Part shown: piece after piece, positions 1 to 64,000 of the stretch
Position numbering within the stretch: the stretch's first letter is position 1
How the letters are laid out: every line of letters starts with the position of its first letter
Assembly: GCA_018466975.1 (NCBI GenBank)
Contig: CM031561.1
Location: 4,402,001-4,466,000, forward strand
Direction of reading: 5' to 3'
DNA length: 64,000 bases
Source: Sparassis latifolia
Taxonomy: Eukaryota > Basidiomycota > Agaricomycetes > Polyporales > Sparassidaceae
Translations under genes and position numbers: made by a program
Notes under the pieces: model-generated
Databases searched by the model: none
What the model saw: the letters and a program-made list of their open reading frames with translations, nothing else
What the model was told of the DNA's origin: nothing

Positions 1-338
1 AACTGCGCTCTCCCAGATATGTAGGAGCAATTGTTAGTGCATGATCAGTGCGACATATATCACACCGTTGATATCCTGTTCTATGTACAAAGTATGTACT
101 CGTACATGTATCCCAGAGTGCTCACCTAGTGTGAGACTGATGGCCAAGGGTATAAGAAGTAACAAGAACGGATGCAGATTCACAGCGGATGCGCGAGAGC
201 GCGACCTTAATATCACAAATAAGAATACAACCACATAACCACACGTCTATCAACACCCTACGCTGCATGACGCAGGTTAAAGAGGCTATGAGCGATCTCC
301 AGTCAACCAGCGCAGCCACAAGTACTCACAAGCATATG

Positions 339-2045
339 CTATGGCATCGGCCGCGGCGTGCGGTACGACTCGCGCTCAGACGTGTCCTCGGCGTACTCGA
401 CAGTCACGGTCTCCTCCACGTGCACCTGCACGTCGAGCTCGCAGCCCTCGCGCACAGAGTCCAGCTGCACGCTCGATGCTGCGCGTGGGTGCGGCAGGCC
501 GAACTCCTCGTCGAGCTGATCCTTGGTCTCGAATTGCGAGCGCATCGCGTTTGAGATATCGCGCGGAGACTGGAGCGGGCGCGAGATGACCTGTGTCGTC
601 GTGCGCGTGTGCTCTGATGCTGCGTCTGCGGGGACGGCGTAGGGGTGAGGCGCCAATGCCAGTGAAAGGGTGTCTAGACGGCGTGTACTCACCGCGGAGA
701 TGGATCAGGATCCTTTGGCTCATTATCCACACCACGGCGAAACTCAGGCACGCTCTGGCATAGTGGGCAAATTAGTGTTAAGGCTGACGTCACATACGGG
801 AAAGGGTGCCAACCCTGAGGACTTCGGATAGGCAGCTCATCAATTGATGATCATGCGGAGGATTTCATCGCTCACCTGTGTCGTTCCATCGCTTGTCCGG
901 TATAGGACCAAGTTTAGTACATTCGCAGCTGCCAAAGCGCTGAATGAGGAAGGATAGGTCATGGATTGTGAGCTCAAAAAGAGCGCACCAGTCAGAAGTA
1001 CAAGGTATCCTATGCCGTCGTACAACATTCTGAGCAGAATCAGTGGAGGAGCATGATCAGAGAGTGGAAGGTACGCACAATCGTACAAGACGAGACAACC
1101 TGGTCAGACATCGGCGGCCAATGTCAATCTAAGGCTTCCATGGGCGAAGGAAGCCAGATACTCACCGACCAGATGAAGGACTGAAGCTCACCAGAAAGTA
1201 CGTTGAGATACCAATCGTAACGACGTCGTAGAACATGGCCACGACGTAAAATAGCCAAACGGATAAATGTGCTGAATTATCGCCCCCTGTGCAGCTGTTC
1301 GACGCATGTCAATGGCACTAAGAGACCCTACGAGACGCGCAAGACGTGGGAGCTCACTTATTGTGCTGTGTCCATAAGAGGTGAGCGACTAAGTCCAGCA
1401 GATGTGAAGCTCTCACTCACTCTGTCTTGAACGTCTTCGGAATGCAAAGAGTACGTTAGGGTGTTTGACGTCCATGTAAGTGCGCAACTCACAATTCCGG
1501 TCATAAAGGTTTGTGAAGAATTCCAACTAGAGTAAAGTGGGCACAGACTCAAGAGATGTGGAATCTGACTCACTTACGCATGTAACAACGAGGAAAACGA
1601 CAAGCATGGTCCAGACAACCCAAGGTTTCCTTCTGGAGATATTCACTGTTCTTTAATGCTACGGCTCAGCATTGTCAAATAAACATATCTAGTCACGGAC
1701 TGACCTTATGCCCATGATAATTTGGGAAAGCACCATCTGCAGAACTGAGAAAATAATAAGCTAAGTTCACCTCCAGAGAATAAGAAACAGATGGACACAA
1801 TCTGACCTTTGAAGACAGGTGTAACCATAAACCATCGTTGACAGGATTGGGGAGAAAACGAAGCAAAAAATCCAATCGCGCTGACTGTTACAGTAATCAT
1901 GCTAACGTATCTGTTATGGTGTTAACGAATACGGTACGTATCCCTGCTTGAGATGAATACTGAAGCCTCACCGGATGAGAATAAAGAGAATGCACCCCAG
2001 ACTTGGCATCCATGAACGCTGAACCTTGTAAAACCGCCATTCCGC
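339..2045 (-). CDS. DUF6533-type multi-pass membrane protein (start not resolved)
   Basis: Read on the minus strand, a chain of short exons encodes hydrophobic segments in the order seen in basidiomycete DUF6533 proteins. The first segment (around 2040-1978) ends in CILFILIR, followed by YVPYSLT (about 1940). Next comes a segment with FSPQSCQRWF (about 1860), then MVLSQIIMGIR (about 1730-1695), then a helix with RRKPWVVWTMLVVF (about 1640-1580). A further segment near 1030-850 reads GIGYLVLLTGALF and NLVLYRTSDGTTQ. The last exon (692-339) is a hydrophilic Arg/Glu-rich cytoplasmic tail. The molecular function of this family is unknown. The first exon probably lies upstream of 2045 but I could not place its ATG, and I cannot exclude a broken exon. 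The family call rests on motif order, not on a search. Confidence 0.55.
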
Positions 2046-3042
2046 AGGTAAGGTCAGCAAATAACTAATTACTAGCAATTAACGCAGACTAATGCGCGAC
2101 CTTTGTAAAGTCACGTACTCGTAGACTGCGATGGATATAGCGGCAATTCGCAGGTACGAAGATGATGCGTCGGTTAGCCAATCGGGGTCTGAGTCGTACA
2201 CTGAGCGAATTGTCGGAACGACATCGACCATCATACCGAGACGAAATCTCTGACCCGCGCCGGCGATGGTGGGTGTTCAAAACGGACAGAGGAAAGGTAG
2301 CGCTACTCATATCAATAAAACATGGGATCAGTCGGAGAAAGAGGTGGCATTAAGATCTACTCTCAGGATCTCTGACCTGTCCAATCAGATCGAATGTTTC
2401 AGCCGTTCACTTCGAGTGAATTCCTCGAGTAGGTCCGCGGAGTCTGCCAGAACTCTCAGTCAAAGCTGAGTCACGAACAACAATCATAATGTTTTTTGTC
2501 TCCCGCCACCTCGCTTCATTCATGCATGCAATTTTCTGGTGTGTGCAGCTGGGAGGTTAAGTACTGTATCATGTGCTCAGAAAGTTCGCTTGTCTCAACG
2601 GCAGCGAGCGTCTGTTCCTGAAACCCTATCGTGGCCAGTCAGGAATGCCGTCAGGTCTCAGCCGGAGGGGCAAGCATAAAATGCCGACTGCTGGCATTGA
2701 GTTCAACGAAACGGGAGAGGGCATAGAATAGAGGGCACATCTCTTGAACGCTGTGCAGACTCCAGATGGTCACGCTGGGACATTCCGTTGATTTGACAAG
2801 GGAGACTTGACAATGGAACACCCATCATGATACCAGTACGGAACCTCTGCGTTGTCTTTCCGGAGGACTGACAGGTATGTAGAATTGAGGATTAGCGCTG
2901 TCAGGCAGGCCGATGTCCACCCTATCACCTCTATCTTCTGTCATATGCACGATCAGCAGCCTGTCAAGATGTTCGTGTAAATTCACGATGAGTGCACATA
3001 CACCCAACATACATGACTTCACTTACATCGAGTTTTCGGCAT
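2046..3042. other. Intergenic region between the DUF6533-type gene and LYS2
   Basis: About 1 kb with only short frames in both strands. It probably holds the first exon and promoter of the DUF6533-type gene and the LYS2 terminator. I see no convincing gene, repeat or RNA. Confidence 0.5.
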
Positions 3043-6000
3043 CTACAGTCCACTGCGGCCGACCGCTCTTGCCACGGAGCCGTTCGCAAGCCATGGCAAA
3101 TTTTCCTGAGCATTGATATCTGATGGAGGGGGCAAGAAGCCCGCGATAACGAGCCACGCCAAGTATTTACCCATCAGCTCCTTGTCCACCGTGCGATTCG
3201 TCAGCTGCATGTGGGGCGCGAGAAGCGCACGCATATTCTCATCATTGAGCTCTGGCGCCTTGGTGCTTGTTGGCAGGTCGTCCAGCACAAAATGCAGCAA
3301 GGGGAACAGCGCGTTGTCCTGGACCTCCATGACATGCTTCTCGAGCTGGCTGCGCCACAACAGGTACTCACAACGCTTGGTGGCGAAACCGTAGCGAGCC
3401 AGGGCGGAGAACATGTCGTTGAAGGTGGGCTGCGGGTGTGCCGCAATGTGCAGCACACTGAGGGCATCACGAGGTGCCGGCAGAGGAGCAAGTACTGCAA
3501 GCACTGTGCAACGCGCTACGTGGTCCACAGGCACCATGTTCACGGTGTTGTTGATATCAGGCACCAACCCAAGCTGGATACAGCCCTTCACCAAACGCCA
3601 GATAAAATCGTCTGTGTTCGTAACTGCGATACGGTGACGTAAGTCAAGTCCACGTTGGTATCAGAGGATCGGATGTGGCTCACCTGCTGTCCGGGAATCA
3701 CCGACAACGTACCCAGGCCGCACTATGTGACCTCTCAGGCCCCTCCGACCAGCTTCGAAGAGGAGTTTTTCGGACACCCATTTACTCTGCCCATACCCAG
3801 TCTTGAGGGACGTCCTGGCACCTTCAAGATCGTCGCTTTCCGGTACCCCGCCAAGGCTGCTCTGATCATGAGACGATTCCGATAACTGAACATAATACTC
3901 AGTGTCGATATCAGATGTCGACGAGACAAACACGAAGGCCTTGGGCTTGCCAGTGGCAGCAAGGTCCACGGCAATGAGCGTGCCGAGCACGTTGGCAGAC
4001 CGCAGCTTCTCGTACGGATAGACCCAATGGACCTAAGCGGCGTGCACAGATAAGCGGAGTAAAGGGGGGAACTCAAACAACATACCAGTGCACCATTGTG
4101 GATTACGGCGTCAGCCTCGTCGGCGATACGATCCCAAGTAGCCTTCTCGATGCCAAAGAACTCCTGGTCGAGGTCTCCTTTAACAACTTCAACCCTTGAA
4201 GTTTTCAGCCACTCTTCATCCCAGACTCCTCGTCCGTCCGCTGCATCGCGCAGTCGGTCCAGCGCCTTCTGTAAGTCGGGTGCCCTAACAAGACAGATAA
4301 CTTTCTTGACCCGATCTTCCCGCAGCAGTAAATCACGTAAGATGAAGGCACCCAGGAAGCCAGTGGCACCAGTTAGGAATACTGTCAGGCGTTTGCCGCC
4401 AAAATCTGCGGGTAACGGTGAGTAAGAAGGCCGCAGCATCGACAATAGGTTGTCGTAATCTTGCCCGTATGCGATGGTTTTGACCGTGCCGACCGCAGCA
4501 TGTGTTGCTGGGGTTAACGTCCCAGGTGTTTTGCCAGTCGTGAAGCCCAAGTCAGCGTTGCGTATGTCATCGACTGCCGCAGCAAGCCCGCCGATAGTCG
4601 GCCTGTCGAAAACTAGACCTAGAGGAGCATCTACCAAGAAGGCTTTGCGTATCTCGAATATTAACCGAGTAGCCAGGATGGAGTGCCCACCGACGTCGAA
4701 GAAATTCTCATCTAGAGGTATTGGAGACGGCGGATTGGGCAGGATGCGTGTCCAGATCGCACGTACGGCTTCCTCGGTCGGTGTAGCTGCGGGCCCGCGC
4801 TGCGATTCGGTTGCAGCCGCCTGCGCTGTGTCGGGGAAGGGAAGCGCCGGCTTGTCGATTTTGCCGTTGGGGTTGAGTGGCATACGCTTGAGCGGGACGA
4901 ATACTGTCAGAGAGGAATGTTGAGTGAACGACAGTGCTGCGATGAATGATTGAACGAGCACGAACATGTAGGGACACTGTAGCTCGGGAGCTTCTTTTTG
5001 AGGTATTCACGGATGTTTTTGATCAGCCGACGGTATCTGCGCATACCAGTGATCAACCCCTTTTCATCCTCGCCCTCTGGTATGTCGCTGGCGAAATCGT
5101 CCAACAGCGGGCCGCTTACAGGCACAAAGTAGCTGACGAGGACTTTCTCTTCGTCCTTGTCTCTCCGCACTAACGTGACGTTCTCTCGGACGAGCGGGTG
5201 CTGACTGAGGTGTGTGTCGATCTCGCCAAGCTCGATGCGGAATCCACGGATCTTCACTTGGTCGTCTGCACGGCCAGTACACTCCACGATCCCGTTGGGT
5301 AAGTAGCGCCCAAGGTCGCCCGAACGGTACATCCTGTCGCGTACGCCCTTCCAGAACCGCGCTTCCGGCCCCGACTGCCCATTGGCGGGCTCGCGAATTG
5401 TGTCCTTCCATGGCGGCGCGTTCTCCGAGAACCAGTTCTTGACGAACTTCTCCGCGGTTGCACTGGGGTCGGAGTAGCCTTCAGCCAGACCGCCGGAGCG
5501 CACGTAAATTTCGCCGATCTCACCAACCGCGCAGGGAATGTTTTTGTCGTTGCGGTTGACGACGAGCAGCTGGACATCGATCATACCTTCGCCAGCAGGC
5601 ATGATGTCCTTCTGCGTCGTGAGGAAGGTGGCGTCCTCCGCAACGCTGGGGATGAGGAAATACGACACAGCGCGCTGGGTCTCGGTCGTGCCGTACATAT
5701 TAATGATGCGAACGTTCGCAGCCAGTGACTGTAGACGTAAACAATCACGCTTTGTGAGGACATCACCCACGAAGAAGGCATTGCGGAGCGACGGGATCTG
5801 ATGGGTAGCTTGGGCGGACAGCAGCTGACCCATCGCAGGCGTGAGGTGAGTGACAGTCACTGCGTTGTCCGCCATCCACTCTGCAAGTCGCCCTGGTGTG
5901 CCGATGTCCTCTGCGGTAGGGACATACAAGCTTGCACCGAAAAAAAGCGGGGTGAACACTATCGTTGATTGCACCGTGATTACGTTTCGTTCACACAGCG

Positions 6001-7642
6001 AAATTGGAAGGACTTACTATCACGTTGGATTGGATCGTGAGCAATACCACTCAGCATTGTGAATTTTGAGTCTTTGTTCAGCTCGAACCTCTCTCCCATC
6101 CACGGGAAGAAATGCGTCAGGCTGAAATGCCTTCCTCTGACACCCTTTGGTATGCCCGTACTTCCGCTGGTGAATGATAACGTGCCGACGCTATCAGGTC
6201 CCAAAGGAACATCAGGGTCTGTCTCAGCCAAGTGAGCTTGCCCCTTGAGCACATCCCCACCGTCAGAGCGCGAACCTCCAGTAATCGTGCCGTCTGTCAG
6301 CAACTCCAGCGCAGGTACTTCGACACAGATTTTGAGCTCGTTGGTTATAAATTCACGAACAGGGGGGCTAATGGTGCCGGCGCCCTTGAGAACCACCAAG
6401 GCACGAGGCTGCGCAACCTCCAGGTAGATCTTCTGTCTTGACGATGGATACGCAGGATCTACAATGGGTGATTCAGCCCAGGAAATCTAGCAGTGAGTTA
6501 CGGACGCGTCCAACGAGTGAAGGCACAAATGAGGTACCTATCACAGAGAAAGTTGCGCCAGCCTTGAGCACTGCCATCACCGCGACAACCAGCTCAACGC
6601 TGCGGTACGCATAGACCATCACGACGTCCTCTCGCTGCACCCCGCCTTCCAGCAGATGGTGCGCAAGGGTATTCGACGCGTGGAGAACCATGCTGTAAGT
6701 ATATGTCCGCTTTTCTTGCGATTCATTCGAGGATGCTGGATACAGACACTGAATGACGCACGGCCGGTCGGGCCATTGACGCGCGTTTCGAGAGAACACG
6801 TCGGGGATGGCACCCTTCCAGCCACACCAGTTCAGGTCTGCAATGGGATTTGGCAACTTGGCTCGCTGAGCGGACGTCAGTAGCGGTGCCGAGCCCACTG
6901 GCGCCAAGGGATTCGCAGCAACCTTGCGTAATAGGACAGAGAGCTGATCCACGATGTACGTGATACGCGTAGGAGTAAAGAGCAGAGAGTTGTATAAGAT
7001 GCGTAGAGAGATGTGAGGCGTTAACGACGTGCGGCTGTTTTCATGCTGGCGGGTGATGAACACGGTCAGATCGGAAGTAAGGCTGGTGGTGCGAAGGAAG
7101 TTTTCTTGTGGTGTGTCGGTCTCGTCAAAAAATCGAACCCGAAACAGCGGGCGTGAACTTTCTACAGAATCCGTCTTGCCCTTCCCTAGTGCACGCACGA
7201 TGGATTCGAAGGGCAAGGCATCCACTTCAGCGTCCTTCTCCACCTGCTGCACCTTCCTGACCACTTGCCAGAAAGGGTCGGAAGGGTTGACTTCTAGCCG
7301 GAGAACTAGAGGGTCACGCGCTGATGCGGCAGATGATCCGATGACAAGATCTGTGTCGCCGGTGTATCTATGTAGAAGGACGGAAAATGCTGCCAGTAGC
7401 AGGTGGAATGCCGACGGCGTTTTGTGTCCTTTCTCGTCGTCCCCGTCCCCGTCACCATCCTCATCCTCGTTGTACAACGCGAGCTTAAGCAACCCGAGAC
7501 ATGTCTGTTCGGATAAATCAGCAGTAATTGCGGCTTCGACTAACCTGCTTCCTCCCGTCGGTCGTGGATAGTCTGTCGGAAGAGAGATCGATGGCAGGTT
7601 TTGCAGTCGTGCAACAACTCGGCGTAGACATTCGTCCCCCAT
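3043..7642 (-). CDS. LYS2: L-2-aminoadipate reductase (LYS2), lysine biosynthesis
   Basis: This is a large NRPS-like enzyme of the fungal alpha-aminoadipate pathway. It adenylates L-2-aminoadipate, loads it on a carrier domain and reductively releases the semialdehyde. The N-terminal ~270 residues are the condensation-like region typical of Lys2. The adenylation domain follows, with the P-loop-like [13 protein letters not shown] (about 6270-6230), AHDPIQRD, and [17 protein letters not shown] plus [13 protein letters not shown]. The carrier site is [10 protein letters not shown] (about 4720-4670); its Ser takes phosphopantetheine. The C-terminal thioester reductase starts with [13 protein letters not shown] (about 4390-4340) and has the catalytic GYGQSKW YxxxK. 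At least five introns keep one frame across all domains. The start ATG at 7642 is followed at once by family-like sequence. The total length, about 1,400 residues, matches the family. It looks intact. Confidence 0.93.
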
Positions 7643-7928
7643 GTTTTAAGTGGATATAGAAAGTTTGCTGATGACGAACGTCTTTTGTGAAGACGAGCGA
7701 GTCGAGGTGACTTGGTCAAAAATGAGAAATCTCAGATTAGATGACTTCACCAAGCACCATCACGTGAAATGCATGTGACCGTATGATGAGACGCGTTTTG
7801 ACTTTGAGTGGTGGCTACTACAGAAACTACGTATACTAGGGGACTACGGCAGAAGATATACTATGGTAATGGCTGAAGGAAGTGGTGGAAGTCATCTCCG
7901 TTACATTATTATGATATGTGTTCTCCTC

Positions 7929-9441
7929 TCACAGTTTCAGCCATGGATCCTTGAGTAACTCCCTGGCTGTCTTACGACGTTCTGGGAGCCACTGCAACAT
8001 ACTACGTGCGAATCCGAGGAAGAGATCCTTGTCTTTGTCCTTGAGAGAAGTAACAGAACTTTCCAAACTCAAACCGCGTGGAACCAGATGGTTGTACCTG
8101 AACCCTCCTGTAAATCATTCAGTATTCCGCACCAAGCCGCGCGGAAATGACGCCGACCATTATCGTCAAAGAAGTGACGCAGCCCCGCTCGTTCTAACAG
8201 TTCGTTTGGTGGTGGTCCCAAGAAGGCAATGAGCTCAGCGAGATGCCCTTCACGGGTGTACTTCTTTGACGAGCCTTCACAGAGATCGGCATCCTCCAGT
8301 AGATCCCATAACTGCGATGTCATCAATATACGCTCGCTAGACAGCGAGAAAGCCCTACCATCATACCCAAATTCCAGATATCCACGCTATATGACCACGG
8401 GATATCCAGGAGAACTTCTGGTGCTCGATATGAATTCACCTGGATGAAGCCTTTAAAGAACTCTGATTCGTCCTTCCTGACAGCGTGACTTAGGTCAATG
8501 ATCCTCAGATACTCTGGGGGTGTTTTGAGAGGCCCCATATTGATTCTAGATTGATATATTGTCCTATCGACGACTGTCTTTCGGGGGGAGGGATGGTCTG
8601 CTTCTTCTCTTACAGCCCTGTCGATGCATGGTATGTCCTCAAATGCGAAGAGGATGTTCTCGGGCTTGAGATCTTGCGCCGGGTCAGCCAAGCGACTCGT
8701 CACGTAAAAATGTGAGCTCACCAGTATGGACCATATGACACTGCGTGTGAAGATAGTCTAGCCCTTCTAGGACGTAGTATAGAATCCCCTTGACGACTAC
8801 GGAAGAATATCTTGAACTGGCCATACGGCGCTGCATGATGTTTAACGGTTCCCTGAGGGGCTCGTGTACGAGACAGTAGTGGCGACCGTGTGGCCCAGTT
8901 ATCTCAAACGAATCCAGCATTGTCCTTACATACAGGCTCCCATTGTGCGCAGGGTTCGCAGCCGCCACGACGCGCGAGAGCTCGATCTCGCGCTCAGCCG
9001 CAGCCCTGTGAGGCGTATCGTTTCTGTAGACCTTGAGCGTGACATGACGATCTGGTTGCCACCGCCAACTATACACGTCGTAATGACGCGTTATTACCCA
9101 CATAAATACCCAGGCTTGACCGACACGTACCGACGAAGATCCCGCGCTAACCACACGGTAGACACCCCTCCATAACCAAGTTTGAAAGCGACTTGGTATA
9201 CGCCTCGGAATACCTCTCCCAGCTGTACAGGGTAGAATCTCTCCGGGGAATAGTCATCCACCTTCTCTTCCTCAATCATACGATCGAGCGGCAGTAAGTC
9301 GCTTTGTTTGGGACTTGCCCAGGCAAAGAGGCTACGCGTTTGTCCAATCCGCAACTTGAGTGAACGGCTAGCTTGGAGTGACCGCCATCGAGTCACTATA
9401 CGACTCATTGTGCATACGATGGAGTGCTTGTCGTCGGCCAC
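7929..9441 (-). CDS. SRPK-like serine/arginine protein kinase
   Basis: Protein kinase fold in several exons. The glycine loop [16 protein letters not shown] is near 9190-9140, the ATP lysine is in HVTLKVYR, and a helix follows with an AEREIEL glutamate. The catalytic loop is split by an intron: HMVHT joins [11 protein letters not shown] (about 8665). A divergent metal site follows, RIIDLSHAV, in place of DFG. The activation segment and APE read [28 protein letters not shown]. The C-lobe ends with [12 protein letters not shown] and stop at 7931. The split lobe and [11 protein letters not shown] arrangement are typical of SRPK-type kinases found in multiple copies in agaricomycetes. These kinases phosphorylate SR-type substrates; the substrate here is unknown. 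DLS replacing DFG could lower activity. The ATG at 9441 gives an Arg-rich leader of about 45 residues. Confidence 0.8.
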
Positions 9442-9729
9442 GCCATCGGGACTTCGACGGGTGTATTCCCGATGGTCAACAAGCGAAAACGCTGAATGTT
9501 TGGCTTAGAGCTAACCGAAAAAAAAGCCGACGAGCGCTCAGCCGAGATTCAGAAACGAGGGGCGAAAGGTTATGCACATATGGACGGATTGAAGTGTTTA
9601 CCGGTCCTCCGCGATTTATTTAAATAATCGTGAAGAGAGAGCGTGTCTATATAAGATGCGATGCGATGAATTACATGAGCAGTAGAGTATCCTATAATAC
9701 AATGCTACGCCGACGCCAACGAGGTCACC

Positions 9730-12185
9730 CTAATATCTGCTGCTAGCACTGGAGCGATGGCGGTATCCCTCCGTACGATAGTCATCTTCGCCCCCATCCT
9801 CGTTGTTTCGCGACCACCTGTCACCCCGCTCCCTGTCCCCAGAACGCACACCCCGCTCCCTGTCTCCTGAGCGCGCACCCCGCTCCCTGTCTCCTGAGCG
9901 CACACCCCGCTCCCTGTCCCCAAAACGAACACCCCGCTCCCTGTCCCCAGAACGCACACTCCGCTCACCGTCCTCCGAACGCACACCCCATTGGCTACGT
10001 TCTTGGGACCGTTCTCGGTCCTTGTTGCTTGACGAGCCGCGGCCCATCCAGTGTGGCTGACTGCCCCTGCTGCCAAAGCCACCACGGCCAAAGTCCTTGG
10101 GCTTGCCAAAATTCTTCGTCCGGCCGTCCTGCAAACCGAGTTTCGCTAGGAATGCTTCCGAAACGTATGGCGCGACAGGCAGCTCACACGCCTCCGTTGT
10201 CCAATCCTTCAGTCCCTGCACGATGACTGATTTTTGCACGCGAAGCTCGCCAGACTTGCTCAGGTAGTAGCCGAGCAGCGACATCATCGTCTCCTTGACG
10301 GCCTCCTCGTCCAGCGTCGAACACAGGTGCGAGATCGCGTCTGAGAACTGCTCCAGCACGGGCGAGTACTGCTCTGGGAAGAGCGCGGGGCGCTGGCGCT
10401 CGGGCGCACGGCTATTGACGATCACCCCGGCGTCCTGGTAGAACTTGGAGGGGTCCTCGTCGTATTTTTTGGCGAGCTCCGTCACCTGGTTCTTGAGCTC
10501 GTTGGTAGTGAGCGGCTTCAAGGGGATATCTGTTAGAAGCCACGAGACGAAGCCGACTTCCCACGGGAGGAGGACGAGATCGGCGCGGCCGGAAGTGCTA
10601 CCTGCACGGCCAGTACGGCCGACACGGTGAATATACTGGTCTGTGCCACCGGGAATACCGATCTGAATGATACGAGTGACTCCGGGGTAGTCGACACCGC
10701 GAGCAGACACGTCAGACGACACAAGAATCGCAGAGCCAGTGTTGTCTCGCCTGAACGCTTCCGACACGTTATCGCGGGATGATTGCTGGCGCTTCGAGTG
10801 CATCTCGTAGATGGTGGTCTTCCTACCGGTGGGCAGCACCTTTAAGAGCTGCCGGAGGAACGAGGCATAGAGTTGTGTCATTTTGGTCGTAGGCAGGAAA
10901 ATGATGCTCTTCGCACGTCCGGGGTTGGTGAGCTGGTCGTGAGCAAGGAGACGAAGGACGTGTGGGATTTGGGCCGCGGCATTCGGGAGCACTGTGTGGT
11001 ATTGGGGGATGTGAGCGTGAACAGGCGATGCGTTATCCTCTACGCAATTGATGAATAAGTGCTCCTTGGCCAACGTCTTACGCGCGATTTGCCTAATCTC
11101 GGTGGACACAGTTGCAGAGAACAAGAACGTCTGCCGCTCAGGGGAAGAGGGAATGTATTCCATGATCGCCTCAATGTCTTCGCGAAAACCCATGTCCAGA
11201 AGCGTATCAGCCTCGTCGAGTATCAGCTGAGACAGTCATCAGTACCACTCCCAATATCAGAGACAGGGGACTGGACTTACCATCTGTGTCGCAGCAATAC
11301 CTTTCTCAATGGTAGGTTCGCTTGCGAGCAGATCCCGGAGGCGTCCAGGAGTGCAGACGACAATGTCTCGGCGTCCTCTCATCCAGTCGCGCATCTGCAT
11401 TTTCTTGCTGTTACCGCCAGTGAAAAGCCTGACCTCAAAACCTTCGTGGTGGTGGGACAGCCTGATTGCCTCGTTGGCGATCTGGGTCGCCAGCTCGCGC
11501 GTTGGGCTGATAATCAACGTGCCGACATTCTCGCGCGAAAATATACGTTTCGCGCGGAGCTCCAGCGACCTGTCGGTCGTCAAGCCAGCGTCGATGACCG
11601 CCTGTTTGCCGTGTGCGTCGATCGACTTTTGCCGAGCTTCGATCGCCGGAACGAGGAATGCGAGTGTTTTACCAGTCCCTGTCCGCGCCTTGACGAGCAG
11701 ATCGCGCGGGGTGCGTTTCTCGCCTTCAGGAATGTCTTTTACCTTCGCCCAGGGCTCTGAAAGCTGCGGGAGAAGAGAGAGAACAGCGGTCTGGACGGGC
11801 GTCATGTGTTTGAGCTGGAAGGGCTTCACGGTGATCGCCTTCAAGGTACTCGGAGAGAGAGACCCCTCCAACGCAGTAAAAAGCGGCTGCTCAGAATTGG
11901 GTTCCGCCCGAGTTTCGGCGACGTCAATTGGTGTTGCTGGCGCACCCGGATCGAGACTTGGAGCGGGCTCTGCAGAAGATCTATATGCACTCACGCGCCG
12001 TACAGCGGTGAACTGACCTGTGCGCACGACTGGTAGTTCGGGACTAAACGTGAGTATGTCGTGTGTCGCAATGACGACGCAGCATACGTACCATTTCGAC
12101 ACGACGAGCGTGCGCAGCGCGCAGAACGAATCAGGAGCGAATGCTCCGCGACCCCGAGAGCTTTCGTCCATAATGACGCCGTCAT
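9730..12185 (-). CDS. DEAD-box ATP-dependent RNA helicase, mitochondrial MSS116-like
   Basis: All helicase motifs are visible in order: Q-motif region MTPVQ, motif I ARTGTGKT, Ia PTRELA, Ib TPGR, II LDEAD (across an intron near 11220-11280), III SAT, IV SIIFLP, V DVSARGVDYPGV, VI HRVGRTGRAG. The C-terminal extension has an Arg/Gly-rich tail of repeated SGDRERG units, then an RS/Arg-rich end. This architecture matches fungal Mss116-type helicases that remodel group I/II introns and other mitochondrial RNAs. Two starts are possible. The ATG at 12185 gives an Arg/Ser-rich leader (LLIRSARCARSSCRNG) that resembles a mitochondrial presequence but needs a reconstructed splice. The ATG at 12171 gives a less typical N-terminus. 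I prefer the former. The gene is divergent from the KH-domain gene at 12563. Confidence 0.88.
9820..9981 (-). repeat. Six-unit 27-bp coding minisatellite in the helicase tail
   Basis: Six tandem 27-bp units, each containing a version of CCCGCTCCCTGTCC, encode a nine-residue repeat (VRSGDRERG) in the helicase C-terminus. Units 2 and 3 are almost identical. Unit 6 is the most diverged. Confidence 0.9.
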
Positions 12186-12562
12186 CGTACCGAGCTGCAG
12201 CGAGCTCACGGCCGTTAGGGACAGAAAGCGGTGGCTGCGATTTCTCCAGAAAAATTCAAGTCACAAGTGCCACCGCTGCCAAATACATCCACACAGGGTC
12301 ACTGGTCACACTTCCAAAATCCACGGGTGTTCTCCCGCAAAGCGTTGGTAGGACACGAAAAGTAACAGAGTTGGTTTATCCAACATATGACACGTAAATT
12401 GAACATTTTTACGGAAAGAAAATGTAACTAACGCTCCATCATATGCCTTGACCTCTCTGAAGTATGCATAGGTCACGCTAAATTGTCACAGCTCCAGCCG
12501 CGGCGATATTTTTTTACGTCCTGCCAACCGCGAGCACAGTAAACTTACCGACCCAGTCGACG
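12186..12562. promoter_or_regulatory. Divergent intergenic region, helicase / KH-domain gene
   Basis: The 377 bases between two divergent starts must carry both promoters. No clear TATA box is visible. A poly-T tract lies at about 12508-12516, about 50 bases before the KH-gene ATG. Confidence 0.4.
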
Positions 12563-14133
12563 ATGTCCTCCAAACGCAAGTGGGATCAGGCAGCTCCCGA
12601 GGCCTCAGACAGTGATACTCCAGTCAAAGCCCCCAAGACAGAGGAGGGAAAGTCTGCTTCCGAAGCGGCTGCAGCAGCGGCAGCGATCGCTGCCAAAATC
12701 GCCGCCCAGTTTGCAGGAGCAGGATCCGGAGGAGGCACACCCGGCCAGAAGGATCCGCACGACGGGGACTACATACACGACATCGACATCAATGACGTGC
12801 GCAACAGGTATCTCTTGACCAAGGGGTCGACGCAGACCCAGGTGCGCTTTTTTTAACAATGTGTGCTACTCCCAACTTTTCACTCAGTCGGCGGCATGCA
12901 GATTCATGAAGAAACTGGAGCTTCCGTCAGTACCAAGGGGACGTGGTATCCGGATAGGTCCAAGGCGACGGAGAAGGACCCACCGTTATATCTCCACATA
13001 TCCGCAACGACCCAGGAGATCCTCGACAAGGCGATCGAAAAGGTGAACGAGCTCATCGCGATGGACATGGGTTCTCTCGTCGAAGACAAGAAGGATCGGT
13101 TGCGAGAAAAGGTCTGTATCCGTATTTCGGCCTCGACGAGACCAGAGCGCTTAATCCTCCTCATACCTCCAGCGCAAATGGCCCGAGGAGAAACTTCCCG
13201 TTGGCATCGATACGATTCGAAACTTCAACGTCCGAGCGAAGGTGGTCGGCCCTTCGGTACGATACTCGCCTGGTTTGGCGGCTCGTGGTACTGATTGCGG
13301 TGTAGGGCATGTTCGTCAAGTACATCCAACAGGAGACAGGAACCCGTGTACAAATCAAGGGCATCGGTTCTGGGTTCGTCGATCAAGATACGGGACACGA
13401 GCACGACGAGCCAATGTTTATTCACGTCACGTAAGTCTACATCGCGCGGCGGTCGGTGCCCTTCTCTCAATTATTGTAACAGAGGTCCGGACGAAGGCCA
13501 AGTCGCGCGAGCGAAGGTGCTGACGGAGGACCTACTCGAGGTCGTGCGGGCAGAGCACACGAAAGTGAAGGCGGTCCTGCAGCAGCAGCAAATGGAGCTG
13601 CACCAAGCACAGATCCAGTACGCTGCCTACAGTGCTTACGCCGTATGTATGCTCCACTCATTCGCGTCCGCAGTCTTTGCACCGTCTCGGTCTGTATCAT
13701 TCCTGTTTGGCGCTGACACGCGATGTTGCTGCAGGGTTACGCGCCCCCACAACCGGGCAGTGCGCCGCCGCCTCCGCCGCCGGGCGAGCAGCCGCCACCG
13801 CCGCCACCAGACGGCAGTGCGCCTGCTGGGGCATCTCCGGGACAAGCTGGCGCGGCGCCAAACGCGAGCGACGCAGACGCATACGCGGCTTATTGGTATG
13901 TCTTGTATCATTATTCGTTGATATTTTACTCACCGTGCCATTGTAGGGCTGCATATGGCTACGATGTCAACTCGCCGGAGTTCAAGCAATGGCAGGCTCA
14001 GCAACAGCAACAGTACGCGCAGTATTATGCTCAGCAGGGTTATACGGGGGCTGCGCCCACCGATGATGCGCAGGCTGCTGGAGGGGCTCCGCCGCCGAAT
14101 GATCCAGCACCTCCTCCACCTCCTCCTGCTTGA
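12563..14133 (+). CDS. KH-domain RNA-binding protein, KHDC4-like
   Basis: Seven exons can be joined in one frame: 12563-12841, 12902-13111, 13173-13256, 13306-13430, 13483-13642, 13735-13895, 13947-14133. The N-terminus is Lys/Asp-rich and then Ala-rich. It is followed by DINDVRNRYLLTKG, IHEETGASVSTKGTWYP and PPLYLHISATTQE, the atypical first KH region of KHDC4. A second KH module reads GMFVKYIQQETGTRVQIKG with GSGF and EPMFIHVTGPD. The C-terminus is Tyr/Ala-, Pro- and Gln-rich, ending in a proline run. The human relative KHDC4 takes part in splicing and binds RNA; a nuclear RNA role is inferred. The second exon uses the distal of two nearby acceptors (after 12901), since only that keeps the KH frame. 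Confidence 0.82.
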
Positions 14134-14504
14134 TATGTATCTTGTTTGTTGTCGTTCCTATATAATTTTTTGCACAATGACTATCTATCGGGTCGCTTTT
14201 TGGTAATGGATCTTGACTCTTCCTGAGTCTATAAGTCTACCTCGACGTTATATTGTTTACACTCGGATCGCAAAACGCTCGATTCCGTCGTCAGCTGCGG
14301 AAAAAACATATGCATTCGAGTCCTTTCAGCGTTTAGTTCACTCGTGACGGTCATCACCGTCGTTCGCGTATACCCCCACAGACTAGGTAAAATGTATTGC
14401 TAGACTCCTAAAGGCATCTAAACTGACATTCTGGTTCAACAGGAATATAGCCGTGTCTGACTCCGAGTCTGTGGTGACAGATCATAGACATACCACGGCT
14501 AATC

Positions 14505-16149
14505 ATGGCAGGCATCTTGCTTTTACTCCTCGTACCACTACTGGTCTTTCTATATATCCGGACAAATGACCGCAAGCTCTCGAGCTTGCCGGCAGAGGTT
14601 ATTGCGACCTCTCCGAAACGGTGGACGAAGGAGGAAGTCAAACAGACAGAGGCTGCGTTGGTCGGCGCACCACCATCGCTGCTGAGCGGACAGCTCCCAC
14701 CAAAGACCGGTAGGAGATACATCGTGGTGGGCGGGGTGAGTGGTGTTTTGCTGCATATCCCGCATAGCTCTCAATATATTCTGGTAGGCAGGATTCTTGG
14801 GCGGCTGGATCGTGGTGCACTTGCTCGCTCGAGGCGAGGATCCTCGCCGAATTCGCGTGCTGGACATCCGGGCGCCCGTCCGCAAGGACCTCACCGAAGG
14901 CGCTGCGAAGGACGTTGACTTCCTGCGAGTGGACATGTCGGATGCGCAAGCGGTCGACGCTGCGTTTACCAAGCCATGGCCAACAGATTCGCGTGCATCA
15001 GGCGAGCCTGAGCCTGAGCTGACCGTATTCCACACCGCCGCGATCATCCGTTTCTATGAGCGTCACCCCGACTTGCTGCGGTTCTCGGACAATATCAATG
15101 TGAAGGGCACACAGAACATCCTTGACGCAGCGCGACGGGTTGGCGCGTCTACGCTCGTATACACGTCCTCCGGGTCGATCTCTGTACGGCGCACGCGATT
15201 CTGGCTTTGGCCGTGGGAGATGCAGCCAGGGTATTTCGTACAAGCGATCAACGACGACGACAGTCTTATTCCAAAGCAGCACGACCATTTCTTCTCCAAC
15301 TATGCCGTCTCAAAATCCCGTGGGGAGCAGCTCGTGCGCGCGGCAGAAAAGTCGCCCTCGGGCAGTGGCGTGCTCCGGACGGGGTGCATCCGCCCAGGCA
15401 ACGGGATTTACGGCCCAGGTGGCGACATCCTCATCGGGCTTTACCTCGCCCAGAAGAAGAATATGACGTGGATCGCCAACATCATGTCCTCGTTCGTCTT
15501 CGTTGAGAACTGCTCGCTCTCTCACCTTTGCTATGAGCAGCGCCTGATCGAGCTCCAGCGTGGGTCCGCACACCCGGACATCGGTGGGCAGGCGTTCTGC
15601 GTCGCTGACGCAGGTCCGACAACGACGTACGGCGAGATCTATGACGCGCTCACGCTTCTCACCAAGGGCGAGGTGTCATTCTACCACCTCTCGCCGACGA
15701 CGATGCTCGCTCTCGCCCATGTCGTGGAGGCGTACTACGTTGGACGCCATTTCCTCATGCAATCCCCGTTTGCATTCCTCGGACGAGTCATCCCGCCCTT
15801 GACCGGCGATATCGTGCTGTTGCAGCCCACCCTGTTCGCTCTCACCAACATTCACCTCCTCTTTGATGACTCTCGTGCACGCGCTCCGCCCGAGAAAGGC
15901 GGTCTTGGATACAATGGTGGCATCACGACGTTGCAGGGAGTATGCAAGGTCTATTTGGAGCACTTGAACGGCGGGGTGTTGCAGCGCTCTATCAACGCGC
16001 ATTCTGACGTGGACCACGAATTCAATCCCGCGAGGGCAGAGAAGGGCGTGGAAGAGATCGTAAAGAAGGTCGAAAAAAGCGTTGAGAAGGGCGAGAAGCT
16101 CCTTTCAAACGGGATCCACCGTGCTGCCAATGCACTGAACTCGAAGTGA
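14505..16149 (+). CDS. 3-beta-hydroxysteroid dehydrogenase/isomerase-family SDR, membrane-anchored
   Basis: Two exons (14505-14735 and 14788-16149) give about 530 residues. The N-terminus is a membrane anchor, GILLLLLVPLLVFLYI. The splice junction builds the NAD(P)-binding glycine motif GGAGFLGG, so I chose the acceptor at 14787. Later landmarks are NVKGTQNILDAAR, the serine region VYTSSGS and the active-site YAVSKSRGEQ (YxxxK). The family oxidises 3beta-hydroxysteroids. In fungi the relative Erg26 removes the C4 carboxyl group of ergosterol precursors at the ER. This protein is clearly longer than Erg26 (about 350), with a charged C-terminal helix (EEIVKKVEKSVEKGEKL), so it may be a paralogue with another substrate. 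Confidence 0.8.
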
Positions 16150-16367
16150 AATATCTTATTTATTTGCTGTCGTGCTTGCTAGATCGTCGGGACCATATGC
16201 CGATTGGCTTTATACGATACCTCTTTCCCTTGCGGTAGACTCGAGACAACCCGGGTAGACAAGTTGTTTATAAGCAGATTGTAATACAAGTTTTTTACTT
16301 CGTGGCGTGAGGTTCGTTTAGCAGACTCGTCGACGGCAGACACGGACAGGAAAAAAGCCACAGCGGG

Positions 16368-18849
16368 TCAATCGCCATTGGTCAACACTTCTGTACTCCG
16401 CCAGACATTCTCTGCCTCCCTAAGCTCCGCCTCGCTGATCATCGCGCTCTCGGGATGGGGAGGATGATACGTCCTCAGTTGCGACTCCATCTGCTCCTGC
16501 AGGACGGTCACACCCGCCGCAGCGGCTACGAAACCGAGGAAGGGCGGCGACGGGTTCAGCGGACGTGTACAGAACTCGGGGTGAGCCTGGAAAGCGACAA
16601 AGTATGGATGGTCTACATGTATCAAGAAATAGCACCCGGACAAATCAGTATACCAGAAACACCTCGAAAGCAAATTCACGTACCAGGCAGCTCGAGCACC
16701 TGCATCCGCTCACCCTTCTCGTCCTTGCCGACGAACGCGAGTCCGCTCTCCGTGAGCTTCTCGATGTACGCGGGGTTCACCTCATAGCGATGACGGTGGC
16801 GCTCCCAGATCTTGCCCGCGCCGCCGTACAGCTTGCGCACCTTTGACCACTTCTCCGACTCCTGGTCAAAAACGGTCGGCCGCAGCCCGAGACGCATCGT
16901 CCCGCCCAAGTGCGTCTTCGAGATCTCGGGCATGAAGATGATAAGTGGATGCGGTGTATCCTTGTCGAACTCCATAGACGTTGCGGCTGCCGGAGGTGCA
17001 CGCGGGGTAGTGGTTAGTGGTTAGCAATTGGACAATAAGCAGTGCAAAAAAGGCTCACTTGGCAGACCGCAGACATTGCGCGCGAACTCAATCACGGCGA
17101 GCTGGAAGCCGAAGCAGATGCCCAGGAAGGGGATCTTCTGCTCTCGAGCCCACTTAATCGCCATTAGCATGCCCTCTGTCCCGCGAACGCCGAACCCACC
17201 CGGTACCAATATCCCGCTGCAATGCAACGTGAGTATCCCAAAACGCCAAACGCGCAGAGATGGAGAGTGCGGCTCACCCTGCGGACACGAGCGCCCGCCA
17301 CGCGTCATGGTATCGCGCGGGATTTGAGTTTTGCATTTCTGGCTCTAGGTCGGACGAGTCGACCCACTGCCGGTCACAGTGGAATGTAAGTGCAGATTAT
17401 ACGAGTGAGGGGCAGGGCGGCGGACCTTCAGAGTCAGCTTCCGATTGCAGCGGAATGCAGAGTGCTCGAGAGATTTTGAGACGGACATATACGAGTCCTG
17501 TAGGTCGGTGTACTTGCCGACTAGGACGATTGTCACCTCATCCAGGTAGCGTTCTTGCCTGAGCCATGTCAACAACAATAAAATAATCAGTCGTACACCT
17601 CACGTGCGGCGTCGAAAAGGTCACCGTTTGGTCAACTCGCGCCACCGGGACTCGAGACTGGAGCCGTGGTCCTTCATCGCCTGCGTAAGCTTGATGCTCC
17701 CGAGGTTCAGACGTTTCTGCAGGAACTCGACAATGCCCTGCGACTGCAGAAGCAGCGGGACGTGATACACCGATGTGACATCGTGTACGCCGATGACCTG
17801 GTCCGGGGAGACATGACAGAACATTGAAATCTTGGCCTTAGTCGCCGGCTCGAGGGGTTTTTGGACGATCAGCCGGCATGCAATCTAAAATTATACAATA
17901 AACGATCAGATTTCTGACTACGATGGAGAAGGACGAACCAGATCGGGGAGGAGACCTAGACCACGCAACGCGTGCACGGTTGTCTGTGTCGGCTTTGTCT
18001 TCTGCTCGCCGTGCATATCGGGAACGAGGGAGACGTGAATAAGGGCAAAATTCTCACAGCCAACGCGGAACTGGAATTGTCGCATTGCTTCAATGAAGGG
18101 CGCAGACTCGATGTCGCCAACCGTTCCACCAAGCTATGACGGATGAGAGCGGGTAGCTGGCGAAATACTTGTGCATACCTCGATGATGCAGAGGTCTGGC
18201 TCTTCACCAGTGTCATCAACTGGGATTTTGGATACACGTTCTATCCAGTCTTGAATGGCGTTTGTGATATGGGGAACAATCTGCGCGAACAAACCTCAGT
18301 CAAGGTTCATTACAGACCTAAAAAGGGGCAATGATGCTTTGAGCTCACCTGAACGGTCTTCCCCAAATAGTCTCCTCTGCGCTGCTATGAGTTAAACAGG
18401 AGAACGTACACGGAAGACGTCTAAGGACAAACCTCCTTGTCGATAACTTCCCTGTAAATTTTTCCGGTCGTAATATTGTTATCCCGAGACAGAGTAACAT
18501 CCAGATATCGTTCATAGTTTCCCAAATCGAGGTCAACTTCACCGCCGTCATTGAGCACATATACCTCGCCTGCAATGGCACTCAGAACACCCATTTTGCA
18601 CGTCTGTCACATGTGAATCTTACCGTGCTCTTGTGGTCGCATGGTACCTGCATCTATGTTCATGTAAGGGTCTATTTTGATAGCAGTGACCTTCAGGCCT
18701 GTCGTTTTCAACAGCAAGCCTGTGGAAGAGGCTACAATAATGATTGAACATGAGGTGTCGACGCAATATGCAGCACGCTGGTGCGCACCGATTACACCCT
18801 TCCCGATTCCACTAACAACTCCCCCCGAAACCAGAATGTACTTCGTCAT
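16368..18849 (-). CDS. URA7: CTP synthase (glutamine-hydrolysing)
   Basis: It makes CTP from UTP, ATP and glutamine in the cytosol. The N-terminus, [19 protein letters not shown], is diagnostic. It is followed by [24 protein letters not shown]. The glutamine amidotransferase half has [15 protein letters not shown] (about 17225-17180), the nucleophile in [16 protein letters not shown] (about 17120), and the late AHPEF with the catalytic His-Glu (about 16590). About ten introns break the gene and splice signals link the blocks in order. The stop is at 16368, after a short hydrophilic tail. The ATG at 18849 was chosen because the signature begins exactly there, although the frame is open further upstream. 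It looks intact. Confidence 0.92.
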
Positions 18850-19556
18850 AGTGAAACGACGCGTCAAAGTCGCCGCTGATGCCTGTACAGCCCATTGTAA
18901 ATTCAAGCTCAAAAACACGACTTTTGAACTTACAGTAGATCCTTGAGAAACCCGTCAAATCTCCTGGAGTAAGATTTAATGAAACCGCATAACTCGAGCC
19001 GCTATGTGCACCATACCTGGAAAAACCTACACGTCCTTGTGCCAGTTATCTCTCGCAAACGGTCGAGGGACGTATAAGGAGACGTATGAGGAAGGTGGCC
19101 GCTGCCTCGCAGAGACAAATTCGAGTCAAAAGTCCTCTCCGATTTGGAAGATACGTGTACGCGCGCCGCTCGGCGCGCGCCCAGCCCGCGGCCGCCACCA
19201 TCGCGTTGTTTGTTACAGGACAGACAAATGCTTTCTCCAGTCTCGTTATTTCTCCGTCCACGCGGACTAGACACAATCTTCTCTTCCCACTGTTCAAAAC
19301 ACGGCTGTATGTGAACCGTAATTTCTCACCTTGTTGTCACCGTGTCTAGTTCGGTCCGACGTCCTTATGTCGTTCGAGCCTGAGTAAAAACCTAATGACA
19401 AGGTATTTTCGCGGATCATCGTCGATGATTTCAACTTTCTTCTGACGTGCGGATAAATTGGACTAAAGTCGAGACATCGATTGTGACTACCGCCACATCT
19501 GAGTCTGCATACGGGTCTACCCTCCTGTGCACAAGCTATACTCATTCCTAAACGAC
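18850..19556. promoter_or_regulatory. Divergent intergenic region, CTP synthase / dehydrogenase
   Basis: About 700 bases between divergent starts. It contains one strongly GC-rich patch (about 19160-19200, with CGCGCGCC and GCGGCCGCC) in otherwise average DNA. No convincing exon was found, so it probably holds both promoters. Confidence 0.4.
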
Positions 19557-21105
19557 ATGGCTCCTACGATGAATGCGTTGTACTACCACAAGGTGCGAGA
19601 CATGATGACTGAAGCCCGATCGTTATCCTGAGGTCCGCCTGCAGCCCCGCGACTTCGAAGTGCGACAAGTTCCGATTCCCCAAGTCGGGAACGATGAAGT
19701 GCTCTTCAAAGGTAAGCTTCACCCAAGTTGTACCGTTTCCAGCTGAGGATTTCTGGCTGACATCACGCACAGTTATTTGCTGCGGTATGTCACATGTCTT
19801 CAGACTTCCTAGGTACTGAGACGCAGACGGACAGGAGTCTGCGGCACCGACGGACATGTGCATGAAGGAGAATTCATCACCAAGTTTCCGGTAGGCATTC
19901 ACCTCAGTCGCCAGGCCTTCAGAGTAGCTGAATGAGAGTTGTACGATCGCAAGCTGATCCCCGGGCATGAAGTCGTCGGCATCATCGTAGACTTTGGAGG
20001 GAATGTCAAGGGTTTCACCAAAGGCGATCGCTGCGTCGCTGACCCCGGCGTTACGGCAAGTCCCCACCCGTACGTTACTGTAAGCGTACTCTCATGTCAA
20101 CACAGTGTGGGTCTTGTTTCTACTGCCGCCGGGGCCAAGCACTGCTCTGCGAGAACTTCCTAGGCCGGGGAGTGAGCTTGGACGGGGGGTTCAGCGAATA
20201 TATTATTTTGTCAGTATCATCTCACTATTCTTATGGCGCCAGGCTGACACAGCGACACAGCGGGGCAGAGAAGGTATATAAAATCCACAATCTGACGGAC
20301 GAGGAAGCGACGCTGTGCGAGCCAGCGGCGTGCGCGATCCACGGCATGGACAAGCTCGCATGCCCGGTGGGCGTCGACGCGCTCGTGATCGGGGCGGGCC
20401 CCACGGGACTCATCCTCGCGCAGCTGCTCAAGCTCAACGGCGCCATGCGTGTTGTCATCGCGGCCAACAAAGGGATCAAGACGCAGATTGCACGGCAGCT
20501 CGACGCCGGCGATGAGTATATCGAGTTGGACAGGGAGAATCCCGAGACGCAGTGGGAGAAGCTCAAGAAGGAGAACCCGTATGGGTTTGATGTAGTCGTG
20601 GGTCTAGTTACAGCTACGAATGAGGCTCTGTCCTGACAAAGTCCTCACACGCTCCAGATCGAGGCTACCGGCTCGGAAAAGATTGCGAACGAAGCTATCA
20701 ACTACGTACGAAGGGGCGGTACTCTCATGATCTACGGCGTCTACGACAACGCCGCGCGTGTGCACTGGGCACCCTCTAAGATCTTCGGCGATGAAATTAG
20801 GGTGCGTGGGTCTTATAGATTTTCTTTCCCCCAGTTACCTGTATCTGCTCGCAGCTTACGACAGCCGTTGCTCGTCAGATTATTGGCTCGTTCGCCCAAA
20901 CGTACTGCTTCCCCCGCGCAGTGCACTACCTCGATAGCGGCAAGATCAGGGTGAGGGGCATGGTGCGTACTGTTCGGGCTTCCGTGAACCGCTGCATACT
21001 AATACCATCCCGCAGGTGACGGATGTGTTCACCATCGGAGACTACCAGAAAGCCCTGGATAAGATGAATAGCCGTGGTGCGCTGAAGATCGCGGTGAAGC
21101 CGTAG
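19557..21105 (+). CDS. Zinc-dependent medium-chain dehydrogenase (polyol / D-arabinitol dehydrogenase type)
   Basis: Multi-exon MDR enzyme. [12 protein letters not shown] starts at 19557. It is followed by [19 protein letters not shown] and the catalytic zinc Cys in [12 protein letters not shown] (about 19835-19880). The GHE motif is [10 protein letters not shown] (about 19950). The structural zinc cysteines are in [17 protein letters not shown] (about 20100-20160), and the nucleotide-binding glycines in [19 protein letters not shown] (about 20375-20430). The C-terminus, [10 protein letters not shown], stops at 21105. The pattern resembles fungal NAD(P)-dependent sorbitol/D-arabinitol dehydrogenases, which interconvert sugar alcohols and ketoses. 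The substrate cannot be read from sequence. The first intron would be only about 40 bases. It is divergent from CTP synthase and convergent with the next gene. Confidence 0.8.
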
Positions 21106-21604
21106 TAGTGGACTGGGGTATAGCTGCCTGGCCTGTGTAACATAGTGACAACTTACTTGTATGGATTGGACCGTGCTGTTTGACATGCAGTATGCCGTAC
21201 GGATATCATATATCGCGCCGAAGCATCGAAAGTGGTTAGGTTCAGGAGCATAGAGGCAGGTGGGACCTGGTCGTTGCTCGGCGACAAGTCCCGCTCAGTC
21301 AGCGCTCCCTGATCTTTCCAGCCAAGTCAGCACTGGTAGTCATTGATAACATACCAATCATACAACTACAAGCTTCCTCTATTGCAGATACTATAATGAC
21401 AGGTTACTTCAACTACTACGACATGATATTAACACAACATCTACGGTGCGTCCGTCGGTCACCGAAATTTATGTACGCCATGGACAGCAGCGGTAATAAT
21501 ACACTCCGGGCATTGGCCTCAATAAGTGGGAAGGCGGTATGATAGGAGAACAGGGTGCATATGGCGTTCCAGAGATTCTCGTCCACCTCATCCGGACCGA
21601 GAGA
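21106..21604. other. Convergent intergenic region
   Basis: About 500 bases between two convergent stops. It must contain both 3' ends. No gene or repeat seen. Confidence 0.5.
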
Positions 21605-22873
21605 TCAGGGCAACGCCTGCTCGCCGATCTTCTCCTTGTCCGTCTCTTCAAAGACCTTCCCATCGAAGACTCCGCTTTTATCCTGCACGGGAAACATTCC
21701 GGACGACACACTCGACTTGACGGTGGACTCGCCAGTCCTTGTGGGGTCGGAGTGCTGCTCCATCGTCACGAGCACGATGGGCGGGTCGCGCACGAAGCGC
21801 AGCGTTGAAAGCTGACTTCGCCGCAGCCCCGAGAGGCGTCGCGAGTCGTCCGAGATCCCCCGCACCTCGTCGAGGTCCTCGTTCGGCCGGAGTGCACGCA
21901 CGAGCCAGGTCACGAGCACCGCGAGGTTGCAGACGATGAGCGAGACGGACGCCTGCGAGTGCGAAGACCACGTTAGTGATAGATGAGAGGCATGTTCCCG
22001 CTTGTGACATACCTCAAGGTGAGCTGCGATGGCCTCGCCGTTACGGATGGGGCTGAAGACGTAGCCTGCGTGGACGATGCTGACGATGGTGGTAATCATA
22101 CTGGCGGAAAAGATCGTAATGAGCAGTTTGCGTCGTGGTGATGATATTCCAATGCCCCACAACAAGTGTAGCGGGAGCGCGACCAATATAATGTCCGCAG
22201 TTATATCCGCTGTAAATCATAGTGAGGGACTAGTTACACAATGGAGACTTCGCAAGAGACCAGGCGACCTACTCGCTAATTCCACAGCGCCTACAGAATT
22301 TCCCAAGACACATTGCACTCCAGGTAGCCTCTTCCACGCGGTGTGATGTTCGCAGATGTACACCTTTTGTATAATGTTGGCGGCCCACATCGCTAAGAAT
22401 AAGAACGAGCCTGCATAGGCATAACGACGCAAAACTAGCATATGGGGAATGATCCTCAAGATTGAAGCCAGAATGCTCATGCGTGCCGACCTATCCACGC
22501 ATGAGCAAGCAGTCCAGTTCGGATATTGGTGACTCGGAACGTGAAAGACTCACCACAATACACAGGTAAATGATACATTGACAAAATAATAACCGATGAT
22601 CTTGTGGTATCTCGATTGCGTCCGCCCCGAGTGTAGCCACGCTCCTCCAGTCATGAAAAACACTGAGCAGAGAGCGAAGGCCGCCCAAGCGTCATCATAG
22701 CCTAGATGTTTTCTTGACCATCGGTAATATAGTCGAAGCAAAGTCAATATAAAAGCGATCCCAGGAAACACGGTGGCGACGACTACGAAGAAACCGACAA
22801 CGTCACTACATGCACAATAACCCAAGTCTGGGAGATACTAGCACTCACCTCGAATATCAGTAATGAACGACAT
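21605..22873 (-). CDS. Fungal rhodopsin-like domain integral membrane protein
   Basis: The start is MSFITDIR at 22873. An intron (22828-22848) joins it to a first helix, DVVGFFVVVATVFPGIAF. It is followed by the diagnostic loop LLRLYYRWSRKHLGYDDAW and a second helix, AAFALCSVFFM. Further hydrophobic exons cover 22500-22200. Then come VALPLHLLWGIGI, the SSPRRKLLITIFSAS loop and helix, and a last helix SVSLIVCNLAVLVTWLVRAL (about 21945-21890). The tail is a Ser/Asp-rich cytosolic stretch of about 95 residues. RLYxRWxxxxLGxDDxW is characteristic of the fungal rhodopsin-like domain family (Pfam Rhodopsin_dom_fungi). No function is established for basidiomycete members. No retinal-binding lysine could be assigned. 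Confidence 0.7.
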
Positions 22874-24337
22874 AGCGGGAGCAAGCCGCTGCAGGGGGGG
22901 AGGCGTCCCGGACGGCGAGCACACTCGAGATCACGACTAACAATACATATATGTAGTCCTGTATACCGGCGGGGAGGAGGCTGCAAACCACTCATTGGTA
23001 TCCCGTTGAGCAATTACCCATGACCGAAGCGGAGCTATTTGTTCCAGAAGATTGAGATCTACGATAGCCGATACGCCAACCTCCTCGAGACAGCTCGAGA
23101 CAGGATGACATTTGGCAGATACATTCCGATGGCATCAGTGCCTGGATAAAGATTAGCCCGGGGACTTTATCTCTGGTGCATATTCACACTGAAAACGGCC
23201 GTCAAGTGATGATACAGTATCTTACATTGGAGATCGGACTCGCAGGTGGTTGCAAGGAAATTCGGGTCACTGTAGGCCATGCTCAGAGAGACAGCCGAGA
23301 AGTAACAATATTGGGACCTGGCCATCTGCACCACATTAGGTGATCGTGGGTACAACTTGAACCGAGGACCTCAGCGAAGACATCGAGCGAACGTACCTGA
23401 AGTTACCCGCCAAATTCACGGGACCGGGAGACCTCCCCAGCCCTGACCCGATTTCCGAAATCGTTTTGGCAAGCTGCAGACAGCTCCGGTGAACCTGCTT
23501 TGGTGAGTTCACTTCTTTACGCTCTCCTGACCCTCTCCTGACCCTCACCCAGGACGAAGTACACTACGCACGGCATAGTATCAACGTCGAAGTTGGGAAT
23601 TGAGCTCTGTCAAAGACGCTACGACTGTCCAGACATGCGCCGCAAGTTGACCGGGTAAGCATAACGGTTCTGCAAAAATTTCACCACCCTTCATACTCAC
23701 TTCATCTCACTTTATCAGACGATCAAATAAACACCGGAGAAACTACCTCAGGTATAATTTCTTTCAGCTCGGTGTCGGTGTCAAGCTGCAAGGAGGACTG
23801 AGGAGTACACCTCTTTGGCGCCACAATTCCACGACCATGTGCTTGGATGACTTCGGGATACTAGACCTTATCGGCACCAGATCACACCGCCCCAATTTTG
23901 AGTTGGCGAATGCCTCGAGCGGCTGCCAACTCATATCCAAGGCTGAACGCAAGGAAGACGGCATCTTGCCAACCACCGAAATGATGCGACTCCATCGTAG
24001 AGTCTGGATCCCCTGGTGTCGATTCAGCGGAGGATGACGATCGCGGTGAAGAAGTTCACAGCAGTGACAGCACTAACAACACCACGATACCTACCGTGTT
24101 TGTCATCCTTCGATCTTACATGAGATATGTACCCTGATACCTCGTAGACCGACCATGCGGTGTGTAGCCGTAGTGCTCATCTTGCATGCAAACTCACGCT
24201 GAAGATTCGAGGTTTGATGAACAGACGACGTGGATACAACAGCCCAGTGAACGCAGAATAGCACAAGTGGGAATCTGAAAAGCTCTCAGCGAGACGGCAA
24301 TGTGTCGTGATGAACAGGGTGCTCATTCAGTGTAGGC
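22874..24337. other. Gene-poor interval
   Basis: About 1.46 kb with no frame longer than about 75 codons and no recognisable motif. It presumably holds the promoter of the rhodopsin-like gene and the 3' end of SEH1. Confidence 0.4.
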
Positions 24338-26322
24338 GTCTACTCCGCCAAAGGAGTATCCTCCATTTCGACATCGGGCCGCTGCTCCTCGGCTTGCTCG
24401 ATGCTGACATGGCCCGCGGGTCTCCACACATTACCCGCGGTGACTTTCCATAGCCGAATCCGCCCATCGTTGCCGGCGGACGAGAGAATCGTCCTAGATT
24501 ATCCACCGACGACCGCAACATATATCGCATTAGTCAGAACACCGAAACGGTGCCTCAGATCAGATAAGAGCACATCGACGATCGCAACGAAACGCACCCG
24601 GTAATGTTCCACTCGACCCGGCCTACCGCCGATCTGCATGGGCGGGAAGTCAATCATCGCATATCTTAGGCAAAAGAGAGCACAGTCAAAGAATGGAGGC
24701 AGTATGGCAAGGAGTTCCGTGGAAAAAGAAGACAGTGGATGACTGACTTGTGGTCATCGAAGTCGCCGACGATACTGGCGGACCAGTTGCCCTCTGAAGT
24801 GTCCGGCTCGCCCTCGGCCTCCAGCTCGTCGCTGGGTGTCGGCGGCTTCACGCGCCATATCCGCACATGCCCGTCGCGCCCGCCCGTCGCGATCAGGTGG
24901 TATGAGCGTCCACACGATGGCGCCCACGCGACAGACGTGATGGCATACGGCGGAGGCGTATCGTCTAACGATGGAATACTCTTGGGTGCACCATCGCTTG
25001 GCGTGGAGTCGAGCGTGAGGAGAGTCACTGGTCGGCGAGACGGCGGAAGGTGTACGATCTACATCCAGGATCAGACGTGTACACGAGGCAGTTGAGGGTG
25101 GACGCTAACCTTCACAACGCCAGTGATCCCACAGCCAGCAGCAATAATCTCCCCCCAATATCGGTCTTTGCACCATGAGATGGTCCATCCACCGTCAGCC
25201 TTAAACTCAGTCAGTTATCAGTAGACGTCAATTGGCATCCTATGCTCACCTCGCGATGACCCATGCCTGGTCTACTGGGCATCTGGCTTTGCTGCTGCTG
25301 CTGCTGCAGCGCGTGCGCCACCATGGAGACTGAAACGCCGTCCAGAGGAGCAGATGTCTGCGTTGGTGTCGCGAGCGTGACCGAAAGTGCGCCGGCCGCG
25401 GGGGACGCGGATGGGAGCGAAAGCACGTCGATCTCTTCCGCAAGCTCCCAGGGAGTGAGTGATCGCTGCTCTACGCACTCGTATACGCGTAGATGGTTGT
25501 CAGAGGATACTGTCGCCTGTACGGTTGGCATCGTCAATTTCATGTCTCATTTGCCATCATTGCAGTAAGATGTCGAAACTTGTTCAAGATGAGTTCACCG
25601 GCGGCTTCCATGATGCTCAAAGGGATCGAAACGCGACCCAACTTTCGACGGGAGTACCATGATATCTCGCAGGTCATCATCAGAATGAAGCTGAAACAGA
25701 CGCGTCTCAAAGCTGAGCAGCGTAAGTTTAAACCAGGCAAATCGCATTCGAGACATGTGCGCGAAACTTGGAATAGGATTGAACTCACCAACTTCAATCC
25801 GAAATGATGAGGGGCGAATTCAACTGCGCGCACAGTGCCTTTCGCGTCCACTAGAACGGCGCGTTCCACCCATCGTGACGCACTAGAAGGACCAGCGCCA
25901 CCATTCACCTGCGGGCCATCGCTGTCCACTGCAGACGTTTGCTCCCATACTTTGACTGTGCGGTCAAACGACGCAGAGGCAATAATACTTCCGAACTCAG
26001 GATGCGCCCAGCTGACTTTGGAAATTGCAGCGTCGTGGGCCTGATCGAACACCTTAAGATACTTGTCAAGCAGGAGTTCTCTCCAAGACGCACTTTCCAA
26101 TCATCCTCCACTCTCCATGACCCATTACTCTCGTCTAATTGCCATATCTTGATCCTGGTATCACAAAGAACAAGGTCACGTCGAACGCCACCTTTGGTGA
26201 ACCAAGGTGAGCAAGTACCTTTGATCAAGACTGCATGTCGCGAGACGAAGACCATAGAAGTCGTAGGACGCGTCGGTTACCAAGTCATTGTGCGCGTTCG
26301 CAATCAACCCTGTCTGCAACAT
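24338..26322 (-). CDS. SEH1: Nucleoporin SEH1 (WD40 beta-propeller)
   Basis: WD40 protein of the nuclear pore Y-complex and of the SEA/GATOR2 complex. The first exon starts at 26322 with MLQTGLIANAHNDLVTDASY, then DFYGLRLATCSLDQ, and splices to RIKIWQLDESNGSWRVEDDW. Next comes AHDAAISKVSWAHPEFGSIIASASFDRTVKVWEQ, a hallmark of SEH1 repeat 2. Later exons give AVEFAPHHFGLKL, a glutamine run (QQQQQQ, about 25290), ITSVAWAPSCGRSYHLIATG with GRDGHVRIWRV, a RVEWN-type repeat, and finally GRIRLWKVTAGNVWRPAG. The tail is acidic, stopping at 24338. The reading is coherent throughout, with about eight introns. The glutamine run is a local insertion. Confidence 0.88.
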
Positions 26323-28467
26323 GTCCAGATGTATTCTTCAACGTTATAGGTGGCTGAACCGGGGTATTGTACTAGTACTGTTGAGTTTGGGTTTTGAGTG
26401 CAATGTCGAAGCAGTTCAGTAGTTAATAGATCACAGTTTTTCGGGTGGTTTAATAAAGATATGAGGTCAGTGGATATTCAAAGCGAGATTTTGGGCTGGA
26501 AGTTAACGCTAACGGGTGAACGTCACCATGTAGAGAACGTTAGTGGTTTGGATGAGGTAAGCTCCCATTTTGGGGCGCTACCCAATAAGTACGCTGTCAC
26601 TTGCCGCCACCGCCCAGAGGCGATCCGCGGCCGCGAACGCTGCATCTCTTTGTGTGTACTTAAGGTGGCCCGTGACCTTGTAGTGTTCTGCGCTACATTC
26701 TTGTCTGATACGTACGGTCTGGGCAAATTTCAGATAGATCACTCACTATGTATGAGGGACCATGTACGAAACTCCATCGACATCACATACACTGCCATTC
26801 AAGAATCACTTCTCATTAGAAACTTAGGCCTATTCCTTGTATGTATTCCCATTCCTTGGTTCCATATTCAGACTTTCAGTTGCTTGAACTAAAGTGCTTG
26901 AACTAAAGTTCACTGACAGGCGTCGTAGATTCAAATTGGTACATACGCCACCACAAGTATCCGAGTGCTCTTCGTGACCAGCTGTGCAACGTGTTCTGTA
27001 CGCTACTTGAAATCGACTTTTTTGGATTGGCTCTCACTCGTCCTGATGACTCTCAAAGCTCTGACTATTGATCCGCGAACATCTTAGGTGTCCTTACTGG
27101 GAATCATTGGGTGGCTTGTTGAAGTATCAGGCATGCACAGGGTGGACTGATGGGTCACACACCCCGACAGCCTGGTAAGTTTCAAGAATTTTTGGTCTCG
27201 GGCCCCTCTGTTTTCTCTGTTCATAAACTTGGAGACGCTTGTCAAGAAAAGTTAATTGACGGATCAAAGCTAGACTCGCACTGCTTCTTCCATTGGCTGT
27301 TCAGCCCTGGATATTTACATACCAACGTACTAATCTGTCTGTTTCACAGCAAACGGACAACACCTACGGGTGGACGTCCGGATGCTTTCCCGCTGGCAAA
27401 GCCTACAGATAACGGACAATTCATCTACGATGCTGTGTAAGGCGTAGCGCAAGATCATTCGGGTTCCGCAATCCGCACGTTCGTGCAGATAGTCGTCGCT
27501 GCTGGTGGTTTCCAAGTCGTGTCGTGTCTTATCCAGTCAGGATGCCGAAGTCTTCTTAGACGACATATGTACTTATGACCCAACTTACGTTCGTCATCTT
27601 TCACTCTCACCGGTTTGTACCCACGAAAGCTGATACACCACGCCTACATTCATTACAGGCGGATGCTAGACACTGCAAGAGCACATTAGTTCGAAGAACA
27701 GATATGTTGCGACTGCGGTGCGAACACTGCATGTCAAAGGCACCTTGGCGTCGCAGGCCCGTCCGAGTCACGTTCCCTGGAGTCTTGCTTAGGTTTGCAT
27801 TTGGCCGGCCTGGATGTCCTCGGCGCAGCGTCCAACGCCATTTCCCAGCGGCAATCACGAAGCGGCAAGGTTGGATCTTCATGTGGCAAGAATGGTGAGA
27901 ATATTGCTATTGCGAATCCTGGCCGTTGCCGCCTGAGGCCTGGGCGTTGACCTGCGTTGAACTATGCATGCTTGAAGGTTGAACGCCCGGTGGATAGACA
28001 CGTTCCTACCATGTCCATACTCACGTGTAAGTACTAGCGGTACCGCCCATAACTTCACACAGATCACAGTGATACAGGCTACCGTGATGAGCCGCAGGCT
28101 GACGGGGCGCTGCAGAATGGGATGCAAGATTCAGACACGACAAGGGCGCTGATTAGGACCCCTGTAGGTACGTCTGTCATTATTAGGTTCGGTATCACGC
28201 AGTGCCCACGTAGCTAACTTACGACATGACCCTGCCCATCTGGCGCAGAACCTGTGCTTGGCTGCTGTTGCGGTAGCCTGTCTTCCTCCGAGGCGGCTCT
28301 TTGTTGCTGTGACAGAAGGGTTCGGGAAGACAGCACATTCAACCCGTCAGCTATATAGCATGGTGATTCCATTGTGCACAGTAGCTACCATGAGTTGAGC
28401 CAAACGTCCTACCTCGACCTTCGCCAGCATTTGCAGCTCTTCCACCAAGTCTGTTAGCGACATCGGA
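26323..28467. other. 2.1-kb interval between SEH1 and the phosphate transporter
   Basis: Several frames of 90-165 codons occur on both strands, but none has recognisable motifs. It holds two divergent promoters. Degenerate gene or transposon remnants are possible around 27,150-27,900 but I cannot identify them. Confidence 0.4.
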
Positions 28468-30505
28468 ATGGTTGAATTGACTGGCACGCCCAACAACGGT
28501 TCTGGCGTGCTTGCGCCAGAAAACGCTGTTCGAATCTTGAACGGTACACGTATCGCCGCCTTGGCTGACATCGATGAAGCACCATTCGGGTGAGTACTCA
28601 ATTTCAGCTATGCTAACTGCTTCTGCTAAGTTTTATTTGTCCACCAGGTGGCTTCATTTCAGAGTCTCGCTCGTTGCGGGTGCTGGCTTCTTCACAGACG
28701 CGTAGATAATATTCTTTTTCTTTGGCGGCTGAGCACTAAAAGCAACTCGGCAGATACGATATATTCGCTATAAGCATCGCGTCGACGATGTTGGGATACG
28801 TTTACGGCACTGGCTGCGACCCAAACCCCAACAACTGCCATTTAAATGACAATTTGGGTCTGGGTATCAAAGTCGCCACGCCTGTTGGCAATCTCTTTGG
28901 GCAGCTGTTCTTCGGCTGGTTGGCAGATCTTGTGGGCCGTAAACGCATGTGTACGTGGCTGAAGTATGTGCAACTTTATAATCGTTAATGAGAGACTGAG
29001 CAGACGGGATCGAGTTGATGATTATCATTGTCGCAACCCTGAGCCAGGCTACCGCGGGTTACGTTCCGGGAGTAATCAACATGTTCGCTGTCATCATTTT
29101 CTGGCGTTTTGTGGTATTCCCGCCGTCTACTTACTACACAATGAACGACTGAACATCATTTTCATATCCAGATGGGCGTGGGCGTTGGCGGTGACTATCC
29201 GTTATCGGCTGTCATCTCTTCAGAGTTTGCGTCTGCCAGTTCCCGCGGACGGCTCATGACTGCAGTATTTGCAAACCAGGGCTGGGGGCAATTGAGTATG
29301 CACTTTGCAACCTTCCGGTCATTGCGTTCTACTGATCACCTAGTTGCAAATACCCAGCTGCATCCCTTGTAGCTATGTGTATCGTTAGAGGCTACAAGAA
29401 CCCCTCCAACAAGATGTGCTTTCTGCTGAAGCACTCATCTCCATTGACAAAATGTGGCGACTTCTCATTGGTCTGGGCTGCGTACCTGGCGCTATTGCGC
29501 TATATTTCCGTCTCACCATTCCCGAGACTCCGCGCTTCATTATGGACGTCATGCGCGATGTGAATCAAGCTGCCTTAGACATCGACAACCTTTTGACTCT
29601 CCACACGTACCATGTTGATCCGGACGCTGTTGTCCAGCGTGTTCGCGCACCTCTGGCCACTCGCAGCGACTTTGTCGTGTATTTTTCGCAATGGCGTAAC
29701 TTGCGTCAGCTCATCGGCGCTTCTTATTCCTGGTTCGCTCTTGATGTATGTGCATCTATATCATCCACAATCAATCCCTGACTCAATGGGTCCTACGTGC
29801 AGATCGCGTTCTACGCTATTCAACTCAATACAGATATCTTACTGCAGAAAATCAAGTTCGCTGTCTTGAAGCAGACGAGCCTCTACGCTAGACTCTACAA
29901 TTTCTGCGTGGGCAACATCGTCTTCTCTGTCGGAGGTCTCATTCCGGGCTATTGGGCGACGTTCATATTCATCGACATCTGGGGACGGCGACCTATCCAA
30001 CTCATGGGCTTCATCATGCTCACAATCTTGTTCATTGTGATGGGGTCTGGTTACAAGGCGATGAATAAAACCGCACGCGGCACCAATGCGTTCATGTTCT
30101 TGACTTGTCTCACGAACTTTTTCTTCAATTTCGGTCCCAACACTACGACCTTTATCGTGCCCGGGGAGGCGTTCCCGACTCGCTATCGTTCTACCAGCCA
30201 TGGGATCGCAGCTGCGAGCGGTAAACTTGGCGCTGTCATATCGCAGGTTGGCTTTGCGCGCCTGGCGAACAAAGGCGGACCCGATGGGCAGTATGCGTGG
30301 CTTCCCTACGTGTAGGTGTCCCACTGATTAAGGTGGACGAGAGATACTGACGTGTGTGTCGTCTAGCTTGCTGATACTTGCTTTCTTCATGTTGACAGGT
30401 GTGTTCTCCACGTTATTGATAAAGGAGACCAAGCAGCGGACACTCGAGGACATCTCAAACGAGAGCCAGGAGGGCTTCGTGTTGGGCCTTGTGGGGAGGG
30501 TTTAG
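28468..30505 (+). CDS. PHO84-type inorganic phosphate:H+ symporter (MFS), with an apparent frame break
   Basis: Plasma-membrane phosphate transporter family, 12 helices. The start at 28468 leads through LADIDEAPFGW and FRVSLVAGAGFFTDAYDIFAIS. Then come GNLFGQLFFGWLADLVGRKRMYG (motif A), GVGVGGDYPLSAVISSEFA, WRLLIGLGCVPGAIALYFRL and TIPETPRF. The C half has IFIDIWGRRPIQLMGF, NFGPNTTTFIVPGEAFPTRY and GKLGAVISQ. The stop is at 30505. Introns join in frame except between RGYKNP (about 29400) and LSAEALISIDKMW (from 29416). These two blocks lie in different frames with no plausible intron between them. A single-base loss in the CCCC at 29401-29404 would explain it. The usual FYGLGLN motif is altered to FYAIQLN. 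It is either a sequencing error or a recent pseudogene. It converges with the GH1 gene. Confidence 0.8.
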
Positions 30506-30850
30506 CGGCATACTCTCGGACACTTAAATACCCTTTTCCTCTTCTCCCCCTTGGTGAAGGATATACCATGGATTCTTTTTTTTTGGGCCGTCTAAAGGGA
30601 CCGTAAGTAGTAGTGTTGTCCAGTTGTAATGAATTACTGTCTGTTAGTGTACTAAGCTTCATCGATGATCCCCGTAGAACACAGTACCATATTACGGCGA
30701 GAAGATCATACCTATGGGCCTGTTCAACTTGGATGAAGATCTGTAACCCTGATTCCATCGCGAGGTGATATTACCATTGACTCTTTTCTGATCGATATTG
30801 TGTACACGTCGCTTAGTGGGGATTCCACGAAATGTTTTCATCCCATTCCA
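30506..30850. other. Convergent intergenic region
   Basis: The 345 bases between the transporter stop and the GH1 stop contain a T-rich run near 30576-30585. Nothing else is recognised. Confidence 0.5.
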
Positions 30851-33344
<2,494 letters not shown>

Positions 33345-34227
33345 CGGGAATATGAAGAAGGAGGCTCACACGAGCCTGCTGAAGCCGACGAGGATACTTA
33401 TGCTCCCCTTTGTGTGGTGTTATCAATTGCGGCTTTTTGAGCATGGGACGCAACTTGCGGCACATCGTCGGCTCATCAGCCAGATGGCCGGGCTTTCTCC
33501 GTTGTTGTACGTTCGAAATTTGACTGGACGAGAGGCACGACGATGCACAAGAGAAGTTAGAAATCGTCAAAATGGTTGGAAACCTTGGTAAATTTTAGTC
33601 AGGCGCTATCGTCTCGACATAAGATGTCCAATAACATACACCAAACGTGTGACTTGAAGCTTCCGCGGGAGGAAGATAACCAGAGAAGTGTGCAGACAAT
33701 TTGCCTGGTGGAGAACGCACATGACTAGAAGACGATGCCAGGCTTGAAGCGCCACTGGGAAAATCTTCGTCGTGTGCCGCTTCAGGAGGGAATGCGCAGG
33801 GAAGCAACGCCATACCCAATACTCACCTTGGTCAGCCGAATACGAATTTGAGAAGGTACAAGGCCAAGTAGGTGTGCTGAGAGAGCCGTTGCAGACATGA
33901 CAATTAATATAGCGCTGTAATATATGAGAATACATCCCGGTTCATCTAAATTCTAGATGTACGACTCAACAGGAAGTTAATACACGGATTGCAATATACA
34001 ACCATCCAAGCGCACTTACTATCCATCTTTCCCATTTCTAACGGTTACTGAACAACATCCAGCGAATGCCTTCATATACTGCACTGATCTCGGGGAATAC
34101 TCTATTCCGCTCCACCTTCGGCCTTGCAGTGCAAGGGAACATGGAGCTAGAAATTTCGGTGCTTCCAAATCCTACAGAACCAGATGTTTGCCTCGTTCCA
34201 TCAAACCACGGAAGAAGATATCACGTA
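33345..34227. other. Interval between GH1 and the OXLD1-like gene
   Basis: About 880 bases. Frames of up to 109 codons exist but none shows a domain. It probably holds the GH1 promoter plus the OXLD1-like 3' end. Confidence 0.4.
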
Positions 34228-35010
34228 CTAACCAACACTGACTGTCTCATGTTTTGCGCGCAACCGCCTCTCTAGCTCTTCAAACGTGCTCAGGCTCACG
34301 TTTGCAGTTGTCCGCTTCGCCTTCAAATCGGTGTCCTCCTTCGGAGAACTCCGGATACTCGCAGGCCACCGGTCCTCGGGTACTCTGCGCGCAGAAAGTG
34401 ACTTGCGAATAGTCTCTATGGAACGCGAGTAGTCTGCCAGGGCTTCCGTATACAAATCGTACACGCATATCGCACAGCCAGACATGCAGCATTCTAGGCC
34501 GGCAATGAGCTACATGCCAAAAATACCAGTATTCAATAGCTTGAAAGAAATAGACGTACCTTCGGACTCTGGTGCACGCGGCTCTTCGGGTATAACTAAG
34601 CCCTTGAATGTCTGCACCCGCTTCCCACTTGCGCCCCCGCCCAAGCGCCGCGCGCTCTCTTCCTCACTCCGCTCTGCCATAATTCCCACCGCGCCCTCCG
34701 CCTCCACCCGGAGCACCTCTATCCGCGCCCCGTACGCCTCTTTGCCGCGCAGCGAGCGCTCCAGCCGAGCATATCGTTCTGAGAGGTTCTGTCCGCCGCG
34801 AGTGGGGTATTTCCACTGCTGTATGACGCATACGGTAGGTGGTATCGGTTTGCTCGGAGCAGTATCTACGGACAGGGTATCTGTCACGGGGGCCGAGAGA
34901 GGACGAGTTGAGGAAGCGACGCGGGTGCGTATGGTCCGCACAGAGACATAACGGAAGCTTTTTTCGCAAAAAACCAGAGCTGATTTCGGATGGAGCGATG
35001 GGCGCATCAA
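34228..35010 (-). CDS. Oxidoreductase-like domain protein (OXLD1-like)
   Basis: Two exons: 34561-35010 and 34228-34493. The junction forms ECCMSGCAICVYDLYTEAL, the cysteine-rich core of the oxidoreductase-like domain (Pfam PF09791). The preceding region, PTVCVIQQWKYPTRGGQNLS plus an Arg/Glu-rich stretch, is a low-complexity linker. The C-terminus is a charged helix, STFEELERRLRAKHE. Relatives are small mitochondrial proteins of unclear role. The domain normally ends a short protein; here it is followed by about 65 residues. The ATG at 35010 begins close to a retrotransposon remnant on the other strand, so the true N-terminus may differ. Confidence 0.65.
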
Positions 35011-35089
35011 CAGGTCTTGCCGTCCTTGTTCTCGTCGTCCTCGTCGTCGACCATGGCATGCAGCTGGGAAGAAGGCGACGCCGCATCAC

Positions 35090-35620
35090 CAAGTATGCGT
35101 CATCACGTGACTGTACACCTCTCTTTCCGATTGCGCGTTTTGGTGACACATCCGCTTGGTGTCACTTTCAATGCTTGGCGTTAGAGACCCCTCACCACAT
35201 CTTCGTACAATGCCCTGTATTTGCTGATCTGCGTGCCGACGCCCAACGCGATGTTCTATCGGAGACGTCCAAGCTCCTTGTAGGGGCTGAAACCAGCCGA
35301 CACATTTCGGAGGTCATCCTGAACATCGCCGCGTCACTCTTTTGTGATCATAACAACTGGCCGCAGTTCACATCATACTACTTTCTCGGCATTGTACCCA
35401 GACTTCCCACACTCCACACATCCCCAACTCTGTCTCACCAACGCCTATTCGCGCGCATTTCAAAGACATGGCACACATCAAGCATCCATCTTGCAGGCAG
35501 AATATGGGGGGACTACAGACGACGCATGTCAAATGGACAACGCGACAAATCCTTACAACTTTCCTCCCCTCTCCTTCTCCCGTCTCATCTACACCACCTA
35601 CTACCCTCAGATTGACCTAC
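35090..35620 (+). mobile_element. Truncated non-LTR retrotransposon 3' end (LINE-type)
   Basis: The plus frame contains WCHFQCLALETPHHIFVQCP followed by FADLRADAQ. This is the Cys/His finger found after the reverse transcriptase of many fungal non-LTR elements (zf-RVT-like). The downstream part (SYYFLGIVPRLP, RIWGDYRRRM) resembles the C-terminal ends of such polyproteins. No reverse transcriptase is present, so this is a 5'-truncated copy. A Thr/Pro/Ser-rich pyrimidine tract follows. It lies head-to-head with the OXLD1-like start. Confidence 0.55.
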
Positions 35621-35890
35621 CTACGTACTTCTCCTTCAGTTCAATCTATCTACTCCTTATTACTCTTTGCTTTACCTACGAACCCGCAGTAGTTGACGAG
35701 GTGCCATTACGTACCTGAGCTGTGTCATCAGCGTAGTCAGCTAATCCTACTCGTTTCATCGTTTCACTAAATCGGGTGGGGATGGTGAGCCTTTTGCTTA
35801 CATAAGGATAGGAGGTCTGCCTCCTATCCCAAGAGGGTGGCAGGAAGTCAGTTCACTACCACGACTCCCAAAACCAAAATAAGGGTCCCC

Positions 35891-36278
35891 AGGGTACCCC
35901 TCCCTCCCTCCTTCCTTCCAAAAGCGGAAGGTCTTATCCGTTTTTGGTATGTTAAGCACTCAATAATGATGCACCATAGTGTCTTTCACAAAAAATGTCA
36001 CCGCCCCTCTCATAGGCACGTACATATTTTCAATAAACATAGTGCACTGGAGATTTGGTCTTTGAGATGAGCTCAATGATGGAATTGTGGCCTGTCAGGC
36101 ACTGCTTTGTGGTTGCAGCTCATAGATGAGGCCAGAGGATACTGTGGCCTTTATAGAACATGACATCTAAGTTAGTGGAGCCACGGAAGTATCATTTTGG
36201 ACATCTGGGACTATCTACAGCCATAAATATGCATGTGCACAAACCCAAGTAAGGTCCTCGAGGGTACCCCTCCCTCCC
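35891..36278. repeat. Two direct copies of an 18-19-bp CT-rich motif 369 bp apart
   Basis: AGGGTACCCCTCCCTCCCT occurs at 35891-35909 and, with AGGGTACCCCTCCCTCCCT, again at 36260-36278. The upstream bases are also similar (AAGGGTCCCC and AAGGTCCTCG). The second copy directly precedes the Helitron reading frame, so it may mark a Helitron terminus or a boundary duplication. Confidence 0.6.
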
Positions 36279-36399
36279 TAGGTTGTGGTCTCGGCTTTCT
36301 CTGGTGGGGTACTCTTGTCCTATCCCGGCACACCGGCATTTATGGAGTGTTGGTTTCTGTGTTTCGTTTGCTTTGCTTCTTCCTGCCATATTGATAACG

Positions 36400-39300
36400 A
36401 TGAACTCCTGCTTTTTGGGTATGTTCTTTTGCATCGTTGTGCTTGTCTTCGCTGTCTGTGCAGTTTTCTTGCCCCAATTTGTCGATGTGCTATGTGCATG
36501 TCGGATTCGTGCGAGGTACATGTGTTGTCCTCAGCGTGGTGGTGCCCGGCGAACGTGTTGCTTGTCGGCTACCTTTGTTTGTTCATTTCCCATCGTGTGT
36601 GGTAATGGGGAATGCCTCTCCACCGTCGCCCATGTCGAATATCAAGGGTTGAGCACGCTAGCTCGGTTTCGCCCAGTGTTTGAACGGAGTGCGTCGTGTA
36701 TTCTCGTCGATGTATCTATGACAGTACTCACGTCTGTGTTGCCTTATCGCTGTTTGCTTATGATTGCTAAATTGCATCGCGTTGGTCTGGATCATACACG
36801 TAGACTCGAAGACATCGAGTTGTCGCTATGGGTACATGTCTGCAGTCCATTTTGTATGGCGTTGTACTCTGTTATGGTGTGTGTGAGTGGTGAGTTGTCT
36901 TCCAATGCTTTGCTGAATAATCTGTGTCTTCCATCGCAGTTTGGTATTGATATTTCAACTGTTTCATCTACGCCCATTCATCATCCTCAAGTGCGGTTCC
37001 CCCCTGATCCTCCTTGTGTCGCAGATCTGGCTCGATTTGTATCTGATTGGTGCAAGTATACTTCTTTCACTGCTATAAGCGAGAATCCTTGTGCGGTGTG
37101 TGGTGAGTTGGTGGTTCATAGCATGTTGACTTCTGTTGATCGTAAGGATATCGATTTGGTGCCGTTGATTCGGACAGGATGTGGTGTCGTATGTGAAGAA
37201 CGTGGTGACGCCTCTTCGATTACATTCAATCGGCATGTTCCCATTTTATATTCCATGTACACGCATAATGATATGTTGCAGGTGTGTGATTCATGTCTTG
37301 CTAGTCTTAGGAGACATTGCTTGCCGTCGCGTTCGTTAGCAAATGGATTGTGGCTGGGGGACGTTCCCCCGGTGCTGCGGGATCTTCGGTTTGTAGAAAA
37401 ATTGTTGATTGCGCGTTATCACCATAATTTTTTCGTCGTCCAGGTTGATAAAGGCCAGCGAAAGTTATGCGCTAATGCTGTGGCATTTCCACAGCCTGTT
37501 GTAAGAATGCATAGTGTGCTCCCACCTTTGCGGCAGGATTTTGAAGAGTGTTTGGCTATTTTATTCGTTGGATTATCCATTCCTACAGTGGACGATGTCA
37601 AGCGTACCCCTTTGTTGATGCGGCATGGCATAGTGCTACGTGCGTTGCAATGGCTATGTTTAAATCATAGTGATTATAACGACGTGACAATTTCAGAGAG
37701 CAATTTGGCGTCATATGTTGAAGACGGACCTCCTGTGTGTGTGCTTCACCGTCATATTGATGGCGGAGTTCCTGGGGAAGCTATGTCTTCATTTGAGATG
37801 GAGACTGAGCGAGGAACTGAAAACGGAAGTTGTCCTTTCATTGTTCATGGGTTGTCGGGTGGTGATCTTATAAATATGTCCTATCGCGAGAAGATCACGA
37901 CTGCTGTAAAATATTTTCAGACAGGGGGTAAGGTGTTGGCATATGGCCATGATGCTGCACCTGCTAGTATGTATCATAATCCTCAACTTTATCCCGGTAT
38001 GTTCCCTTGGTTGTTTCCATATGGATTGGGAGGGTTAGAGAATTCGAATATTGAGGTGAAATTAAACCAGCAGCCTCATCTGCGGCATTTATTGCTCTAT
38101 GCCGATCGTTGGTTTCAAGTCGACGAATTTTTTCCCTTTATTGTGTTCAATCAAAATCAGATCCGTGACTGTAGCAGCGGTGGCTATATTTTGACGGAAA
38201 AGCGAAATTTCAAGACTGTGCGAGAAAAGATTATGACTATTGATTCTTTGGCATTACAGCGTTTGATCAACTGCGGTAAAGATGGGGAGTACGTGCAGCC
38301 ACAAGACGATGCAGAATGACAATGTTTCGAATTATTGTCTATTATCGATCATGTAGCGGGCCATGTTCAAGGATCGGCTACGTGTAGAAAATATCAATGC
38401 AACGAAATCAAGTTTCTCATTATCGAGAAGGGTGTTCCCGTATTTTTCATTACTTTTGCCCCAGTCGATTTCAAGCATCCGATATGCCTATATTATTGTG
38501 GTGAGAAGATTGACTTGCTTGATCTGCATCCTTCGTTGGGGGAGGCTGAACATCGTCTTCGAGCAATAGCTCGAAATCTGGTTGCATGCGCTCGGTTTTT
38601 CCACCTAATGGTGAAGTCGTTCATTAAGAACATTTTACGTGCAGATTCAGGCGAGTGCAGTCTATTTGGGCCGACGGAAGCATATTACGCTCCTGTCGAA
38701 TCTCAGGGACGATTGACGCTTCATTTACACATGGTTCTCTGGATTGTAGATTGTCTCAGTCCACAAGAAATTCGGGATAAACTTCTCTCTGATTGCGACT
38801 TTAGACAGCAATTGCTCCTGTGGCTTGAAAGTTGCCATACTGGAGATTATTCCACGGGTACGTCAGCAGAAATTGGACAAAAAATACAGGTGAAGAAAAA
38901 CACATTGGACATAGGTTCTGATGGTGTATCTTTCTGCGCTTTTCAGAATCCCACAACCTGTCTACCATGTCCTCCTCCTTCGATAATGAATGCACAGCAG
39001 GAAAATGATTGGTATCGATCAGTTTGTGAAGCTACGGACGAAATAGTTTATACATCGAATCATCACGATCCCAGACATACTCACGGGTGCTTACGAGGTC
39101 GGGATCAATATTGTCGCGCTAGGTTTCCTCGGGAGACGTTCGAACAGACTGTTGTCGATCAAGATACTGGTGCTATATGATTCAAGAAGACGGAAGAATG
39201 GATTAACACATATAATGTAATATTGTCCTATGTTTTGCGCTGTAATACTGATGTGACGTGTCTACTTTCGGGTACACAAGTTTGAGCGGTGATTGCGTAT

Positions 39301-42300
39301 GTTTCTGATTATGTCACGAAATACCCGCTGACTACGCATTCCATTTTTCAGACTGTGAAGTCTGTTATGGATCGTGTTGATGATGTCAAAACTATGGGAG
39401 ATACCAGTTCTGGTGCTGCCCGAAAGTTGGTTACAAGGATTGTAAATGCTCTTATAGCTCAACAACAGACTGGAGGTCTGTTTCTCTGCGCGAATTTGTT
39501 GGGGCAGCCTGATCATTATACTAACATGCGGTTTAAGACCTTTTTCTGGTATACATTCGTGAAGTATGTCAGTCAATCCCAGGTTGGAACTGCCGGGAAT
39601 GACTTGTTAGGTACTGATCGCGTTGTTGTCGGTAGAGCCGACGATAACATAGTTCCTATCGCACGAATAAATGATTACATTTTTCGGCCCGGAGTTTTTG
39701 AATCATGGACACTCTATGATTATTTGCGTAGGACAATTGTGAAACACCTGCCTCATCCAGTTGCATGTGTACCCGTGCCTGATGATGCCTCATCGACATC
39801 GACTGTCACTTTGGTGCCGGACGAAGGACAAGATGATGGTCAAGAATCGTTAGATACTGACGAAGATAAAGTACAACCTGGTCGGCATACCTTTATGAAT
39901 GGCCATCCATCTCGACTTACACATGCTGTACATCTGTTACAGTATCCGAAAATACTGAACTTTGTCAGAGGTAGTTTACCTCGGCGGGATAAGGGTGATC
40001 TCGATGAGTATAGCAAAACCATGCTTACATTTTTTTCTCCACACGGATGGCAGAATGGAAAGGATATCATGGGTGCTTATTGTTCATGGAAGTCTGCTTT
40101 TGACGCAACTGTATTCGCAGCACATCATGCCCGAATAATGGACCATATGAATGTCTTGTATGAGTGTCTAGATGCACATGACAATTATTCTGCTATTCGT
40201 CGTGCATTGGCGATGGAGGACTGTGGAATTGCTTTGTTTGAAGATGGTCTTGCACATGTACTAGAAGAAGATGTACAGATGCAGCGTTCGACGCAATCTG
40301 CAGACGATCACATATTTGACTTACTTCAGGTTATCGAGGGTGTGGGGTCAAACACGGCAAAGATCCAAATGCATATGTCGGCTATGTCTGCATTACTGGG
40401 CAATATTTTTATGTGACCTCTGGATGAACGGTCTACGAAGTTAGAAGACGATGTTACTCACCTTGCGCATTATCGTACCCCTGCTGATTGGAAGGCTGCT
40501 GTTTGCAATGCCGAAGATGCTGTCATCGCAGTACAGATGCGGCAACGCAGTATGCGTGATGTCGCCCAGAATGAGCCACGTGACATATTATCTGCGGTAT
40601 GTTCTGTTCACATTGGTGATTCAGATGGCATAGTGAAAGTTATGAATGCTTTCGAGCTATCTATATCGACGTCTCTCTTCCCTTCGAGCTGTGCACCTCA
40701 GGATGCCGCATTGCTGTTGCTTACCGGCATTATCGAATATTTCTCCCTTAATGATGAACAACAATGCGCATTCATTCTCGCTGCTCACTCTCTCCATCAT
40801 CATGAACAGGACCCATTGTGGATGTATCTAGGGGGGATGGGAGGTACCGGAAAGTCGCATGTACTACATTCTTTGATTTTTTTTTTGATTGTCCATGTGA
40901 AGGCTTACAGATTTCTCGTGGTAGCACCTACAGGCAGTGCGGCCGCCCTGGTGGGTGGAGAGACTTATCATTCTGTTCTAGGTTTTGGGTGACAATATGA
41001 TGGATCCAATGGTCCTAGTAAGTCATGTAATACACTGTCGAAAATACATGAACGCGTAGTGAAAGTCGATCTGATTTTTTTGGACGAAGTTTTGATGCTA
41101 TCCTGTACAGATCTTTATCATATATGTTGTCAGTTGATGCATGCCTTTTCAGATTTTGTTCGTGCGTTCGCTGGGCACAGTATTATTCTCGCAGGTGACT
41201 TCGCACAATTGCCTCCCGTGGGTGCTAAACTGTGTCTTTACAGCAATAAAGTCAATTCAGGGCTTGTAGCCGATCGAGATGAAGATCAACAAGCAGCAAT
41301 GGGAAAGGCTTTGTGGCATCAGTTTACTACCGTTGTGATTTTGCGTCGCAATATGCGACAGACTGGTATGTCCATTGAAGATCAATTGTTTCGGCGGGCC
41401 TTAGAGAATATGCGGTACAAAGCTTGTACGCAGGAAGATTTTCACCTACTCAACTCTCGAGTTATTGGCCATGGTGGGGATTGTCCATCTCTGTTGGACG
41501 ATCAGTTTCGGTATGTATCTATAATAACTGCATTGAATGCTCACCGGGACACCATTAATTCATATATGTGTTCTCGATTTGCCGCAGATAACCAACGGAC
41601 GTTACATTATTTTTATTCTGTTGATTCATGGCCGGAGAAGGCTGCTACTTCGTCGTCTATACAACAGTCTCAACATCAGAGTGATTGCATACTGGACCCA
41701 CCTCGTATGTCCTCTTCTATTCCGCGGAAATTGCAAGAAGTATTATGGAATCTTCCGCCTTGCTCAAGCAGTCATCTTGCGGGTGTTCTGCCTTTGTGTA
41801 TAGGTATGCCTGTTATGCTAAAGGCTAATGAAGCGACGGAGTTATGTGCAACTAACAGCGCTGAAGCGACAGTTGTGCGATGGGATAGCCACGTCTCCAA
41901 ATTAGGTGAAGAAGTTCTCGATACACTCTTTGTGAAGTTATGTAATCCACCCAGAACCGTTCACATCGAAGACTTACCTACTAATGTCATTCCACTCACA
42001 TGCACGAAAATCACGATTCAGTGTTGTCTGCAAAATGATTCTACTGTTCATATTGACCACGAACAAGTACAGGTTCTCCTCAATTTCGCAATGTCAGATT
42101 TTGGATCTCAAGGACGCACGAGGCGCAATAATCCATGTCATTTAAAACATAATTGGGGGCATCAATCGATATACACTGTACTATCTCGGAGCTCTAGCTT
42201 ACATGGTACCCTTATTGTTGAAGGATACGATCGGACGAAGCTTCATGGTGGTGCATCCGGTGCTCTTCGACGGGAATTTCGTGAGCTCGAGATGCTGGAT

Positions 42301-43446
42301 TATATAACTTCTGCGCAATACAGCAAACAATTGCCATCGTACATTTCAATCACTACTTGTCATTCTACTATCGATGGGTTGCACCAATGGAAGGGTAAAC
42401 GATTTGTTCCTGCACACGTACCTGCCATGTTATCTTGGTCGGATGTCGCTGATGACGAATTAGATCTTCCTCTGGTTCCTCAACCGTTTTATATTGTGTC
42501 GAACAAAACTCAGGCAGACGGCTCTGACCGACGACGATCGAGGCATGCGAACAAACGTAAAACCGATACAAGTACGTTTGTTCCCGCTATTGAACTTCAG
42601 AGTAAACATCGGCATACAACAGCATTAATTCCATCCTCTGTGTCTTCTCCGTCAAGTAATGCGATGCACCAATGTATTCGTATTGGAATTCTATGGGATG
42701 CCGATAATTGGAGCTGTGCGTATGATTCGTTCCTCACCATCCTTTGGAACACATTTGTTGATGCAAGAATTCGTCATCTCCATCTTCCCAACAACATATT
42801 CTTCACAGATATTTGGCATAGCTTTTCTGTTGTATCTGATGGGGAATTGTCACTCGAACATGTGCGGGACCACTTGCGTGACTGTTTGTCTCATTCTAGC
42901 CTGGTACGATTTCCCAGATTTGGGCACGTTCTTACAGCAGTGACCGATATTGCAGAATTTCTGTTGCATTATTCTCAACCCATTGGATCCCAGAGCTCAT
43001 GTTGTACATCTTGCGGATATGTTATACCACCATCCATATCCGACTTTGTCTCTAATACAGTGGTGGTCATTCATCAGCAATTATTGTCTGTGCTCCATGA
43101 TACTCCTCCCATTTCTGTTGCCTCGGTATTGCATGCCCACTGGATGAATAATTCTGATCGTCGATGCAGTAGGTGTGCATCTGTTGTGTCTACTGTGACT
43201 AATTTTGCCTTTCCTCCGTCCATCATCCTCGTGGAAGTACAACCTTCACTCGATGGCACGTTCTTGCACTCGCTGTCCATTGATACTACATTCGCACTTT
43301 TACTCGGTTCTACACGCTACACTTGGCGACTAGTCGGCATTGTTTATTTAGGCGGTAGTCATTTCGTGACATGATATATTACACCTGCCGGCACGGTTTG
43401 GCTGCATGATGGTGCCGCGATGGGCCGTCAATGTTTACGCAGCTGA
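36400..43446 (+). pseudogene. Helitron Rep-helicase transposase with six internal TGA stops
   Basis: One frame runs from 36,283 (first ATG 36,400) to the TGA at 43,444. It is broken only by TGA at 38317, 39178, 39283, 40414, 40990 and 43372. Domains in order: an unassigned N-terminus; a DUF6570-like block with CAVCGEL and LANGLWLGDVPPVLRDL (about 37,080-37,400); and the Helitron-like N-terminal region with LFPYGLGG and HVAGHVQGS. The HUH motif LTLHLHMVLW is at about 38,715-38,745. The tyrosine pair YVSDYVTKY is at 39,298-39,324. The PIF1-type helicase has Walker A GGMGGTGKS (about 40,836) and LIFLDEV (41,074), AGDFAQLPPVG (41,195), and SIYTVLSRSSSLHGTLIVEG. The C-terminal domain resembles a ubiquitin-specific protease. 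The protein cannot be made at full length without readthrough. Confidence 0.88.
42655..43443 (+). other. Ubiquitin-specific-protease-like C-terminal domain of the Helitron protein
   Basis: DNWSCAYDSFLTILWN looks like a Cys box (Cys near 42,715). Two CxxC pairs, CCTSC (about 43,000) and RCSRC (about 43,170), resemble the zinc-binding finger of C19 proteases. GGSHFVT before the TGA at 43,372 and YITPAGTVWLHDG after it resemble a His box followed by the usual aromatic-Asp end. The last stop therefore cuts inside the presumed active-site region. The assignment is by motif pattern only. Confidence 0.5.
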
Positions 43447-44189
43447 CGATGCTGAAAACATAGATTTCACATGTGCAATAAACAAACGAGCAAGTCATCT
43501 GTTGTACATACTTAGCTCCTAACCCTTCTTCTACCTGTACTGTCATTTTGAATGAATGACAATTTGTCCCAATATGTCATACATCTCGATAATTCTCTGA
43601 CATACATTCAATGAAATAATCCGGCAGTATGTCATCCTCCTCCCCGAGATGAGATACGTGAGCAAATAAGCACCGGGACGTTGGTGATCGTAACATGTGA
43701 ATTATGCCCACATGGGAAGTCTTGTTCATGATTGCATTGTCGTCATCGCCTGTTTAACTGGAGCATATCGAGCTTGTATCGTCGCAACCATAGGCATAGT
43801 ATAAATAATAAACACAATGTTGGTTTCACGCACAATTATCTGGATATTATATGGAGCATGTGTCATCGCTCGATGAAATGGTATCAGTCGATTTGTCCCA
43901 CGTCTGCCTCGAATATCAAGCTTGAAGAATATTTCTGTGGCTGAGAACAAATTGGAGATACTGGACACACATTGGTGTACACGTGATTTGTAGATAATGG
44001 ACCCACATTGGTGTACACGTGATTGGTCGCTATGCTGAGGATTCCACAACTGCGATCAAAGTCCTTCCACACCCTATCTATCATTCACGGCTATTCCTAC
44101 ACACTGCGATCTGCTAATGTCTACCGTTCACAAGTCCGCATTCATTCGATGTTGATTCTTTTCAATGTGCTGAATATTGTATCATTAGA
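43447..44189. other. Spacer after the Helitron transposase
   Basis: AT-rich spacer without a gene. It carries a 35/36-bp tandem duplication at 43952-44022. Only short frames are present. Confidence 0.5.
43952..44022. repeat. Two-copy ~36-bp tandem repeat
   Basis: Two adjacent units share CACATTGGTGTACACGTGAT at their ends and differ at a few positions in the first half. Confidence 0.85.
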
Positions 44190-45113
44190 TTGACTGAAGA
44201 CTGTCTTCTACACATACTATGTTTCTGCGACATATGTTCGATTGTCGCCTGGCGTTCTTCCCTCATTATCCCTCGTTCTGTTGTATCAACTTATCTCAAT
44301 AACCGGTATAACGTTGGTTTGGCCTGTTTCGTCGACAATCCCAATGGCCTTCGTACCACATTGCACCTTTCTCAGTCATTAATATCCGGCTCTTTTGTCA
44401 TCGATTTTTTGGATCCATATGGCACATTCGTACCCAACGATCTAGATATCTATGTGCCCCATGGGTATCACCTATGGTTGGTGCAATATCTCCGCCAAGT
44501 GGAGCATCATGCTTTCGCGGAGGATGCCATTTGGCCACCGTACACCTTAGAATTTGGAGTCAAGAAAATTGTCCACCTTCGACGCGGACGTCATCGGATC
44601 GATATTATATAAAGTGAAAATCAAACTGCACTTTACCCTCTGGCATTTTTTTGGACTACTGCCGTTATGAATTATCTGACTGCAGATGGGTTTTGTTGTG
44701 CCTACCCTGAGCTAACACTTCATCGTCGCGGTCTCCTGAACCCAACGTCACTTCTGGATTACTATTATCCTCCACCTCTTATCCTTGGATGTATCGACAA
44801 ATATATCCACCGTGGGTTCCAGTTTCGAATGTACGACTTCACATGGGGTCGAGACCGTAACATCGATGTTGGATGCAATACATCCTCGGCATGCCCCAAC
44901 TCTATACGTTTCTTTGGAGACAGTGCGTGTTTACTGGGATCATTCTCCGAGGATTCTGTAGCAGAGGAGGACAATGTCGTCACGCAGCTTGCTTTACCCA
45001 GCACATTAACTGTCGTATGGTCTAGGGGCGGAAGGGGATGTGGCAATTCCTGCCAGGTGAAAGAAATTGTACCTCCATCTATGTACGTAACATCTTCTTT
45101 TGATTTAATATGA
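44190..45113 (+). pseudogene. F-box-type gene copy A, one in-frame TAA
   Basis: The N-terminus, TEDCLLHILCFCDICSIVAWR, fits a divergent F-box helix. It is followed by DLDIYVPHGYHLWLVQYLRQ and, after the TAA at 44610, WTTAVMNYLTADGFCCAYPELTLHRRGLL, in the same frame. RFFGDSACLLGSFSED comes near the end, with a stop at 45113. The same block order occurs in copy B. I infer a family of short F-box-type proteins associated with these elements; F-box proteins normally recruit substrates to SCF ubiquitin ligases. CAA to TAA would explain the break. Confidence 0.5.
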
Positions 45114-45360
45114 ATTCATTTCTATATTCACCTTCTTCACGCATAACATCGGTGCCATTTCTGCGGGACTCTGTCAGACACGTGACATCCTAGAATGTCC
45201 TTTGTCATGACTTGCTTATTTATCTTTGCCCCTCTAATCTCAGGCTGCCATTTCACCTCACGCGTATCCTACACTAAACAGTGACTTAGTACAACTGGTA
45301 TCTTCAATGCGGTACATCTCGAATTTTCCTTCGCCTGATGTCATGTTGATTTTCTGTTGA

Positions 45361-46290
45361 AGCATTTATGAAGATATAGAGGCCGAAATTGTTTCATACA
45401 TGGACCTTCCCACCCTCTTACTATGGCGAAGACTCAGTAAATGCCGAACAATCCTCATCCACAATGAATTCAGTCGCACCCTAATTGCCCTCCTATCACC
45501 TTTCGTCGTCAATCCCTGATACTTCGAGGCCTGTTTAGTTCGCACCAGCAGTGTTCTCAGCGGGCATGGAGTGCTATGGTTCATCGACCGTAACATGGCA
45601 TCCTTTCCGACGTGGTTGGATATTTGTGTTCCTCGCACAAATATGTGCGTGGTACATTTCTTCCTTACGCACCGAATGCGAACAACCGAAATAGCTGTAT
45701 CTTCACAGGAGGAACAGCAACTTTTGGCGAGGGGCTGTAGTTCTGTCACAAGGCTTCTAACCTCGAGGGGATTTATTATTAACATATTATGCAGTGCCTC
45801 AGAGTCCACACTGTATCCAGTTACCCACTCCTGGACCACGTTATTGATGAATTATGTCACGCCCGATAACTTTGGCTGTGCGTATCCATCCCTCACTCTA
45901 CGAAATCGCGGCATCCTCGTCTCTCGCATATTCAGTGAACACGAATACATCGCACTCGCCGAATATTTTGCACACCAATATGAATTCGGATTCCATCCTT
46001 CCGATTAGGACGATACTTCTGTCAAACATTCCTGCCGTAATTCATGGTCATGTTTCCGGCATTATCGTGAATTTGGAGATTATGCCAGCCTTGTTGTTAC
46101 GTTCGATGGATGTCGTGCCATCCCAGCTGAACGACCTTCAACATTTTCACCGTTGTTCGGCGTGCGATGGTGTTTCTTTGGTCCTTCCTGTGATCATTTA
46201 TGTATACGACATCACCAATCCAGTAAATGGACATTCGTCACGATGGATACCTACGAGAATTATGATGACGTACTCGATGATGGCGAGTAG
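45361..46290 (+). pseudogene. F-box-type gene copy B, two in-frame stops
   Basis: The frame opens with YEDIEAEIVSYMDLPTLLLW plus RRLSKCRTILIHNEFS, a good F-box consensus. It continues past a TGA at 45517 to WLDICVPRTNM, then WTTLLMNYVTPDNFGCAYPSLTLRNRG. A TAG at 46006 is followed by REFGDYASLVVTFDG, which aligns with the end of copy A. No ATG is present at the start. Same orientation as copy A and diverged from it, so this is an old tandem duplication. Confidence 0.5.
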
Positions 46291-46491
46291 TCCAAACCTC
46301 CTATTTACTTTGAATACGCATGTATGCGTCCGAAACTGATTGTGAAGAGCATTTGTCCATATGGTACAATAATCGATATTGATATTCTTAAAAACCCTAA
46401 TTACTGTACGAATAACACCACTTGGCGACATAAAACTGTACTGCAGCCACGATGGCTACTGGCGGATGATCTCACATAAGCGAGTAACCCC

Positions 46492-48251
46492 TCATTTTTC
46501 CTCCTCCGCATTGTCGCTGACCTTGCCGTCGCTGATATCCTCGTACGAATCTTCAACGTCACTCATCACCATGTCTGCATGTTTCTCGATGTTGTTTCCA
46601 CTAGTAGACTGCTTAGTTGAGGCTTCTAAAATTCTCAGCTGAAGTCGTTAACCTGCTGAGATAAAACACATACCTTCCCTGTTTGCATTTGGATCATCCT
46701 CCGTGAAACGAACACTATTTTCTGAAAGACCTAGGCCAGATGGAGCATAAATCACCGTAATTGGTTTCTCCTCCGCATCACCTGATCTAGCCTGAAGTGC
46801 CTTCTTTGATCACGATAAGCTGTCTCTCCCATAACTGACATCACCCTTCTTTGTGAACTCACCTCACACTTGACGCTTGTTTGCAATCGAAGCACTTCAT
46901 ACATCGCAAATCGAACTTCTGTCTCCTTATGATTCCCCCTTCGAAATCGCATCACCTCGATGAAGGCCGATATGTCCACAAAATCCCCAGTATTCAGTAT
47001 CATTGGAGAGCATAGAACTCGATGTCCTTCGTTGTCCAGGTACGCTGTTGTAATCCGATGAGCTACTCTCCACCGATGACTAATCTTCTTCGCAGCCATA
47101 TACCACCGATCCGATGTTTGCAAAGCACTTTTGACATCTGAGCGACCAGAAGACAACTATAGTTGACATTATATATGGATCTGACGCTGTCAACAGTTCA
47201 TCCTCTCACCTGCGTGAACACCCGCCGTTCTAGTTTTATGGAAGACTTTCTCAGATGATGATCCTTGCCTGCGACTATCCCAAGGCTACGCAGTACAAGT
47301 TCCCGAATGTCTTGCAACGTCTTCATCTGTGCTTCAAAAGCATCTGTTGCATTTTTGGGATGTAATGTTAGAGTTTGCACCACTCACGGAGCGTCTTTCT
47401 CCTGTCTACAATGTGTGTCGGCTTGCTTTCGATCCAACACGAGAATACATATACACTCACCTCATCCAATTTCCTACCGCACCTAGAGCATATTCTCCTA
47501 AAAATCCCTGCAGGCGAATAGTGACCGACATCTTCACTCTGTCACTGCTCGCCTCGAACACCGATGGGCAATATAATAAGACATGCTTGGGATGACCTGC
47601 TTTGTCTTCTTCCGAGTCGACATATGCCCAATCGCACAGCTGCTCCAATGTGAGTGGAATTACCTGCCAAGGAGCCAACACATCTTGATTTGTATGCAGC
47701 ATGTTGGAATCGTAACGATGCAAGTATTTCGGAAAAACATCGCGCGCCAGCTTACCACTGACATCTATAATTGACATCAGAACTCAGTAACATCGGCATA
47801 AATATCGTTAAGTACGACACTTACACTGAATGAGCGACATCGTGAACGCAAAGATCTGCAGGCACAAATCCTGAGGTTCTTGAGTAGGTGGAACCAAGCA
47901 CACGCAGCCATCCATCCCTACATCCTCTGTTTATATCCGCCTCCCCCCCCTCTATAACATAAACAGCTGTAATCAATGCGTCTCGAACCTCACGCTGTAT
48001 TTGCCATTGGTCGGTTACTTGCTCAGTTTGATTCCGTTCTTAAACACTAACATACAATGTATCCCGAACCAATCCCGAGTGTGACTCACATAAATGTCGA
48101 TCCTTTTCTTTGACTTACTCCACAACTGAGTTATCAACCCTCGAATCTCCCCTACATTTCGATAGAGATTTGCACGGACGCAACCCAATGGACTCCATTG
48201 ATACTCAAATAACCCAACTTCTACACGGTGTGGTTCTCCCTGTATCCCCAC
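46492..48251 (-). CDS. Unidentified multi-exon gene within the Helitron island
   Basis: Exons on the minus strand chain in frame. MGIQGEPHRVEVGLFEYQWS starts at 48251 with a good donor (GTAAGT) after TQLW. Next comes an exon with TEQVTDQWQIQREVRDALIT (about 48,030-47,970), then MDGCVCLVPPTQEPQDLCLQ (about 47,920-47,830). The longest part reads LHTNQDVLAPWQVIPLTLEQ (about 47,690). Lys/Arg-rich exons cover 47,380-46,752, and an acidic tail ends at 46492. No domain was recognised. Its frames are open, with no internal stops seen, which contrasts with the broken genes on either side. It may still be functional, or carried as cargo. Confidence 0.5.
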
Positions 48252-48318
48252 TTATACTTGCCCTGTACGTGAACTTATCTCCGTCATACTGTCTACTGAA
48301 TGCTCTCTTAATGTTGTA

Positions 48319-49050
48319 GACTTATCCATGACTTTATCTTCTTTCGAAATCCGTCTGATGCCCAATACTCCATTAACACCCTCCCGTCCAATGCCTGCTG
48401 TATCCAAACTACTACTGGAAACTATTTATCCGTAAACGGCACTACTGTCACCCTATACGCCGTTGGCACCATCCAATGTCTACAAATTCACACTAATCAA
48501 TGCGATTTTGCGCTCAAACTCTTCTGTGACACCGATTCACACAAATTATCAGAAATATTGCGTACGTCGTCTCCAATACTGACATAGTCCTTCAATCATG
48601 GCCTTGCCAGAGCGACCATCCACAAAGTCCTTCATTTTCACCTGTAATGATGTAAAAACTATATTACTACATATTTCTGCGGCTGACCACCCTTTTCGTA
48701 GAATTGTGACACCTTCCTCGATATCACCGCCGCTCGCCTCCCGAATCGCTCTCTCAGATTCGTATCTCCGTTCACGCTCAAAACAGGAGACTTATTGATT
48801 GTTTTGTTTCATCTTTCCCTTCCCCCTCACGCGATGATGCGTATCGATTCCGCAGGTCTTCTACTAACGACACCACACACCAATTAATAGCCGCCATGTA
48901 TCTGTGCTGTTCATTGTTAGCATACTATAGCAAACGCGCCATGTTAATCTACTCAGCGAAATCCGCATCTGAAAATCCCATACTATGGGTCCTACTCCAC
49001 AATCTTACCCACTTCGCCGACTATTTCCAACGGCCTGGACCATTATAACC
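48319..49050 (+). other. Unidentified plus-strand coding-like fragments
   Basis: Open stretches include LIHDFIFFRNPSDAQYSINT (from about 48,320) ending at a TAG near 48,587. A second stretch reads THQLIAAMYLCCSLLAYYSK with NPILWVLLHNLTHFADYFQR, ending near 49,047. They could be exons of one gene linked by introns, or remnants. I do not recognise the family. Confidence 0.3.
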
Positions 49051-49121
49051 CCTAAATCCGCCTGCTGCATAGAAACGTTGCATCCCGGCTTATGAACTCG
49101 TTTCTCCTCATTTACTCATAC

Positions 49122-49996
49122 ATCCATGCCCAAAAAACATCCTGCCTCTGATGCTCCTGCCGATGACCGCGCGACAAAATGGTGATGAGTTAACCAATTT
49201 GCAAGCCTTCGCTTATACCCCGTCGTCAGCCCTGCCGCTCGAACTACCCCCACTCCTCCGTCAACTTCTCCCTCAAAGTCTATAACTCAAGACCTTACCG
49301 CAACTGCATCAAATGCTTCATCAGAAACTCTACCTGATGCGTTCGTCCACATACTCTAGCCAATTGCTGTACGATACTCATCACACTCTAGGATTGACAG
49401 AGGGACAAACCCTAATTCTACATACGTATCTATATCACCTCTTAACCACAGGGTCATGATGTGTTTAGGCTATCACCTAACGTCGATGAACTGCCATCTG
49501 CTCGCCCATCTGAACGAGCAATCACCAGTTTATGCAACTGGAAATATACTCGTCCGTTGTCACAGTGAGTATCCATAATTCTTTCAGATACAACATTCTC
49601 CATACTGCTTATAGACAGATTCGGAAGATGAGCGCATACAATAGCAAATCGACCGGACATTTTGGCATCACATATGTCTCTGACAATGCTATCTGGGGCC
49701 CATTTGGCTCCGATGACGACCTGCACCGTTTCCTATGCATCGATGGCAAACCAATTACGATATGGCTGGTCAGTGAAATTCAGAGATCGAATGCACACAA
49801 AGGTTACAATGCACCTAGCCGCTTAAGTATCGGCATTTATCCGGTGGTCGAAGGCGACGCCCACGCAGCTGTAAAATTACTCGAACACCATGCATGCGCG
49901 CAAACCCGTACACTTTCTTATTATTATCTGACCTGTTTATACACTAATTGTTACGAGGGAACCCAAGGGGCGACCCGAGTACACGCCAGCCTTTAG
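49122..49996 (+). CDS. Unidentified small multi-exon gene at the right side of the island
   Basis: MPKKHPASDAPADDRATK begins at 49122. A Thr/Ser/Pro-rich exon follows, then HDVFRLSPNVDELPSARPSE and LCNWKYTRPLSQ. A GTGAGT intron (49565-49614) leads to QQIRKMSAYNSKSTGHFGIT and a tail without known motifs. The exon chain can be kept in frame, but the small exons are uncertain. No function is suggested. Confidence 0.35.
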
Positions 49997-50018
49997 GAGG
50001 CTCAAGTCGTCGATGCCA

Positions 50019-50040
50019 ACCGGCCCCGTCGGGGACCGGT
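50019..50040. repeat. GC-rich hairpin near the right edge of the island
   Basis: ACCGG-CCCC-GTC-GGGG-A-CCGGT forms a strong stem with one bulged base. It lies about 60 bases after the sharp rise in GC that marks the edge of the AT-rich island. No CTRR follows within about 15 bases, so it is not clearly a Helitron 3' terminus. Confidence 0.6.
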
Positions 50041-50391
50041 GCAAGACTCAAGCGATCGTCCTCAAGCCAACGCGCACCAGATATGGTCTATGAATGGGTA
50101 GGTTCAGATTGCGAAACCTATCAAATACATGCCACTTATATACTCGTACATACGATGTAATACAATGGCCATCATTGGTCCATCTTATCAGTACAAGGTC
50201 AGGCACACACCATGAGGTATAGGTGTGTCGTCGATAAGCATCATGAGGTGGCCATGAGGCCGGGCCGACTATACGTACCGAGGTCTAGGGTTGGCTGTAC
50301 CTAGACTAGGTCAAGAACCATGATGTCATATTCTAGATTAGTGACATCATAGCACGTGATATCCAAAGGTCTAGCCTCTAGGTGAGGCCTC

Positions 50392-50421
50392 AACATCGCA
50401 GTTGCGTACTGCGAGAATGTT
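50392..50421. repeat. Second hairpin
   Basis: AACAT-CGCAGT-TGCGT-ACTGCG-AG-AATGTT folds into a stem of about 11 bp with a 5-base loop. Function unknown. Confidence 0.6.
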
Positions 50422-50896
50422 CCAACTCGGGCCGGAGCCCGTTCGCATGGCCCATGTCAGGGACCATTGTAACACTAATATACATACTCTCATCACAGAT
50501 CAGTCCGTGGACATCAACCCAATTTGGGCCAGCAAATATATGGACAAAACATTGAAGACCGGTGAAAAACAGGTACCTGTTCTCGGTCGTACCAACATCC
50601 TCACTAATTCACCCGATAGGCCGTGCCATTCAAGGAATCATTCAACGTCATGGATTGTCTCAGCCCAAAAAACGAGATGCAACACTGGCCAATACAGGAG
50701 ATGGGCGTCAATGACCTTGTTCTACTGCAATGCAATTTGTGCCACTGGCGAGTCAACGAGGACAGCAAGACTCTACACCGGACCATGGAAACATTGGCGA
50801 ACAGTGTTTGAGCTGCTCACCATCAACATGCTCAATATCGGCCCAGAACTTCAACAAAAGGAACAAGTAGCAGAGGATATCGTCGATTTTATTTGA
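50402..50896 (+). pseudogene. Unidentified open frame, probable element remnant
   Basis: A 164-codon plus frame and, inside it, a second frame (50,623-50,811; MPFKESFNVMDCLSPKNEMQ, DLVLLQCNLCHW) both look coding-like. This suggests one old gene split by a frameshift. Its family was not recognised. It sits among inverted-repeat elements, so it is probably of mobile origin. Confidence 0.3.
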
Positions 50897-51137
50897 TTTG
50901 TTATATGTATTTGTATTTTGTATTTCGACCAATGCATACATAGTGAAATCGGAACCGGCGTGCGGACGCAGCGCCTACTCCCCACAAGTTTTTGGCAAGT
51001 GAGAAACCACTCTGGCGTCGGGTGTGACATGTGACGAGAAGTTTCAGTCCGGCGCGGCAGGCTCGGAGATGTGTGACACGTTGATCTGACGGCCCCGCAC
51101 ATCAGGAAAAGTCAACTCTTGGTTAGCTCCCTTATTG

Positions 51138-51231
51138 CCTTGATTAAGGAGGTCTGCTTCCTTATTTGGCCAATTAAGGTGAATAAGGAAGAATAACGAT
51201 GGGGATCTCCTTAATTTTTCCTTAATCAAGG
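51138..51231. repeat. Nested foldback (two concentric stems)
   Basis: The outer arms CCTTGATTAAGGA (51138-51150) and TCCTTAATCAAGG (51219-51231) are perfect complements. Inner arms CTTCCTTATT (51157-51166) and AATAAGGAAG (51182-51191) pair within them. This gives a ~94-base foldback. Confidence 0.85.
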
Positions 51232-51244
51232 GAATACAGGTAAG

Positions 51245-51445
51245 TAGTCTCGGCTCCAGTCGTTCACCCACGGAAGCGACCGACAACTAATATGTCGGAG
51301 ATCGAAAAAACCATTGCAGCTTCCGTGGTAGAACATCTGGTGAACTTCGGTAAAGTGGGTGTAGATAACCTCAATCCCCACATTCCGCCTTCAGAAACAC
51401 CCATTCGACGCCTCAGGAGGCCTATAGTAGATACATAGCTACTTA
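51245..51445 (+). repeat. Short repeat unit, copy 1
   Basis: It starts with AGTCTCGG and contains a frame reading MSEIEKTIAASVVEHLVNFG then KVGVDN. A 10-bp inverted repeat (CCACGGAAGC ... GCTTCCGTGG) brackets the start of this frame. Confidence 0.8.
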
Positions 51446-51684
51446 TATATAATAGAGATTAAATTTCCCGTATGCTTTTCGGGGCTCTCTGGGCCCATCA
51501 TTTCATGCTGTATGCGCTGCATTTCACATTGCTGCTCTCGCGCGGGAGTTTCATAAATTGAGATTTCGGGTCCCAACGGTACACGAGCATACAATATAAG
51601 ATAGAAATAAAGGATTGCATGGATAGAGGAGCAGGAAATGGAAATTGATGATGGGCACAACTACCACGCCCAGGCACCTGCAGA

Positions 51685-51832
51685 GGGTTATCCACACCCG
51701 CTGTACCGAAGTTCACCAGACGTTCTGCTGGGCAGGCTGCAATGGTTTTTTTGATGTCCGATATATTGGCTTTCAGCAGCCTCCGAGGCGGAGCTGAGGA
51801 CTGGCCCAGCATGATCGTCTGGCTTGCGAGAC
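51685..51832 (-). repeat. Short repeat unit, copy 2 (inverted)
   Basis: On the minus strand it reads ISDIKKTIAACPAERLVNFG then TAGVDN, and it starts outside with AGTCTCGCAAG. It is inverted relative to copy 1, about 240 bases away. Confidence 0.8.
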
Positions 51833-52612
51833 TACTGTCCTAGGCACAGTTCTGCAAAGTGTGCATCAATATGCAAAATGCGCATCAATATGCAAAATGT
51901 GAATATCTCGTCCAATTCTCAAAAATACTTTAATGGGTTTGGTTAGTAGTTGTATGGACACTATCTAAACGTGTTTCAACCCTGTGTATGATAATTTGTT
52001 GATGTGGAAACAAATGGGAGAGCGATTGCATGGTTTTGCACCCAAATTTAAGTGCCGGAAATACAGCTGATATGGAGATCCTTCCTGCAGTACTCATCCC
52101 AAAATTTTGCCACCCATAATATAAGCCTTTCTAACATGGAGCTACCTTTAGAGTAACCCCGATTGACGCCATGCGAAGTTGTTCTTGCTCTATGCTATGT
52201 TGCGAGAAAGACATGTTACATCCATCCGCCACAGCATGATGAAATTCAGACTCCGTCGCCCAAAGCAGCTTTGCAAAACTGTGCACACCGCTCTGCATTG
52301 ACCGAGCCATCAAATTTGCCAGGCATGCCGAAGGGTGCTCATCGTGACAGGCTTGTGACGATTTTGCATTACCCTGCGCACTTGCACTCTCGTCACCGGA
52401 AGGTCTCCGAGAACATAAGTTCTGGGAATTTTAACATGCTACTTAGATAACCTTGTAGAGGGGACATTATTGTACATAGACTGCAAGTTTAAAGAGATTT
52501 CATGAAGTTGTCAGGGAGCTATGAGCAGCACACTGAAAGAGTTTGCAAAACTGTGCCTAGGATAGTAACAGGTAAGCAAGAGTTGACTTTTGCGGATGGG
52601 GCGGCGAAAAGT

Positions 52613-52809
52613 AGTCTCAGTTCCAGACGTTCACCCACGGAAGCAACCGAGAATGAATATGTCGGAGATCGAAAAAACCATTGCAGCTTCCGTGGTAGAA
52701 CGTCTGGTGACTTTCGGTACAGTGGGTGTAGATAACCCCCAATCTTCACGTCCCGCCCTCCGAGTTGCCCCTTCGATGCCTTAAGAGGGCTCGAGTAGAC
52801 ATGTAGCCA
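52613..52809 (+). repeat. Short repeat unit, copy 3
   Basis: Very close to copy 1: AGTCTCAG start, MSEIEKTIAASVVERLVTFG then TVGVDN, the same 10-bp inverted repeat, and a similar 3' end (GTAGACATGTAGCCAC). Confidence 0.8.
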
Positions 52810-53033
52810 CAAATAGACACCAGAAATATATTTTGCTGTGATCATTGCAAGGGCTTATCACTCTGTACTGTTCAACAATGCCGTTCACGTGGGAGGGCAA
52901 TATAAATGGCAGTTTTACATCTCAGTGTTATGTAAATACACTAGACAAGATACAGACAGAGGTCAGTGGATGTAGAGTAGCGGGAGGAGGAGAGGGGACT
53001 ACATGATGCCCATCGGGCGCAGGAGAGGCGGAG

Positions 53034-53181
53034 GGTTATCTGCACCCACTGTACCGAAGTTCACCAGATGTTCTGCTGGGCAGGCTGCAATGGTTTTTTC
53101 GATGTCCGATATATTGACTTTCGGCAGCCTCCAAGGCGGAGCCGAGGAACGGCACAGCACGATCATCTGGCTTGCGAGACT
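53034..53181 (-). repeat. Short repeat unit, copy 4 (inverted)
   Basis: The minus strand reads ISDIEKTIAACPAEHLVNFG then TVGADN. It is closest to copy 2 and forms an inverted pair with copy 3 about 220 bases away. Confidence 0.8.
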
Positions 53182-53190
53182 AGGCAAAAA

Positions 53191-54700
53191 TGGTCTCGTA
53201 CCCAGACGGTTGTCAAATTGCACCCTACCACCGCGGGACTCTTGCTATAGTGGTAGGGTACCTAGGACCTAGCGGAGTTGGACCTAGCGGAGTTTGAAAT
53301 ACCTACCATCTTCGGAAGGTGGGTGCTTTATATGGTGCACCTCTGATATAAGCAGACTGGTGCATCTTGGCAAGAATTCTACTCTACTCAATTTATTTCT
53401 GCCTCAGTGTACTTGCATCCTGTAAAATATAATTCTGGGTGAGCTTACACTGATGGTATGCACCAGAGAAAGCTTTGGGAGTAGACAAGGTGATGCAACA
53501 CTTCACCATGCTCTGTATCTCATAACACCCAAAATTCAGCTGCAGCCTGATTGCTTGACTATGGCACTTATCTATCAGCTGTATATCATATATAATGCAG
53601 TGTAAGAACTGTGTGTCTACTAAAGGGATATGCTGAGGCTGAGGTGCAGTATGGATGAGCATACAATGGTGTGAAGTTGTCTCTTTATTGCTGATGATGC
53701 AGCACTGGCATGAACAGTACATATTCCAGGCCTCACCCACAGGATAAGAAGAAAATTTTGATTACTGTGTCTATAGTATGTGTCTATGTATAGAAAAATT
53801 CTGCTCAGCAGTATGAGCTATGCAGAGTCTGATGTCTGATGCAAGTTCCTGAGAACTGCAGTCAACAACCTTTGAATAGATCCTGTCTGTCTCCAGTTAG
53901 ATTGATGCAAAATGTCTGTGTATTCAAGCTGAGGGCTTGGGCAGTCATATCAAATAAGAGGTTAAGCAAAACTCTGAATGCCTGATGCTACAGAGATGTC
54001 TTCTTCTCCTCTCTCGAATTAATTTAATTAATTTAAATTAATTTCTTCGGACCCTACCACTATAGCTAGAGTCCCACCACCGCTGACAACATGTCTGGGT
54101 CATTTTGATAGAGGCCTCCTACATTACAGTTAGCGCCCATTAAGCGCTGGATAAGCGACAGACCGTGGACCAGGTCTCTTCCGGAATAGGCAGCTGCTGT
54201 GACGCTCTAATATCTTCCTCTGTCGAAGATTGAGTTGCTGCGAGCTCATTGGCTCCGAAATAAGTGTGAACAGCAGGGAGTTGTGTTAGAGAAGTCAATA
54301 TAAATATTACAGTAAGAAATGAATCAGCTTGAGTGCATCAGTTACCAGATTTCTGGATATTTTCACTCAAGCTGGCTGACTGTGCCTGTTCCAAGGTCAG
54401 AGTGAGTTGGAAGTCATCTATAAATGTTTTACAAGGTTTCCACTATCCCAAAAAGTCCATGACAAGATAACCACTGTACACAGAACGTTGTCGTTGGGCA
54501 GAAAGTGCAAAACTCGTGCAGGAGTCCGCGGAGTGAGCGCTACAAAATAGGCAAGTCCGTAATTAAAGAAGCCGGTAAGCGAGGCTTCTCGGGCGGCTAA
54601 TGGGCGCTAACTGTAATGTAGGAGGCCTCTATCAAAATGCCCCAGACGTGTTGTCAGCGGTGGTAGGGTGCGATTTGACAACCGTCTGGGTACGAGACCA
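53191..54700. mobile_element. Non-autonomous terminal-inverted-repeat element (outer, ~660 bp plus insertion)
   Basis: The left end TGGTCTCGTACCCAGACGGT matches the right end at 54700 read in reverse. The match runs about 100 bp with only a few differences, once the inner insertion is removed. Flanking octamers GGCAAAAA (53183-53190) and GGCGAAAA (54701-54708) look like an 8-bp target duplication with one change. No transposase frame is present. An 8-bp duplication suggests a hAT-like mobiliser, by inference. Confidence 0.8.
53235..54075. mobile_element. Inner 841-bp inverted-repeat element inserted in the outer element
   Basis: The left 25 bases (GGGACTCTTGCTATAGTGGT onward) and right 25 bases (ending AGCTAGAGTCCC) are inverted copies with one mismatch. 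The perfect 8-bp duplication ACCACCGC is at 53227-53234 and 54076-54083. Removing one copy rejoins the left terminal repeat of the outer element. The interior is AT-rich with no gene. Confidence 0.9.
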
Positions 54701-54708
54701 GGCGAAAA

Positions 54709-55084
54709 GTGGGTGTAGGCCTGGAAAGCCCGAAAACTGGTGTGACACGCCGCCGTCAGGCGGCGGAAAGCCCGGTGACAATGTGACACTGGCCAAATAC
54801 CGGTGGCGATGGGGGCCGTGTTACGCGTGACCGCCGGAGTGGTCGTAATGATACAGTACTCTTTGAACTAGAGGGAGGGAGGAGACTCCGACTGAGCCCG
54901 AGTCAGCGCGCAGAATTTCTTAAACACTTGGAGAATAGCAAGTTGGTGCAGGACAATTCTGACAATACAACGATACTGAAATAGCACGGCGACAGATCCC
55001 TAGTATCTAGACAACGAATGCGCGTGACAACAAGAAAGTAATACAAACACATCCTCAAGCAACGCAGTCCTTGATATGTTTTCT
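54709..55084. other. Spacer before CSN5 3' end
   Basis: GC-rich part with a small hairpin (CCGCCG TCAGG CGGCGG, about 54750-54767), then the presumed 3' UTR of CSN5. No gene seen. Confidence 0.5.
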
Positions 55085-56705
55085 CTAACCAATGGCCATC
55101 GAAGTGTCGACAACCTCCCCCACCTCCACGCGGGCGATGTCCTGTGGCCGCATCGAGAAGATCACATCTTTCAACACTTGCGCGATCAGGCCATGCTGTG
55201 CTTCGGTTGCAATTTTCCCGCTGCACAATTCTCAGCATACGCTTGAATTGGAGGAAAGTAGAAAGCGCACCTATCCTTGACGCTTTTCAGCAACTGGTTC
55301 GCGTCTTCTCTCTTCCTTTCTTCCTTCTACTCCGCCCATAAGATCAGTAAGTCTAAAAGAGTATCGGACCAGCGACATCACCGCACCTTCGCCACTTTGT
55401 CGTCTTTCAGTGCCGGAGGAGGCGCACGTGTGCCCGACACCGAGCTCTGCGCCTTCGACAGCTTCTGGTGCAGGTCGATAAGCTGCGCCGCTGCATACGC
55501 GCGATTCTATCCCATCATGAATCCTCGCCATTGCACTCGAGCCGCTAAAAGAACTCACCGAAATCAGCGCACTCTGGCTGACGGTATTCACCCAGTACTT
55601 GTTCCATAGGAGGCCCAGAAGCTCATTGTCGAGACTGCTCTTGAACACCTGCACCTCGAGCGGGTAGTACTGCCCTGCGTGTACACCGAAGTCCTCAATC
55701 TTCGAGAGCGGAATCGACTGGTATTCGGATGACTGAGCGTCGGATGGGACGTGCGTCTCTGGGTATGTACGGAATGCACCGATGTCAACCTTCCCCGCGG
55801 AGACCGTGCGGTTAGGGTCGATCTGCATCACAGAGGATTCAGTGGGGGTGGATGGAAATGAATGTAAAAGATCGCGCACGACTACAGCTACGAATGGATC
55901 TTGGTGCTTCTGGTTCGTCATCTGCGTGTTGACATCGATCCCGGACAGCCAGCAGCCGTAACCCGGGTGCGAGTGGTACCATCCTACCGCATTCTCCAAC
56001 CTCCCAACCTGCAGTCGGGATAGATACGAGATGTAATGACAGAAAAGAACATGCATGACGCACCCGCTCGCTGCCCTCGACATACTGCACCATGTACTCA
56101 TACGCTTCATTCGCCGCGTTCACGCGCGTCTCCGTGCCCTGCACCGGGAGTGCGAAGGAGTCAACGATCACCAACGCGTTGCCGACGACTTTGCCCTGCA
56201 TCATGCCCATGATCTCGTGTGGCACGCCCGAGCGCGCGTGGATCACCATCTTGATGAGCGCAACGGCAGATATCTTGCATACTTTGAAATAGTGTGGACT
56301 GAAAAAGTGTCAGTGATCTGAGTTCCACAGATCGAGAAGAGGCTCTGGGAAGGCAAAGCGACGGCTGCAGGCTGCAGAGATGCGATGTCTGTCTTGCAGG
56401 GGCGAAATTCCACGGAGGGCTACTGGATAATGACAAAGACTCATTATCCTATTCTCCTATCCATATTTCAACTGCTCCTTGGAACCACACCCACGGAAGA
56501 CGACTTAAACACCCTAGCAGACCACACAGCCGCCCTCACCAGCGTAAATTGTGGGCTGCGTAGGTACTGACTCTTGTGCCCATGGCGAGTCACGGAGGAG
56601 CTGTCTGTTCGCTTCGGGGTCAAATTTGAAGATTTCATCCTGCGGGGATACATCTCGAATGTCGTTCACCAGAGAGAATGTCTTCAGGGCTGTGCTCGAC
56701 GACAT
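55085..56705 (-). CDS. CSN5: COP9 signalosome subunit 5 (deneddylase)
   Basis: Catalytic JAMM/MPN+ metalloprotease that removes NEDD8 from cullins. The start at 56705 gives [20 protein letters not shown], then [18 protein letters not shown] long intron (56299-56571, 273 nt) splices GA|T to [18 protein letters not shown], followed by [17 protein letters not shown] with the conserved Glu. The zinc motif is [20 protein letters not shown] (His-x-His-Pro-x7-Ser-x2-Asp). Next come the CSN5-type insertion and [27 protein letters not shown], then [12 protein letters not shown]. The C-terminal helix is [20 protein letters not shown]. The stop is at 55085. All catalytic residues are present. The long first intron is unusual for this window. 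Confidence 0.92.
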
Positions 56706-56977
56706 TGCGAGAAAGTCGAGATAGAGTTCGCAGTACTTGGCCACTGTGGCCGTGTGCACACTAGGGACGGTGACTAGGCCATAGGACAATCTTATCTTAT
56801 CTACTTTCCGACCGGATGACTCGGAGAATACATGGCGGAAGCTCTTCAATTGAAATCGGCTACTAGAGTAGGCTCTAGTACAGTAGTAGGCGGCTAGGCC
56901 AGTGTTTTCACACCCCACCTCGCAGCTACCGCCACTCAACTTTTGATAAGCTTTCGTGAAAGATACCATAATAAAGA

Positions 56978-57280
56978 TCAACCATGATTGCATACATCCG
57001 CTCGGAGGAGCAAACCGTTCTGAATGTAATTCATCTTGCTATTCCCCAGACGCGGATAACCGTCTTGTATCTGGTTCGATTGGCAAAGAGAATTCCACTG
57101 GTGATTAAGTGAGTGTGTCCGCCCGAGAACACTGCGGCCATGACGGAGTGCTAACGACGTCCTGGTGTGCAACGGGAAGACGTGGATCGCCGTAAAAGGG
57201 ATGTAAAATTCGCCGTCTACATTCTCGCCAGTGACAGAACAGCGTCGGTTCCTGCGGCGAACCCGTTCGACGAAATTCAT
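56978..57280 (-). pseudogene. HNH-nuclease-like remnant
   Basis: The frame has RRRNRRCSVTGENVDG, then AIHVFPL and MNYIQNGLLLRADV. These match the Cys, His and Asn blocks of the HNH_2-type proteins common in agaricomycetes. The expected final His after LLRxD is not where the family has it (DVCNHG, then stop). The upstream exon could not be joined. I regard it as a decayed gene. Confidence 0.45.
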
Positions 57281-57922
57281 ATCCTGTCACTGCAAGTAGG
57301 AGCCGCTCAGGAACAAGATGACGTACCCCAGTTGTCTTGGTCAGGTCGGAAGATAGGATACGAGGACGGTGTCGTTCCGGAGTACGTCCCACCTTCACTG
57401 GTTGTCTATCTAAGAGGAATTCATAAGTCACACGACAAACTAAACGCAGGCAGAATACCTGGAGACAGAACAACATAATCTCCCGTTTCCACAGCATGTG
57501 AGCTGTGCCAATTTAACACAGTTTGACCATCATATCTCCCTTTTGAGTCTGCTGGATAAATACGACATCGCACGGCGATACGGAGTACGATACTCATCCA
57601 GCAGTGAAAGGCGACGATGGAAACAGGAGCTCGTGCATACTGGAAAAATTGTTCAGGGATTCAGGTGCTCAGAAGCATAGAAGTGGGCGGCAGAGTAATG
57701 ATAATAGAGCCTGCGACGATCCCTCTGTCCTTGGACAGTGACCACGTTGCGTTCAAGAGCTGAATGCATGGCTAAATTCGTAGTTACGCGATTACGAGCC
57801 TGCAGCTTGGACACATGAACGACGTCTGCCGGTATATAAGTCATAATGATCGTTACCCTTTCTTTCTTCCTGAAGACTCACCGCTTTGGCACAAACTTGT
57901 CCAGCCTGTGGGTGGTACAATG
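57281..57922. other. Interval upstream of the HNH-like remnant
   Basis: Frames of about 100-130 codons on both strands between 57,105 and 57,500 may include a lost upstream exon of the HNH-like gene. Nothing else is recognised. Confidence 0.35.
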
Positions 57923-57924
57923 TA

Positions 57925-58272
57925 CAGCGTGTTGCATAATTGCGTGAAACCCTGGGATTTCTCTGGCTTATTTGGCCGGGGCAAACAAACCCATATCCGG
58001 TAGGGGTGGATGCCAACAAATCACGGCTTCCGACACTCTGCCCTGCATTCGTCATTCGTGCCACTTGGTGGCTTGCAAAGTTTTCCAATGCACTGGATAC
58101 GTGTTCCAAAGTGCTTCTATATGCTTTCCTTCTCTTAAATGGGGTCCTGTAAACCAAGATGTAAGTGGTAGAATTTTGGGTGTACAACCCCGACCTTCCC
58201 CTTATGGCTTTGTTTGCGCAAGACAAATAGCGCACAAAAATCCCAAGTTTCACGCAATTATGCAACACGCTG
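57925..58272. mobile_element. 348-bp mariner-like MITE
   Basis: Perfect 26-bp terminal inverted repeats, beginning CAGCGTGTTGCATAATTGCG and ending with its complement, extend to ~36 bp with a small gap. TA dinucleotides flank both ends (57923-57924 and 58273-58274). There is no transposase. Confidence 0.88.
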
Positions 58273-58339
58273 TAAACCCGGTGAGAACCCGGCCTGGCAC
58301 GATCACGTGCCGGCACACGTTCGCGTTCTTACTCTTAGC

Positions 58340-59248
58340 CACTGGAGGCAAAAGTGGATGTTCTGCCTTGGAACAGTGTCTGAACATCCAAGGAACAGAT
58401 TACGTTTTTGGACATGTCACATGTTCTGAACATGGTAAGGAACATCTAATATGTCTCGCACAATGTTCCATTGGAGAGCATGCTGGAAACATGTTGCATA
58501 TACCATTCTGGAACATATAATATGTCTCACACAATGTCTCATTGGAGAATGTCCTGCAGACTTGCTGCATGTTTCATTCTGGAACATTTATCATTTTGCT
58601 ACTATATTCTGGGCTTGTCTCTTGGTGCAATATGCTCTGTATAATAAGGATTTCTCATGGCCAAACACATTACATTTCTGGCTGCTGTTAATCTTCAGAA
58701 CATTGTGAGAAGATGTTAAGTGCTCCTACTCCAAACATACAAGATGTCCTGGGCACCAAGAACATTTGCAGTACATGTAAAATTTTAGTATAATTTTAGT
58801 ATGTATCATACATGTACTGCAGATGTTCGTGGTGCCCAGGACATCTTGTATGTTTGGAGTAGGAGCACTTAACATCTTCTCACAATGTTCTGAAGATTAA
58901 CAGCAGCCAGAAATGTAATGTGTTTGGCCATGAGAAATCCTTATTATACAGAGCATATTGCACCAAGAGACAAGCCCAGAATATAGTAGCAAAATGATAA
59001 ATGTTCCAGAATGAAACATGCAGCAAGTCTGCAGGACATTCTCCAATGAGACATTGTGTGAGACATATTATATGTTCCAGAATGGTATATGCAACATGTT
59101 TCCAGCATGCTCTCCAATGGAACATTGTGCGAGACATATTAGATGTTCCTTACCATGTTCAGAACATGTGACATGTCCAAAAACGTAATCTGTTCCTTGG
59201 ATGTTCAGACACTGTTCCAAGGCAGAACATCCACTTTTGCCCCCAGTG
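58340..59248. mobile_element. 909-bp near-perfect palindrome with CACTG ends (CACTA-like foldback element)
   Basis: Two 440-bp arms (58340-58779 and 58809-59248) are inverted copies separated by 29 bases, and almost identical. The few differences I found are near the outer ends and near the loop. Outer ends read CACTGG...CCAGTG, and AGC flanks both sides (58337-58339, 59249-59251) like a 3-bp target duplication. Each arm contains a diverged ~71-bp direct duplication and many GGAACA/TGTTCC hexamers. CACT ends, 3-bp duplication and subterminal repeats are features of CACTA/EnSpm elements. No transposase is present. Confidence 0.85.
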
Positions 59249-59486
59249 AGCGGAGCGAAACATATCCAACAGCTCGAACGCGGCGAGTTACAAGACAGCA
59301 ATAAGGACGGTGTATACAAGTGAGTATACGGCGAGTATGTAATAGCTACGTATGGCAACAAGGAGTGGGCGCGTCAGTTTAGATAAGTACTAGATGATAG
59401 ATAAATGAGTGCATCGTCCAAGAACCTCAAACCCTCAAAAGTACACAAGATAGCATACGGCGATAAGCCGTCCAAGAGCCGAGTAC

Positions 59487-61601
59487 TCAATCGCGGTACT
59501 GCGGGTTGTACGGCTTGTCCGACGCCAAGATGTCGACACCACCGCCGCCGACGCGACAGTAGCCACGCGTCTGATTGTGGTTGCGAATGGAGATGATGGC
59601 GATGGCGATGAGGAGCAGGAGTGCGCCGCCGAGGAGGCCCATGATGATGTACGTGTTACGTGTGAGCTCTGAGAGGTTCGGCGTCGACGAGGGCGAGGGC
59701 GTCGACGACGCCTCTGCGAGGTCGCCACTGACGGTGGCCGAGGACGATGAGTCGGACGTGTTGAACGCCTCAAGGCGGGCAATGTTCAGCGAAGGGAACT
59801 GGATGGCGGCGGCGTTTGCGTCGGTCACCTGTGATTACAGTTGTCAGCGCTGCCGCATAACAGTGCGAGTGAATGGGGCACGACGTACGCTAAGAAGCTG
59901 CGTGTACGGCAGCGGGTCGCCGACCTGTGAATAGTTGTTGAAGCTGTGCAGTGTGTAGACGTTCCGCAAGAAAGTGTCGCCGAGCAGGAACACTGTATAA
60001 AATCATGCGAGTTGAGAACAATAAGGCGAGGAGATCGCAGTACTTACTTCCGGGCGAGTTTGGCAGACTGTACATCGCGGCACTGCAGATGGCATTTGAA
60101 ACGGAGGTGCCGGATTCGGGGATCGTCAGGTCAATAGGATGAATAGGGAATTCTTGTCCGCTGTCAACCAAAAGCGCCACATTAGCACGCCCTTCGAGAC
60201 ATCATGAAAGGAAGAGCAAAACGGGAATTGACGGAGGGACAACATGCCTAATAATGAGGCTGACATTGATCTGAGTATCGCAGGGGATGCTATTCGGGTT
60301 CGAGCCGTAGATCCGGTCATAGAAGTACGAGTCGATGAACGCTAGATATACAGCAAGTTAGCGCGCTCACCCAACACAATGCTGTGCCTGCAACGCACCT
60401 GTCGGGGTTCCAGAGTCAAGGGAAGCCGTGAAGTTTGTCGAGCCAACACCACTACAACGCCAGATGTAATCGGTGGACACACGGAAAAGAACGATCGGTG
60501 CTCACGTCTGCTGGTAAGTCTGCCCATTGATCACAAGGCCGTCGAACTGAATCGTCCAGAGGGGTCCGAGGGGGGAGTCGATCGCCGGGAGCTGTGGTGT
60601 GTCCGCAATTTGAGCATACTCCGGAAGTGCTTCACCTGAAATGGAAGGTCAGACCATCCAGTTCTAGGCATGAGAATCAGAAGAAGCGGAACATACCGAT
60701 CGTGAACTCTCCGCCATCAATTTCACCAGTACCAGTGTTCCGTGACATGTAAATCGTGATTTGTGGGGGAATGTCAGTGTTCCGCAAGAAAATCTGCAAG
60801 GCGATTCGTGTGAACTGGAGAAAAAGACCGATGACGATGGAGCGCTTACGTTCTCCAGAACGGTCAATCCGCTGAATGCTGAGCTTCCAAGTTGGAGCTG
60901 AGAGGAGGCAACCGACTGCTGAGTAGGACTAGAGGGGATGACGAAGGTAAGATAGGCTGCAGCCATGCGTTCCAGGTGCAGAGATACTTACGGGCCCAAT
61001 CCGAGCAAGCCACTGACACCGGGCAGGAGCACCCCAGTCGCGCTCACGTTGAGCGCGTTGACTGCGCGTGAAACGTGTGTGTCATGAATACGAACATAAG
61101 GGTACCTTACTGCCACTTACTGAATACCTGATCGACGGTGTAGTTGCTAAAGGTCACGTTGGTCTGTAGGATGAAACCCTCGGCGAAGGAATACTGGCCA
61201 TCGATACCGTAGTTAATCTCGCCGGCCACGGAGGTGTTGTAAAAGTAGTCGAGAGATACTCCAGCGGTATCAACCCAAAGATCGTTACTACCCGTATCAA
61301 GGATGACCTGCGGCAGAGAGTTTCAGCCACAATCAATGTAGCGTCAATGTCATTTTTGGACATCGGAACACACCTCGAACGCTGTACCCCCGACAGTGAT
61401 GTCGCCTATGTAGCGCTCATTCGCGACATTATCGAAGCCGCTGAGGGTGTCGACGGATGTCGCCGCCTGCTTGGTCGCAGTTACAGAATGGGCAGTCTTT
61501 CGCGGGAGAATCTCGCGGCGGAAAGGAATGCTAAAGGCGAGGGAACTGGACGCAAGTGCCGCGCACAGCAAAGAAGACTTTTGGGATAGGCTAGAAAACA
61601 T
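59487..61601 (-). CDS. Aspartic endopeptidase (family A1), membrane-anchored
   Basis: Secretory protease. MFSSLSQKSSLLCAALASSS is a signal peptide. The first catalytic motif is VILDTGSNDLW (about 61305-61270). The flap region follows, then LLPGVSGLLGLGPS. The second catalytic site is SLDSGTPTAFID (about 60400-60340). LGDTFLRNVYTLH comes before a Ser/Thr/Pro-rich stalk. A single helix, YIIMGLLGGALLLLIAIAII (about 59660-59590), and a short cytoplasmic tail end in PQYRD. Around ten introns keep frame. The C-terminal helix suggests plasma-membrane or vacuolar anchoring, like other basidiomycete membrane-tethered A1 proteases. Both Asp residues are present. Confidence 0.88.
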
Positions 61602-61800
61602 TTTGCAGAATCGTCAGCGGGAAAAGAGAAATAAGGGAAGGAAGAAGGGCGGGCGCGGAGGATGGAGGAGGGCACATGGACTGTTGCATTGTTTATGTAC
61701 CCCCACATGTTGATGGCGAGCTCGAGGCGGGTAACCCGGGAGCCACGTTTGACGGGCGTCAGTATCGAAGGGTTGCAGCTGCAGTGAGCATCGCCGCGTA

Positions 61801-62065
61801 CTGTACTATTTCGACCAACTGTTCAGTCACGCATCACGCAACCCTCTGAACTGGGCTCTGAGTTCAGAAGTCACGCATCACACACGTCTCCGAACTCAAC
61901 CTAAGGTCAGTTCACCGCTTTCCCACGCCTTATGAAGCCAGTAAGCGCCCACTACGACCTGAACTGAACCATTCGTCACCAGTCACAGCGACCTCTGAAC
62001 TATTGAACTGGCCGAACTGAGCGTCACGCATCACAATGCCTGAACAGTTGGTCGAAATAGTACAG
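61801..62065. mobile_element. 265-bp TA-flanked MITE
   Basis: Inverted ends of about 26 bp are perfect: left CTGTACTATTTCGACCAACT onward, right ending AAATAGTACAG. Both are flanked by TA. The interior contains TCACGCATCAC three times and several CTGAACT words. It is distinct in sequence from the 348-bp MITE. No coding capacity. Confidence 0.88.
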
Positions 62066-62067
62066 TA

Positions 62068-62573
62068 CTATTGTTTATTTTTTGGCGAACAGGAACTGTC
62101 CTGTGCGGGCCAGCGCGTGTAGTAAATACGTGAGTTTGGGATACAGTACGTGCTAGTGTGTGTCTTCGTCCCCGTGCGAGTGGCCCGCTATGCGCAGATG
62201 CGTTCAACGGTCCACCCGAGGAACTTCAATATTGCAATTCAGGAGCTTCCAGAGAAAGGCGCGAAATTGTGTCAAGGCCTTCAAAAATTGTTATGCGAAA
62301 CCGCCTCGTACGCAGCCCATCCTCCTCTTGCTCCTCGCGAAGGCCACCAATATTTGTGTCACTCGACCGCCAGAGTGGCTGAGAAAAACCGCTTTGGGGA
62401 GTCGATAGAATTATCCCAGAAATTCTGCCCTGATGTATAGACTTCAGACTTCCATCCTTCGGCGCAGTTGTGCCCCATTAAATCGCTCACGCCTCTGCGA
62501 CAAACATGTTTCCAAGGGCGAATAATGATAGAATTAGCAAAAAATAGTAGCACGCAAGCAGCCTATAATCGTA
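62068..62573. other. Interval between MITE and separase 3' end
   Basis: About 500 bases with no gene recognised. It includes the separase terminator region. Confidence 0.45.
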
Positions 62574-64000
62574 TCAAAGGTAGAATGGAATCCCGTAGAC
62601 AACAGGCGCCGCACCCGTGAGGTACTTCAGCTTGCAGCACTCTCTGGCTTTGGCCACGGCGGTCACCGCGGAGACGCCGTCACGCGCACTGCCCGCGTCT
62701 ACAGTCTCGTTTGGCCGCCAGCGGTTCACTTCAGAAGGGATCAACCGCAGGCTATCGAATACCGCCTGCGAGAACTTGTCGATGTCCCTGTCGGTCACGT
62801 CCCAGAGGTTCGCGACGAGGGTCGGGCTGTGTACGGTCACGGTCAGCCAGGCCGGTCTTCAAATAATCCTCGATACTCACCAGCCGGCAAGCATATAGTT
62901 GTAGGGCGTGCCAACGCGATCAAAGTCGCCCATCTCCTTGAGCGCGCCGGAGGAGCATCCCCAGAGCATCGTCGCAGCACAGCGCGGCAGGTGCCGTATC
63001 TTGTGTGAGCGGACGTACTGCTCAGCGCCACCATGTCCGAAATAGCTGACATGTGGCAAAAGCAGTTAGCAGTCGAAGACCGGCGGGTGTAAGCATCGAA
63101 AACGCACATCACCAAGTCGTTTCTCGTCAACGCATCCACCAGCTGCTGCTCGCTGGGAGCGCGACCGACGACTCCATTCCAGCCCACGGCCTTCATGCCC
63201 CTGAGCCAGGGCGAAAAACGCGCTTCCGTGTTCTTCAAATCTCCACTTGGGTTGAGGACGTAGTAGGTCTTTCGGGGGTCCACAACCGCCCGATCGACCT
63301 TCGCCTCGTCGCCCTTCCACGCCTCGGGACTCGTCTGCCGCCGCGCCAGCTCGGTGCGGTCGAGCAAGAACTCCATGCTCGGGATACGGCTCACGCTCTT
63401 TCCCCGCAACACCGGGAGCGACTCCCACGGGATGCCCTGGACGTTCTTGTCGAGCACCAGGAACGTGTGTGCATCGTTGTGCCCCGTGGCACCGGCCGGA
63501 CCGCGGCTCCGCAACCGCGCCGCCTGCTCCTCGAGCGCGCTCCGGAGGTCGACGCACACCTGGTCGACGTCGACCTCGGCGATCGCAACGGGAACGCCGT
63601 GGAATTGGTAGAGGTCGAGCACGAAGTACACGAGGTCCTCGAGCTCTTCGTCGCGGCAGTGCGGCGGGAGCTCGGCAAAGCACTCTGTGAGCGCATCGTC
63701 GAGGCGAACGCGCGTCTTCTGCTTCTTGTCCTGCAGCACGAGGCTCCGCTCGAAGACCTTGTCTAGACGCGTACGAAGCGTCGCGATGTCGTCGGGCGTC
63801 ATGTTCATCGACTGGCTGAGGATAGTCTATGCAGTGCGCGATCAGGCAATCTCATGAGTGCGGATGTGGCAGGTCACTCACCTTGAACGCCCCCAGCCAA
63901 CAGAACTCGATGTTGTCGAGCAGCTCCTGCAAACGCTTGTCCAGCGCGGTCCGGTCCGCCCACCAAGCGGCACGTGCGCTCTTGTCGTCTTTCTTGATGT
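62574..64000 (-). CDS. ESP1: Separase (peptidase C50), C-terminal part; 5' end outside window
   Basis: Cysteine protease that cleaves cohesin at anaphase onset. From the window edge: RTALDKRLQELLDNIEFCWL, a diagnostic block. After an intron comes LVLDKNVQGIPWESLPVLRG then SVSRIPSMEFLL. The catalytic His is in YFGHGGAEQY (about 63045-63010) and the catalytic Cys in LWGCSSGAL (about 62965-62945). The end reads NLWDVTDRDIDKF and GAAPVVYGIPFYL, with a stop at 62574. Introns fall before YFGHGG and between the last two blocks. The large helical N-terminal region lies beyond 64000. It appears intact as far as visible. Confidence 0.93.

What the first reader, a model, noticed from the sequence alone, without database searches (positions are those of the whole stretch)
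36283..43446. A 7.2-kb Helitron frame interrupted only by TGA, each at a likely former CGA
The frame spans about 2,387 codons and contains six internal stops (38317, 39178, 39283, 40414, 40990, 43372). All are TGA; no TAA, no TAG and no frameshift occurs. Random decay would give all three stops plus indels. Conserved Helitron context makes arginine a likely original residue at several sites (before FKKTEEW, before AVIAYV, before YITPAG). CGA to TGA is a C-to-T change at CpG, so this looks like a young copy silenced by cytosine methylation and deamination on the sense strand. The later F-box copies carry TAA and TAG as well, so they may have decayed differently.
Basis: partly seen in the sequence, partly recalled or inferred. 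Interest (0 to 1): 0.75.

Follow-up and report, generated by a model that had tools for sequence, protein, structure and literature searches.

The report
Helitron gene broken by CpG mutation
A mobile-element gene in a bracket-fungus-like genome is broken by six identical stop codons that most likely arose where CpG cytosines turned into thymine, the commonest way transposon genes seem to decay in this genome, so it is a clear but ordinary example.

Summary
The six in-frame stops are real and all TGA. Two corrections: the frame begins inside a 488-bp repeat insert (likely ATG 36400), and a net 2-nt deletion near 43438 shifts it into the TGA at 43444, where both sister copies read on. The CpG reading is supported. 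At 34 columns where at least 80% of homologues keep Arg, this copy changed 10, all 10 to CpG-transition products, five of each strand type. At 4 of 6 stops a sister carries a CGN Arg codon; 38317 and 40414 are only compatible with CGA. Young repeats of the same genome show CpG transitions about 14-fold over other C/G transitions. Stops in TE domains are TGA in 112 of 171, so six of six is unremarkable here (chance 0.08-0.11). Weak points: the plain three-way count for this copy is 1.44-fold, p = 0.06, and CpG is not depleted. Both strands are hit. Methylation was not measured; two DNMT1-like loci exist. 'Young' is untestable: sisters are 67-69% identical. CpG-preferring TE mutation is in print for Ganoderma (PMC4457147, passages). 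A new case of a known kind.

The parts
36400..43522 (+). Helitron protein gene, broken: probable ATG to probable native TAA (the tail after about 43438 lies in another frame)
   Evidence: tblastn to sisters from ATG 36400; tail and TAA 43520-43522 from alignment with both sisters
37315..37710 (+). DUF6570 (PF20209)
   Evidence: E 8.7e-37
38083..38739 (+). Helitron_like_N (PF14214), crossed by the TGA at 38317
   Evidence: whole-genome search, E 5.2e-22, 1 TGA inside
40747..41382 (+). PIF1-like helicase (PF05970), two pieces on either side of the TGA at 40990
   Evidence: E 2.1e-8 and 1.6e-7
38317..38319 (+). TGA 1
   Evidence: sisters AAA and AGA; homologues K 83, R 12 of 120
39178..39180 (+). 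TGA 2
   Evidence: one sister CGT, the other TAT; homologues N 58, R 24 of 120
39283..39285 (+). TGA 3
   Evidence: both sisters CGN; homologues K 94, R 25 of 120
40414..40416 (+). TGA 4
   Evidence: Gln in both sisters; variable column in homologues
40990..40992 (+). TGA 5
   Evidence: one sister CGA, the other TGG; column mostly gapped or variable, R 11, W 0
43372..43374 (+). TGA 6
   Evidence: one sister CGA, the other TGT; homologues R 117 of 162
43438..43446 (+). net 2-nt deletion (place uncertain by a few bases) and the out-of-frame TGA 43444-43446 that it leads into
   Evidence: alignment with both sisters
35830..36317 (.). 488-bp repeat insert in the 5' part of the element; not part of the gene
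   Evidence: copies on C14 and C5 at 95-96%; on C5:3424176-3424406 the two flanking stretches lie side by side
35762..35829 (+). 5' stretch shared with both sisters and two further loci, with a short inverted repeat

Best explanation
A dead copy of a large Helitron gene (DUF6570, Helitron_like_N, PIF1) in a Polyporales-like fungus. Its lineage kept a working frame for most of its history; this copy was then disabled mainly by C:G to T:A transitions at CpG, on both strands. Sense-strand hits at CGA can only give TGA; antisense hits give Gln or His and leave the frame open, which is why only TGA is seen. Shown: CpG-type excess at conserved Arg; a CGN codon in a sister at 4 of 6 stops; strong CpG bias in young repeats of this genome; TGA bias of TE stops genome-wide. 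Inferred: that the CpGs were methylated, and that ordinary deamination of 5-methylcytosine did it rather than an active mutator.
For: Conserved Arg columns at >=80%: 10 of 34 changed, 10 of 10 to W/C/H/Q, against 34 of 479 other conserved columns changed (p 2e-4), and 96 CpG-type of 307 changes in the homologue pool at the same columns (p 1.3e-5); at >=60%, 45 columns, 14 changed, 12 CpG-type, 2 other; at >=90%, 29 columns, 8 changed, 8 CpG-type. Sister B: 18 of 34 changed, all CpG-type, and 15 TGA of 16 stops. CGA to TGA 6 of 34 against 0 of 160 non-CpG routes, p 2e-5; with only the four supported sites counted, 4 of 32 against 2 of 160, p 0.008. Young repeats: L001/L003 48 of 62 differences are CpG transitions, 13.9-fold; 488-bp repeat 13 of 66 against 9 of 624, 13.7-fold. 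TE stops 112 TGA of 171. DNMT1-like loci.
Against: Plain three-way nucleotide count for this copy only 1.44-fold, p 0.06; codon positions 1+2 alone 1.59-fold, p 0.17. CpG O/E of the frame 0.97-0.98, not depleted, and close to the flanks (0.92-1.16 in most 4-kb bins, 0.78 in one), though TpG and CpA are raised. Two stop sites lack a CGN sister codon, and Arg is not the commonest homologue residue at 38317, 39178, 39283. Sister A is mixed: 4 TGA, 2 TAA, 2 TAG (one TAA, at 36367, lies before the ATG), and its Arg excess is borderline (6 of 34, five CpG-type, p 0.055). One frameshift is not a CpG lesion. No methylation data.
Confidence: 0.8

Rival explanations
1. An active, repeat-triggered and CpG-directed mutation process (RIP-like) hit the element within few sexual cycles, rather than slow deamination of methylated CpG.
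For: About 14-fold CpG bias in young repeats; the Ganoderma sinense authors call a similar CpG-preferring pattern RIP (PMC4457147, passages).
Against: The L001/L003 pair is one-sided, 42 of 48 CpG changes in L003, whereas classical RIP mutates both partners (recalled); the window copy has no partner above about 70% over the gene; its load is modest; a bias of this size needs no mutator (inference).
Confidence: 0.15
2. CpG decay dominates, but one or two of the six stops came by another route (for example from TGG, AGA or a Gln codon in two steps).
For: 38317 sisters AAA/AGA, 40414 Gln in both, 40990 TGG in one sister; stops at TGG codons do occur in sisters (A 39010 and 40819; B 38740 and 41314).
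Against: Trp in 0 homologues at 40990 and 1 at 40414; no TAG in this copy, which TGG and CAG would also give; Gln is itself the antisense product of CGA.
Confidence: 0.3
3. Ordinary decay without CpG bias; six TGA by luck.
For: Only six stops; one indel is present; weak nucleotide count for this copy.
Against: P 7e-4 to 9e-4 under the model, about 0.01 by the other frames; 10 of 10 conserved-Arg changes CpG-type.
Confidence: 0.03
4. TGA is read through or recoded and the protein is made.
For: Only TGA occurs, and the frame is otherwise open over 7 kb.
Against: 0 of 12 sister codons are TGA at these sites while sisters have TGA at other places; conserved Arg lost elsewhere and a frameshift before the tail.
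Confidence: 0.01

Closest known systems
CpG-preferring C-to-T mutation of TEs with CpG methylation in Ganoderma sinense (Polyporales), PMC4457147 (passages read)
   Same: CpG preference, TE targets, DNMT1-type genes; the authors note that CpG to TpG can introduce TGA while CpA to TpA gives TAG and TAA
   Different: There methylation was measured and the process is called RIP; here it is one gene read in detail, with both-strand Arg loss, and no methylation data
CpG-signature TE decay in Microbotryum and rusts, tied to Masc2-like Dnmt1, PMC4352252 (passages read)
   Same: CpG signature in basidiomycete TEs; methyl-cytosine deamination proposed
   Different: Microbotryum prefers TpCpG; the six stops here are preceded by A, A, T, G, G, A
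Classical RIP of Neurospora (recalled; also described in PMC4352252, passages)
   Same: C:G to T:A transitions in repeats
   Different: CpA target, which gives TAA/TAG; not the pattern here
Polyporales Helitron proteins such as that of Hermanssonia centrifuga (P0122)
   Same: DUF6570 plus Helitron_like_N, 54% identity over the 721-residue stretch searched
   Different: The window gene is broken; P0122 is a partial record without the helicase part

Membership tests
Helitron (autonomous) | Rep-type Helitron_like_N domain | tested here: met
Helitron (autonomous) | PIF1-like helicase in the same protein | tested here: met
   the pieces are parted by a TGA
Helitron (autonomous) | terminal sequences (5' TC, 3' hairpin and CTRR) and insertion between A and T (recalled) | not tested
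   A shared 5' stretch with a short inverted repeat was seen; no 3' end was fixed
5-methylcytosine deamination | excess of CpG transitions | tested here: met
   conserved Arg columns 10 of 10; stops; but plain count 1.44-fold, p 0.06
5-methylcytosine deamination | both strands affected | tested here: met
   5 sense-type and 5 antisense-type
5-methylcytosine deamination | CpG methylation at the locus | not testable with these tools
   no methylation data; methylase domains at four loci, two with DNMT1-RFD nearby
RIP (classical) | CpA as main target | tested here: not met
   488-bp repeat: CpA 2 of 207, CpG 13 of 66; no TAA/TAG in the frame
RIP (classical) | acts on duplicated DNA, both copies mutated | tested here: inconclusive
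   L001/L003 one-sided, 42 against 6; the window gene has no close partner
RIP (classical) | RID-type methyltransferase | not tested
   methylase domain hits were not sorted into RID and other classes

The most novel reading that the evidence does not exclude
This genome has an active CpG-directed mutator that strikes single transposon copies in bursts, so that TGA-only frames mark the first stage of transposon death and TAA/TAG come later.
Probability: 0.12. Interest if true: 0.5.

Novelty: new member of a known kind. Interest (0 to 1): 0.27.

Why it matters
It is a worked case of how CpG mutation alone leaves a readable stop signature: sense hits at CGA can only give TGA, antisense hits give Gln or His. 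A frame broken only by TGA is therefore a cheap first sign of CpG-directed decay in an unannotated genome, to be checked at conserved Arg, and the share of TGA among stops might rank transposon copies by stage of decay (not tested here).

Tried and rejected
Rejected: introns as the cause of the stops (the frame runs collinear with sisters and homologues around the stops; homologues are gapped or variable at 40414 and 40990); recoded TGA; a TpCpG preference (the six stops are preceded by A, A, T, G, G, A). Weak or uninformative: the three-way nucleotide count for this copy; the five-copy Helitron clade L006, L007, L008, L036, L037, whose CpGs are mostly gone (O/E 0.33-0.36) and whose CpG ratio is 2.8; Pfam on the downstream ORF; methylase typing beyond the domain hits. 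Paper searches: (listings); passages read of PMC4352252, PMC12543289 (no occurrence of 'CpG' or 'Basidiomycota' in its main text) and PMC4457147; PMC3318451 (Horns 2012) is not held and is known to me only from a reference list and recall.

Full report
What is there. The frame 36283-43446 holds 2,388 codons and stops, with TGA at the six positions given and at 43444 and no TAA or TAG. Pfam finds DUF6570, Helitron_like_N and PIF1. The two best homologues of the N-terminal half are 56% and 54% identical over the 721 residues searched; the named one is from Hermanssonia centrifuga (best 120 of 556 listed). For the C-terminal piece named hits include Trametes, Ganoderma and Grifola (best 120 of 683 listed). 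The genome has 41.4 Mb in 22 contigs.

Corrections to the frame. 35830-36317 is a 488-bp repeat with copies at 95-96% on C14 and C5; at C5:3424176-3424406 the stretches that flank it in the window lie side by side. So the frame start at 36283 is in foreign DNA; homology to a sister begins at about ATG 36400. At the other end the window copy has a net 2-nt gap near 43438 against both sisters, which stay open there; its conserved tail continues in another frame to TAA 43520-43522. So there is one frameshift, and 43444 is not the native stop.

Sister copies. Two relatives of the whole gene turned up in this genome: A (C10:687.7-694.7 kb) and B (C8:2258-2271.5 kb, in pieces, with a Copia-type match inside at C8:2265034). 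The three are 67-69% identical. At the six stops 0 of 12 sister codons are TGA. A CGN codon is present in at least one sister at 39178, 39283, 40990 and 43372; at 38317 the sisters have AAA and AGA; at 40414 Gln in both. Gln is what an antisense CpG hit makes of CGA, but Gln as the older state is not excluded. In homologues Arg leads only at 43372 (117 of 162); at 38317, 39178 and 39283 the leaders are Lys, Asn and Lys with Arg in 12, 24 and 25 of 120, and 40414 and 40990 are variable or gapped. A has 8 stops in the compared codons (4 TGA, 2 TAA, 2 TAG; one TAA lies before the ATG) and B has 16 (15 TGA, 1 TAA); at 36550 both sisters have TGA where the window copy has CGA.

Is it CpG? First, stops: without a CpG effect P(6 of 6 TGA) is 7e-4 to 9e-4. 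CGA to TGA is 6 of 34 against 0 of 160 for CAA, CAG and TGG routes (p 2e-5), or 4 of 32 against 2 of 160 if only the four supported sites count (p 0.008). Second, independent of stops, conserved Arg: at 34 columns with Arg in at least 80% of homologues this copy changed 10, all to Trp, Cys, His or Gln, five sense-type and five antisense-type; other conserved columns changed 34 of 479 (p 2e-4). Changes in the homologue pool at the same columns are CpG-type in 96 of 307 (p 1.3e-5). B changed 18, all CpG-type; A changed 6, five CpG-type (p 0.055 against its other columns). At a 60% threshold the window copy has 45 columns, 14 changed, 12 CpG-type and 2 other; at 90%, 29 columns, 8 changed, 8 CpG-type. 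The homologues are database proteins whose integrity was not checked, and some changes are shared with a sister. Third, the plain three-way count of CpG over non-CpG transitions is 1.44 for this copy (p 0.06), 1.98 for A (p 8e-4) and 2.42 for B (p 4e-9). The frame's CpG O/E of 0.97 is not depleted, though TpG (1.27) and CpA (1.31) are raised. The load on this copy is thus modest, and long functional branches dilute the count.

Genome background. Helitron loci L001 and L003 (about 98% identical) differ at 62 bases, 48 of them CpG transitions, 13.9-fold per site; 42 of the 48 are in L003. The 488-bp repeat shows 13 of 66 against 9 of 624, 13.7-fold. An older clade of five Helitron copies, mostly stripped of CpG, shows 2.8-fold. 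In-frame stops inside TE domains are TGA in 19 of 36 (PF14214, 21 of 43 matches hold stops), 17 of 25 (PF20209, 14 of 43), 35 of 52 (PF07727, 39 of 117) and 41 of 58 (PF00078, 45 of the listed matches; 151 found, 150 of 241 candidates scored, a few not listed): together 112 of 171 (counted). The first two families overlap in loci and include the window gene and its sisters, and introns were not modelled. At these rates six of six TGA has a chance of 0.08-0.11, so this copy is typical of the genome.

Mechanism. Cytosine methylase domains lie at four places, and two of them (C4, C7) have a DNMT1-RFD domain 2-3 kb upstream on the same strand, as expected of DNMT1-like genes. In Ganoderma sinense 98.7% of 5mC is at CpG, TE mutations prefer CpG, and the authors point out that CpG to TpG makes TGA (PMC4457147, passages). 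PMC4352252 ties a CpG signature in basidiomycetes to Masc2-like Dnmt1 (passages). I read the window gene as one long under constraint (position 3 changes far exceed position 2) that then decayed chiefly by CpG transition on both strands. That the CpGs were methylated, and the tempo, are inferred. The one-sided L001/L003 pair does not look like classical RIP, but age differences could also make it one-sided.

Verdict. It is a clean new example of a known process. The novel reading, a CpG-directed mutator acting in bursts with TGA-only frames as its first stage, is not excluded.

Noticed in passing
   Followed up: partly
35830-36317: 488-bp repeat inserted in the 5' part of the element, itself showing about 14-fold CpG bias among three copies.
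   Followed up: partly
L001 and L003: Helitron pair about 98% identical whose 62 differences are 48 CpG transitions, 42 of them in L003: a better test case for CpG decay than the window gene.
   Followed up: partly
35762-35829: 5' stretch shared by both sisters and loci L023 and L044, with an inverted repeat that is imperfect in the window copy.
   Followed up: no
42640-43371: C-terminal region kept in many homologues with no Pfam family over its cut-off.
   Followed up: no
51242-59149: Cluster of direct and inverted repeats downstream, for example 51242-51834 against 52609-53182 at 73%.
   Followed up: no
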